Source: Mycoemilia scoparia (taxonomy: Eukaryota; Kickxellomycota; Kickxellomycetes; Kickxellales; Kickxellaceae). From it: DNA of 56,225 nucleotides. The position numbers and the translations under genes are program-made. Where the stretch lies: NCBI GenBank assembly GCA_027575805.1, contig JANBPU010000104.1, positions 1 to 56,225 on the forward strand, read 5' to 3'. The number at the start of each line of letters is the position of its first letter. Position 1 is the first letter of the stretch. The notes under the pieces are model-generated. The model saw only the letters and a program-made list of their open reading frames with translations, was not told the DNA's origin and made no database searches. This document shows, in pieces, positions 1 to 56,225 of the stretch.

Positions 1-11
1 AATTGTGCACA

Positions 12-125
12 TGTGAGATAATTTTTGAAGGGTGCCTTTTGGTGGCCATTGATTTTAGGCGCAATCACAGCCAAATGGATGCCCACTTTTACTAGAATAC
101 ATTCATCCTTCAAAAACTATGATCC
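12..125 (+). mobile_element. MITE-like element, copy A
   Basis: Short terminal-inverted-repeat element. The left end carries ATAATTTTTGAAGGGTG and the right end the inverse form ATCCTTCAAAAACTATGATCCA. The core motif GCAATCACAGCCAAATGGATG is shared with other copies in the window. It sits exactly at the left border of the segment duplicated at 43.5 kb. Confidence 0.75.
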
Positions 126-820
126 ATATGGTTTGGCTTCACAATTGGCCGGCCATATGTTGGCTGTGGGTGGATCCCAGAAAAATAATCTATAAGCAAT
201 GTAGTATTTCAGCCATACTACTTGTTTTGCTTTAACTGTAGTGTGCCTTTACTTCAACGAATACTCCAACCAATGTTCTGATATATATTTGTTTCCTTGA
301 ACGTTTCTAGTACTAGTTTCACTATGTAGAATAACACATTAGATCTGTTTCAAAAACCATTAATAGTCTTGTATTTTTTGTAGCAAGTCGTCACACTTTC
401 TCTACTTATTCTTTGGCTCTTGCTGTTTTATATCCAATACAAAAGGTATATAAATCTATATGCTGAATTATCCAGTATGTTGTAATACTAATGTATTTGT
501 TATATAGTACATGGTCATAATTATGGGTTTATATTAGAAATGTGTGGACACGCATTAGCTTCAGTCCTGGCTAGACTTTAAAGCAGGCCATCTCGCAGCA
601 GTAGCTCTCAGTCAGTGGTAAGCCTGCTTTACTTTACAAAATCCATGCAAAGCTCATTTGGGTAATGTGTGCAGCGGTGGGCACATCGTTATATAATATT
701 CTTGGGTAGCAATCGACTCTAGGCTTTTGGTGAGTACTGATGCCAATGCCAACACTATTATGATAACCATAGTGATATTACCTGTACTAACATTTGTGAT
801 TATATTGTATATTTGTATAC
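61..820. repeat. Segmental duplication, copy 1 (partner 43501-44260)
   Basis: Line-by-line comparison gives a constant offset of 43440 bases with no indel from 61 to about 800. I count only about five substitutions between 61 and 760 (for example at 149, 181, 190, 602 and 714). Identity then falls quickly, although related sequence can be followed for about 80 bases more. No conserved reading frame explains the high identity. A 10-bp perfect stem (579-588 with 622-631) lies inside. It may be a dispersed repeat, a non-autonomous transposon bounded by the MITE, or a recently converted duplication. Confidence 0.85.
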
Positions 821-1034
821 TTTGTTTTTTTGGGGGTTCATTTTTTGTCTGTTTTATTGCGAAACAAAGTCTTATAAACATCATCAAAATACCATACATA
901 TGGTCATATTTTACTTGCGACCAAGTGTGAAATGCCAGTGTTTGGGCTCCCACAATTTAGTCAATTCATTTACCATCATCTACTGTGCAAATTCTGAAGG
1001 CCCAGTTTTGTCTAAGGATCCATGTAGAATTCAA

Positions 1035-1700
1035 TCATTTTTCACAGGCAGTGCAAACATCGGCCAAGTTTGATTTGGCTTTATTGTCAGATGTCTTTGC
1101 AGTTGCAGGTATTTCCTGACTCTTGACCTTTGAGTCACTATGGCCCAAACTCATTTCTGGATTGATTTTGTTTCTGACCAATTGTTTCTAAAGCCATCAA
1201 TAATATAAGAAAGTGTATATACATTCTTTTAGATCAGAGTTTAGTGAATAAATAACTATATACAATTATGGATAAATAACCATATACTTACTACTTCTTT
1301 CATTTCTGGAAACCTTTCTTCAGTTTTGCGATCGAACAATACTTCTAAAATTGTATTTCAATATATATATAATTATTCGTACTTAATTATGCAAGCTTCT
1401 TTTATAGATGTATATGAAATATATTATATTACCATTGTTCAGTGTTATCCTGAATGTTCCATTAATGTCTGAAGGGATGATTGCTACTTCGCCAATCTGT
1501 TTGCCAAATGTTTGCAATAGCTCTTGGGACATCCAGCCTACTTGATATGCAAATAATAAAAAGACATGGATTATTGGCCTTTTTATACACGTATACGATA
1601 AAGGGAATAATATAATGCTTTCAAAATACTTTCCAGCTCGAAGTAGCCATTTGCATCCTGTACAATACTCGATCTCGATTCTTGGTGATTTTATAGGCAT
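1035..1700 (-). CDS. Rdx-family (selenoprotein W-like) thioredoxin-fold protein
   Basis: Four exons on the minus strand: 1700-1634, 1537-1433, 1344-1292 and 1187-1035, giving about 125 residues. The start PRIEIEYCTGCKWLLRA, then WMSQELLQTF, GEVAIIP, FDRKTEERFPEMKE and LGHSDSK match the Rdx/SelW family in order. The redox motif is CTGC (Cys13, Cys16), a cysteine form rather than CxxU selenocysteine. Family members are small thiol-redox proteins whose substrate is poorly known. The first intron has no in-phase GT donor. The family alignment needs the junction GCTG/GAAAGT...GTAG/GCTGG, an apparent GA-AG intron or a sequence error. After the conserved domain comes a Lys/Ser-rich tail of about 30 residues ending VCTACEK, a second CxxC. 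The family call is firm; the exon 1-2 junction is less so. Confidence 0.85.
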
Positions 1701-2142
1701 TTTTATATGTGGTAAATTCGGAATATATACAAAGTGGATTGGTATAAATAGTGCCAGTTGAGCTGAAGTTGAAGGGAAAGAGATATAGATAAAAAAGAAT
1801 TGCTACTTTACAGAGGCTATTGGTATCTCCTATAGCTTATTATCTATGTACTTGAACATAATTTTTGGTGGTTTATACATGGCTTCAACTATGGGACAAT
1901 AATAACTAATCCTGTCATCCTATGCATTATTTTTTGAACACCTGTAGATGTAAAGTCACTACAAATATAAAGTCGTAAATATGCTTTAAAATGTTTTTTG
2001 GATTGAACTGTTAACCATATCAAAAGTAAAAATAACGAAAAAAAATAGAAAAGAACTAAAATAAAAGGAAATGAATATAAAGATATATAAATGAAATGAA
2101 ATGGAAAAAAAGGAAAATGATAGAAACTCAAATCTGTTATCA
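1701..2142. other. Intergenic, no gene seen
   Basis: AT-rich spacer upstream of the Rdx gene and downstream of the first M3-like gene. It contains A-rich and T-rich runs and no recognisable RNA or repeat. Confidence 0.5.
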
Positions 2143-4657
2143 TTATTGGATTCCAAGCGTATTCAAGGCATATTTAACCTTGGGCACAGTCCCAATAATA
2201 TCTTTGAGTTTATCAAGGATAACACTGCCTTTGTCATTGTTATCATCGTCATTATCATCTTCAGATGAGCAGACAGTTTTTTTGGACAAAGAAAGGATGT
2301 CCTTACATATCAGGGCATTCATTGAGAAGTCATCTTCAAAAATATGAGGAAGATAGGCTTGAGTTAGACTGTAGCCAATGACCCTTTGGATTACTTCTTG
2401 ATACAAGAGATTTTGTTGGTCGTTGTAAAGATTCGAGAACAATCCGGCTATTTCATTAACTGACAAGTCGTAGAAATCTGGTAAGAGCTTAGAAATTCTT
2501 TCATCGAGCAGGGGGACCTGAGATCCAAGTCGGCTACCATGTAGTTCCAAACCAATAATACAAAATGGAGTATTGATACGCAACTCCTTTGCAATATCAA
2601 TTTGAAGTCCTTTTACGAGATCACTGGCAAGAGATTCAGGCATATGTTCCGAAGTTTCAGGATTCTTAAATCCACGCGTCATAACATCCTTGTTTAGGAT
2701 GATGGCTTCAAACATATGTTTTGGGACCAAGTTGAGATCGGTCAGCGTCTGTGGGCCTGAAGTCAAACTATACTTGGAATCAGAAAGAATGGTTGCCAAA
2801 GCTACTCCATATGTACCAGCCAGCCAAAAGGCATCCTGGTGAGTAATGTGGAGGTAATTTTCTTTGATAGAAGGAAAGCTTGCTCTCACAATTACAATGG
2901 GATGGCAGCGTACAACCCCTCCCTCTGGCCCCAGAGCTATTTCTCTAGTGATTCGGACTGGCACACAAGTAATTTCAGGTTTCTTACCTTGGCGCTCTAG
3001 CAGATCTAGTACAATTTCACCCAATAATTCCCCAGAATTCTTATCATTAAAATAAACCGTTGGATGGTTATTGATGAATGAAAATGAATCGTTGTCTTCT
3101 TCCTCTTCACCGTCATGTTCTCCTGGCTCTTCATAAGTAACTTTATAATTGGTATTTTCAAATACCATGTTGCACAAGTTGATAACCTGGTCGGCTGTTA
3201 TGTATTCAGACGAATCGTTGGCCTTGGCAACATAAGCTTCTCTCATTTTTTGGAGTCTCTCCTTGAATTCGTCAGAAGCCAGAGGCTGGAATTGTTGAAC
3301 CTTTTCCTTGCACTCGGACTATTTATGTTATTTTCAATTAAAGCAATACAAATAAATCCATGCAGATATATATATATATATTATTAGTATGGAGTCAAAG
3401 AGTTTCTCAAATAAAATGCAATGTTGATAAGTCTATTGCTACTTGCCTCTTTCTCATCATCGAGATTAACTTTGAGCTCATGATAAAAGCGTGACAGACC
3501 CTCATGGAATTGGTTCAACATCTAAAGCAAGGAAATAATACGACGTTTTAGCAAGCATTTTTCTTGTCTGTATGTTGATACAATACTTGATTTCTTTTTA
3601 TTTTCTTACAGTGCTGATTACATGGTGGTCCTTGTAAACCTCTCGGTGTGATGTTGTATAGATAGCGCTTGAGTTGTTAGAAATGCACTAAGATCATTTA
3701 CAATTAGAAAATGATAATTAAAATTATAGATGCTATCTACAAGACATTTGCAGTATGATGCATTAAGTATAATATGACTACTTACTTTGACTCTCCCATT
3801 TCGATTTTCAGCAAAGCTTTGCAAAGTGACAGAGCATTTATGAACAAATCTTTTCAAGTCCGATTTTGACATATTCTCCAAAGATGTGCAAATATGCTCT
3901 CCATTACCACCACTACTGCCTGAAATAGCAGAAGAGGAGATGAAACCCCCCTGAAGCCGAGGATACAAAGCATGATACAGCATTTGTTGCTGCTCGTTTG
4001 CTTTCACAGTGTATTCTATGAGCTGAGGCAGAATTCTGGTGTTTGGAGTATATCCTTGTCCACTTTCTTGTTCAAGTTTAGCATAAAAAGAAGTAACATT
4101 GCCACTTCTTTCGTACTGGTCAAAGAAGTGTCTGAACACAGCAATGAGCTCCTTATCGTCACCCAAATCTCTGTGCTCATATGCCATAACGAATTCGAAA
4201 ATGTTAGGTTCCTTCTTAGCAAAATGCTATAAGAAACAAAAACAAACATCAGCTAGAAAAACTACCCAGCACTGTTGCAAGCATGTCAATGTTTATATCT
4301 TGGTTTCCAGTCCAAGGCAGTTATACTTACATCAACGACATCTCTAAGAGAATATACAAACTCTAACAAGTCCCCTCCATCTCCACATGAATTTTCATAG
4401 ACAGAGATAAGGTTACCAATGTCACTAATCAGAGATTTTGCAGTGACAAAGGGCTTGAAGTAGTTTTCCATGTTTTGTTTCTCCACTGGAATCATTATCA
4501 TTTTCTCATACAAAGCCTCAGCATGCTGACAAATCTTGGACAAGTATCCCAGCACTTCTTCAGGACTCTTGAGATCCTCGAATGAAGTACTGGCAATCTC
4601 ATCCCAGTCAAATTGCTTGGTTTCAATATAGTCCTGGCCGTGACTTAGCTCCTGCAT
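2143..4657 (-). CDS. M3-family metallopeptidase homologue lacking the zinc site (pseudopeptidase 1)
   Basis: Five exons: 4657-4331, 4226-3786, 3687-3610, 3521-3447 and 3318-2143. The sum is 2097 nt, 698 residues, the usual size for oligopeptidase/mitochondrial intermediate peptidase relatives. The C-terminal exon follows the M3 layout: a GEIVLDLLERQGKK segment (family: G-x-fylDlxxRxGK), a conserved pre-helix stretch, then the active-site helix. In active enzymes this helix reads TLFHEFGHALH; here it reads WLAGTYGVALA. The three zinc-ligand positions and the general base are G475, V479, L504 and T476, so the protein should not bind catalytic zinc. The 29-residue spacing to the third-ligand position is kept. 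Intron 4 has a GC donor (GAG/GCAAGT). Insertions include an acidic loop (HDGEEEEDND) and a C-terminal Asp/Asn-rich loop. A paralogue with similar exon structure lies at 13196-15756. The fold assignment is strong by motif order; the function is unknown. Confidence 0.75.
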
Positions 4658-5067
4658 TTTCTTTCGTTGTGTTTTTCGTTTTTTGTAGCGATAGAAAATA
4701 GTTCAAAAATAGGTAAAAGCAATGAAAAGGGGGGAATAGCCAGAAGCATGGCCACACAACTGTGTTTATATAGAGATTTATGGAGCAAAAAGGCTAGACT
4801 TGGTTGGGTGAAACATGGTGAGTAAGCACAAGTATGACTGTTTTTACAATGTTAGCCAGAGTAAATCCATGGGAGAAAATTTCTTTGGGTACAAATATTG
4901 ACAAAGAATCTGATGTGGTTTTTAACCAGCATAAAATCATAAAATTCAGAACATTTATTGTAACCAAAATTTTGAAAATCAAGCCTTGAATGTTGATAAA
5001 AGGTTACGATTATAGCTCAACCTATGCGAGGAAAAGTGGGGGGGGAATTTTGTAAAATGCCAAGATG
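4658..5067. other. Upstream region of pseudopeptidase 1
   Basis: No convincing gene. Short open frames here are not supported by codon bias or similarity. A G-run lies at 5039-5045, just before the first MITE copy of this spacer. Confidence 0.45.
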
Positions 5068-5163
5068 TGGGTAGTTATTTTTGAAGGGTTAGCCACCCAT
5101 TTGGCTGGGATTGCCCCTATAATCTTTGGCCTCCAAAATTTACCCTTCAAAAATTATGATCCA
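5068..5163 (-). mobile_element. MITE-like element, copy B
   Basis: Ends GGGTAGTTATTTTTGAAGGG and CCCTTCAAAAATTATGATCCA are inverted relatives. The core is in reverse orientation (CCATTTGGCTGGGATTGCCCC). It is slightly shorter than the consensus. Confidence 0.8.
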
Positions 5164-5244
5164 TATAAACAATTATTACAATAATTGAAATACTTTTATG
5201 TATTTCTCTAAACAATATTGACACCATTTGGAAAGATTTCACTA

Positions 5245-5316
5245 GTGATCAAATCTCTATGGTAGGCAGAAATGGGTCCTCATCAGATTTTGCCCAAAGC
5301 CTTGTGAATTTTCACC
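5245..5316 (+). repeat. Repeat family 3, copy a (internally deleted)
   Basis: Contains ATGGTAGGCAGAAATGGGTC followed by AAAGCCTTGTGAATTTTCACC. Related to 5458-5570 and, inverted, to about 12560-12690. The middle of the longer copy is missing. It directly abuts MITE copy C. Confidence 0.5.
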
Positions 5317-5319
5317 ATT

Positions 5320-5430
5320 TGAGCAATAATTTTTGAAGGGTAAATTTTCGTGAACAATAGTTATAGGGGTAATCACGGCCAAATGGATGTCCAGCTTTAC
5401 TAGTAAATGTTCACCCTTCAAAAATAAAGC
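5320..5430 (+). mobile_element. MITE-like element, copy C
   Basis: AATAATTTTTGAAGGGTAAA at the left, GTTCACCCTTCAAAAATAAA at the right, with the forward core GGTAATCACGGCCAAATGGA between them. Confidence 0.8.
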
Positions 5431-5457
5431 AAAATAAATGGTGAAATCTAAGTTTGA

Positions 5458-5570
5458 ATCAAATACATGGTAGTCGGAAATGGATCTTCAAATTTTGAAC
5501 CAATCATCAACCATTTTAAATGCAACTCTTGGTGCCATTTTTACCTAAAGCATTGCGAGCTTTTTCCATA
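5458..5570 (+). repeat. Repeat family 3, copy b
   Basis: Begins TCAAATACATGGTAGTCGGAAATGG and ends AAAGCATTGCGAGCTTTTTCC. This is the longer version of copy a, and it ends immediately before MITE copy D. Confidence 0.5.
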
Positions 5571-5572
5571 AG

Positions 5573-5689
5573 AGTGATTATTTTTGAAGTGTGAATATTT
5601 ACTAGTAAAACTGGGCACCCATTTGGCTGTGATTGCTGTCCCTATAATCATTGTTCACCAAAATATATGCCTTCAAAAACTATTGCCCA
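5573..5689 (-). mobile_element. MITE-like element, copy D
   Basis: Left end GTGATTATTTTTGAAGTGTG, right end GCCTTCAAAAACTATTGCCCA, reverse-oriented core CATTTGGCTGTGATTGC. Nearly full length. Confidence 0.8.
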
Positions 5690-6271
5690 TATAATAGTCA
5701 AGTTTCAATTATTATTTAACAAACTTGGTATTTTACTGAATCCACCAAAGAGCCAAATTATGATAATTGATATACCACACACATCATTTCAATGATACCC
5801 TTTTCTCATCTTTTTTAAAACAATAGAAATATGAAACTTTTTTATAATAGCAAAGAATACTTTTGCAAAGTACAATACGTAAATAGTTTGATTGGCGACA
5901 TGTAAGTAATAAAAATAGTAATAATGATAAAAAGGAAAGCTAGACTAGAAGTAGTAATAGTTTCAGACGTGGGGGTATATAAATTTTAGAAGAGATGTAG
6001 GTAATAGTAAGTGTAGTTATTGACTATTTAGTATGATTTGTGATACTATACATGTATAATATGATTATAGTATCCGTGAGAAAAATATCGAGATAGAGGG
6101 AAGGCAGTTGAAGAGTCTATCTCAAAGTAATGAGGAAAATCGCATCATTACTGCTAAAATTAGCCAGCAGTTATGAGCTAGCTGGAGTGTTACAGTAGGC
6201 GAGGAAATATTGTTTGGTTGTTCTTGTGGGTTGGGCTGAGTATGAAAATATGTGCGGGTTTTGAGTTTAAC
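5690..6271. other. Downstream region of the PP2A gene
   Basis: AT-rich spacer after the PP2A stop codon, which is read on the minus strand. No gene or repeat was recognised beyond the MITE copies before it. It probably includes the PP2A 3' UTR. Confidence 0.4.
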
Positions 6272-7465
6272 TTAGAGGAAATAGTCTGGTGTTCTACGTG
6301 TAACATGAGGCTCTCCTCTTCTTGGAGCAGGATCGAATTGCAAGAAAGTATACTTCATATTTTCGTCTATTTCCATGATGGCAGCCTGGTTGCCACAACG
6401 GTAGCAGTAGTTTGGTGCACTGAAGATTGTGACGGCCTTCTTTTCGTGACTCCAGTTATAGCCCTCCATGACAAGTTGATGGGCTCTGGCAATCAAGTCC
6501 AAGCCGTTGGTGTGATTGAAGGACGTTGAGATATCTTGCCCAAAGGTATAGCCAGCACCACGTGGAGAAATACCCCAGCCGCATCTGTCATCGGGATCTG
6601 ACCACAAAAGGTCGCACATGGGACCTTCATGGGGAACCTCTTGGACTCTGTCCAGGGCTCTGATATGGTCAAGAGTGTCGATAGATGGAGACAAGCCGCC
6701 GTGGAGGCAGAAGATCCTATTTTCAATAAGCGCAGTCAAAGGCAGATAATCAAACAAGTCGGTGAAGTGCTTCCAGACTTCGGCGTTTCCATATTTTCTC
6801 AAGCACTCGTCGTAGAAGCCGTAGACCTGAGTAATCTGTCTAGACTCGTGGTTACCACGCAGGATTGTTATGCGGTCAGGGTATCTGAGCTTCATTACCA
6901 CCAATAGCGACACCGTCTCAACAGAATAATAGCCTCTGTCTACATAGTCGCCCATGAAAAGGTAGTTTGTGTCTGGCGAATTGCCTCCAATCTTGAAAAG
7001 CTCGACCAAATCGTGAAATTGACCGTGAATGTCACCACAAACCGTCACTGGGCTACGTACAGGCTGGACGTTGCTCTCCTGAGAAAGTACTTCCTTTGCC
7101 TAGAGAAACGATGCAAGCAAACAGAAAATATAATAGAAAGACAGGTGATATTATGTTAGTACATCAATTTATGCTTTGAGGCAATAGCAAAGGGAATGGT
7201 CGGTTATGCATAGGCTGGCACGCACGGATGTATAGTGGTGGGCCTGATAAACGAATGCACTTGAACTAAGCCAAATGGCCAAGGTGACACACATCTTGTG
7301 AAATGCACCAAACCACAAGCACATGCCAATTCGACTCACCTTTGCACAAATCTGTTTGACGTTCTCTTCTGACAACTGTTTGCATTCTTGAAGCTGGGCA
7401 ATCCATTCATCAAGGTGGTTTATGGAAATGTTAATTTGGGATGAAGAGCCGTTATCAATATCCAT
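6272..7465 (-). CDS. Serine/threonine protein phosphatase 2A catalytic subunit
   Basis: Two exons, 7465-7340 and 7099-6272, giving 317 residues, close to the 309 of typical PP2A catalytic subunits. The metal-binding and catalytic motifs are intact and in order: GDIHGQ, GDYVDRG, RGNHESR, LHGGLSP and [11 protein letters not shown]. The C-terminus TPDYFL is the PP2A hallmark whose last Leu is carboxymethylated and whose Tyr is a phosphorylation site. This distinguishes it from PP4 and PP6. The enzyme dephosphorylates phospho-Ser/Thr in holoenzymes with scaffold A and regulatory B subunits, acting in cytosol and nucleus. The intron of about 240 bp falls at VKQICAK/AKEVLSQ. The start ATG is preceded by in-frame non-coding sequence and gives a normal N-terminus. 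Confidence 0.97.
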
Positions 7466-8011
7466 CTTGGTTTGCTATATTAACGATAATAAAGAGCCCC
7501 GTGTTAGTACATTCTTGAAACAAGCTATGCGGCAGTAGTGTGGTTCTGGCACAACACATTGGTGGGGGTTAAACAATGAGAGCAGAGTGCATCTTCAAAG
7601 ACGTCGAGTATACACAAATGCTACCAACATTTATGATAATTCAACAGCAAACACGTACTTATATGTATCTGTGGGTTTGGATATCCGTATGAAGAAGGGT
7701 TAAAAAGAACAAAACACAAAAGAGTAGAAATAAGCCCTTGATAAGAGTAGCAACGGAAATAAAAGGGGACCAAACGAAAAATAGAAAGAAAGCTAGTTTA
7801 TTAATTGGGATTGAAGTCCCAATAAACATCACCAATAACACAACAATCCTGCGTGTGTCCCACAGCTGCTGCTTTTCGCTGACTCACTTTAAGCACTGTT
7901 TTTCTCTCCCCATGGTGGTTGTTATTTATTATTTGTTGTATAGGCAGGCTTTTTTGGGTATTTTGGTCGCAGAGCGCATTATTGCTATTTGGCAGAGCAG
8001 TCTCCTTTAGA
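7466..8011. other. Upstream region of PP2A
   Basis: No gene recognised. The sequence probably holds the PP2A promoter and 5' UTR. There are purine-rich and pyrimidine-rich stretches but no clear TATA box tied to a start. Confidence 0.4.
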
Positions 8012-8165
8012 AGGATACTAGGATATTCCCTTTGATACTAGCCAATCATCACTAAGACACCAGCTAAAATTTATGGGTCATGGACTAGCTTTGCAGGGAA
8101 TATGTGAGGGTATCTGCTTGTTCCCTTTTGGCGGAGGACTTGTCATATGCATTGGGAGCCAGGGC
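8012..8165 (+). repeat. Repeat family 2, copy a
   Basis: Contains GATACTAGCCAATCATCACT, CACCAGCTAAAATTTATGGG, TTTGCAGGGAATATGTG and TTCCCTTTTGGCGGAGGACTTG. The same blocks in the same order occur at 54817-54940, inverted at 33441-33575, and partly (inverted) at 39478-39535. No obvious long terminal inverted repeat and no coding capacity. Confidence 0.65.
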
Positions 8166-9389
8166 ACCACTTGAACGTTTTGTTTTAACCAGCTAATCTC
8201 ATATCCTTCCCACCTTTGTCTTGTATTTTTGTCATGCAGCTGCGCATATACCTCGGGCTTGCCTCACCTTGCCTTCTACCCCAGCTTTTTTGGCCTTTAT
8301 TCGCTTTACTGCATGTATATATTTCCCATGTGGGCTTTCCTACAACGACAATACAATATTACCAAGTCCGAGAATGAAACATTTTTCTTCTACTGTTGCT
8401 TTCCAAGTAAGCCCTTGCTTTATTCTCTTCTAGAACTGTTTGGTTTCTTCTTGGTGGTAATAGTAGTAGTTTTGACTGTTTGCCAGCTATACTCCTTAGC
8501 TGCGTCTGTGTGTGTAATTTGGGCGTAATAGCTTTCCCTAAAGTGTTTTTTTGTTTGGATAAAGATTCTCATCAAAGAGCGAATAAAGGTCCTGGAAACC
8601 AATGTATGTATTATGCATAATAACAGCATATCATTGGCCAGAGCATTCAATCGCTGTTATCCCATCTATGCGTTTCATATAGTTTAATTTTGGTGACCTT
8701 CAACAAAAAAGAGGGGCTCTCTTTTGGTGGTTGTTACTTTCCCAACAAAGATACAATCACAACCACTCGGAGTTTCTAAAATTCAAATTCCCAATGAAAT
8801 TAATACTATTCTGATTTGATCTGATTCCTTTGTTTTGTTTTGTTTTCATGCTATTCATGACAAGTTTGAAAAAAGTCTTGGTGATAATAAACAAAAGGCT
8901 ATCCCTGCCCCCACAAGATATGACACTATTAGCAAATGTAATATGGCGGGCTTCACAAGAAGCTAAAGTTGATAAAGCCAAATCTTGGTAATAATAGCGA
9001 GCAACCAAAGACTAATTATGAGGATCATTGAAATTAAATTGAGTGCTTTGCTAGGAAATGAATTGGTCAGAAATGTCTCTTCCTGTGCTTTATCCTAATC
9101 ACTCACATCTGTTTGAATGAGAGTGAATTAGTAAATAATGAAACGATTGCGATGTTGGTTTATTTACCATAGTTTTTTGTTTACTTTTTTATTCTCACCC
9201 TCTCTATTTTATTTTTTCCAGTAATCATATTAAACCTTATACTTCTTTTTACAATACACCGCGCACGCTCTGTTCCCCTTTGTTTCACTCCCCATATCCT
9301 ACCTTGCCCATCTCTTCTCTAACACAACAGCAAAGAACCATAAACTTTGTGTCGAAACCAAGAAGCCCCAACGAATAGTTTGATAAACC
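8166..9389. other. Intergenic region upstream of MCM2
   Basis: A spacer of about 1.2 kb without a supportable gene. Open frames at 8221-8650 have no recognisable domain and overlap one another on both strands. The last 200 bases are pyrimidine-rich (about 9180-9320), consistent with a promoter/5' UTR for MCM2. A single-base MluI-type cell-cycle box was not seen. Confidence 0.4.
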
Positions 9390-12386
9390 ATGAGCAACAA
9401 TAACAGAAATAATAAGCGTAGAGCAAACGCCATATCTGATTCAGAGGACTCAGATAACATGGTGACCTTCCCAGCCACACCAGGTGGTGGTATGGCATAC
9501 GGTTCTAGCTCGCCAGAAACTGGTCCAACAAGAGACTTGCCACCATCGTCTCCACCACCAGCCAGTCTGTCTCTACCTTTTGGTCAAGGCGGATTTATCA
9601 ACAATAATGGCGATGATGATATGGAGAGTGACAGCGAGGCCCGTAGAATGCTACAAGCCCAATTTGAACAGGAAGAAAGAGAACTTAGACTAGCTCAGCA
9701 AGAGGAAGATGAGTTGGAAGAAGAAGGCGAAAGGTTAGCTATCGAAGGCGATGATGATGATGATGAAGGTGAGGATCTTTTTGGTCCTAGTATGGAACTG
9801 GATTACATGGTTAATCCCGAAAAGGATGTCTACGATATTGAGGAGATTGATGACGCTGAGTACGAGAAAATGGATCCTGCTACCAGAGCCAAAGTTGAGG
9901 CACGTTTGAGAAGGCGTGATGCTGAACAGGGTTTGCTTAGCGGGGCAAAATCACGCATCCCAGCAGCATTTCTTCAAGGCTTTGAAGACGATGAAGACGA
10001 TGAGGACAATGGTGGCAGAGGAGGCCATTCTCGCAGATATCGTAGAAGAGCTGATAGGGACAACATTCACGCTGCTCTATTTGACCAGAGCATGGATGTT
10101 CAGGATGAAGAGCGTGAAATGACCCTTAATGAGCTCAAGGACATGAAGGGAAAATCGGTGGCAAGCTGGATTAACGAGCCTGGCCCTCGTCAGACCATTA
10201 CCCGTGAATTCCGCCACTTTCTATTGTCTTATGTAGATGATCAGGGTGCATCCGTCTATGGCGAACGCATCAGAAAGCTCGGTGAAAGCAATGGTGAGAG
10301 TCTTGAGGTCAGCTATGCCCACTTGGCTACATCCAGACCGTTGCTGGCCTACTTTTTGGCTAATGCTCCAAAAGCCATGTTGGCAATTATGGATGATGTC
10401 GCCATGGACGCTGTCTTGACTGTATTTCCCGACTATGCCCGCATTCGTCCCGAAATTCACATCCGTATCGCGGACCTTCCAACAATGTGCTCCCTTCGTG
10501 AACTTAGACAGTCTCAGCTCAACTGCTTGGTTAGAGTACACGGCGTAGTCAGCAGACGTACAAGTGTATTCCCTCAGCTCAAATATGTGAAGTTCAATTG
10601 CCAAAAGTGTGGTGCTGTCTTGGGTCCATTCTATCAGGATAGTCAAAGCGAAATCAAGATTGGCATGTGTACCAATTGCCAGAGCCGTGGCCCATTTACT
10701 GTTGACTCCGAGCAAACTGTTTACCGTAACTACCAGAAAATTACCTTGCAGGAAACCCCTGGATCTGTGCCTGCGGGTCGCCTGCCCAGACATCGTGAGG
10801 TTGTCCTTCTTTGGGATCTTATTGACTGTGCTAAGCCTGGTGATGAGATTGAAGTCACTGGTGTATATGGCCATACCTATGATGTATCTCTCAATACAAA
10901 GCAAGGATTCCCAGTATTTGCCACTGTCATCGAAGCAAATCATGTCAGAAGAAGAGCCGATGAGTTTGCAGCCTTCCGTTTGACTGAGGAGGACCGCCGT
11001 GCAATTCGTGCCTTGGCCAGAGATAAGGGAATTGGGCGTCGCATCATCAAATCAATTGCTCCATCCATCTATGGCCACGACCATATAAAGACCGGTGTAG
11101 CTCTGAGTTTGTTTGGTGGTGTTGCCAAAGACCTCAACGGCAAGGCCAGAACCAGGGGAGATATCAATGTGCTGCTACTTGGTGACCCTGGTACGGCAAA
11201 GTCCCAGATCCTTAAATATATCGAAACCACTGCCCACAGAGCAGTATTCACTACTGGCCAAGGTGCTAGTGCAGTAGGTCTTACTGCCAGTGTTCGCAAG
11301 GACCCAGTTACCCGGGAATGGACGCTTGAGGGTGGTGCCCTTGTGCTTGCTGATCGCGGTGTATGTCTTATTGATGAGTTTGACAAGATGAATGATACTG
11401 ATCGTACTTCTATCCACGAGGCCATGGAGCAGCAGACCATCTCGCTTTCAAAGGCTGGCATTGTTACTACTCTTCAGGCCCGCTGTGCTGTTATTGCAGC
11501 TGCCAATCCAATTGGTGGCCGCTACAGACCCACTCTTCCTTTTTCTCAGAATGTCGAGCTCACTGAGCCTATCCTTTCTCGCTTCGACGTGTTGTGTGTT
11601 GTTCGTGATGAAGTTGACCCAGTTCGTGACGAACATCTTGGCAAATTTGTGGTGCAAAGTCACATTCGATCACACCCTCGTTTCCAGAGCGACACAGCTG
11701 ATGTCCAAATGGCAGATGAGGCTACTATTGGCGATGTACCTACCGGAACCGCTAGTGCTACCGCTCTTGGTGATTCCGACATCATTCCTCAAGACCTCTT
11801 GCGCAAGTACATTATGTATGCCCGTGAAAACATCACCCCTAGAATGCACCAGGTTGATCAAGACAAGATCATGAACCTCTATGCTGAACTTCGTCGTGAG
11901 TCTCTGGCTACTGGAAGTATTCCCATCACAGTGCGTCATGTAGAATCAATTATTCGACTATGCGAAGCGCATGCGCGCCTGCACCTTCGTGAATATGTGC
12001 GCTCTGATGATGTTGAAGTAGCCATCCGTGTAGTTCTTGAGTCGTTCATTTCTGCCCAAAAGATATCTGTCAAGAAATCCTTGCGTCGGGTATTCTCCAA
12101 GTACCTTACGGCCAAGAGAGATATATTCGAAGTTTTGCACTTTGTTTTGTCGAGATTGATTCAAGACAAGTTGACATTCTATCAATATTCTCATCGTGGC
12201 CAACTCCCATCCAATGTTCGCATTTCTAAGGAAGAGTTCGAGTCCCAAGCTAGGTCAATGCAGATTCACGACTGTGCACCATTCTATCAATCTCGGATGT
12301 TTGTATCTCAAGGGTTTGAGTTTGACGGGGAAGGAACTCATATTGTAAAATCCTTTGCTACTTCTTCGTCAACCGCAACTGCTTGA
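9390..12386 (+). CDS. MCM2: DNA replication licensing factor MCM2
   Basis: A single exon of 998 residues. The N-terminal 250 residues are acidic and Ser/Pro-rich, as in MCM2, where this region binds histone H3-H4 and is phosphorylated by DDK. A C4 zinc finger (CQKC...CTNC) spans about residues 404-433. Walker A GDPGTAKSQ is at about 598-606, Walker B CLIDEFDKM at about 659-667, and the arginine finger SRFD at about 729-732. The motif GGRYRPTLPFSQNVELTEPILSRFD runs through the MCM box. The product is one of six subunits of the MCM2-7 replicative helicase, loaded at origins in G1 and active in S phase in the nucleus. The Met at 9390 is chosen because the sequence before it is pyrimidine-rich UTR and the acidic N-terminus follows directly. 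Confidence 0.97.
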   Translation: MSNNNRNNKRRANAISDSEDSDNMVTFPATPGGGMAYGSSSPETGPTRDLPPSSPPPASLSLPFGQGGFINNNGDDDMESDSEARRMLQAQFEQEERELRLAQQEEDELEEEGERLAIEGDDDDDEGEDLFGPSMELDYMVNPEKDVYDIEEIDDAEYEKMDPATRAKVEARLRRRDAEQGLLSGAKSRIPAAFLQGFEDDEDDEDNGGRGGHSRRYRRRADRDNIHAALFDQSMDVQDEEREMTLNELKDMKGKSVASWINEPGPRQTITREFRHFLLSYVDDQGASVYGERIRKLGESNGESLEVSYAHLATSRPLLAYFLANAPKAMLAIMDDVAMDAVLTVFPDYARIRPEIHIRIADLPTMCSLRELRQSQLNCLVRVHGVVSRRTSVFPQLKYVKFNCQKCGAVLGPFYQDSQSEIKIGMCTNCQSRGPFTVDSEQTVYRNYQKITLQETPGSVPAGRLPRHREVVLLWDLIDCAKPGDEIEVTGVYGHTYDVSLNTKQGFPVFATVIEANHVRRRADEFAAFRLTEEDRRAIRALARDKGIGRRIIKSIAPSIYGHDHIKTGVALSLFGGVAKDLNGKARTRGDINVLLLGDPGTAKSQILKYIETTAHRAVFTTGQGASAVGLTASVRKDPVTREWTLEGGALVLADRGVCLIDEFDKMNDTDRTSIHEAMEQQTISLSKAGIVTTLQARCAVIAAANPIGGRYRPTLPFSQNVELTEPILSRFDVLCVVRDEVDPVRDEHLGKFVVQSHIRSHPRFQSDTADVQMADEATIGDVPTGTASATALGDSDIIPQDLLRKYIMYARENITPRMHQVDQDKIMNLYAELRRESLATGSIPITVRHVESIIRLCEAHARLHLREYVRSDDVEVAIRVVLESFISAQKISVKKSLRRVFSKYLTAKRDIFEVLHFVLSRLIQDKLTFYQYSHRGQLPSNVRISKEEFESQARSMQIHDCAPFYQSRMFVSQGFEFDGEGTHIVKSFATSSSTATA

Positions 12387-12530
12387 TGATAGCTACAGAG
12401 ATAACTCAATTAACAATCATTCAATTTCTTAATTTCCTTTCTTTTATTAGTAAATACTATCATTGAGCTTTTGTCTAACTAAAACCTTTCTTCTTTTCTA
12501 TAACATTATTGAAATTTAAAATTATAATCA

Positions 12531-12563
<33 letters not shown>

Positions 12564-13195
12564 GGTCAGAATTCACAAAGCCTTGGTCGAAATTGGATCC
12601 CCAGGAGTAGTTACATACGAACTGGCTCATGAGTGATCCAAAATATTAAGACTCATTTCTGACTACCACACAATCGATCACAAGTAACATAATTTTTCAT
12701 AAAATATATTTGAAATATAAAAAAAGAAAGCATAGTGAAGGCCCCCAACCTTCGGATATATAATAAAAAATCAAAAAAAATCTTGGGCATACAAATGAAC
12801 GAGTGTAAAAGTATTTGTGTGTGTGTGTGATACTGCTTTGTGTGTAACTATATAGAAAAAGAAAGGCATAAAACACGATTCAACCCCTTTATTAATTTGG
12901 TATATAAAAGGATGGAAGTTGTCAGATGTTATGGATAGATTTGTTTTTGAATGGAATGTTATATTGGAACTGTAGTTTTTTCTCGGATTTTTATGATGTT
13001 TGAATGGAGGGAAAAAGTATATACACATATTTATGCGGGTGTTGATGAAAGTATGTATATACTTGGATTGTCGAATTTAGAGTGTGTCTTAAATGAGTGT
13101 CAATTTTAATGAGTGTGATTTAATGAGTGTGTCTTGAATGAATGAATGGGTTAGATTTGTTTTTGAGAGTTTTTGTTTTTGGTTTTTGTAGTCAT
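12387..13195. other. Convergent 3' region between MCM2 and pseudopeptidase 2
   Basis: MCM2 (plus) and the second M3-like gene (minus) end towards each other here. The spacer contains an (AAT)n microsatellite at about 12530-12562, a short GT run near 12817, and an inverted family-3 repeat at about 12560-12690. No gene seen. Confidence 0.5.
12560..12690 (-). repeat. Repeat family 3, copy c
   Basis: The reverse complement contains TGTGGTAGTCAGAAATGAGTC and AAGGCTTTGTGAATTCTGACC, matching blocks of 5245-5316 and 5458-5570 in the same order. Confidence 0.45.
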
Positions 13196-15756
13196 TTATT
13201 GACCGAGGGCTTGGAAGAATCCAGCAGTCAAGTCGCGTCTTCCAATGGAGTTTTTAACCTTAGTGAGAATGTTTTGATCAGCGGCATTCATGGGAAAGAT
13301 ATTCTCAATCAATTCGGTGATAACATTAGGGTCGTCCTTGATATAGCGACCCTTGAGACTCACAGCAAGGTTGTAGCCATAGGTTCTTTCGGTGATCTCG
13401 GTGTAAAGCATGTTGTTCTCATCGTAGAAAAGTGCCACAAGATCACTGGTGAGCTGTGGCCAGCTTCGAATGAAGTCATTAAAGTTCCTGTGGAATTCAA
13501 GATCCAAGCTGATATACATATGACGGTCGAAATACTGCTCCCGGCCACTTCCAACAGCTGTCAATGAATGACGAAGAAGTGAAAGGTCGCAATAATGACT
13601 AAGCTGACCAATCAATGAGATACGATAGGTTCTGACCAATTCATCGAGATGATGTCTTGGAGCTGGCTGACCATTAAGTGAGAGATCTCCGTCGCTGAAT
13701 ATCATGGCTAAGATGGTCTCATCAAACATAAGAGCTTCAAATGTATGCTTGAGTACTTGCGAAAAGTCAATTAGACTGTCGGGCCCAGTAGTTGCACGGA
13801 ATTTGCCTTTGGACAAAAGGTCGCCAAAGGCCAAACCAAGTTGACCGGCAAGTGTTACAGCTTGAACAAAATGTATAGGGTTAACCATTCTTCCTCTTTC
13901 TGTTTCAAACTTGCCAAAGTTAGCCTTGAGAATTACTACAGGCTTGGCTGTTCGACCTTCAGCTGTGAGATGTCCTCGTCTGACAGGGAGTCTTTCAACT
14001 TCAGCCGTCTTTCCATCACGACGTGTAAAGTCAATGTGGATCTCTCCAACTATTTCGTTGGTAGAACGGCAGATGAACTTGTAGATTTTCACATCGCTAT
14101 CCCATGTAGGACTCTCATCAGTCGCAAGCTGGAAAAAGTAATTCGAATGCTTGAATAAACCGAAAAAGAAGTTCAATACTGCATCTGCAGTCATATATTC
14201 CGGAGAATACTGGTCAGCTTGGTTGAGCTCGGATATGTTTTTGGTATAGAAGTCATCAACTTCAAGAGAAAAGATATTGTCAATGCTCAAGTCAGTACCT
14301 TGGAATTGTTGCTAAAAATAAAAAATGACAATACAGGTTAGTTCGTGAAAAACATATATATATATATATTTGAAAGCGAACGTAAATATATCAAAGGTCT
14401 GTGCTCATTAAAATTTAAAGATTCACTTACTTGTCTCTTGAACAAGATACCATTCTTGATATCCCTTTTTATTCTGTCAAAGACAGATTTGGTTTTTTCA
14501 AGAATCTAAAAGATATAAAATAACAACATGTTATTTCATATGATGCACAATTATAACAACTTCCAAAAAATTAGGACTGCATACATACCTCCAATACGTG
14601 CCATGGGTCATTTTGAACACGTAGCTCATAGTCATAGCTTTGTTTGGAGGGGTATCCAAGAATCTAACAAAGAACAATATGTGAATATTAGCATTATACT
14701 TCATCATATCAATAATAGTTTAGCAATCAATGCATATGGAGCATAATTTTTGAAGGGTGAATTTTGGTGACCAACAATTATAGGCGCAATCACAGCCAAA
14801 TGAATGGCCACCATTTACTATCAAATGGTTGCCCTTCAAAAATAACTACCCATATCACTAATAGGTTTACTTACCTTGACCATCTCGATTTTATGACGAA
14901 CATACTCCTTGAGGCATGTCAACATTTCAAAGTATGCTTTCATGTATTCCCTGAAAACATCATTGAGGATATCGACACCAAGGTTTCTAGAATGACACCA
15001 AATATCAAAAGCATCTCGGGGAAAGATCAAAGTGAACTCTTGTCCATACTCTTCAACCTTTGGGTTTTCAGTAAAGGGGTTGTTGCTTCCAAGGATTTCA
15101 AGTGAGCTGCTCAAAACCTTTGCAGGATACTCAGTTCCGTTGAGTAGATGTCTGAATCTACTCTCATTTCTTGAACAAATAGCAAGGTGGCTTTGGAATT
15201 GCTCATAATCCTCGCCTTGGAGATAGCTCCCGCCTTCAGTAACCTGACGGTGGCTGAGCATGAAGACACGCTTTCCTTCAGGATCATTGATCAGGAACCC
15301 GTTCGTTCTGTCCGAAACAAATCTGTTATACTGATCACTTGCAACACTAAAATCACCGCCAAACATGGCATTCTATATCGAGGGATATTTCCACAAATAA
15401 ATAACATTTTTAGCCATTTACTTTTTATTCTGCAACAGCAAGCTTTAGATTAATGTTTTCCTTACCAAGTAAACTCTGCCTGTCCTTTCAACGACATCAT
15501 CAATTGCGGGAGATCTTTCAAGTGCCTTGAAGGCATTTAAAAGATCTTTGACAGATTCAATGTTGTCAAATGCCACAGTGGATTTGCCAAGGTAGTTAGG
15601 AAAGTCTCTTGACTCTGCGGGCACAGCTCTAGCTCTCTTCAAGACCTCAACAGCCTTGCTGATATAGCCACTGGTTTGACTTTCTTGCAATTCTGCAAAT
15701 GAAAAGCCGATAGTGGTAACACGGTCGGCTTGGTTGGGGTAAGGGTTAAAAGACAT
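13196..15756 (-). CDS. M3-family metallopeptidase homologue lacking the zinc site (pseudopeptidase 2)
   Basis: Five exons: 15756-15466, 15372-14875, 14663-14589, 14505-14431 and 14311-13196. The sum is 2055 nt, 684 residues. M3 features in order: an N-terminal helical region (VAFDNIESVKDLLNAF), the RHKIEMVKILGYPSKQSY motif (family: R-x2-A-x-LLGYxSYA), GEIHIDFTRRDGK, and the active-site helix. The helix reads TLAGQLGLAFG instead of TLFHEFGHALH. Zinc-ligand positions are G469, L473 and Q498 (in DFSQ) and the catalytic Glu position is Q470. Their spacing equals that of true enzymes, so only the chemistry is lost. No mitochondrial presequence is evident. Intron 2 holds MITE copy E. Exons 3 and 4 are both 75 nt, resembling the 78/75-nt pair in the paralogue at 2143-4657. 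A scaffold, chaperone or regulatory role is possible but unproven. Confidence 0.82.
14737..14852 (+). mobile_element. MITE-like element, copy E (intronic)
   Basis: Full-length copy inside intron 2 of pseudopeptidase 2. Left end GGAGCATAATTTTTGAAGGG, right end CCCTTCAAAAATAACTACCCA, flanked by TA on both sides. The core GCAATCACAGCCAAATGAATG is in forward orientation. Confidence 0.88.
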
Positions 15757-16356
15757 TCAGTTAAAAATCAAAAAAAGAAAAAAGTAAAGTATAAAGTGGG
15801 GGGGGGGGGAAGAACAGCCAAATGACCAGGAAATAGTGGGGTTTTATACATTTCCGAGCTTGGCTAATTCTAATACAACCTGTATACTTTGTAGCCCATA
15901 CAAGTGAGTTGTACATGCCTATGCCTGTGTAATGTTTTTTGAGAAAGTAGTCTTTTCTGGGTGTTTTGCTGAGTGGATGCTAAGCCTTGAGTAATCTCTC
16001 TTATTTTTGATATCACTGAATTTGCAGTCATAATAGTTTTCAAGGGTTATAGGCAATCATTAGTACGCCATGATGAATATGAGCATGAAGATTTTTGTCC
16101 ATACAATTCTAAACTCAATGTATGGGCACTTTTACTCTTTGGAAAATTACTTGGTTGGTTTTGTGGTTCATGACTCGAAATTTTAACTCTAAAATCTGTA
16201 TTCTTGGGATTGATTAGAAAAAATCCAACTAAAGTTGATTAAAGTGAGTTTAGTAACCATTATACAGTAAGGAATGATTATTTAGATTTGGTGGCAGTAT
16301 TATCTTTTTAAAAGATGGTGCTGTTGCCCTTTTGCAAATTCATGAAATCCACAAAA
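15757..16356. other. Intergenic, upstream of pseudopeptidase 2
   Basis: No gene seen. A poly-G run of about nine bases lies near 15799, close to the start of the upstream gene. The remainder is AT-rich. Confidence 0.4.
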
Positions 16357-16471
16357 TGGATCATAATTTTTGAAGGGTGAATTTTTGTGACCAGTGATTA
16401 TAGGGACAATCACAGCCAAATGAATGTCCAGTTTTACTAGTGAACTTTCACCCTTCAAAAATTATTACCCA
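16357..16471 (+). mobile_element. MITE-like element, copy F
   Basis: Full-length copy. Left TGGATCATAATTTTTGAAGG, right CCCTTCAAAAATTATTACCCA, flanked by AA on both sides. It lies about 140 bases downstream of the WW-FF gene stop. Confidence 0.9.
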
Positions 16472-16609
16472 AATAATACTAATTCAAATTCCAAGGCATT
16501 TTGCTATCCTAGCTTCATCTTCGATTATTACCAATTTCAACAATAGTTTAAAGACATGGTTTTAAGCTGTTTTATTTTTATAAACTCAAAATAAACAAAA
16601 GCTATAGAA

Positions 16610-18210
16610 TTACCATGATGGGTGGTGAGATGAATGCTGACGACGGGGTGACCGAGATCTGCCTCTTGATCTGTCTCTTTTTCTTGAACTATGTTCACTT
16701 TGGTTAGAATCTCGACCATGACAAGAAAATTGACCCTTTTGAGTCAACTTTTCAACAAATTCATTGAACAGCTCTTCTCTCCTGCTAGAGCTTTTTAGTC
16801 CTTTGTATCTGCTATCACCCTTTAACTCCTTGGAAAACTATAAATAATAAACATATTATCATCAACCATTTTTATATACAATGATAGTAGTTTGAATCTA
16901 AATAATAATATATGCTATTTACCTTTTTCCATTTTATTTCAGGATTAATTTTTTCTCTATTTTCCTTGAGAAGCTGAACAAAGTTGTCTTCTTGCTTGGC
17001 ATATTCTGGCGATGTTTCCCTTTTTAGATTAATTATAAACGATCTGAATTGCTTTTCGCGCTCTGGAGCAGGCTTGAGGCTCAAGAATCTAGTGTCCTTT
17101 CGGTTTTCATAAAAGAATTGTTCCCACTCCATATCTACAGACTTGACCCTTTGACGTAATAGCTGTTCAAATGGACTTAGCTGTATGACTTCTTTCTCAT
17201 TTTTCTTTTCAAACTCCTTCTGTTTTCTGATTAGTTCCGCACATACGCTATCAAAGATTGTCTGCTTGTCTTTTAGCAAGCTTATCACTAGGTTTAAAAA
17301 GCAATATTGGTTATAATGTTTCCTACTTATAGAGTACTGTGGTTTGTCTATCAATTTACAGGAGTGCTTAATTGAAATATTACCACTTACAGTTATAACG
17401 AGGGTCGTCTTCAATTTTTTGTAGCTCTTGTTCCAATGGTGCAAACGGATTGATATTTGCTTCAAGCAGCATGGTCTATATAGCAAAATTCGGGAGTTAG
17501 TCGATTTTAAGTAGGATCCAATGACAGACAACTCTAAGGATAAAATTCATTATTACCTTGAATTTCTCTTGGCATTCTTCAGGACTCAATTCTGGTTCTT
17601 CTTGTTTTTTACTTTCTTTCTCAATTTCTTGCGTTTGTGGTTCTGAGATGTTGGCACCATCTTCCTCCTCATCTTCTAACATATCCAACATCCAATCTAC
17701 ATCTTCCTCATCCATTTCAGTGACCTTAAAAGAAGCATCCTGCTCACCATGCCTATCTTCTGCTGATGCTTTGGTTGTACTATCACCCTTTTTATCCTTT
17801 TCCTGTTTTTCCATTTCTTGTAATGGCCCACTCAACTCTTTTGGCATATTCCATGTGGAGGCTTTGGTATTTGTATTATAATAGTATTTTCTTTCTTGAG
17901 CTGTTTCAACTATTTTCCATTGAGTATTCGGAACTGATATTTGCTTTATTGGATGATCTTTCCTGGCCTTTTTCTTTGCTTTATTTAACAGCTCGATCAA
18001 GTGACGCTTCCGCCATTCCTCCATTATCGCTATCTCATTTTCCCTTGTTACTCTTCTATAGTTTGCTGGCGGAATCCACACACTAGTCTTTGATATGCTG
18101 TCATAATAGTATGGAAGATTAATTCCCGGTGCATAAAATTTTGCCCATACTGATCTTCGTCGCGGCATTCCATCGTTGTTTCGTGTATGTGGTGGTCGGC
18201 TTTTCATCAT
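16610..18210 (-). CDS. WW- and FF-domain protein (TCERG1/Urn1-like splicing and elongation factor)
   Basis: Four exons: 18210-17557, 17475-17391, 17287-16923 and 16837-16610, giving 443 residues. Two WW domains lie at about residues 22-50 (WAKFYAPG...YYYD...VWIPP) and 98-125 (WKIVETAQERKYYYN...TWNMP). An acidic linker follows (EEDVDWMLDMLEDEEED). Three FF domains span about 212-270, 290-350 and 352-412. The last includes KWKKFSKELKGDSRYKGL, which depends on correct splicing to exon 4. The tail is Arg/Ser-rich (RDRSRGRSRSPRR). Proteins of this architecture bind proline-rich splicing factors through WW and the phosphorylated Pol II tail through FF, coupling transcription with splicing. Prp40 is less likely because the WW pair is far apart. 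All junctions keep frame with GT-AG borders. The promoter is shared with the divergent gene at 18684. Confidence 0.85.
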
Positions 18211-18683
18211 GGTGGAAATTTAACTTTGAAATTTTTATTATAATAATTTATATTGCAGTTGCTCTGATTTTGATAGAATGGTCTACAATGTGGCAAATGT
18301 TAATATGTGTGCTATAACAATTGTTATGGGTCAAGAGGTTTTTGATGGACTATTCTACCACACTGTTGTGATTTTTCTAATAATTGGATTGAGTTTATCA
18401 TAAGCCAATGTGTAGAGTACTATGAATCAAAGTTACTCAGTAAATAATAATTATCAGATATACTGTTTTTTCTGAAATAATATATTCAAATATAATGATA
18501 ACCATGCATCCTATACGATAATATTTTATATAATAAACTACTCAATGCAAATAATGTAATCCAAAAAGCTCTCCCACTAAGTCAAGTCTCAAATCCTATA
18601 AATAATGCAGCATATTCCAGTATCATTCTTCTTTAAATTTCTTTTTATTTCCTATATTTATAGCAATTTAAAGGATAAACGCA
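18211..18683. promoter_or_regulatory. Divergent promoter region
   Basis: 473 bases separate the start codons of two divergent genes (WW-FF protein and the orphan at 18684). AT-rich, with no tandem repeat or recognised factor site. Confidence 0.4.
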
Positions 18684-19618
18684 ATGACAAACCCTCAAGT
18701 AGGCATAGGTAATTAGAGGCATTTGATGCAGATTATTTAAAATGCTTTGGATAGTTTTATTTACTAAACTATACCTTTTTAATTCTTATAGACTCTAACC
18801 AAAGTCAAAACAGCATGATGCTACTAGAGCAGATCCTTGATAATTTTGATAATTACAGAAGCTGTGCTGGGATAATAAGTGGGTCGGACCTCATGAGTCT
18901 CAGAGACAACTCTCTCGCAGTTCAGGCGGCCCAACAAGTCGTTATGCAAGCTCATCCAGACAATTATATTAAAAAGTACATGAGCGTTGAATTGACTAGC
19001 TGTAATCTAGCTTTTGCAAGCAGGATTGTTCAAACTCCTAATACCAGCGCTGACACTGCTATTCCCAGTGGAACCATAGAAAATAGATGTAGTAACAGTC
19101 ATAGTTATGACCATACTCAATTGCCCAATTATCAGTTCCAGACACTAATTGACAAAAGAAAGGGTCAGAGGAAGGTGCTCAAATCAAAAACTATATCTTT
19201 AATCATTGAGCTGTTGCACAATGCATATAACAGACAAATGTCTTCACCATACTCACAGTCGCTGGGATCAGTAACAACACCAGAAGAAGTATCTGTTATA
19301 GGTGTAGGACCTATTCATCCCAATCTTCTTAAAAAGTTTTTACAGCCATTGTTTTGCTGCCCTTCATATGAAATAATAGAACAGCATCTAAAATGTGCAA
19401 TGTCTGAAAAAGACTGTAAGCATCAAGAGTGCGCTACAAGGATAACTTCAGTTTCTATCTCTCTACATTCCAAGATGTATGTTACACTTGATATCTATAG
19501 TCAATGTTATATAGAAACACCAGACCCGAGTTTGCACTATGCTTCTCTTTGCTTCAATTACAATGATCCAGGATTTCCAAAACACAAGTTTGATAAAGCT
19601 ATAGGCTTTGTCATGTAA
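18684..19618 (+). CDS. Hypothetical protein, 283 residues (orphan)
   Basis: Two exons, 18684-18708 and 18792-19618. The first encodes only MTNPQVGI plus one base. The intron GTAATT...TTATAG restores frame to DSNQSQNSMMLLEQILDNF. I recognise no family. The C-terminal half has a Cys/His cluster (CCPSYEIIEQHLKC...CKHQEC, about residues 208-235) that could bind a metal, followed by alternating hydrophobic residues (SVSISLHSKMYVTLDIYSQCYIE) suggestive of beta strands. No signal peptide or membrane segment. The start is chosen because the upstream exon gives a good ATG context (ACGCAATG) and a clean junction. A start at the internal Met pair in exon 2 is possible. Confidence 0.6.
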
Positions 19619-20381
19619 AAAATTATGGCCCATACACTATTTGATATTCAATTTTTTGGAGTCGCTTTTTTCAAATGATTTGGGGAATTCAACCATCTTT
19701 TGTTTTTATTTTCATTTTTGCTGCTTTGACCCTGTCCAAATAAGTGTGTCTTTTCAATAAAATTGCTATGAATTAAAATTTCTGCTTTGAATATCCTGTT
19801 GTTGGAATTGAAACTCTAGGTTATCTTCAAAGGGTTTCCAATATACTACCTTAGACTTGCTTTTGATCAGATTCACAAACAACAATGTGATCCAGAAATA
19901 TGTAGATTTGATTGCATCTACATGTGATCTGATTTGCCCTATTGTTTTTATTTTATAAGCAACAGGTCAGGGGCTGATAAAAACGTTCCAAATTTTTAGC
20001 CATAGCTAAGGTTACGTCATTTTTGTGTTTAAAAATGCCAAGTGGTTCCTGGTAAGGGTATTATGAAGAGTCCTGTAACTGTATACTTGGTGGAAGGTGT
20101 TATTTCTTTGAAAGCAAATGAAAAGTATGAAATACTCATTCAGTTAAACAAGATAGGCTGTACCTATATTAACTATTGTTATGAGGTTGAATATCATAGT
20201 TGAATTAGGAACTGCGTCACACTTCCGAGAATCTCTCTCTAAAGTGATTTGAAAATGCTACCAATAGCTATTAAGTAGATTAATATAGCAAACCTTATTG
20301 TATTATAGCTATTATTGTATTGGGTCAAATTTCACTACTGATCAGCCACACAAAGGCTGTGGGTGCGTCCTAGCAAAATAT
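19619..20381. other. Intergenic, no gene seen
   Basis: AT-rich spacer between two plus-strand genes, with the 3' UTR of the 283-residue gene at its start. No RNA gene recognised. Confidence 0.45.
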
Positions 20382-20496
20382 GGATCATAATTTTTGAAGG
20401 GTGACTTTTGGTGGCCAACAATTAAAGGGGCAATCCCAGCCAAATGAGTGATCATGGTCTATTATCAAATGATCACCCTTCAAATATAACTACCCA
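20382..20496 (+). mobile_element. MITE-like element, copy G
   Basis: Left TGGATCATAATTTTTGAAGG, right CCCTTCAAATATAACTACCCA, flanked by TA on both sides. Forward core GCAATCCCAGCCAAATGAG. Confidence 0.9.
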
Positions 20497-20789
20497 TATG
20501 CTATAAATTTGAATAACAATTTTTAATGATGGTGAAAGCTCTGATGTATGTTAAGATAAATATTGTTCTTTCAGGGATGTTGCGAAACTGACTTTTCTCT
20601 TGAATGAATGAATGTATTATTCTAATTGTGATTTGATTCTTTCTAACTTTTAATTATTATCATTTCTTTTGTTTATGTGTTAATGTACTTTTTTAACATT
20701 TCTTGATTATAATCTTTGATTATAATTTATGAGGACCTTTTATGCTTAATAACTTATGAAATAAAGCCATTGAAAGTGGTTACAATCAC

Positions 20790-20974
20790 AAAAAGATATA
20801 AAAGCAAGCAATCACAACGCTCGTACAACAAATACAATACCAGTAGTTATTTTGTTTCTTGGTCAATACCAGCTTTTCCTTTTTAGTTGTTTGTACTTTG
20901 TTTACAGACTTTATATTTTCTCTCTCTTGTACAAATTTTTATATATACACGCGTACACACCTCTGTAAATAGAA
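20790..20974 (+). promoter_or_regulatory. Probable promoter/5' UTR of PI synthase
   Basis: A TATA-like GATATAAAAGCAAGC lies near 20795, about 180 bases before the start codon. It is followed by a CT-rich stretch (TTTTCTCTCTCTTG), a common fungal arrangement. Confidence 0.4.
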
Positions 20975-22571
20975 ATGGCAGGAAAGCAGTCCAGCAATAT
21001 TAGCAGTGCTGGCCAAAATAAAGCCGAATACCAAAAGGTCTTTTACTATGTTCCGAATTTGATTGGTAAGTAATTTACGAAGAGCAAGATTTTGTCCATT
21101 TACACTTCAATGTGATTATTAAAGTGGCCGGGGAATTGTTGTAGCTTTTAAATGACTACTTGAAATTTAACTCAGAAGCATCATAAATATCTTTGTTTCG
21201 TAGGTTATACGCGTGTTATATTGACTGCCTTGGCGGTATATATGATGTATAATGAGCACCCATTCACAGTATTTTTACTTTACGGAACCTCAGAGCTTTT
21301 AGACGTAGCTGATGGATACTATGCTCGTAAATTCAACCAATGTAAGTAGCAGCCATGGTGATAGCAACTCATTATGTTATCATTCCTATTTTCGCTCGCA
21401 CTATTCCTGAGGATTTTCTTACCCACCATTATACATATCGCCACATGTATAATGGGCCAGAAATCGATCTTCATGTTTCTGGTGGGAATATCACAAAGGT
21501 TAAGGGGTTGGGTTCCAAAAAGTGCAATTATTCATCCTGGTTACGTTTGGACTAATTTGCAGAAAAAACAAAGGAATAATTGTTCTATAAAGAACTAACT
21601 GGTATATTACATGTTTGTGAAGAATATCTCTGGTTCTTTGCTTCTGGCATATATTAAAGCGAAATATAAACAGACATTGTTTTTGTTGTGCTACAAGCTT
21701 TGCAAATCTGCATGAGATCTGACCATGTATTTGTTGCCGTGTATATAGGTAGCAAATTTGGCGAAGTTTTGGATATGGTTACGGATCGGTAGGTTTGATT
21801 TAACACATTTAAATATTCAATACGAGATAAATCAATCAACCGCCTTTGTATAAAAATTGTGATTTCTTTATTATGGTCTGATTTTCTGATACAACCATTT
21901 ATGAAATTATAGATGCACTACTACTTGCCTCCTAACGTACTTGGCAGAATTGTATCCCAAAGGTGCAATGATATTCTGCTTCCTGATCTCGTTGGATATT
22001 AGCAGCCATTATATGCAGATGTATGGATCTTTGATTACCGGCCATACTAACCACAAGATTATGGACGAGTCTGCCAATTTCATTATGAGAGCCTACTATA
22101 CCAACCGAGTAAGTTATCTATCTATCAGACTTGGCATTCCTGGCTCAACGTATAAATTTGTTGGGTCTATAGAAATGTACTAATATACATGTTGTATACA
22201 TTTCGATAGCTTGTGTTGTTCCTGTTTTGTCTTGGCAATGAAGCATTTTTTATACTTTTATACCTTGTTCACTATTTGGACGGATTCCTCTGTAAGTTGC
22301 AGAAACAGCATTGACAATATGCAATGCCTACCTAACAGCTGTATTGTTGCATACCACTATAAAACTATAATTATTGATTTTATTTGTAGATTATTTCTTT
22401 GGCGCCATAATGCTTGTTGCTTTCCCAATATCCGTTGCAAAGAATGCCATTAATTTGGTTCAGCTTTGGGAAGCTTCTAAGCAATTGGCTGAATTTGATG
22501 TAAAGGAGACTGCCGCCACTACCAAATCCATTAGTCCATCATCATCGGCAACAAAGGCATCAAAGGACTAA
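20975..22571 (+). CDS. PIS1: CDP-diacylglycerol-inositol 3-phosphatidyltransferase (PI synthase)
   Basis: Six exons: 20975-21065, 21204-21341, 21749-21788, 21913-22108, 22210-22291 and 22390-22571, giving 242 residues. The CDP-alcohol phosphotransferase signature is complete across two junctions: D64-x2-D67-G68-x2-A71-R72-x8-G81-x3-D85-x3-D89, with the spacing required for the Mg-bound active site. Several hydrophobic segments follow (YVPNLIGYTRVILTAL, LYLVHYLDGFLY, FFGAIMLVAFPIS), as expected of an ER integral membrane enzyme. It transfers phosphatidate from CDP-diacylglycerol to myo-inositol, making phosphatidylinositol. The Ser/Thr/Lys-rich C-terminal tail is cytosolic in character. Length fits yeast Pis1 (about 220). 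The internal 40-nt exon 3 is essential for the motif, which supports the model. Confidence 0.95.
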
Positions 22572-22680
22572 GCCATTTAAATTTAGATGGTTTATTACAT
22601 TTCTACGTTTGTTCTTGTAATAAATAAAGATCACAAAACACACACACACACACACACNNNNNNNNNNAAAGTCCATAAAT
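22572..22680. other. 3' UTR, CA microsatellite and assembly gap
   Basis: After the PI synthase stop there is AATAAATAAAGATC, a likely polyadenylation signal. A (CA)n run at about 22640-22657 and ten N bases follow, so the sequence is incomplete here. Confidence 0.85.
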
Positions 22681-22863
22681 TTCATTACCAGCCAATATCA
22701 TGGTTTTTAAACGAAATTTATGGACTTTAACATAAATTCATGTTCCAAGAATATAATTATTTATATAAGAAATTGAAAACGTAAATAATATTAAAATTGG
22801 TTATAAATGTATGTTAAAGTCCATAAATTTCGTTTAAAAACCATGATATTGGCTGGTAATGAA
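22681..22863. repeat. 54-bp inverted repeat beside the N gap
   Basis: 22681-22734 is the exact reverse complement of 22810-22863, with a 75-base AT-rich spacer. The right arm contains the last 16-17 codons of the minus-strand orphan gene, so its 3' end exists twice in opposite orientation. A nested shorter palindrome (AAAGTCCATAAATTT at 22668 with AAATTTATGGACTTT) extends to the N run. This could be a real hairpin or an artefact of gap closing. Confidence 0.8.
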
Positions 22864-24331
22864 CAAAGTGATTTGTTTCTTCATTCAGATCAACAAAGTG
22901 CCATATCCACTTTGTAAAATCTGTAATTGAGTTACCAATATTTTGACTTCCACCATCGAGAGCTATAGTGCCTTTCAACATTTGCGACAAAACTCTGGCA
23001 ATGAATTCGGTTATAGTCAGCGCGGCTCTAACAACATTCTTGTTGATATCATAATTCCTTTTCGATGACAATAGATAACACAATTTGTCGACAAATAGAC
23101 CTAACGCTTTTTGATCCTTTATGCAGTTGGTAGCACTTGAGAAAATATCTTCGGTTTTGTCATCAAGATCACCATCGTCATTATTGACGTTAGTGTTGTG
23201 ATTGGCTTTATAGTTACTGATATCCAAAGCCTTAAACCCTGTCTCTTCGTTTTTATACAATGACGCAAATATGTATTGTATATAATACTTGACAAGCACC
23301 CCACAATCTTTCGGGAAATAACGTCCACAATACTTTATAAACGGCTTAGACTTTAGGTTCTGCTCTTGTCTTTGTTTGTTTGATAAGACAAGTAGACTTG
23401 CGAAATTTCTGATTGGCAGTTCAATGTCGTAATCCCAGTAAAATTTAATAGTACTCTGTATTATTTGTATTTTTTTCTTTAATCCATATTCAAATATCGA
23501 TGATGCCGTGCAGGGATATATTTTCGAATAATTACTTTCGTATTCGAAGTTCTTTTCTTGAATAATCGTGCTAAGTTGTGATAGTATATCTTCAATTTCT
23601 TTGATACCATATCCAAATATTTTGTTATTGTTGTTTGGAGGGCTCGAATGGCAATGGGTTTCTGGATTGTAGAGGCTGTAGATTTGTTGTTGTTGTTGTT
23701 GTTGTTGTTGCAGTCTTGGTAGGTTATGATTAAATTGTGTGTTGTATGGTAATATGCCGAATTGATCTTGTGGAATAAATGTATTGTAATTTGGCTGCGA
23801 TAACATCTGATTGGTATTTTGGATATTTGGAGGCAATACCTTGGTGTATTGACTTAGTAATATCCTGTTTCCTATATTTTGGCGATTGTAATTCCCGTTG
23901 GATAAAGGCAGTGTGGCATAGGGATTAGCCAGATTGATATTGTATATAAGCTCAGATGGAAGCTGATCTAGCGTATAACTCTGGTTGAAAATATATCCAA
24001 ATACTTCTTCTAAGGTGGTGATTGTTATACCATTCATGTTTGGATATTGTAAGCCTTGTTGTTGTCTATAACTATTTTTATTAACAAGGGCATAATGCCA
24101 TGGAAATTTAAGGTTGATAAATTCCTTAAATGTAGGGCTAGCCAGTTTTGGAATTATGCCACTATTTAGATTGCCATCATCGAACAACTGTTGTAGAAAG
24201 TTCAATGTTTTTAAAAGGTCTTGTTCTCTTTTAAAATATTCAGTTGATCTGTTAAGAATGGTTTCTGCAACATTATTAATAACCGGATCAAAACAACACT
24301 CTTTGGTACACGGCTGATGTTCACGATCCAT
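22814..24331 (-). CDS. Hypothetical poly-Q protein, 505 residues (orphan)
   Basis: A long single open frame. I recognise no domain. The N-terminus is Cys-rich (PCTKECCFDP), the middle is Asn/Gln/Tyr-rich and low-complexity with a run of nine Gln near residue 209 (encoded by a TTG-type repeat on the plus strand). The C-terminal 250 residues look globular and helical (IEDILSQLSTIIQEKN, FGLFVDKLCYLL-like, VRAALTITEFIARVLSQML). No signal peptide. The gene converges on PI synthase, and its last codons overlap an inverted repeat next to an assembly gap, so the C-terminus is uncertain. Length and the absence of stops argue for a real, possibly lineage-specific, gene. Confidence 0.6.
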   Translation of the reverse strand: MDREHQPCTKECCFDPVINNVAETILNRSTEYFKREQDLLKTLNFLQQLFDDGNLNSGIIPKLASPTFKEFINLKFPWHYALVNKNSYRQQQGLQYPNMNGITITTLEEVFGYIFNQSYTLDQLPSELIYNINLANPYATLPLSNGNYNRQNIGNRILLSQYTKVLPPNIQNTNQMLSQPNYNTFIPQDQFGILPYNTQFNHNLPRLQQQQQQQQQIYSLYNPETHCHSSPPNNNNKIFGYGIKEIEDILSQLSTIIQEKNFEYESNYSKIYPCTASSIFEYGLKKKIQIIQSTIKFYWDYDIELPIRNFASLLVLSNKQRQEQNLKSKPFIKYCGRYFPKDCGVLVKYYIQYIFASLYKNEETGFKALDISNYKANHNTNVNNDDGDLDDKTEDIFSSATNCIKDQKALGLFVDKLCYLLSSKRNYDINKNVVRAALTITEFIARVLSQMLKGTIALDGGSQNIGNSITDFTKWIWHFVDLNEETNHFVHYQPISWFLNEIYGL

Positions 24332-24994
24332 AATCTAAATCTTGGTATCCTAATTTAAATTAGAGTTAAAAATTCGGCAAATGGTGCAATAATTTAAAAT
24401 GATGGATAAGCTTAATCGAAATGCAATTATTTTTGAAATGATGAATAAATGGGTAGTCTGGGAGAAGCGACCAGTTCGATTATTATAAATACATATTTAT
24501 AATTACTCACAATACCAGGTCGTTCGCATTCAAAGAAGTTGAAGGTCAAATGTATTTTTTTTCCTGGTCTGCTGGCTCTCTGCTTGCAAATAAAAACCAT
24601 GTCGATCAGGCAGGTGGTTTATCATAACAATGAGTATTTAAAATTAAGTTGAAAGAAATATCTACTATATCTCGGGTTTTGAATTTCCTAAGCTACCATT
24701 GTCATTTTATTGACACAAATGCATATACACAGAAACCGAATGATGCTCTATTGCACTATTTTCTATTGTAACAAGTAGCTTTGTGGGGTAATATGATCTA
24801 AAGCCGCAATAGCCAACCTTATTTCCATAGGGAGCATGGTACCACATTGCATTCTAAAGCATAGACTCATTGACGACTATTTCATTACTAAAAATAGGTC
24901 AAAGGAACTTTAATAAATAGAATAAATCCATGGTAAAAATATATTTTGTAAATGAGGAAACCATCATAGGTGCCGAATTGCTATTTTGTAAAAT
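24332..24994. other. Intergenic, no gene seen
   Basis: AT-rich region upstream of the orphan gene and downstream of KTI12. No RNA gene, MITE copy or coding exon recognised. Confidence 0.45.
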
Positions 24995-26148
24995 CTAAAG
25001 GTTTGCATTCAAATAGTCAACAAATAGGTCAGCAAGCGTTTCTATATTTATCTTATGCAATCTGTTAATTTTAATAAACTGTGTTCGATATCGCTTTAGT
25101 TCAGGTAACGTGATATTTCTTGACGGCATATTAATGTAAACGTCACGCCAAAACATAAATTACTAGTTAATACGATTTTTATTTTATTTTTGTTAAAGTC
25201 AAGGTATATAGAGGCTTTTAAGGTGGTAGAGAAAATACTTATCTTTTTAGATGTTCGAGGAACGCTGAGTTCGTCAACTATAATGCCGCTTTTCTGGGAA
25301 GCAAATATTTGGTCAATTATCTCTTTGGTGATTTGGTCAAGCTCATATAGGAAGTTATTTGAGCTTGCTTGTTTCTATTTATATAAAGTTATAAGGTTAC
25401 AAATAGAAATATATATATATCAATTGTATGAAGTCCCAATGGTAGTAAATAGATAATAACTTACAACAGCAGTTGATAGGTTTGGAGGAGGTGCTTTTTT
25501 CTCAAACAATGCAGCCCAAACCTGGTCAAAGGGAAGCTTTTCTCCTTCAAGATGTTGTATAACACTAATCAAAGGCGAATCCCATCTGTTGAAACCGTTG
25601 GGTTCCTCATATCTCATTAGAAGCTCTTCAAATCTATAAAAAAATAATATTATATATATATATATATAATCAGTAATATTCTATAGGTAGTATAATCGAA
25701 CAACAAAATCCAATATGGGTGAAATGAGATGGACTTACATTTGTTTGGAATAAGGGTCCGGCCTTGTATTATTAATTTCTCGAGCATTCTCTTTAGGCAA
25801 TCCGCAATACAACACACAATGGGGAGTACTGGTCGACCTTGCAATACAGTATAGCTGGTATCTAAATCCCTTTATATAGTTCATTGCGTCGGCAATGACC
25901 ACAGTATTTCGGGACAAATGTCTTTCAACAGCAGACATCAAGGCACCGCGTGCTTTTTTCTCATCAAGAGAAGATCCATACGCATCCTTGGTTACACCCA
26001 AAAACTCATCATTAATTATTTTTACGGTTATATTTTTGGGGCCCTTGTATTCGGGAGATTTAATATGACTCTCTATCATCTCTTTAAGTTCCTTGGATCT
26101 AGTGGTTTTTCCACTAGATGGATATCCGCTAACTATCACCAATGGCAT
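24995..26148 (-). CDS. KTI12: KTI12, Elongator-associated P-loop protein
   Basis: Exons 26148-25739, 25633-25465, 25374 to about 25244, and 25118-24995, giving about 277 residues. The N-terminus MPLVIVSGYPSSGKTTRSKEL carries the P-loop (residues 8-16) typical of KTI12/PSTK-type ATPases. DAMNYIKGFRYQLYC and RPDPYSKQIFEELLMRYEEPNGFNRWDSPL follow the family in order. The C-terminus (ITLPELKRYRTQFIK...ADLFVDYLNANL) matches the conserved tRNA-binding end. KTI12 binds Elongator and tRNA and supports wobble-uridine modification. The last intron has no in-phase GT donor. The phase requires AAAAA/GATAAGT...TCAAG/AAAT (GA-AG), or else a 1-base error in the A-run. The gene is divergent from RPC2, 644 bases apart. 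Confidence 0.88.
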
Positions 26149-26792
26149 TTTGAAGGAGGGAAATTATGGACTTGTAGGGACACGAAAACTCAAAAACACA
26201 CGCCAATAATACTGATTACTTTAGACTGGGGTTTATTTAATGCCTAAATTTTGAGCTTTAGATGTGTTTTGCTATTCGAATAGAAAAAAGGCAATAATTT
26301 AAACGACTATGGGTCATGGCCATTTTGACCGTGATCTGGCTAGCCAGCCAACAAACCATGCAAGCAAAAAATCTCACGATTTGTTGATTATTTATTTTTG
26401 GTCACCATACCTCCACCCATATTAAATATGCTTACCAACAAGAGGATAGTAAATTTTTTGAAGGAGCTATGGAAGTTTGATTGCCTGTTATACTTTTGCT
26501 TTACCTATTTTTAGTGTTTACTCCAAAACTCTTGGCGACAGAAGGGACTTCTGCTTTAGACATTTTCCTCTCTAGCTTGAAAGGAGGAGAGACAACAAAA
26601 TCTATATAGAGCAAACACACGAAAAAAGGGCAGAGCAACATTGTCCACAACATACCACAATCAAGACGAATTGACGCTCATTCGATTTTGTCTTGTTAAT
26701 TTAATTCCTCATTACCAATAACCCTAGACAGGCACATATACATACAACGCACGCCAGCAAATCAACCAAGAAAACTTGATCACATTTACAAT
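26149..26792. promoter_or_regulatory. Divergent promoter, KTI12 / RPC2
   Basis: 644 bases between start codons. The RPC2-proximal part is rich in CA and AC (for example CAGGCACATATACATACAACGCACG) with no TATA box. No repeat copy here. Confidence 0.4.
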
Positions 26793-29700
26793 ATGCCGCC
26801 AAAACGTACACCTAGTACAAGCAGCACTAGGAAGACTACTAGAGGCACTGCCAAAAACGACGTAACTGAAGAAGGAGCAACTTCAAATGGCGTTGCACCC
26901 AAAAGAGCCGCCCCAACTCGAGCAACAAAATCAAAGCAAAACGGAGATCAAGCCAAAATAAAGGCCGAGCCAAACGAAATTGTAATGGCTGAGAACGGTG
27001 GTGCGGTAATCACAAATACTCCAACCACTCAGTCCACTACAAGCACCATTAGCAGCAGTGGGACTCGAGGCAGAAAACTCAAAAAACCAAAACAAGGCCA
27101 GTCCGACATTGCCAACTCGCTTGACGAAAGAGTCGAAAAACTAATGGAAGCAAAAAAATATAAGCCCAAGCCCAAACTAACCGACCCAATCCCAACCCTC
27201 GAGGATAAGTGGAAACTCTTGCCTTCATTCTTGCGGGTCAAGGGATTAGTAAAGCAGCATTTGGATTCCTTCAACTATTTCGTTGATGTCGACCTCAAGA
27301 AAATCGTCAAAGCAAATGAGATGGTAACGTCCGACGTTGATCCCAACTTCTATCTGAAATACACTGGCATTCGTGTTGGGAGGCCCGAACGAATGGACGC
27401 CCATTCCGCTGACAAGTCTTATACGCCTCACGAATGCAGGCTCCGCGATCTGACCTATGCCGCCAGCATCTTTGTTGACGTTGAATACACCAGAGGCAGA
27501 CAGCTGGTCCGTCGCCGTGGCGTGGTAATTGGCAGAATGCCCATTATGCTGAGATCAAACAAATGCGTCCTAACCAACAAGACCGATAAGCAAATGGCGG
27601 CCATGCAGGAGTGTCCGCTTGATCCTGGCGGCTATTTTATCGTCAAGGGCACTGAAAAGGTCATTTTGGTCCAAGAACAGTTGTCAAAGAACCGTATCAT
27701 TGTCCAGGAAGATAGTAAGGGCCAAATGATGGCGGTTGTCACGTCGAGCACTCATGAGGTCAAATCCAAAGCCTACGTCTATATCAAGAAGGGATGTCTT
27801 TATCTTAAGCACAATTCGCTGGTTGAGGATATCCCCGTAGTGGCTGCATTCAAGGCTATGGGCATAACCGCCGACCAGGAAATTTCAAAACTGGTAGTGG
27901 GAACTGACGAAGAGTTTTATGAACTATTTTCCCCCAGTCTTGAACAGGCCGCCATGCTGAAGCTGTTTACTCAAAAACAATGTCTCGAATATATCGGAAA
28001 GCGAGTGAGAATATCCAGAAGGTTTGGAAGCATTCGTAGAACACCAATAGAAGAGGCCCACGAGATTTTGGCCAACGTTATTTTGGCTCATGTGCCCGTT
28101 CTGAATGGAGATTTTAAACAGAAGTGCGTGTATATTGCGGTAATGGCTCGTCGTGTGTTGCAGACCATTATTGATCCCAGTCTGATGGATGATTTGGACT
28201 ATTTGGGTAACAAGCGTTTGGAGCTTGCTGGCCAATTGCTGTCCCTGCTGTTTGAGGATTTGTTCAAAAAGTACAATACGGATCTCAAGATCAACATTGA
28301 CAAGGTTTTGAAGAAGCCCAATCGGGCCCAAGAGTTTGATGTGTTTAATCAATTGACTTGCCATTCTGATAATATTACTCAGGGCTTTGTTCGTGCCATT
28401 AGCACGGGTAACTGGAAGGTCGCTCGTTTCAAGATGGACCGTGCGGGCGTTACACACATTTTGTCTCGCTTGTCGTATATTGCGGCACTGGGCATGATGA
28501 CTCGTATCAGTTCTCAGTTCGAAAAGACTCGCAAAGTATCGGGACCCCGTGCTCTGCAGCCCTCTCAATGGGGTATGCTGTGTCCTTCGGATACGCCTGA
28601 GGGCGAACTTTGTGGCCTGGTTAAAAACCTGGCCCTGATGACACATATTACGACTGACTCTGAGGAAGAACCTATAAGGAGGCTTGCATTTGCACTTGGC
28701 TGCGAGGATCTTAATACCATTACTGGTGAGGAACTGTATGACCATCACACGTATTTGGTTACCCTCAACGGTCTTATTATCGGTGCATCGCGCCAATCCC
28801 AAAAGTTTGTCCGTAATGTCCGTATAATGCGCAGAAATGGGCGTATTTCTGAATTTGTCAGTATCTTTATCGACGATGCCCGCAAGATGATCAATATATC
28901 GTCTGATGGTGGTCGTATTTGTCGGCCCATTATTATTGTTGAGAATGGCGAGAGTCGGGTAAAGGACCACCATATCCGCGATCTGCTTGCTGGAAAGCTT
29001 GAGTTTGACGATTTCCTAAGACTAGGCCTTGTCGAGTATCTTGATGTAAATGAAGAAAACGATGGCCTTATTGCTAGCTACACCCGCGAGATAACCAAGG
29101 AAACTACCCATCTTGAGATTGAGCCATTTACTCTGCTTGGCGCAGTTGCCGGTCTTATTCCCTATCCTCATCATAACCAGTCTCCTCGTAACACCTATCA
29201 ATCTGCTATGGGTAAACAGGCTATTGGTGCAATTGCTTATAACCAGCTAAACCGTATCGACACTCTGCTGTACCTCTTGGTATATCCTCAGCAGCCCATG
29301 GTGAAGACCAAGACCATTGAGCTGATCGGGTACGACAAACTGCCAGCTGGCCAAAATGCAACGGTTGCGGTAATGTCATACTCAGGATACGATATTGAAG
29401 ATGCGTTGATTCTGAACAAGTCGTCTCTGGATCGTGGGTTTGGTCGATGCCAAGTCATGCGCAAGTATGCAACAGTTATTCGCAAATACGCTAACGGGAC
29501 CTATGACCGTGTTCTCGATCCGCCTCTCAATCCCGATAACACTATCCCTGCAAAGTTCGAGGCGCTTGATCGCGATGGTCTTGCTTCTCCTGGTGAAAGA
29601 CTCATGCCTGGTCATACTCTAATTAACAAGCAGTCACCAGTCAACACCACCGGCGAACCAACGATGGGAGGAGGATTTGGTGGCGGTGCTGATGAATATA

Positions 29701-30542
29701 AACCAACACCATTGACATTCAAGTATCCCGAGCCTGCGTACGTTGACAAGACCATGTTGACAACTGGTGAAAACGATCAGACATTGATCAAATTCTTGAT
29801 CCGCCAGACGCGCAGACCCGAACTTGGAGACAAGTTTTCGTCTCGGCACGGACAGAAGGGCGTTATTGGACTGATTGTACCACAGCCTGATATGCCTTTC
29901 AATGACTGGGGTGTATGTCCAGATATTGTTATGAACCCCCACGGTTTCCCATCACGTATGACAGTCGGGAAAATGATTGAGTTGCTGTCCGGAAAGGCCG
30001 GTATCCTGAAGGGTGAACTGCAATATGGCACTGCCTTCGGCGGAAGTAAGGTAGAAGACATGAGCAAGATTCTTATAGACCATGGATTCGATTATTCGGG
30101 CAAGGACTATGTTACATCGGGTATTACTGGTGAGCCTTTGGCTGCATACATCTTCTTTGGTCCCATTTATTATCAGAAACTTAAGCACATGGTCATGGAC
30201 AAGATGCACGCCAGAGCTCATGGTCCAAGAACTGTGTTGACCAGACAGCCTACTGAGGGTAGGTCTAGGGATGGTGGTCTGCGTCTGGGTGAGATGGAGC
30301 GCGATTGTTTGATCGGCTATGGTGCCTCTATGTTGTTGGTTGAGCGCCTGATGCTTTCTTCGGATGCATTTGAAGTGTTTGTTTGCCAAGAGTGTGGGTA
30401 TTTAGGATACAGTGGTTGGTGCCAGTATTGCCGTAGTAGCAAGAGAATCAATTCGCTCAAGATCCCCTATGCTTGCAAGCTTTTATTCCAAGAAATGCAG
30501 GCCATGAATATCATGCCTCGATTGGTTCTTGAAGAAGTTTAA
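26793..30542 (+). CDS. RPC2: DNA-directed RNA polymerase III second-largest subunit
   Basis: A single exon of 1249 residues. Hallmarks of the beta/RPB2 family: [66 protein letters not shown] and [12 protein letters not shown] (from about residue 1012), plus a C-terminal zinc finger CQEC...CQYC (about 1198-1223). The finger context [12 protein letters not shown] and the ending [24 protein letters not shown] fit Pol III (RPC2/RET1) rather than Pol II RPB2. Start blocks such as [14 protein letters not shown] and [13 protein letters not shown] sequence agree. Pol III makes 5S rRNA and tRNAs in the nucleus. The first 130 residues are a basic Lys/Thr/Pro-rich extension absent from most relatives, including [10 protein letters not shown], which resembles an AT-hook or nuclear localisation signal. 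Confidence 0.96.
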
Positions 30543-30756
30543 TTGCTGTAAGAATATGCGGATACGATCTCCATGGCCTTTATTAAACACTTGTCATATA
30601 AATATCGAGCCTATGGAGAGACCAACCAAAGTCTTATACAAATTGCCTATTTTTTGGATCAAAATGTTTTCTTTTGCCTATAAATTCAAACCCCAGTTTC
30701 TAAACAATTATTGGTTTACACATTTCTGATAAAATCACTCGTTATTCGCTACCATT
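30543..30756. other. 3' region of RPC2
   Basis: AT-rich spacer with no gene. It ends at MITE copy H. Confidence 0.4.
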
Positions 30757-30871
30757 TGGATCATAATTTTTGAAGGGTGAAAGTTCACTAGTAAAACTGG
30801 ACATCCATTTAGCTGTGATTTCCCCTATAATCAGTGGTCACCAAAATTCACCCTTCGAAAATTATTGCCCA
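30757..30871 (-). mobile_element. MITE-like element, copy H
   Basis: Left TGGATCATAATTTTTGAAGG, right CCCTTCGAAAATTATTGCCCA, reverse-oriented core CCATTTAGCTGTGATTTCCCC. Flanked by TT on both sides. Lies between the convergent RPC2 and epimerase genes. Confidence 0.9.
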
Positions 30872-30984
30872 TTTAGCTTGTAAATATAGGATGATTTCTA
30901 TTTTTTAAGTACATAAATACGACACTACTATTTTGGATCCACGAAACAAAACTACCGTTGCAGAATGGTATGTACGAGAGACTT

Positions 30985-32256
30985 TTAAGCACTAGACTTG
31001 TCAATGGCAACCTGGACACGATCACGGAGTAGTTTGATCATGTCTTTTGGTGAGTCGGCCTTGAAAATAGAACTACCAGCAACAATAACATTGGCACCAG
31101 CCTCAGCAGCAGCATCAATCGTATCAGGGGCAAGACCACCGTCAACTTCAATATCAAGGCTGGGGAACTTTTCACGAAGTTTCCGGACCTTTTCGATACA
31201 GCTAGTCATGAAAGCTTGACCACCAAAGCCAGGCTCAACTGTCATTATCAAAATCTGATCGGCTTCTCCAGCATAAGGGAAAACATCCTCAATCGGAGTG
31301 TTTGGCTTAACGGCAATACCAGCCTTCATACCCTTCTCGTGGATCTTCTTTACCAAAGCAGACGTATCCTCTACAGAAAATTATTGTTTAATTACGGTTT
31401 AGCATTTTACTATTCTTTCTTTGTGAAATAAAGAAATGGATGCGTTGGAGTAGGTGCAGCTTACCTGCAGCTTCAAGATGGAAACAAAACAGATCGGCCC
31501 CAGCCTTTGCGAAATCGTCGACCCACTTTTATTATCAATATCAATACATTAAATTAGTTGTGTTAAACCATTGTATCGCATTATTAGTCAATAGTTAAAA
31601 AAGCACAACAAAACATGGTAAATATTTACCTGTTCAGGATGAGAAACCATCAAGTGGCAGTCAAGGAAACCCTTGGTGTGTGGTCTGAGACTCTTAATGA
31701 TAGGAGCTCCAAGAGTCAAATTTGGAACAAAGTGTCTATACAATAGTATATTACAATACTAGTTTTAGCTTTAGATGACTAACTCAAATTCTTGGGCATT
31801 GGACATCATGCAGGATTGTGTCATTGATGTCATAGCCTGATGGAATAAAAAGCCAGGTTCAAATAAAACCCAGTATTACTGCTTTAGTCAGCAAATGTAC
31901 GTGTACAAAGTATACCCTCCTAAGTAGCTGCTTACCCATCCATAACGTCTACATGGTTTCCATAAATAATGACAGTGTATTGTAAAAGAGCTGGTTAGCA
32001 ATAAGCGTAGACAAGGACTGGTACCACAAGCTATACATATATATATATATATATATACATGACCTGTTGCTATAGAAAATAGCATAGAGTCACTGATCCA
32101 TAGATAAGAAAGCACAGTGTGCTATAAAATATTATGCTCGTACTTACCCATATGAAGATAATCGGCACCGTCGTCAAGCATTCTTTGGCATTCGCTGGCC
32201 AATTTGGCAAAGTCACCAGATAGCAGCGAAGGGGCGATTTTTGGCACAACAGTCAT
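30985..32256 (-). CDS. RPE1: Ribulose-phosphate 3-epimerase
   Basis: Five exons: 32256-32148, 31948-31936, 31735-31630, 31525-31465 and 31370-30985, giving 224 residues, the usual family length. The TIM-barrel landmarks are intact: KIAPSLLSGDF, LHMDVMDGHFVPN (metal-binding His/Asp), CHLMVSHPEQW, FHLEA, MTVEPGFGGQ and EVDGGLAPDT. It interconverts ribulose-5-phosphate and xylulose-5-phosphate in the non-oxidative pentose phosphate pathway of the cytosol. Exon 2 is a 13-nt microexon that supplies most of DVMDG. Skipping it would remove a catalytic metal ligand and shift the frame. Frame and phase are conserved at every junction. The last intron-proximal sequences are AT-rich. Confidence 0.95.
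31936..31948 (-). other. 13-nt microexon of the epimerase gene
   Basis: Bounded by TAG and GTAAGC on the minus strand. It joins ATGG to a following A so that the codons read M-D-V-M-D-G-H, exactly the conserved catalytic block. Confidence 0.88.
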
Positions 32257-32849
32257 GATTAGTTTCTTTGTTCGGAACGTTTTGAAGAAAAAGAGAAATG
32301 AAAGGGCCTGCTGATCCCAAAGGTAGAGTAGCGTTAAAAGTAAATATAAGATGATGAGTGATTGGAAAACAACATAGAAAGGGGGCAGAGTGTTGTGGTG
32401 GCTATTTAAAAACTCCTGGGGGGTGCGACTGAATGATGGTGATGATGATGATGATGATAACTGAGAGAGGATCAATGATCAAATCGGTATATCGACTTTA
32501 TCATAGAAATCGTCATACCTGATATATGGAGTTTGTTATTTGTTCCGCGCTCTCTCCAACTCATTCCAAAGTATAGAATTATCAACAAAGATAACCTTGC
32601 ATATTCTATGGTGAGCTCCAATCTCTCTGATCTTTAATCATTTGAACTATTGTGGCTGAACACTGATGCTATCTGTATATCCATAAATGCTTCTGTTTTT
32701 GGTTATGCCCTGAAATGATAGGTACGCTTTACTTATTGGCACTATCAGTGGAACCATGAGCCAAACCAGGGAATATAGTTTGATTATTCTGGATAGCAAG
32801 CTCATCACGATTCCAATTTCTTAAACGAATATATATATATATATGTATA
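32257..32849. other. Upstream region of the epimerase gene
   Basis: Contains a short (GAT)n run near 32440-32457, a TA repeat at about 32829-32843, and no supportable gene. Confidence 0.4.
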
Positions 32850-32945
32850 TGCATCATGATTTTTGAAGGGTATCTTTTGGTGTCCAGCGATTATAGGTGT
32901 AATCACTGCCAAATGTGTGACTATTCCTTCAAAAATAATCTCCCA
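32850..32945 (+). mobile_element. MITE-like element, copy I (shortened)
   Basis: Left ATCATGATTTTTGAAGGGTA, right TCCTTCAAAAATAATCTCCCA, forward core GTAATCACTGCCAAATG. About 20 bases are missing from the right half. It ends 30 bases before the 5S gene. Confidence 0.8.
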
Positions 32946-32975
32946 TATTGGTATATTTGATTTTCGAAATTCCCG

Positions 32976-33093
32976 AATTGCGACCATACAAACGAGAAAA
33001 TGTCGGTTCCCGTCCGATCACCGTAACCAAGCTCGTTATGGCCAGGAGAGTACTACTGTGGGGGACCAAGTGGGAACACCTGGTGTTGCAATT
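32976..33093 (+). rRNA. 5S ribosomal RNA
   Basis: About 118 nt. Recognised by GCGACCATAC near the 5' end, TCGGTTCCCGTCCGATCACCG in the middle, GGCCAGGAGAGTACTACTGTG and GGGAACACCTGGTGTTGCAATT at the 3' end. The terminal stem pairs AATTGCGAC with GTTGCAATT. The T-rich stretch directly after (CTTTTTT) is a Pol III terminator. The internal A-box region reads AACCAAGCTCG rather than the usual AGTTAAGCAG-like sequence, so this could be a divergent or decaying copy. It stands alone, as dispersed 5S genes do in many fungi. Confidence 0.88.
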
Positions 33094-33419
33094 TCTTTTT
33101 TCAACTTTTTCTTTACTTTTTTATTAAAACTAATGTGAAAACCCAGGTCTAGAAAATATTGCTGATCCAGCTGACGATTCAAATAACGCTGTAAGCACCA
33201 CCAGAACTGCGATTTAAACTAAAGCCACACACCATTATCCTTATTTTTTTTTGGGTCATCTTTATTTCCAAAATCAGTGCTTTGTTTGCAGTGCATGTGT
33301 CCAATGATAAATAAGAATTCAGAGACAGGCGATGACAATTTCAAATAGAGCTTCGCTTTAGCTTTTGAAAGCCTCGCTGTCTGATTTACTGGGTTTATTA
33401 TAGCTAGCAAGTGCCTGTA

Positions 33420-33668
33420 TGGGTGATTATTTTTGAAGGGCTAGTCACTCATTTGCCAAGCTCTCCCCTAAAAGGGAACAGGCCGGTAACCCACACCTTC
33501 CCTGCAAATTTGCCCATAGGCCATATGTTTTAGCCGTAATCTGGCAGATTATTGGTCAATATCCAAGGTAGTATTCTGGTACATCTTTGAGGGAAACACT
33601 GTCACTTGACTGTGATTACCCCTATAATCGCTGGCCACCAAAAGATACCCCTCTAAAACTACTATCCA
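33420..33668 (-). mobile_element. MITE-like element, copy J, interrupted by a family-2 repeat
   Basis: The outer ends are MITE ends: TGGGTGATTATTTTTGAAGGG at the left and CTCTAAAACTACTATCCA at the right. The reverse core TGACTGTGATTACCCCTATAATC lies near 33610. Between CACTCATTTG and TCACTTGACTG about 140 bases of inverted family-2 repeat are inserted, with a possible short target duplication. Confidence 0.75.
33441..33575 (-). repeat. Repeat family 2, copy b (nested)
   Basis: The reverse complement contains GGATATTGACCAATAATCTG, GGCTAAAACATATGGCC, TTTGCAGGGAAGGTGTG and CTGTTCCCTTTTAGGGGAGAGCTTGG, matching 8012-8165 block by block. Confidence 0.65.
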
Positions 33669-35118
33669 TATGCACGCTAACATGAATGGTGATAGGTTGA
33701 CCGTGGCAAAGAACCATTATCAATGACACTACATACAGCATTTCAACAGAAATTTCTAAATAATAATGGTCACATAAAGCATGCTTATAGTCAAGAAAGT
33801 TCAATGGCTAAACGAATATTTGCAAGCACAGTTCCATAGCGTTTATCATAAGCGTTCGAAACTTTGTTGCTACCACAAATGCAAGATAAGAAAGGGGAAG
33901 CTGGGTTTGTGGATTTAGCTTGGCAGCTTTTTCAGCCACATTGGAGATTGGTAGGCTAATCCAAATTACAGGCTTAAATTGCTAAATTACAAGAGAAAGC
34001 GGGGAATAACAACCACACAGCAACTGATACATGTTGACCAGCATCCAAGTATGCAGGGATGTATGTGTATAACAAGGCATGTATAAATGCAACAGCACAC
34101 ACATACACATGTATTCGACGTTAAAGGGGGAGAATCATATATATTGCTCCTAGAAGGGGTAAGAAAAAAGGCACGTCCAATTCTTTGTAGATCCCGATGC
34201 AAGGATTGACATCGGGAGATCGTAGTTATCGACTGATATTTAAAGGGATTTGCGTGAACGATTGGCTGATGTTAGCGGAGAATTTTCCGTATTAATTGAT
34301 GGTTTTGGACTTGTGTACATTACCTTCGTCACACACACTGCTCATATACTTTCTACAGCTAGCATTACTGTCGCCCTTACACAGACAAGGCCTCCTGACG
34401 ATAACACAATGTATGGCCCATACTAGCTGGCTGCTATTCCAGACCAGTTCTTTTGCTTGGCCATTATAACCACAACAACAACGTTGAGTGCATAATGTGG
34501 CATGGAGCCTTAACATTCCGAAGAGAAATAGCTAACCTCATAGATGGCCGGTATAACTTGCCTTGTATATGCAAATTTGTGTGGGTGGGGTGGGTTGATA
34601 GGCCGGAACACATGGTAGAAGGAACTGGCGGGGATCCTCATCGGAACAAAAAATGGGTGAGTAAAGGGGGCAAGGCCCTTTTGTCCATAGGTCTTCTCTC
34701 TGACAAACCAACCCGAAAATGTGCAACTCTAGCCCGTCAATAGTTTGAGCCAACTGTCTGCCTGTCCACAAGATCCCCGCGCTTTTGTAACCTGGTTATT
34801 GTCCCATGTATATTGTGGACATATACCCTGATCACTTCACCCTTCAATACTGCGCAGATCACTAATACACATGGCCCATCAATCTGTGTGTAGTCATGGC
34901 GGTGTGGCATATATAACCCCTCGCTCCCTGCCTCCCCCTTTCTTTTGCTTTTAACAACACTCTTCCTTATTTACTCACACACATATCCATTTATCCAACC
35001 CTCCTACCATTTACTTTACTCCCTTTTCTCTGTTGTGTATTATTACAGTTAGTGACCTCTCAAGTCATTTCTCTTCAAATTACTTTAGCTATTTCTGAAT
35101 ACTTGTTGACAAATCAAT
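33669..35118. other. Region upstream of xanthine dehydrogenase
   Basis: About 1.4 kb without a supportable gene; small open frames overlap on both strands. The last 200 bases look like a strong promoter. TATATAACCCC is near 34911, then a pyrimidine-rich block (CCTGCCTCCCCCTTTCTTTTGC) precedes the start codon by about 190 bases. Confidence 0.45.
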
Positions 35119-38100
35119 ATGGCTCCTCCTTCCTCCACCATTAACAGCCACGAGCTTGGCTCGTCCATGCTAGTCTATATTAACGGAAAGCGTGTTGTTA
35201 TCAATAACCCCGACCCTGATCTCACCGTTTTGCAATATCTTCGCCAAATCGGCTTGACCGGTACAAAGCTAGGATGTGGTGAGGGTGGCTGTGGTGTATG
35301 TACTGTTATGGTTTCTCAATTCGATGTCGAAGCCAACCAGGTTACACATGTTCCAGTAAACGCCTGTCTTGCCCCACTGTGCTCTATGGATGGTAAGCAC
35401 ATTATCACCACTGAAGGCCTTGGTACCGCTGCAAAGCCTCATGCTGTCCAAGAGCGCCTGGCTCTTCTCCACGCCTCCCAGTGCGGTTTCTGTACCCCTG
35501 GTTTCGTCATGTCTCTCTACACTTTGCTCCGTAATAATCCTAATCCAACTGAGCACGAGATCGAAGATTGCTTTGATGGCAACTTGTGTAGATGTACTGG
35601 CTACAGACCTATCCTTGATGCTGCAAAGACTTTCTCTGATGAGGCATGGAAGCGCCAATCCGGTGGATCTGTCTGCGGTCGCGGTGCCGACTGCTGTCAG
35701 AACAAAAAGAATAAGGAGCAGACCGAGGAATCTTCTGCTGGCAAAAAGGATCAGAAGGAGATGTCCTTCGCTGAAATCCAAAAGCAAAAAGTTATTGATC
35801 AGTTCAAGCCTTACGATCCCACCCAGGAACTCATCTTCCCTCCTCAGCTAATCCGCTATGCTAAGAACAGTGCGGCCGCCAGCTCTGAAGAATCCTCTGA
35901 CGTTCCCGCTCGCGTTCCCCTTTGCATCACTGGTACCACTCGTAGCTGGTGCAAGCAATTCTTCCGCCCATTGACCTTCAAACAGTTGGTTGAACTCCGC
36001 GGCACTTACCCTGACAGTCGCATCATTGGTGGCAACACTGAAGTTGGTGTAGAAATCCGTCTCAAGAAGGCCCAGTACCCCGTTCAGATTTATGCTGGCG
36101 ACATTCCAGAGCTCCGCAAGATTGAAGAGGCTGCCGATGGCTCTGGTGTTTACTTTGGTGCCAACTTGACCTTGGCCAAATTCCAAAAATCGCTTCGCGA
36201 ATATACTCAGAACAAGGACCTTTCGACCAAGACCCAGGCCATGTCTGCCCTTTTGGAAAACTTACACTACTTTGCTGGTCGCCAGATCCGTTCTGTTGCT
36301 ACAATTGCTGGTAACATTGCCACTGCTTCTCCTATTTCTGACATGAACCCCGTCTTGGTTGCTTCCGGCGCTAAGGTCATTGCTGTGTCTGTTGCTGGTG
36401 GCGAGCGTACCATTCCTCTTACCGAGTTCTTCCTTGGCTACCGCAAGACTGCCCTCAGGCCTGATGAAGTCTTGTTCAAGGTATTTGTTCCCTTCACTCG
36501 CCCCGGTGAAGTTGTGTGCGGTTACAAGATGGCCAAGCGTCAGGATGACGATATTGCTATTGTCAACGCTGGTATGAGAATCCTCGTCAACCCCGAAACT
36601 GGTATCGTTGATGAGGCCAACTTGGCTTATGGTGGTATGGGTCCTACTACTGTTCAGGCTAAGAAGACCATCGAAGCCATGGTTGGAAAGAAGTGGGGAT
36701 CTCGCGATATCTACGAAGAAGTCCTCCAGGTTTGTCGTGATGAGATGAAGCTCGACTATGCCGTCCCTGGTGGTATGGCTGCTTACCGCACTTCTCTTGC
36801 TACCAGCTTCCTGTTCAAGTTCTGGGTCACCTCATCCCAAAGACTTGGCATCGAGACCTCCGAATCCGCCTTCACTGAAGAGATCAAGGACATCGAGCCA
36901 ACCCTCTGCACCAACAACCAGGGCTACGACGATATCCCCGACTTCAAGGTTGTCGGACACGGTGTTGCTCACATGAGTGCCCTCAAGCAGGTTACTGGTG
37001 AGGCCCGTTATCTCGATGACATTCCCATCCAGGCCAACGAACTTTACTTGGGCCTTATCCTTGCTCCTCACGCTCACGCCAAGATCAAGTCCATTGACAC
37101 TACCCAGGCTTTGGCACTCGAAGGCGTCGAGCATATCTACTTTGCCAAGGACGTTCCTGGACATAACACCTGGGGACCCATCTTCCAGGACGAAGAGTTC
37201 CTTGCCAGCGAAGAGGTCGTCTACTTTGGACAGCCAATCGGTCTTGTACTTGCTGTTGATCAACGTGCTGCCCAGCAGGCTTCTCGTCTTGTCAAGGTTG
37301 ATTACGAAGTCCTCCCTCACATTGTCAGCATCCCCGATGCCATCAAGGCTGACTCCTTCCACCCACCAGTCCGTCAGCTCAATAACGGTAACGTTGAAGA
37401 AAGCTTTGCCAAGTCCAAGCACATCTTTGAGGGTGAGAGCTACTGTGATGGCCAAGAGCACTTCTACCTCGAAACACAGGGCTGCCTTGTCATTCCTCGT
37501 GGTGAAGGTGACGAGTACGAAGTCTGGTCTTCTACTCAGAACCCTACAGAGACCCAGGCTGTTGTTTCCGAGATCCTTGATATTCCTCGCAACAGAGTTG
37601 TTGCTCGCATCAAGCGTATGGGTGGTGGTTTCGGTGGTAAGGAATCGCGTGCTTCTGCCCTTGCTGCTCTCGTTGCTCTTGGTTCTCATCTCAGCAAGCG
37701 CCCAGTTCGTATCCAGCTTGACCGTGATGAGGATATGCAAATCAGTGGCCAGCGCCACGCCTTCTACGCTACATGGAAGATTGGTTGTGATGAAAATGGC
37801 AAGATCGATGCTCTTGAAATGAACTTGTTCGGTAATGCTGGTCACTCTCTCGATCTTTCAACTGGTGTCCTTGAGCGCGCCGTCAGTCACGCTGATAACT
37901 GCTACAACTTCCCCAACTCTCGCATTGTTGGTAAGTTGTGCAAGACCCACACTCAGTCCAACACTGCCTTCCGTGGATTCGGTGGTCCTCAGGGTATGAT
38001 TCTCATCGAAAATGCCTTTGAAGAAATCGCCGATCGTCTCAACATCCCTGTCGAAGTCTTGCGTCAACGCAATTTCTACAAGGAAGGCCAGAACACTCCA

Positions 38101-39252
38101 TTCCACCAACCCGTCCTTGACTGGCACATTCCTAATATGTGGGACCAGATCATGAAGTCCAGCGACTTTGTTGAGCGCAAGAAGGCTATTGATGAGTTCA
38201 ATGCCAAATCTCGTTACCGCAAGCGTGGTATCTCCATCTTGCCCACCAAGTTTGGTATTTCTTTCGGTGCCAAGTTCATGAACCAGGCTGGTGCTTTGGT
38301 CCACATATACCAAGATGGCTCTATCCTTGTCTCACATGGTGGTACCGAAATGGGTCAAGGTTTGCACACCAAGATGTGTCAAATTGCTGCTGAGGCTCTC
38401 GAAGTTCCTCTCGACTCCGTCTTCGTCAGCGACACCTCTACCAATGTCGTTGCCAACACCTCTCCCACTGCCGCTTCAGCATCTTCTGATCTTAATGGCT
38501 ATGCTGTCTACAATGCTTGTATGATCTTGAAGGAACGCCTTGCTCCACTTCGCGAGAAGATGGCTGGTGAACCATTCTCCAAGATATGCCGCGCTGCTCA
38601 CTTGGAACGCATTAACCTCTCTGCCAATGGATTCTACTCTACCCCAGATATCGGCTTCAACTGGCAAACTGAGGAGGGCCACCTGTTCTTCTATTTCACT
38701 CAAGGTATTGCTGTCACTGAGGTTGAGCTTGACACTTTGACTGGTAACCATACCATCCTCCGATCCGACATTCTTATGGATGTTGGCAAGAGTCTCAACA
38801 AAGCCATTGATTTGGGTCAAATCGAGGGTGCCTTTGTTCAAGGTGCTGGCTGGTCGACCATGGAGGAATGGCTTTACCACCCCCGCAATGGTGCCTTGTT
38901 CACTCGTGGACCTGGAAACTACAAAGTCCCCACTGCTCACACCATCCCCAGAGACTTCCGTGTTTCTCTTCTTGAAGGTGCTGACTATCCTAACCTCAAG
39001 ACCATCCACTCCTCCAAGGGCATTGGAGAGCCTCCACTCTTCCTTGGCTCCAGTGCTCTGTTTGCTCTTCGTCACGCTGTCACTGCTGCCCGCAAGGGTA
39101 ACCAGATTGATGTTGCAGCTGAGCCTGTTCACTTGGACAGTCCCGCCACTGCTGAAACTCTCCGTCTGGCCTGCGCTGACACCTTAGCTACTCAGAATTA
39201 CATCACCAAGGAACAGATGGAAGGAAAACTTCCATTCACTGTTCGTATCTAA
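35119..39252 (+). CDS. Xanthine dehydrogenase (purine hydroxylase)
   Basis: A single exon of 1377 residues, near the 1330-1360 typical of the family. Two [2Fe-2S] domains: GCGEGGCGVCTVM (about residues 53-65), and CGFCTPGFVMSLY with LCRCTGYRPI. The FAD domain includes IIGGNTEVGVEI and ATIAGNIATASPISDMNP. The molybdenum-cofactor domain includes GGGFGGKESRA, FRGFGGPQGM, and the catalytic glutamate in GIGEPPLFLGSSA near the C-terminus. The enzyme oxidises hypoxanthine and xanthine to urate with NAD as acceptor, in purine catabolism. No PTS1 peroxisomal signal ends the protein. Codon use is strongly biased to C-ending and T-ending codons (for example GGTGGTTTCGGTGGTAAG), unlike neighbouring genes, suggesting high expression. 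Confidence 0.96.
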   Translation: MAPPSSTINSHELGSSMLVYINGKRVVINNPDPDLTVLQYLRQIGLTGTKLGCGEGGCGVCTVMVSQFDVEANQVTHVPVNACLAPLCSMDGKHIITTEGLGTAAKPHAVQERLALLHASQCGFCTPGFVMSLYTLLRNNPNPTEHEIEDCFDGNLCRCTGYRPILDAAKTFSDEAWKRQSGGSVCGRGADCCQNKKNKEQTEESSAGKKDQKEMSFAEIQKQKVIDQFKPYDPTQELIFPPQLIRYAKNSAAASSEESSDVPARVPLCITGTTRSWCKQFFRPLTFKQLVELRGTYPDSRIIGGNTEVGVEIRLKKAQYPVQIYAGDIPELRKIEEAADGSGVYFGANLTLAKFQKSLREYTQNKDLSTKTQAMSALLENLHYFAGRQIRSVATIAGNIATASPISDMNPVLVASGAKVIAVSVAGGERTIPLTEFFLGYRKTALRPDEVLFKVFVPFTRPGEVVCGYKMAKRQDDDIAIVNAGMRILVNPETGIVDEANLAYGGMGPTTVQAKKTIEAMVGKKWGSRDIYEEVLQVCRDEMKLDYAVPGGMAAYRTSLATSFLFKFWVTSSQRLGIETSESAFTEEIKDIEPTLCTNNQGYDDIPDFKVVGHGVAHMSALKQVTGEARYLDDIPIQANELYLGLILAPHAHAKIKSIDTTQALALEGVEHIYFAKDVPGHNTWGPIFQDEEFLASEEVVYFGQPIGLVLAVDQRAAQQASRLVKVDYEVLPHIVSIPDAIKADSFHPPVRQLNNGNVEESFAKSKHIFEGESYCDGQEHFYLETQGCLVIPRGEGDEYEVWSSTQNPTETQAVVSEILDIPRNRVVARIKRMGGGFGGKESRASALAALVALGSHLSKRPVRIQLDRDEDMQISGQRHAFYATWKIGCDENGKIDALEMNLFGNAGHSLDLSTGVLERAVSHADNCYNFPNSRIVGKLCKTHTQSNTAFRGFGGPQGMILIENAFEEIADRLNIPVEVLRQRNFYKEGQNTPFHQPVLDWHIPNMWDQIMKSSDFVERKKAIDEFNAKSRYRKRGISILPTKFGISFGAKFMNQAGALVHIYQDGSILVSHGGTEMGQGLHTKMCQIAAEALEVPLDSVFVSDTSTNVVANTSPTAASASSDLNGYAVYNACMILKERLAPLREKMAGEPFSKICRAAHLERINLSANGFYSTPDIGFNWQTEEGHLFFYFTQGIAVTEVELDTLTGNHTILRSDILMDVGKSLNKAIDLGQIEGAFVQGAGWSTMEEWLYHPRNGALFTRGPGNYKVPTAHTIPRDFRVSLLEGADYPNLKTIHSSKGIGEPPLFLGSSALFALRHAVTAARKGNQIDVAAEPVHLDSPATAETLRLACADTLATQNYITKEQMEGKLPFTVRI

Positions 39253-39674
39253 TCACATTATTGTTCCACCATCCTCATTATTATTTAGCAATCTATTTTA
39301 TGGTTATTACTACCACAATTGCAAACAACCTTGTTCCATCATTAGTTGTAAACTCTGTTTACTTTTTTGAATCATTACTTATTGCGATAAATACACACTG
39401 TTTCTTGTATTAAAAGATAACCTTGTCCATTATAAACTATTACTTTAAAAACAGAGTGTGACCAATACATTTTATCTGGATTCTCAGTGATGATTGGCTG
39501 GTGGTATCTAAGGGAATATCCTAGTACACCATTTTAAAGAACATTCCATCAAATATTAAATTTATCTAACCCATAACCACTTGAGCCGGATCTCACTAAT
39601 TTTTATGCTAAATGGGAAAATATAACATTTTTTGATCAACAAATAATTCTGGATTTATACTTAGCTTTTACAAT
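39253..39674. other. Spacer between xanthine dehydrogenase and SWC4
   Basis: AT-rich 3' UTR/promoter region. It contains an inverted partial family-2 repeat at about 39478-39535 and no gene. Confidence 0.45.
39478..39535 (-). repeat. Repeat family 2, partial copy c
   Basis: The reverse complement contains ACTAGGATATTCCCTTAGATAC and AGCCAATCATCACTGAG, matching the left end of the copy at 8012. The rest of the element is absent. Confidence 0.5.
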
Positions 39675-42318
39675 ATGACAGGTACTATTGATCCTATGCC
39701 TACGAATGCTCCACAAGAAAAAGTCACACATATTCAACATCATCAGCCTATAAAGGCAGACAAAGTACCAAATATGAACCATAAATCTAAAATGGGTAAG
39801 CCATTGGCACTCTTCAATGTTGAATGTTCGTATATATCTACCAACTACAACTAACATATTTATTATGTATGTTAGACAATGAATATAGAAATGCTATATC
39901 GAAGGAACTTATTTCTTTATACCAAGAAAACAAACCCGTCTCTGTTCCTATCCCAACCCACATAATAAGCAAGAAGGACAAAAAAGAACATACACCATGG
40001 TAAATACAAGATTTCGATCAATTAATCTTTTGAAATATATCTGTATATATTAAATGACCCCTTGTTTATGCGGAATATATAGGGTATGGAAGGGATTTAC
40101 AAGTAGTGCTCGCAAAGATGATCTGGTATTGTATAGATGGACAAAGTCGAATGAAGAGTATAAAGGTAATAAATTATAAAGCTAATCCATATAAATATTA
40201 TTCCTAGATAATAATGGCGCTACAACACCATTATCAAGAAATGTAATTTAAAATCTGGCGTTTGTTGCAAATGTAGATTACTATTATACAAAGTACAATG
40301 CCAAGCTAAACATAGATATGTATACAGACGAGGAATATACCAAATACCTTGAAGGTAACACCAATAGCCAATACCTCATACTCCAATCACAAAAGAAACA
40401 ACACAAATAACATGTACCTTAAACCAGCATTTAACAATAATAATTATAGATCCTGGATGGACAAAAGAAGAAACAGACTATCTATTCGAACTATGCAAAA
40501 AATTCGAGCTACGCTTCATAATAATACACGATAGATATCACTTCAGCCAATCAAATTCCGAAGCAAAGAAAAGGTCAGTTGAAGATTTAAAGGACAGATA
40601 CTACACAGTAATGCGCAATTTATCAAGATCGCGTAGTCGTATAGCAGACAGTGAATCCGAGAATAATGAGAACAATAATAATGAAACTGGCGAAAAACAG
40701 TCATCTCAAAAACAAGATGAGCAAGAAAAAGACAAAGAGCAAACAGCACAGCCTGAAAAACAAAAGCCAAGCTACATTGTACCAGAAGCCTATTATACTT
40801 TTGACAAAGAAAAAGAACAAAAAAGAAAAAGCCTATTAGAAATACTATATAGTCGAACTCAAGAAGAAATCGAGGAAGAAGAAATTTTGCTATATGAGGC
40901 TAGGAACATTGAGGCCAATCAACGAAGATTCATAACCCAGCGGGAAATGCTGTTGAGAAATCATTCAGTGTTTGAAGAGACTACACCCAAGATTGTCACT
41001 GTTAATCTGAGTGCAGTTGGAGCAGGAGGTGATCAGTCTGAGGCAAGTATCAACCAAATGCCCCTTTGCGCCATCTTCCTCATTACTATTAAACATCTCT
41101 AACCTTGTCTTGTTTTTACCAAATTAACCATATAGGCTAAACGACCATATGTCCGAAGAAGCTCAGACGCTGCTGCTACCGCTACAGTTGACCCAAAATC
41201 TGGAAACCTGACATCTGGTTCTGCCCAAGTTGGAAGTGGAGCCATTCTAACACCAACACCAGCGACTCCTGCCGCTGGAAGTGGTAGTGGAACGGGGGTT
41301 GTACGAGCACCAACACCAGGAACACCAGGCTCTGGTCTTACCAAACAAAAGCTAGTATTCTCGACCTTAGAGGAGGGTGGAAAATTAACATTTGGCAGTG
41401 ATGACCATCTTATTCAACCAACCATGGCAGCAATTGAGCTTCAAGACGGGTCTTCTGTGATTGTTGCTAAACGAGATGTCAAACTTGGCCCGGGCGTGTT
41501 TTTGCGATCTGATAAAGCTATGCCTATGCCAAAGAATAAGCTTGAACCTGTACGGAACATTCTTGACGATTTAGGAGTTGGTAAGTGCTATTTCAAATAT
41601 ATCTATTTTGAGTTTTCATGTGTGTGGGGGAGGGGTCTGTCCTCATTAGATCTCTGGGAAACAACATTGTATAAACTGCACACCTATCAAAATACATTAC
41701 TGTATGCATCTATGTGGGATGAAGGGTGTGTGTAAATGCTTATCAAAACAATCTAAATTAATAACAATTTATGTTCTATACTCCAAATTTTGCATTAATA
41801 GTATGCTCTGCAAGTTTTTGGCCACGTCCAGCTATGCCAACAGCAGCTGTGTGCGACAGATTTGACGAGCTACAACAACTGATACTCAACTTTATCGAAA
41901 TAAAAAAGCACGTTGATAAAACTGAGAATGACATAAAGAGTTTGCAACACAAAAAGAACAACCTTATATCTCAGTATCCAAGTAAAGCTAAAGCTGAAAA
42001 GGTAATCAGCGATGCTAACATTAAGCCAATCGTAAAAGACATGGAGCATGATTTTACATTTTCAAGCTTGGGGTTAGCTACGCCCATTGGGCCTGTAAGT
42101 ATTTTTTGATGCCATACATTGCATAAATACGTCAATAAGCACCCACTCACTATCCTCTGTGAGATTTTTTACTTTAGTCTAAACTAACCTGGCATGTCTT
42201 GTTTGTTTCTCTTTCCTACTACTACCACTATCATTGTATATAGAAACGGAGGAGGGGAAGCAACGCATCAATTTCATCCCAAACAACCAACAGAAAGAAA
42301 GCAAGGCAAATAGATTAA
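39675..42318 (+). CDS. SWC4: SWC4/DMAP1, subunit of SWR1 and NuA4 chromatin complexes
   Basis: Eight exons: 39675-39795, 39876-39999, 40083-40165, 40277-40354, 40450-41042, 41136-41580, 41802-42094 and 42244-42318, giving 603 residues. The DMAP1 signature [36 protein letters not shown] is formed over three junctions. It is followed by a SANT-like domain ([27 protein letters not shown]...[15 protein letters not shown]). A charged helical segment and a Gly/Thr/Pro-rich linker precede the C-terminal coiled region ([24 protein letters not shown]). The last exon encodes a bipartite nuclear signal (KRRRGSNAS...NRKKARQ). The family joins histone H2A.Z exchange and H4 acetylation in the nucleus. Intron 5 has a GC donor (GAG/GCAAGT). 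Without intron 7 the frame stops at 42109 and loses the nuclear signal. Confidence 0.9.
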
Positions 42319-42576
42319 CAAGCATTTCTTTTCATTGTCTATCTGTGTTTATTTTACTTCAATTGTCATTATTTTTCCATACATACATAAATACGCATAC
42401 AATGAATCCAAGTATAGAGCCTTACGTTTAAATTGAAACAGGTGACTCGATTTTACTAAATAATTATGATTTTGTTCAAACAATGTAAAAATGTATTGGA
42501 AAATAAGTTGACTTTAAAATTAAAAAGTGGTCAGGCAATTCAACTTGGGGCTTGTTGTGCAATTGACAAAAAAGTT

Positions 42577-42647
42577 TGCATCGGCCAGGAATCGAACCCG
42601 GGTCTGCCGCGTGGCAGGCGGCAATTATACCACTAAACCACCGATGC
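42577..42647 (-). tRNA. tRNA-Gly (anticodon GCC)
   Basis: 71 nt on the minus strand. GCATCGG pairs with CCGATGC in the acceptor stem. The D arm has GGTTTAGTGGTA, the anticodon loop is CTGCCAC with GCC, and the T arm is CCCGGGTTCGATTCCTGG. Both Pol III boxes are present, and a run of six T follows on the transcribed strand. Confidence 0.97.
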
Positions 42648-43464
42648 TTGAATCGTCTGTTGCTGTAGAGCTATCGGTAAGGGTCAAACCCACTTCACTC
42701 TTATTCTTAGAAGGATTATTAGGAGTCATGGGAAGGGGGAAATAGGATAAATAATATTAAATTTAGGAAGAAGGATAATATTTTTAGGGGATTTTGGGGT
42801 TTTATGAATTTTTAGGGATTTTTGGTATAAATAATAAGGGAATAAGATAAGGAAAGTAATAAAGGAAAAATAGGGGAAAGCAAGGGGAAAACAGCAGCAG
42901 GATTCAGCGTATCCTGGACAGAAATAAGCAGCAGGGAGGACCAGCGTGTCCTTATAAACAGCAAAACAGCAGGGATATGGGTAATATTTTATTGAAAAGA
43001 AAACTTCTGTATGTTGTTGTTAAACTAGAAAATTGTGGGCAATACCCAGTATTTAGGAAAAATAAGAGTTATGGGAAGGCAGAATAAAACTGCCTGCTTA
43101 GCCAAAGGAAACTGGCTATCATTATAAGATAAAATAAAGAAAAATAATAATAAAGTAGAGGACAAATGGGGGAGTAACTAATCATTGTCCTATATAAAGG
43201 GGAATCATTGTCATAATAAGCCTCATAGGAAGGCAGTGAAATCGTGATTGGTGGCTATTTTCACAAAATAGCACCACATGCAAATTTTAAAAATTGTAGT
43301 ATATAAATGTATAGATGAATATTTAGGCATTAGCACAGGAATTTGCATTTATATCTTATACTCTGGTACTTATTTTTAATATTTCAATCTTTTGATATTC
43401 TTTCCAAAACCTGTTCTCTACATTCTATTTACACCGTTACCCAATATATATATATATATATACA
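42648..43464. other. Intergenic, no gene seen
   Basis: AT-rich and G/A-rich sequence (AGGGGAAAACAGCAGCAGG) with a TA repeat at about 43446-43461. No coding exon or repeat copy until the MITE at 43465. Confidence 0.45.
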
Positions 43465-43565
43465 TGGATCATAATTTTTGAAAAATTAATGACTATAAGG
43501 GCAATCACAGCCAAATGGATGCCCACTTTTACTAGAATACATTCATCCTTCAAAAACTATGATCC
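43465..43565 (+). mobile_element. MITE-like element, copy K (internal deletion)
   Basis: Left TGGATCATAATTTTTGAAAA, right ATCCTTCAAAAACTATGATCCA. Part of the left-half interior is missing. From GCAATCACAGCC rightwards it is identical to copy A, because it belongs to the duplicated segment. Confidence 0.8.
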
Positions 43566-44260
43566 ATATGGTTTGGCTTCACAATTGGTCGGCCATATGT
43601 TGGCTGTGGGTGGATCCCAGCAAAATAATTTATAAGCAATGTAGTATTTCAGCCATACTACTTGTTTTGCTTTAACTGTAGTGTGCCTTTACTTCAACGA
43701 ATACTCCAACCAATGTTCTGATATATATTTGTTTCCTTGAACGTTTCTAGTACTAGTTTCACTATGTAGAATAACACATTAGATCTGTTTCAAAAACCAT
43801 TAATAGTCTTGTATTTTTTGTAGCAAGTCGTCACACTTTCTCTACTTATTCTTTGGCTCTTGCTGTTTTATATCCAATACAAAAGGTATATAAATCTATA
43901 TGCTGAATTATCCAGTATGTTGTAATACTAATGTATTTGTTATATAGTACATGGTCATAATTATGGGTTTATATTAGAAATGTGTGGACACGCATTAGCT
44001 TCAGTCCTGGCTAGACTTTAAAGCAGGCCATCTCGCAGCAGCAGCTCTCAGTCAGTGGTAAGCCTGCTTTACTTTACAAAATCCATGCAAAGCTCATTTG
44101 GGTAATGTGTGCAGCGGTGGGCACATCGTTATATAATATTCTTGGGTAGCAATTGACTCTAGGCTTTTGGTGAGTACTGATGCCAATGCCAACACTATTA
44201 TAATAGCCATAGCGAGATTCCTTGTACTAACATTTGTGGTTATATTATATATTTGTATGC
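43501..44260. repeat. Segmental duplication, copy 2 (partner 61-820)
   Basis: Same segment as at the start of the window, at constant offset 43440, about 99% identical for 700 bases and then diverging sharply. The sequence left of the MITE is unrelated between the two copies. Confidence 0.85.
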
Positions 44261-44659
44261 TTTAGTTTTTTTAGTAATATTATTTGTCTTCTGTGTTGTG
44301 AAATAAAGCCCAAAGGAACGTATTCCGGGTGCAATCCTGCTATTAAAGCCATGGGTAACCACTAATCGGTAAAGGATAGACAGCCGAGAGCCTATTGTTA
44401 TTATGCACTTTACAATGAGCAATGGAAAAATAATGCATATACCTTTAATATGTGCTGGTTTCAAAGTGTGGGGTAGAAGCGGGTTCATTTTACAGTCCGG
44501 AAACAGGATGCTGGGAGACAAATAAAGCCAACCAAGCAAATTACGGGAAGATTTCACAGTGGTTGTTTGTGAGGACTGGGCTGCTTTGCTACTATAAATT
44601 ATTGGGAGAGACTGTTGGGTGGTTTTGATGGCTGCTGCTCGTTTATCTTGAGGTGACAT
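44240..44659 (-). CDS. Possible small gene, hypothetical
   Basis: A 139-codon open frame. The first 70 residues are polar and start well (MSPQDKRAAAIKTTQQ). A GT-AG intron of in-frame length (G/GTATATG...ACAATAG/GCTCTC) could remove a hydrophobic stretch. No family recognised. Its 3' part runs into diverged duplicated sequence, where copy 1 carries a related frame (about 850-950). It may be a pseudogene fragment or chance. Confidence 0.25.
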   Translation of the reverse strand: MSPQDKRAAAIKTTQQSLPIIYSSKAAQSSQTTTVKSSRNLLGWLYLSPSILFPDCKMNPLLPHTLKPAHIKGICIIFPLLIVKCIITIGSRLSILYRLVVTHGFNSRIAPGIRSFGLYFTTQKTNNITKKTKAYKYII

Positions 44660-46135
44660 ATTGTGTATGGATCTTCATTCCGTCGTCGCTTTAATTGGTT
44701 CCTGATGGCTTGTTATTTTGTTGTGGTAGCAGGAACATCGCTGCTCCAAGGCTCCAGTATCTTTGCAGCTGTGCTAGCATTAGGTTTTGTATTTTTGGCA
44801 GGTGCTGGAGGAGAAACAACTCAAGCCTTCGGCGTCGTCATCAAACATTCACTTGCTTATATTGCTATCCTTTTTAAACTATTTTTGTATTTATTGACAT
44901 ATTTTCAACTACTAGACTAAGCTCGATCCCTCTCGCCTTGGCATCATCCTCCCCGCTCATTGCAGACAGTAGAAAAGATAGAGCATTTGCATTTTAGTTG
45001 GCACACAATCAGTTATAGTGCTTCTTGTCATTTGTACAAAGCACTATCCACAGTTTTATTTGCTGGACGCTGTCAGCACTGATGTATTAAATTTCTCTAT
45101 ACGCGTGTATTGCATTCACATTTTGTTTTCAGAACAAAGGCTTCCTCTATCCCAATCAGCAACACCCGCTCTCGATTCTCGCAGCAGAAGGAACAAATTT
45201 GTAGTATAATACTGCTACTACTACTACTGCGCCCACACCATCACTATCGTACAATAATAACAAACAGACAGAAATAACAAGTAAGCGGCTTTACTGTTTG
45301 CTCAAAATCTTGCCATTCCCACATAAATATATCATCCTCTTCTCTGCACACGCTTCATTGCTACCACCACTATTGTGTAATCGGATGCTTTTGCTGTGCA
45401 TCGATTGTATTGGAATTTGGTGCAATTAAATAAGCCTTGACCGACGACCTTGAACTTTGGCCTTCTTTTTCTCTCTCAGTGCTGTGAATGAGTGAGAGTG
45501 ACAGTGTGTATGCCTGTTTGCTGGCTCCCACGGCTACTACTCAAGTGTGTAAAGCATACCCTCTCCCCCATTTTTAAGCCTTGCACTTTGGTTGATACAC
45601 TCATTGCCAATCCTGTCTCTCTGTCTTTCTGTCTCTTGCCGACTGCACTAGCATCAGCATTAGGAACCTTCATGGTCATCTTTTTCTTTTTGTCTTCTGA
45701 TTTCACCTTACAACCTTTTCCTTCCTAGCTCTTCATTAATATTTATCTTGCCTTTCTTCCTTTCCCTATATACAAGGCTCCTCTTTTTATATATTTGCTG
45801 TCGTTGTGGGCCAGTCCCTCAACTAAAAAGTGCATTTATAATTGTCATCTGTTTTTTGCCTGCACAGAAGCGCACACTCACGTACACAGCACAACAACCA
45901 ACAGCCTTAGCATAGCATACACAATCATCACATATATTTACTACCTGCTTACTTACAAGATATATTTTGTCTCTCGCTTCTTGATATACAATCATACATA
46001 GATTTAAGTATATACTTTCGGAGCTATATCAACCGTAGTTGATTAGCAGGCTATTGGTTATAGGTTCTAAAGACACATATAAAGACAGCGAGAGAAAGCA
46101 CAGGCCTTTCGCAGCCCCCAATACTATACTACACT
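44660..46135. other. Long upstream region of the giant gene
   Basis: About 1.5 kb rich in pyrimidine tracts (TCTCTCTGTCTTTCTGTCTC near 45618) and CA/CT-rich sequence. An 85-codon hydrophobic frame at 44663-44920 is not convincing. It probably holds a long 5' leader and promoter. Confidence 0.4.
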
Positions 46136-49100
46136 ATGGTGGCCAACGATAAAGACATCAAGAGATACACGTCAGTAGACTCGCTTGGTCTACTGGACTT
46201 TGACCAAGTAACTGACAAATTTCCATGCGATGAGAATGACCTTGACCATTCCTCATTACTATTACACTCGCATAAAAATATTGGCCCAAAAATAAAGTCC
46301 TCCTTTCTCGCACGACACCCTCTTCAGCACCAAAAGACCATGAGCCGGTCCAAACTCAATCCAGACTACCAACACAGCCAGACTGAATTATTGTCGTCAG
46401 ATCTGGCTACAGACAACAGCAACAAGCAAGACGAGGTGGATGATTGCACTACATTCACACAATTTCAATTTACTGCCAACAATAGTAATAATGAAGCTTC
46501 TGTTTCTGATGCACCAACACAAACACAAACAACCACCACAACAGTCAATAATAACAATCAAGACCAAAGTGGCAATGTTGCTACAGACAACATCAATGGT
46601 TTATTTAGTAAAGACATAAACAATAACAATATAAATGATCGCCAGCACACTGTAAATATTAGTGCTAACGAAATTTATTCTCAGTCATCAACAGCAATGC
46701 ATAAACCACCACCACCATCGTCAGTTTCTGCTATAAACCTCGAAGGAATTTCTAACACTGCCTTTCCTACCCCTACTACCACCATTGCAAATACAGCGGA
46801 CGTCAAAATGACGACTCCTATGAGCCACAGTTTTCTGGAGAACATGAATTCATTCATTCCAAATAGTCCAAGCGGGTCGCGTGATGCTTTTTCAAGCCTT
46901 CTAAGTCACTTCCCAGAACCACCTGCCAACATTATTAGTGCATCATCATCACAAGAGGCATATTCTGATGATTTAATGCTAGTCACGCCTGATGGCTTGA
47001 TTGACCAGGATGAAATGAGGGTTATAAGAGAACTAACGAGCGAAGTCCAAGATGCTTACACTAGTGCCATTTCTTCATCTTTGTCCTTGTCTGCGCCCAG
47101 GAGTACAGCAACAGCAACACCAGCTACAACCATCAGACGTGAAAGATACAGACGCCACACCGTGACATCCTCAAATGCCTCTGATGGAATGATGAGGCCC
47201 CCGACCAGTCGTCCTATTTCACCTATTATAGGCGACTCAATGCTTGCTAATGGTTCTCGTGGTAGATTAAGAAGATTTTCTGGCTCTCAGAATGGAAGTA
47301 TTTCCAGTGCCAGTGCTAGTATCAGGGGTCGCGCTCGCGCAGATTCTCTTGTAGACCGTGCCAGGTCTATTCTTGACACACCACGTACCAATCGACCAGA
47401 TCCACTGTTGGAAAATCGCCGGCGGCTGTCTATTGATAGCGATGATATTTTGTCATCCCAAATGCCACCAGAATCACCATTCTTTGGGCGAGAATCGGGT
47501 GATCAGGTTAACCACCAGATTGGGAAAATATTGGATCAATTCGACCACCTTGAAAAGGAACAGAGAAGGTTGAGTGGTAGTCAGACTTGGAGTGAACGAC
47601 GTTTGAGGTCTTTGATTCATTCTAGCGAAAATAATGGTAGCATTGCTGGCGGTAGTGGCAGCGTTTCTAGCAACAACAGCAGTGGCTACAGTACACCACT
47701 ATCTATTGGTCAGCGCTTTGCTACTATAAATAACGGCGGTGTCCGTTCGACTTCTGGGTTCTCGGCAAAGCGACGGGGGCATACTGAGCCAGGGTTTTCA
47801 CATGGATCCTCCACACACGCATCACAGATTTTTAACAATTCGTTGCTTGAAATCGACACATTGCAATCACTCGAAAATGAATTGCCTCCAGATAATTTGT
47901 TCTTTACCAATACTAAAGGGAAAACAAGGCCCTCTGTTGAAAACATATTTAGAGCCAGTAATAGAGCAAAAACCTTAAGACTTGGTATCAAAGACGCATC
48001 TCCAAACGATTTGATGCCAAAGGATTCGTTTGATGACCTAAAGGGCAACCCAACTAAGGGTTTGGACATAAGATTTGGCGATGAGGATAGTCTTGACAAG
48101 AGCGATGATTTACCTGAAATAATACCGCCAGGAACATCAGCTGAGGACAATACCCGCCAACTAACTCTCACACCACAACCACAGCACCCAGAACCATTGC
48201 CCAAAGAACAAAATCCAAAAGAATTACCTGCACTTCTATTCTTCTTTAAGATTGACATTTACTCTCTAATTTCAGGGCGCTACCGTTTGTCAAAAGACTC
48301 CATTCGCATCAAACAGATAATGTTTTCCAAAAATAGCTCATATCCAACAATTGAGAATATTGAGTTCGATAATATGCGCCTTCAGATTGCTCTAAAATCA
48401 TTTCCACCTATATTGAGGGTCCTAAGCAAGGCTTACAATGGGACTAGCTCAAACCATGGGAAACGGCGAAGTAGTACAATGCCTTCACGTATTAAGCCAC
48501 CTTCACAATCCAGAAGCGCATTTCGTCCAGTGCCCTTAATGCACCTCAGCAATCCTTCGCTCTCATTCATGATATGCTCATGGCAGTTTGAGCGCGACAA
48601 TTTTATTCGCAGCATTGATGTCATCAAAATGATAGAGTCTTATCACGCTGATATTGAAATTCCTTCATTTGATTTCAATATTTCTGTGCTTGCTGATTTA
48701 GGCGAAGAAGATTCTGAATTACTCTGCAATGTTGATGATACAGTTGAGCGTCGACTTCGAGAATTTGATGAAATTGTAAATACTCCACCTAGAAATGCAC
48801 CCCTCAGACAACTCACACCAAAGAGTTCAATGCTTCCACTATTGACTGAGAACTTCAGGCTACCTAAGCTCCAAAGGTCGGTGTCAGAGCAAAGTGTGCT
48901 CAACCCTCAGTCATACGTCAAAACCTCTGCAGAAAATAGTGATGGCCACTATGTTGTTAACGACAGTGGTGGTTTGAATGGCATCACCTCTTCAACATTG
49001 GCCACATTAAAAGGCTCAAACATTGGTCCATCACTTTCACTTCAAAGCACAACACAATATGGCGGTGGCAGCAGTTATATTTCTGAAAGGGAAAAGGGTG

Positions 49101-52100
49101 CACTTATCCCGATGCGGCCCTCTTCCAGTAGTGGTGAAACTAAGCTCAAGCCCCCCACCAGTCTATTGTTGGACAATTTTGGGTCGACTTCAGCCAAGAG
49201 AGTAACATTCCCAGATACTTCAAAAAACACCATCAATGCATTTTCTTCTACACAGACAAATATTATCTCACCAGCTCCAAAATCTGCCACACGACCTACT
49301 CGCCCTGGGTTACTAAAGAACTGGTCTTACTCTTCTGTCACTACCATAAAACGCGGTACCAATGACAATAATAGAATTACTACGCCAGAGTATGGCGGTG
49401 TCTACAGTAATAATAACGGTACTAGTGCTGGTCCTCCATCAGGTCGAAAACTCCGACAGGCAACTTCGGTTTCCTTCTTGAAAGGACCTTCGTCATCCTC
49501 TTCATACAAGATAGGTTTTGGAGATAGTGGTTTGCAAAAACCAAATATCCCACATGTAAGAAGAAATTCAGAGTATACTCGTTTAACATCGCCCTACGAG
49601 AACAGTGGTAATAGTGATGATGTGCAACAGCATCGCTCACAGCAACCACCACTTCCACCCCTCGTTCCTATGTCGCAATCAGCCACTTGGAATGGTATGA
49701 GCAGCGCAAAGCACTCTCTTGCCACTCCTTTATCTGCAACCCAGAGAGCAGCACCTAAAAGTCCACTGTTCATAACTACTGATGGACCTCAAATCTCTAG
49801 AAAGGCAGCCACCATAACCTCAGCTAGTGGACTGGTCAAGCCCACGCCAAGAGCCAAACTTACCAGACGACCACTCAGCGACCAACCAAAAAGGCTTGCA
49901 TCGCCATTGTCCAGAGATATATCTCCAGCCAATTCACCAATCGACTCATCATCATCATCAACACTCGTCTCCAGGTCTGCACTTCCTAGCCCTCAGTCCA
50001 TAACATCCGGAGGTGGTGGTAAATTGACAAACACTGTCCCAGGTTCGATTATTAGTCGTCACAGGACCCTAAAGTCGTCTGGAATTGGATCCAACAATCC
50101 TGCGCGTTATTCAAATAGTACAATGTCATCCTTAGATTCAAGTGAAGGCAGTGGTCAATTTGTTACGGATTTGCGTGCTGGTCATATTTCCGTAAATTCG
50201 GTTAGTATTACTACAACATACAACAACATGAATAAGCCCGGTGGTATTAAAGCAGGCGGTAGAAAATCATTCCCAATGGCATTAAAGAGCTCCCATGTAA
50301 CAGAAACTGCTTCAGTTGACCCTTGCAATTCACCAAACGGGATTAATCCAAAGCCTCTCAATTCTTCCAACAATCTTCAACCAACTGGTTTGCTAAGACC
50401 AACAAAATCGACCATTTTCCGCACAAAGATTGCAAATACCCTTCGGTCGATGAAAGGTGGAAATAGCAATGCTGAAAAGTCCAAAGCAAAGAATTCATCT
50501 GGGACAAATACACCATCAAGGAGCAGTAGTATCTTTAGTTCTGTAATTGGAAGGCATAAGCATAATGTCGTTTCTCCAAACAGCACCAGCAATACTAAAT
50601 CACCTGCTCATGCATCTCATCCACCCACATCAATGGTATCAAGGCAAACTAATGGCGCAGCAAATTCGAAGGGTGATAGCAAAGTTTGTTCTCCCACCAA
50701 CTCCGGTACTGGAGGTTACCCCAAAATGCCAGTTGCCGCAAAAGTAGGATTATCAGCAAAGAGCTCAATGTCATCCATACCCAGACTGTCTCGTATGAAA
50801 TCAACCAACATACCTAGACCAATCAGCAATAGTGCGTGGGGTCCACCATCATTGAGAAAGATTGAGAGCGTTTCAAGCCTATCCAGCAAACAAAGCTCGC
50901 AGTTTTCTTCGTTGGCACCAAGATCACCAATGTATCGCAAAGCTCTTGTGCAGAACAGTAACGTTTCAAGAGAAAAGTTTCCGCTATCAGCAACCAGCTC
51001 CAGATTCAATTTCAACAATGACAGTGATGTCGATGACTGTCTAATGCTTCGCCCAGTTGAAACACCTGACATTGTACCAAGAACATTTACCCCAAGTGAA
51101 TTGGATAGAGCAATGACTCCTACCTTGAAAACTGTCTACACATCCTCTGGTGAAATGTCCTCTGTTGTAAATTTAGCACCAAATGTTGATACCATATCTT
51201 CATTGATTATGGCACCAGCACCAGCAGCTTTGTCTCCAATCAATACCTGGATTGCTAATGCTGCTTGGGAAACAGCAATTGCACAGGCCAATTCCCTTGA
51301 TACCATTCCAGGATCTCCAGCCGTTTCGAGTGGCAATTCAATTAAGCCTATACTTAAACGCACACCACTTCACTCAGCTGATCTTCCAAGTGCCGGTGGT
51401 ACTAGCATTTCTAGCTCCGGTGACATTGCTCAACTGGTTTCCTTGTACGAAAAGGGCATCAGTGCTGAAGAATACGATACCAATGAATTCAACAACTTGC
51501 TTGATGCTGTTAGTCCCAAGAATGGACCACAACTGTTCCTTTCTGGGAATACTAGTGAAGATGGTGCCAACATCTTGATCGATGAGATGTCAGTCCCTGG
51601 TCCTACTAACACTAATAGCCTTACCAGTCCAGCAATTGCCCAAATGACATTGGATAAATGGTCTGACATTAACGATAGCGGTGTTACAGCAGGACCTGCT
51701 GAAAATTTAGACACCGAGTCGATTGATTATACCCCCAATGGCCAATTTAGCGTTGCCGAAAAGTTGGCTCCACATGAAAGTCATATCAGCATTCATTCAA
51801 ACGAAACTGTTGAATCCATAAGTAGACCGCAAGAGAGCAGCACATTGTCAATTAATAGCCAAAATTCAGAGGTATCCAGCCGTGGCGTCGATATAGCCGA
51901 TGACAATGCTAGTTCCATTGATGATATAAATATACGCAGTATTGATTTGATAAAATCTGAATCGTTGAATAGCGAAGATTACAGAATTGTTGACTCACAT
52001 AATGTTTCGATCACTGGAATCAAATGGGATAGAATGCTTGAGGCACTACCTGAATCGGCTTCAGAGGAAACACCACCATCCTCTCCTGAACTTCAAGCAA

Positions 52101-53362
52101 TCAGTGATGGTCGTGAAGGTCAAGTCCGAGATCAGGAACAGCAGTCTTCAAGATCAGTATCGCCTGCTCTCAGCGCACTTATCATGGGCTATGAAGACGA
52201 TGAAATGTTCCAAAATCCCCTACTATCGCACTCGAAATCAGTTTCACACATGTATGTCGGAAATCATCACCATTCCATCGATGAAAGTAGGAACATAGAT
52301 TTCACCGCATTGCACGAGTCGTATTATGACATGGCCAAACGTGCTACCCTCACCACACAAATCAATGAAGATGACTACTTTGCCCACCGTCCCTTGACTC
52401 GTGGCCAATTCTCATATCTGTCACCACCAAGCTCACCAGAAGAATCCCCTAAGCTTTCATTTCTCAAGATCCGCAAATCCAAGTCTTCAGGAGGGGGTTA
52501 TAGAAGGGCATCTATCAGCGTTGCAAAACCATCAGTTCAAAATGGTTCTCACAGTAGCTGGAAGTCTCGGGCTATGGCCTTGATATCTGGACACGGTGCC
52601 AATTCTGGTGATTCAAAGGATCATTACCATACATCTCCGTCTCTCGTACGCAAAAATACAAAGACAAAAATCAACAAGGATTCTATTCGCACTATAATGG
52701 GACCCCAGCCAGATTACCAAGCCATGGTCCAAGAAGCAGCAGCATCAGGATCTCAGGCATTGCTATCTGATTCACCTCACAGACACCATGATGTTCGTCA
52801 ATCCCACGACTACTCCCCTCCACATAGCACCAGTAACAATGCTGATAACCCAAATGGCAGCAATTCGAATTTGAAAACAAAACTTGCATCCAAATTGCGT
52901 CGTGCTAGTATGAGTTCGTCATGGCTCAAGAACAGTCTGTCTGACCTAAGACTTAGTCGCGATTCGTCGGATAAATCATCGTCGACTGGTGGATCTACAT
53001 CTATGAGCAATATTCACCACAGACACCAGTCATCCATGAGCAAAAGAGTAAGCCTTGGTAGATCAAACAGTTCGCTGTTCAAGTCCCCAAAAATGTCATC
53101 TGAAGCAACAACTTTGGGAAACCACAGCGACTCCGCAACACCTCATCAAAATAATATCAGCCAGAAATTATCATCAACATCGTCTTCAATGGCACTGTCA
53201 AGACAAAGCAGCAATGGACATAATCTAGTCATGATGGATAGTAGCAAAACTTCTTTGGAAAGTTTGCCAAAAGCATCACCACTTGCAAACGTCAAACAGC
53301 CTGGTCCATTAGCAATGTCTTCGCCTCTTTCATTGAGCCGCAATAGTGCTACTCTGTCATAA
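46136..53362 (+). CDS. Giant Ser/Asn-rich protein (2408 residues) with SxIP-type motifs; candidate cytoskeletal protein
   Basis: One uninterrupted frame of 7.2 kb, striking among intron-rich neighbours. Most of the protein is low complexity, rich in Ser, Asn, Thr and Pro, and so probably disordered. One more ordered block spans about residues 695-880 (FFFKIDIYSLISGRYRLSKDSIRIKQIMF, then FDNMRLQIALKSFPPILRVL and FMICSWQFERDNFIRSIDVIKMIESY). At about 1545-1560 two SxIP/TxIP motifs sit in a basic Ser-rich context (SSIPRLSRMKSTNIPRP), the pattern bound by EB1-type microtubule end proteins. The basic, Ser-rich C-terminus (KLRRASMSSSWLKNSLSDLRLS) resembles kinase target regions. I recognise no catalytic domain. 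A cell-polarity or microtubule-tip role is inference only. Start ATGGTG follows a long leader with no upstream in-frame extension of similar composition seen. Confidence 0.85.
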   Translation: MVANDKDIKRYTSVDSLGLLDFDQVTDKFPCDENDLDHSSLLLHSHKNIGPKIKSSFLARHPLQHQKTMSRSKLNPDYQHSQTELLSSDLATDNSNKQDEVDDCTTFTQFQFTANNSNNEASVSDAPTQTQTTTTTVNNNNQDQSGNVATDNINGLFSKDINNNNINDRQHTVNISANEIYSQSSTAMHKPPPPSSVSAINLEGISNTAFPTPTTTIANTADVKMTTPMSHSFLENMNSFIPNSPSGSRDAFSSLLSHFPEPPANIISASSSQEAYSDDLMLVTPDGLIDQDEMRVIRELTSEVQDAYTSAISSSLSLSAPRSTATATPATTIRRERYRRHTVTSSNASDGMMRPPTSRPISPIIGDSMLANGSRGRLRRFSGSQNGSISSASASIRGRARADSLVDRARSILDTPRTNRPDPLLENRRRLSIDSDDILSSQMPPESPFFGRESGDQVNHQIGKILDQFDHLEKEQRRLSGSQTWSERRLRSLIHSSENNGSIAGGSGSVSSNNSSGYSTPLSIGQRFATINNGGVRSTSGFSAKRRGHTEPGFSHGSSTHASQIFNNSLLEIDTLQSLENELPPDNLFFTNTKGKTRPSVENIFRASNRAKTLRLGIKDASPNDLMPKDSFDDLKGNPTKGLDIRFGDEDSLDKSDDLPEIIPPGTSAEDNTRQLTLTPQPQHPEPLPKEQNPKELPALLFFFKIDIYSLISGRYRLSKDSIRIKQIMFSKNSSYPTIENIEFDNMRLQIALKSFPPILRVLSKAYNGTSSNHGKRRSSTMPSRIKPPSQSRSAFRPVPLMHLSNPSLSFMICSWQFERDNFIRSIDVIKMIESYHADIEIPSFDFNISVLADLGEEDSELLCNVDDTVERRLREFDEIVNTPPRNAPLRQLTPKSSMLPLLTENFRLPKLQRSVSEQSVLNPQSYVKTSAENSDGHYVVNDSGGLNGITSSTLATLKGSNIGPSLSLQSTTQYGGGSSYISEREKGALIPMRPSSSSGETKLKPPTSLLLDNFGSTSAKRVTFPDTSKNTINAFSSTQTNIISPAPKSATRPTRPGLLKNWSYSSVTTIKRGTNDNNRITTPEYGGVYSNNNGTSAGPPSGRKLRQATSVSFLKGPSSSSSYKIGFGDSGLQKPNIPHVRRNSEYTRLTSPYENSGNSDDVQQHRSQQPPLPPLVPMSQSATWNGMSSAKHSLATPLSATQRAAPKSPLFITTDGPQISRKAATITSASGLVKPTPRAKLTRRPLSDQPKRLASPLSRDISPANSPIDSSSSSTLVSRSALPSPQSITSGGGGKLTNTVPGSIISRHRTLKSSGIGSNNPARYSNSTMSSLDSSEGSGQFVTDLRAGHISVNSVSITTTYNNMNKPGGIKAGGRKSFPMALKSSHVTETASVDPCNSPNGINPKPLNSSNNLQPTGLLRPTKSTIFRTKIANTLRSMKGGNSNAEKSKAKNSSGTNTPSRSSSIFSSVIGRHKHNVVSPNSTSNTKSPAHASHPPTSMVSRQTNGAANSKGDSKVCSPTNSGTGGYPKMPVAAKVGLSAKSSMSSIPRLSRMKSTNIPRPISNSAWGPPSLRKIESVSSLSSKQSSQFSSLAPRSPMYRKALVQNSNVSREKFPLSATSSRFNFNNDSDVDDCLMLRPVETPDIVPRTFTPSELDRAMTPTLKTVYTSSGEMSSVVNLAPNVDTISSLIMAPAPAALSPINTWIANAAWETAIAQANSLDTIPGSPAVSSGNSIKPILKRTPLHSADLPSAGGTSISSSGDIAQLVSLYEKGISAEEYDTNEFNNLLDAVSPKNGPQLFLSGNTSEDGANILIDEMSVPGPTNTNSLTSPAIAQMTLDKWSDINDSGVTAGPAENLDTESIDYTPNGQFSVAEKLAPHESHISIHSNETVESISRPQESSTLSINSQNSEVSSRGVDIADDNASSIDDINIRSIDLIKSESLNSEDYRIVDSHNVSITGIKWDRMLEALPESASEETPPSSPELQAISDGREGQVRDQEQQSSRSVSPALSALIMGYEDDEMFQNPLLSHSKSVSHMYVGNHHHSIDESRNIDFTALHESYYDMAKRATLTTQINEDDYFAHRPLTRGQFSYLSPPSSPEESPKLSFLKIRKSKSSGGGYRRASISVAKPSVQNGSHSSWKSRAMALISGHGANSGDSKDHYHTSPSLVRKNTKTKINKDSIRTIMGPQPDYQAMVQEAAASGSQALLSDSPHRHHDVRQSHDYSPPHSTSNNADNPNGSNSNLKTKLASKLRRASMSSSWLKNSLSDLRLSRDSSDKSSSTGGSTSMSNIHHRHQSSMSKRVSLGRSNSSLFKSPKMSSEATTLGNHSDSATPHQNNISQKLSSTSSSMALSRQSSNGHNLVMMDSSKTSLESLPKASPLANVKQPGPLAMSSPLSLSRNSATLS

Positions 53363-53542
53363 AAAACAATAACCAATAACATCATTTCACACGTATATAT
53401 ATATTTCTGCCACTACTTGTATAACATCAAACTTGAAAAATGTCTTTATAATATTGGAGCCATCTTTTAGTTGTTTATTATCAACACTATTTTTGTTAAA
53501 TGTCTTATGTTTTTATTTGTTGATTAAAATTGTTACAATACG

Positions 53543-53625
53543 GGAGATTGTTTTTCAAAGGCGAATGTTTACTAGTAAAACTGGACATACATTTGGCTGT
53601 ATTTGTCCCTATAATTATTACCCTT
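53543..53625 (-). mobile_element. MITE-like element, copy L (decayed)
   Basis: GGGAGATTGTTTTTCAAAGG at the left and a reverse core ACTAGTAAAACTGGACATACATTTGGCTGTATTTGTCCC are recognisable. The right terminal repeat is lost. Confidence 0.55.
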
Positions 53626-54029
53626 ATATACATTCAAAAGTCAGTTTCACAACATCCTTTAAAGAACAACAAATATCAAAGCACACATCAGAGCTTTTGC
53701 CATCATTAAAAACTGTTCTTCAAAATTATGGTATATTTTTATGAAGTCTACATAGAGTGACTGTAAGGCTTACGAGTAATAAATTTAAACATATATAACT
53801 TTTAATCAGGGTTTTCGTTGAAGTAGAAAAAGTACTAATAAGTAGGTTTTTGGATTGGAGAGAGGAAACTTGTTATCTAAAAATAAAAAATTTGTTTTAA
53901 GCAAAAAGATTTCCACTCATAGTATCATTTATACCAACTTATTCGGTAACATACTAGACAATCCGGGAAGATGTCTTTTGTAAGCTGATACGTTGTTATT
54001 TCATTGTGGATAATTAGAGTTTAAGAGTC

Positions 54030-54105
54030 CTAGAGGGATCGAACCCGAAACAATTAGATGTATCTCGGACGCTCTCCAACCAAGCCAATCTCGTTCTCTG
54101 GAAAA
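54030..54105 (-). pseudogene. tRNA-like sequence, probably a pseudogene
   Basis: The minus strand carries an A-box-like TGGCTTGGTTGG and a perfect B box GGTTCGATCCC at tRNA spacing, and the D stem (GCTT/GAGC) can form. The acceptor stem has mismatches and no normal anticodon stem forms (TCCGAGATACATCTAAT). No amino-acid identity can be given. It may be a decayed tRNA or a tRNA-derived repeat. Confidence 0.5.
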
Positions 54106-54284
54106 AAATAAAAAACCTGTATAATAGACAATTCATATTTTTTGCCCATAACTAATTAACTCTTTACTACTCTTTTATTAACCCTTTCCATTATTTAATT
54201 TATTTTGTATGTTTACATTCTTTTCTCTCTCTTTCTCTTTAGTATCACTGGACTCGATCTAACACTATTTCCAATAACTTCTCA

Positions 54285-55616
54285 ATGAAGATAGATTTCT
54301 ATTTTTCAGTTGTACTTATTTTCTATTCCCTCTTTGTCACTCTTTGCTATGCAGGGTATAGCAAAAACGGTCCAGTTACACTCTTGAACCACAAAAACTT
54401 CAAGAAAGCCGTTGATTCTACAAATGTATGCTGCAAAAAGTTTATTTATTCCTTAAACCACATCAATAACTTGACACTCTAAAACTTGCTTATTGTATCT
54501 ACGTAGCTTCCAGTTTTCGTAAAGTTCTTTGCTCCCTGGTGTGGTCACTGCCAAAAGTAAGATTTCGATATCCCATGATACAAGATCTCTATATAATTTT
54601 TTGACTTAATCCCAACGATGCTATTATTTGTGACTAGATTTGAACCAGAATACATAAAGGCAGCAACAAAGGGAAAAGGCCTTGCAAAGTATTTTGCCGT
54701 TGACTGTGACAAGCAAACCAACCAACCATTATGCCAGAAATATCAAGTTCAAGGTAATATGTTAAGCATTTTAATTCTCAATGCAAACAAGCATAGCAGT
54801 CTCCCCTCTAAATGGATACTAGTCAATCATCACTGAGTCACCAGCTAAAATTTGTGGGTTATGGGCTGATTTGCAGAGAATGTGTGTGTGGGGGGGGGTA
54901 TCTGTTTGTTCTCTTTTGGTGGAGAACTTGCCATATATATTAATATTCTAAAAAACACGTATGTAATTATTATTGGTCCATCTTTAAAACTTGAAAATAT
55001 ATAGGATTTCCAACTGTGAAGATATTACTACCAAATAAGGGCAAGAGCAATCCTGGAGCTGAAAAAGAAGTCATCGACTATACTGGTCCCAGAACAGCAT
55101 CAGGACTAATTACCCAAGCAAAATATTATTTGCCAAACTTTGTAAAAACCGTATCTTCAAAGAAATCATCGAATGTCGATAAAGCTTTGGCCAAGATATT
55201 CAAGAAGGGTAATGATAAAATAGTTGGTATTTTGTTCACTGAAAAGAAGGATACTAGTCTACTTTGGAAGAAGCTTGCTGCTGTTGTTAATCGTAAAGCA
55301 ACGCTTTATACTATAACGAGTGACCAAACCGAATTGGTTGCTCATTTCAAGGTCGATCAGTTTCCAAAGATTGTGATGCTGCCTCCCAATGGCGATCTTG
55401 AATCAAAGAAAGTTTATGAGGGTAAGTCAATGATAGCCATTCATAATTTATGTAATTGATTGAGAAACTGATGTAGCTGCATGAGATATTAAGGTATTTT
55501 GCTTTTACTAATGCTTTTATATATTAGGTCCCACCAAGTATGATGACATTTTTGCATTTATCAAAGAGTATACTGCAATCAATTTTACACCCGATAAACC
55601 CCATGATGAGCTTTAA
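54285..55616 (+). CDS. ER protein disulfide isomerase, single CGHC domain, HDEL terminus (Mpd1-like)
   Basis: Five exons: 54285-54425, 54507-54556, 54638-54753, 55005-55421 and 55528-55616, giving 270 residues. A signal peptide covers about residues 1-23 (hydrophobic YFSVVLIFYSLFVTLCYA). A thioredoxin domain follows with the active site WCGHC (Cys59, Cys62) in FVKFFAPWCGHCQK, formed by a 50-nt exon. The cis-Pro loop GFPTVK is at the exon 3-4 junction. A second, cysteine-free thioredoxin-like region (about 165-260) includes VGILFTEKKDTSLLWKKL and FPKIVML. The C-terminus HDEL is the ER retention signal, encoded only if the last intron is removed. It catalyses disulfide formation/isomerisation in the ER lumen. 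Intron 3 contains a family-2 repeat. Domain count and length resemble yeast Mpd1 more than Pdi1. Confidence 0.92.
54817..54940 (+). repeat. Repeat family 2, copy d (intronic)
   Basis: Contains GATACTAGTCAATCATCACT, CACCAGCTAAAATTTGTGGG, TTTGCAGAGAATGTGTG and TTCTCTTTTGGTGGAGAACTTG, in the same order as copy a. It lies wholly inside intron 3 of the PDI-like gene. A poly-G run of nine interrupts it. Confidence 0.65.
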
Positions 55617-56225
55617 GTAGCTCCTTTTGTGAATGGACATTTATAATGTAGTTCAAAGCTATATTTTCCAATAAATACACATTATATGCTATCCACATTG
55701 GATAGACTTTTCATAATTAGATGGTAATTTATAAGACTGTTCTCTTAGGGGAGAAATTTAGAATTACATAACACAAAACTTCATGTTCCATCCAAATGTC
55801 AATAAAGCATTTGTTTATCCAAAAGAGGTGGTTAGGAATAACTTCAGGCATCATATAAAGGCTCTTGGCCAATGCTTTTCAAATTCCCATATTCTATCAT
55901 CACCCTGTCTATTGCTCCTTACAATCTAACTGCTTGAGGTCGCTTGACATTGATATTTATATTTCATCTGCTTTGATTGAACCAATATATTTACGAGATA
56001 TGCATAAAGAGTTACTGTTTCATATCAAATTGAAGATATGTCATTATTTTTCCAAAGGACATAAGTCCAAATTTCTGGACGAATTAAAGCTGGTTTCTAT
56101 GTACTGGGATGAAGCTGTTATAGAGTATAAATATGGAATATGGGTACATACAATCACCTCCCATAAGTTTTGAGAATTTTTTTTTGAATTTCTAAATTTT
56201 TTAAAAATCTTCATTTTACATTTTT
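55617..56225. other. Region downstream of the PDI-like gene
   Basis: AATAAATACAC near 55670 is a likely polyadenylation signal. A 102-codon frame at 55865-56173 has no recognisable domain and no support as a gene. The window ends in AT-rich sequence. Confidence 0.4.

Follow-up and report, generated by a model that had tools for sequence, protein, structure and literature searches.

Replacement of the zinc site in two M3-derived genes of Mycoemilia scoparia, putative maintained pseudopeptidases

A 56,225-nucleotide stretch of DNA from Mycoemilia scoparia (Kickxellales; contig JANBPU010000104.1), referred to here as the window, carries two genes, A and B, which raise the question of what a metallopeptidase is kept for when the residues of its zinc site have been replaced. 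In our reading, A and B are pseudopeptidases that are maintained and evolve fast. At a probability of roughly 0.6, we favor the reading that both are functional pseudopeptidases that would have descended from a thimet-oligopeptidase-like M3 peptidase, then lost zinc binding and catalysis, and been kept for a non-catalytic job.

Gene models and the former zinc site

Gene A (positions 2143 to 4657, minus strand) encodes 698 amino acids in our spliced model, with exons at 4657-4331, 4226-3786, 3687-3610, 3521-3447, and 3318-2143 and four introns, all in phase 0, the last of which is of the GC-AG type. Likewise, the spliced model of gene B (13196 to 15756, minus strand; 684 amino acids) has five exons (15756-15466, 15372-14875, 14663-14589, 14505-14431, and 14311-13196) and four phase-0 introns. 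Intron 2 of gene B (14664 to 14874, minus strand; 211 nt) is enlarged by a short repeat element at about 14745-14845, the far end of which was placed by eye. There are 0 internal stops in each model built from the window, and both frames are intact. In the protein database, gene B is P0001 (H4219_003803), with equal length and 100% identity, and gene A is P0002 (H4219_003800), a 690-amino-acid form that differs from the 698-amino-acid model at one donor site; in our model, the differing intron falls in an alignment column common to C22 and C185, two relatives encoded in the same genome. Between A and B, and outside the system considered here, lie an open frame encoding a calcineurin-like phosphoesterase domain (6272 to 7048, minus strand) and the MCM2 replication licensing factor (9390 to 12386, plus strand).

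The original prediction, made from the window, described A and B as paralogous M3 relatives with a dead zinc site, and profile searches bear this out. Against a curated Pfam Peptidase_M3 cut-off of 27 bits, A scores 33.3 bits (E 4.6e-8) and B scores 47.3 bits (E 2.6e-12). Gene B also aligns with thimet oligopeptidase over residues 246-541, active-site helix included. When a profile built from A and B together with C22 and C185 was compared with solved structures, seven of seven matches (E <=10) were to neurolysin or thimet oligopeptidase, the best at 3.1e-6. In a profile-profile comparison, the same four genes matched three other M3 genes in the genome with an E value of 9.9e-11, for which the controls gave 0.34 (reversed) and 0.024 (best of 60 shuffles). 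Structure prediction, which had been suggested as a check on the fold, yielded AlphaFold models with a mean pLDDT of 34.3 for A and 30.6 for B, too low to judge an M3 fold with its deep channel; they were built from two-row alignments containing P0001 and P0002 only. Thus, the fold of A and B rests on sequence profiles, and predicted secondary structure was not used as evidence given these pLDDT values.

In the alignments, the HExxH position is occupied by GTYGV in A and GQLGL in B, such that the zinc motif and the catalytic Glu are absent. At the positions of the zinc ligands, three in number, and of the catalytic Glu, A has G475/T476/V479/L504 and B has G469/Q470/L473/Q498, with L504 and Q498 standing at the third-ligand Glu position (EXXS). 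The 29-residue spacing between the helix and the third-ligand position is retained in both genes and equals that of the intact homologue C63 (H467 and E496). Residue numbers, spacing, protein lengths, and the lack of stops all agree with those originally given. We also compared the positions of H600, Y609, and Y612 of thimet oligopeptidase, which we take to be the substrate-stabilizing residues. At these positions A has N/L/E and B has A/L/E, on a weak alignment in which identity to C63 is 2/37 to 3/37; one Tyr is kept adjoining these positions, and a one-column shift would alter the reading. On this weak alignment, the substrate-stabilizing His and Tyr look to have been replaced as well. By sequence, A and B are peptidase homologues with their catalytic residues lost.

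M3-derived genes across the genome

A genome search for an active HExxH paralogue, as the original prediction had proposed, found two M3 genes with an intact helix, whereas at least 14 M3-derived genes lack it. The helix-less genes are A, B, C22, C185, C259, and nine genes from a second family that is more divergent; a weak extra match, C96 (E 0.0097), was kept out of the count as a low-complexity 621-amino-acid open frame. A and B had been put forward as a previously undescribed pair. Instead, they belong to a clade of four genes and, overall, to a set of at least 14 helix-less genes. This wider M3-derived family had been missed earlier.

The intact gene C63 (L032) has HEFGH and a Glu at the correct spacing, and both C63 and C427 are possible active partners in this genome. 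A, B, and their kin might therefore be regulators that bind C63 or its substrates and alter its activity, as dead paralogues do in further metallopeptidase families, an explanation that we consider improbable, if the best placed of the alternatives. M3 enzymes of this type are usually monomers, which counts against it, and a ratio of at least 14 helix-less genes to 2 intact ones, together with fast divergence, is unlike that of one-to-one partners. It draws support from the presence of C63 in the same genome and from the abstract of a review of metallopeptidase pseudoenzymes, which names the regulation of active relatives among the roles of pseudopeptidases (PMC11266112).

C22 and C185 are near-copies of one another and are related to A, and four intron positions are common to A, B, C22, and C185 within one alignment column. 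These four genes form a clade with support of 100/100, as do the nine genes of the second family (100/100), in a tree that carries a long-branch warning; C259 was grouped with C63 at 93/91, below the starred level. New conserved motifs stand where the zinc site was: LAGxxGxA...KHxF in A, B, C22, and C185, and a different one, F[EKQ]xFG[KR]xxYY, in the nine-gene family.

For the nine-gene family, Pfam Peptidase_M3 found no match in the C58b open frame, in the C58b spliced model, or in any of the nine last exons (9/9 blank), and phmmer did not match C58b to any of the other seven M3 proteins. These blanks count against M3 descent of this family. A PF19310 search gave no match, and there was no profile match between the two helix-less families (E 0.065; best of 60 shuffles, 0.09). 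Two introns of C58b lie near the A/B intron places (columns 234 versus 234/235, and 484 versus 488), and matches to other members of the nine-gene family break near residues 109 and 233. Together, the near-coincident introns and the breaks hint that the two families may have a shared ancestor. A broader proposal is that the M3 oligopeptidase fold in M. scoparia might have given rise to a lineage-specific set of proteins that bind peptides or other proteins without cutting them. The set would comprise at least 13 genes, divided between two families that each have a different conserved motif in place of the old zinc site, and its members would disperse, duplicate in tandem, and undergo gene conversion in the manner of a recognition repertoire. 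We hold this proposal tentatively and think it rather doubtful.

Three protein-database searches for relatives outside M. scoparia, two covering the best 7997 and 7994 candidates by shared words and a third (B residues 338-545) covering 1172 candidates, each returned one protein, the M. scoparia query itself. A search with B among the query rows missed B, although B is in the database, as well as C22 and C185. The reach of these searches is thus limited, and the absence of outside relatives is weak evidence.

Selection and competing explanations

A and B share 24-27% of their residues overall. Identity is 21/52 (40%) across the ex-active-site segment, residues 464-515 of A (LAGTYGVALA ... KHMFEA; positions 2695 to 2850, minus strand, with codons counted from the start of the gene A last exon), and 33/114, 35/165, and 48/286 (17-29%) in the other regions. 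This segment is the best-conserved part of A, B, C22, and C185; since it is also a core segment in active M3 enzymes, its conservation may be structural only. The calculated dN/dS values are 0.58 (95% interval 0.45-0.72) for A-C22 and 0.55 (0.43-0.68) for A-C185. The value is 0.36 (0.16-0.72) for A464-515 and 0.77 (0.54-1.07) for A-C22 residues 1-329, the N-terminal part changing fastest, and because these regional intervals overlap, the old site shows no more than a trend toward stronger constraint. Gene A is kept by selection as a protein, with purifying selection on the A lineage. For B, dS relative to A is saturated and gives no usable dN/dS; its frame is intact, its introns are shared, and its segment is conserved. 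The earlier description of A and B as maintained pseudopeptidases finds support in the intact frames, the A-C22 ratio, the shared introns, and the conserved segment, with the dN/dS evidence applying to A only.

For the C22-C185 pair, dN/dS is 0.79 (0.57-1.10) and that of the divergent blocks is 0.87 (0.60-1.26), neither separable from 1. Their introns differ by 3 mismatches in 415 aligned bases and their exons by 156 in 2027. This contrast at first pointed to positive selection, which was dropped; synonymous and non-synonymous changes climb jointly in blocks, so a gene-conversion mosaic fits better. We also rejected haplotype copies, as the blastn match runs only about 0.5 kb past the gene on the upstream side and 0.2 kb on the downstream side.

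A C22-C185 ratio that cannot be told from 1, the long branches in the tree, and the failure of Pfam to recognize the M3 domain in C22 any longer are what would be expected of decaying duplicates, outgoing pseudogenes intact by chance. We judge this unlikely given that A, B, C22, and C185 all retain intact frames and usable splice sites, that A-C22 and A-C185 dN/dS values are below 1, that the C22/C185 pair has 0 stops versus 5.8 to 7.6 nonsense changes expected under neutrality, and that the replacement motif is kept between A and B despite their low identity. Equally unlikely, in our view, is that the proteins are peptide-independent scaffolds in which the fold would serve as a protein-protein interaction surface with the old channel closed: the fast N-terminal part and the apparently replaced substrate-stabilizing positions would suit such a role, but the ex-channel segment is the most conserved, not the least. 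A recast enzyme with another metal site or chemistry in place of the zinc site, for example around K507, H508, and H567 of A, three of the residues that do not vary across the A/B/C22/C185 alignment, is very improbable, as there is no known motif and a set of four sequences that includes two near-copies is too small for picking out new catalytic residues.

As functional pseudopeptidases, A and B would most likely bind peptides or proteins in a non-catalytic role. The deep M3 channel would stay and hold peptides or a partner protein uncut, the former zinc helix would have been re-lined with small residues, and fast duplication, together with sequence divergence beyond the core, may tune the binding of each copy.

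Comparison with known systems

Literature searches found no M3 pseudoenzyme and no peptidase study of M. scoparia; pseudopeptidases are known in many metallopeptidase families. With at least 14 helix-less genes and 2 intact ones, this genome offers a natural experiment on an oligopeptidase channel without cutting. A UniRef entry in this case begins 'Peptidase M3A/M3B catalytic doma', and automatic names of this kind can count dead genes as enzymes.

Relative to the M3A enzymes thimet oligopeptidase and neurolysin, A and B are alike in the sequence of the catalytic half and active-site helix, in total length, and in the 29-residue spacing, but other residues stand in for HExxH and the third-ligand Glu. 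A and B also have four introns each, whereas C63, the intact homologue, consists of one open frame. In the available part of the metallopeptidase pseudoenzyme review, examples include ADAM2/11/18/22/23/32, unc-71, gone early, FtsHi1-5, and Ecm14 (PMC11266112). Like these, A and B have changed metal ligands and a changed general base, with the homologue kept and intact relatives in the genome. The cases in that part of the review come from families M1, M12, M13, M14, M24, M41, and others, and its main text contains none of the terms 'Family M3', 'thimet', 'neurolysin', and 'oligopeptidase', whereas M. scoparia has at least 14 M3-derived cases in one genome. In the portion of an Aspergillus niger study available, the M3A subfamily is given as HEXXH + EXXS + H + Y/R + Y (PMC7804941). 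A and B have this fungal M3A subfamily in common with the A. niger set, in which four genes are putatively active, while A and B are without HEXXH and EXXS.

Gene models and family assignment of A and B

The M3-derived pseudopeptidase genes A (4657-2143) and B (15756-13196) both lie on the minus strand of the window, a 56,225-base contig (C7) in a genome of 21.16 Mb and 466 contigs; their matching deposited proteins are assigned to Mycoemilia scoparia (Kickxellales). They are separated by approximately 8.5 kb, which holds an open frame with a phosphoesterase domain and MCM2. A encodes 698 and B 684 amino acids, each in five exons. All eight introns are in phase 0, and seven of them are GT-AG, the last A intron being GC-AG. 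Our B model is identical to the deposited protein (684 aa, 100% identity). The deposited form of A (H4219_003800) is missing eight residues at the GC-AG intron, with a donor 24 nt upstream (window 3470-3319); in the longer form this intron border shares its alignment column with those of C22 and C185, two M3-related genes named by contig, and so fits these paralogues. Neither A nor B shows a signal peptide on inspection by eye, and both proteins are presumably cytosolic.

Both proteins match Pfam Peptidase_M3 above the cut-off, a match confined to the catalytic half, with the N-terminal third lying outside the coverage of this and the following searches. When each was compared singly with solved structures (E up to 1), all seven matches of A (best 3.0e-4) and all seven of B (best 1.1e-6) were neurolysin or thimet oligopeptidase, as were all seven obtained up to an E of 10 (best 3.1e-6) with a profile built from the four sequences A, B, C22 and C185. 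Comparison of the A/B/C22/C185 profile with three further M3-related genes of the genome (C63, C427 and C259) gave an E of 9.9e-11 over 228 columns, the controls giving 0.34 (reversed) and 0.024 (best of 60 shuffles). A and B thus descend from M3 peptidases, as the original prediction held.

A short MITE-like repeat with inverted ends (AATTTTTGAAGGGTGAATTTT) has 11 matches at up to three mismatches, where 0 are expected. Three arm pairs each span 99 bases, and copies in the window include 5328-5426, 16365-16463, 30765-30863 and 14745-14845. One copy sits in intron 2 of B (far arm by eye), accompanying a length of 211 nt, versus 98 nt in A and 119 nt in C22 and C185. The window also holds a 5S rRNA gene (32976-33094, plus strand), a tRNA-Gly(GCC) gene (42577-42647, minus strand) and two open frames that matched no Pfam entry with an E of 0.01 or less, of 267 aa (18815-19618, plus strand) and 505 aa (22814-24331, minus strand).

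The M3 set of the genome

An intact zinc helix is found in two M3 genes, C63 (L032, HEFGHVMH, 674-aa frame) and C427 (L033, HEMGHAMH, 925-aa frame). At least 14 M3-derived genes, counted in a search that scored its best candidates, are without one: A, B, C22, C185, C259 and nine of a more divergent family, group iv. C22 and C185 (676 and 682 aa) are 38-39% identical to A and carry GTLGL in the helix. C259 (L034, 1399-3651; 750-aa frame) is 47% identical to C63; its helix reads SSLGH, with the second His retained and K563 at the place of the third ligand. Its N-terminus looks signal-peptide-like by eye, and the product is therefore possibly secreted.

Group iv comprises four genes on C58 (12742-24384), three on C21 and one each on C110 and C449 (loci L036-L043), in a tandem and dispersed arrangement. 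In all nine, F[EKQ]xFG[KR]xxYY replaces the zinc helix, and a hand alignment suggests that five may retain the third-ligand Glu. Last exons were examined for all nine, and a full spliced model for C58b alone. The M3 descent of this family is less direct. Pfam gave no M3 match for the C58b frame, its spliced model or any of the nine last exons, and phmmer did not connect C58b with any of the remaining seven M3 proteins; these results speak against such descent. In its favour, searching the genome with the M3 family gave a C58b stretch 29.9 bits, above the cut-off, with two stop codons within it. Among solved structures (E up to 10), the best 10 of 15 matches to a nine-row profile were neurolysin, oligopeptidase A and thimet oligopeptidase (top 2.4e-5), and comparison of this profile with C63, C427 and C259 gave 4.2e-10 over 358 columns, against 0.41 for the reversed control and 0.051 for the best among 60 shuffles.

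Four introns fall in common columns across A, B, C22 and C185, the first at 235, 234, 235 and 235, respectively (within one column), and the others at 488, 516 and 541, whereas C63 is a single open frame. In a tree that comes with a long-branch warning, these four genes form a clade (100/100), as does group iv (100/100), and C259 joins C63 (93/91, not starred). Together, the groupings and shared introns suggest that the zinc site was likely lost at least twice, once for C259 and once or twice for the others.

The former zinc site and possible roles

Where C63 has HEFGH (H467) and a later Glu (E496), A has G475, T476, V479 and L504, and B has G469, Q470, L473 and Q498. The helix is firmly dead in both. 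A and B are identical at 21/52 positions in the segment that held the active site (A residues 464-515), at 33/114 in 330-463, at 35/165 in 516-698 and at 48/286 in 1-329; for B and C22 the segment gives 23/52, versus 24/110, 28/158 and 45/280 in the other regions. The site of zinc loss is therefore the least divergent part among A, B, C22 and C185, whose invariant residues include L473, A474, G475, G478, A480, K507, H508 and F510 (A numbering). This low divergence fits continued use of the old site, although the same segment is also core in active enzymes.

On the favoured reading, the channel of A and B would hold peptides or partners without cutting them, an assignment of function that is not firm. 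Regulation by A and B of C63, the homologue with an intact helix, is possible but unlikely, and a role as a closed scaffold is more doubtful.

Constraint and the remaining catalytic positions

For A and C22, dN/dS is 0.58 (0.45-0.72; dS 0.95, dN 0.55), and for A and C185 it is 0.55 (0.43-0.68). By A region, the A-C22 values, whose intervals overlap, are 0.77 (0.54-1.07) for 1-329, 0.39 (0.19-0.67) for 330-463, 0.36 (0.16-0.72) for 464-515 and 0.50 (0.25-0.79) for 516-698. A is thus under constraint. The A-B comparison is saturated (dS 4.2), and therefore the maintenance of B is argued from its intact frame, shared introns and segment conservation. With both genes intact, decay of A and B is improbable. 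C63 and C259 give 0.16 (0.10-0.27) at a near-saturated dS of 2.95, with 358 of 500 resamples usable.

C22 and C185 give 0.79 (0.57-1.10), and 0.87 (0.60-1.26) in divergent blocks picked after the divergence was seen. Their 167 aligned coding differences include zero stops; assuming independent changes, the expectation is 5.8 nonsense changes when the observed transition bias is taken into account (P 0.003), and 7.6 for 156 exon differences with no such bias (P 0.0005). The two match over 3.1 kb at 91% identity, ending close to the gene on either side. Their introns are identical at 412 of 415 aligned bases and the former active-site segment is also near-identical; the differences in exon 2 and in the 3' half of exon 5 come in blocks, each with a joint rise of dS and dN. 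We read this pattern as patchy gene conversion, which would have left fast-changing blocks over.

At the aligned H, Y and Y positions (H600, Y609 and Y612 of thimet oligopeptidase), A has N, L and E and B has A, L and E, in a weak stretch of the alignment where one neighbouring Tyr is retained. That A and B have acquired a new chemistry is very improbable. According to PMC7804941, the fungal M3A motif consists of HEXXH, EXXS, H, Y/R and Y; relative to it, A and B have lost both HEXXH and EXXS.
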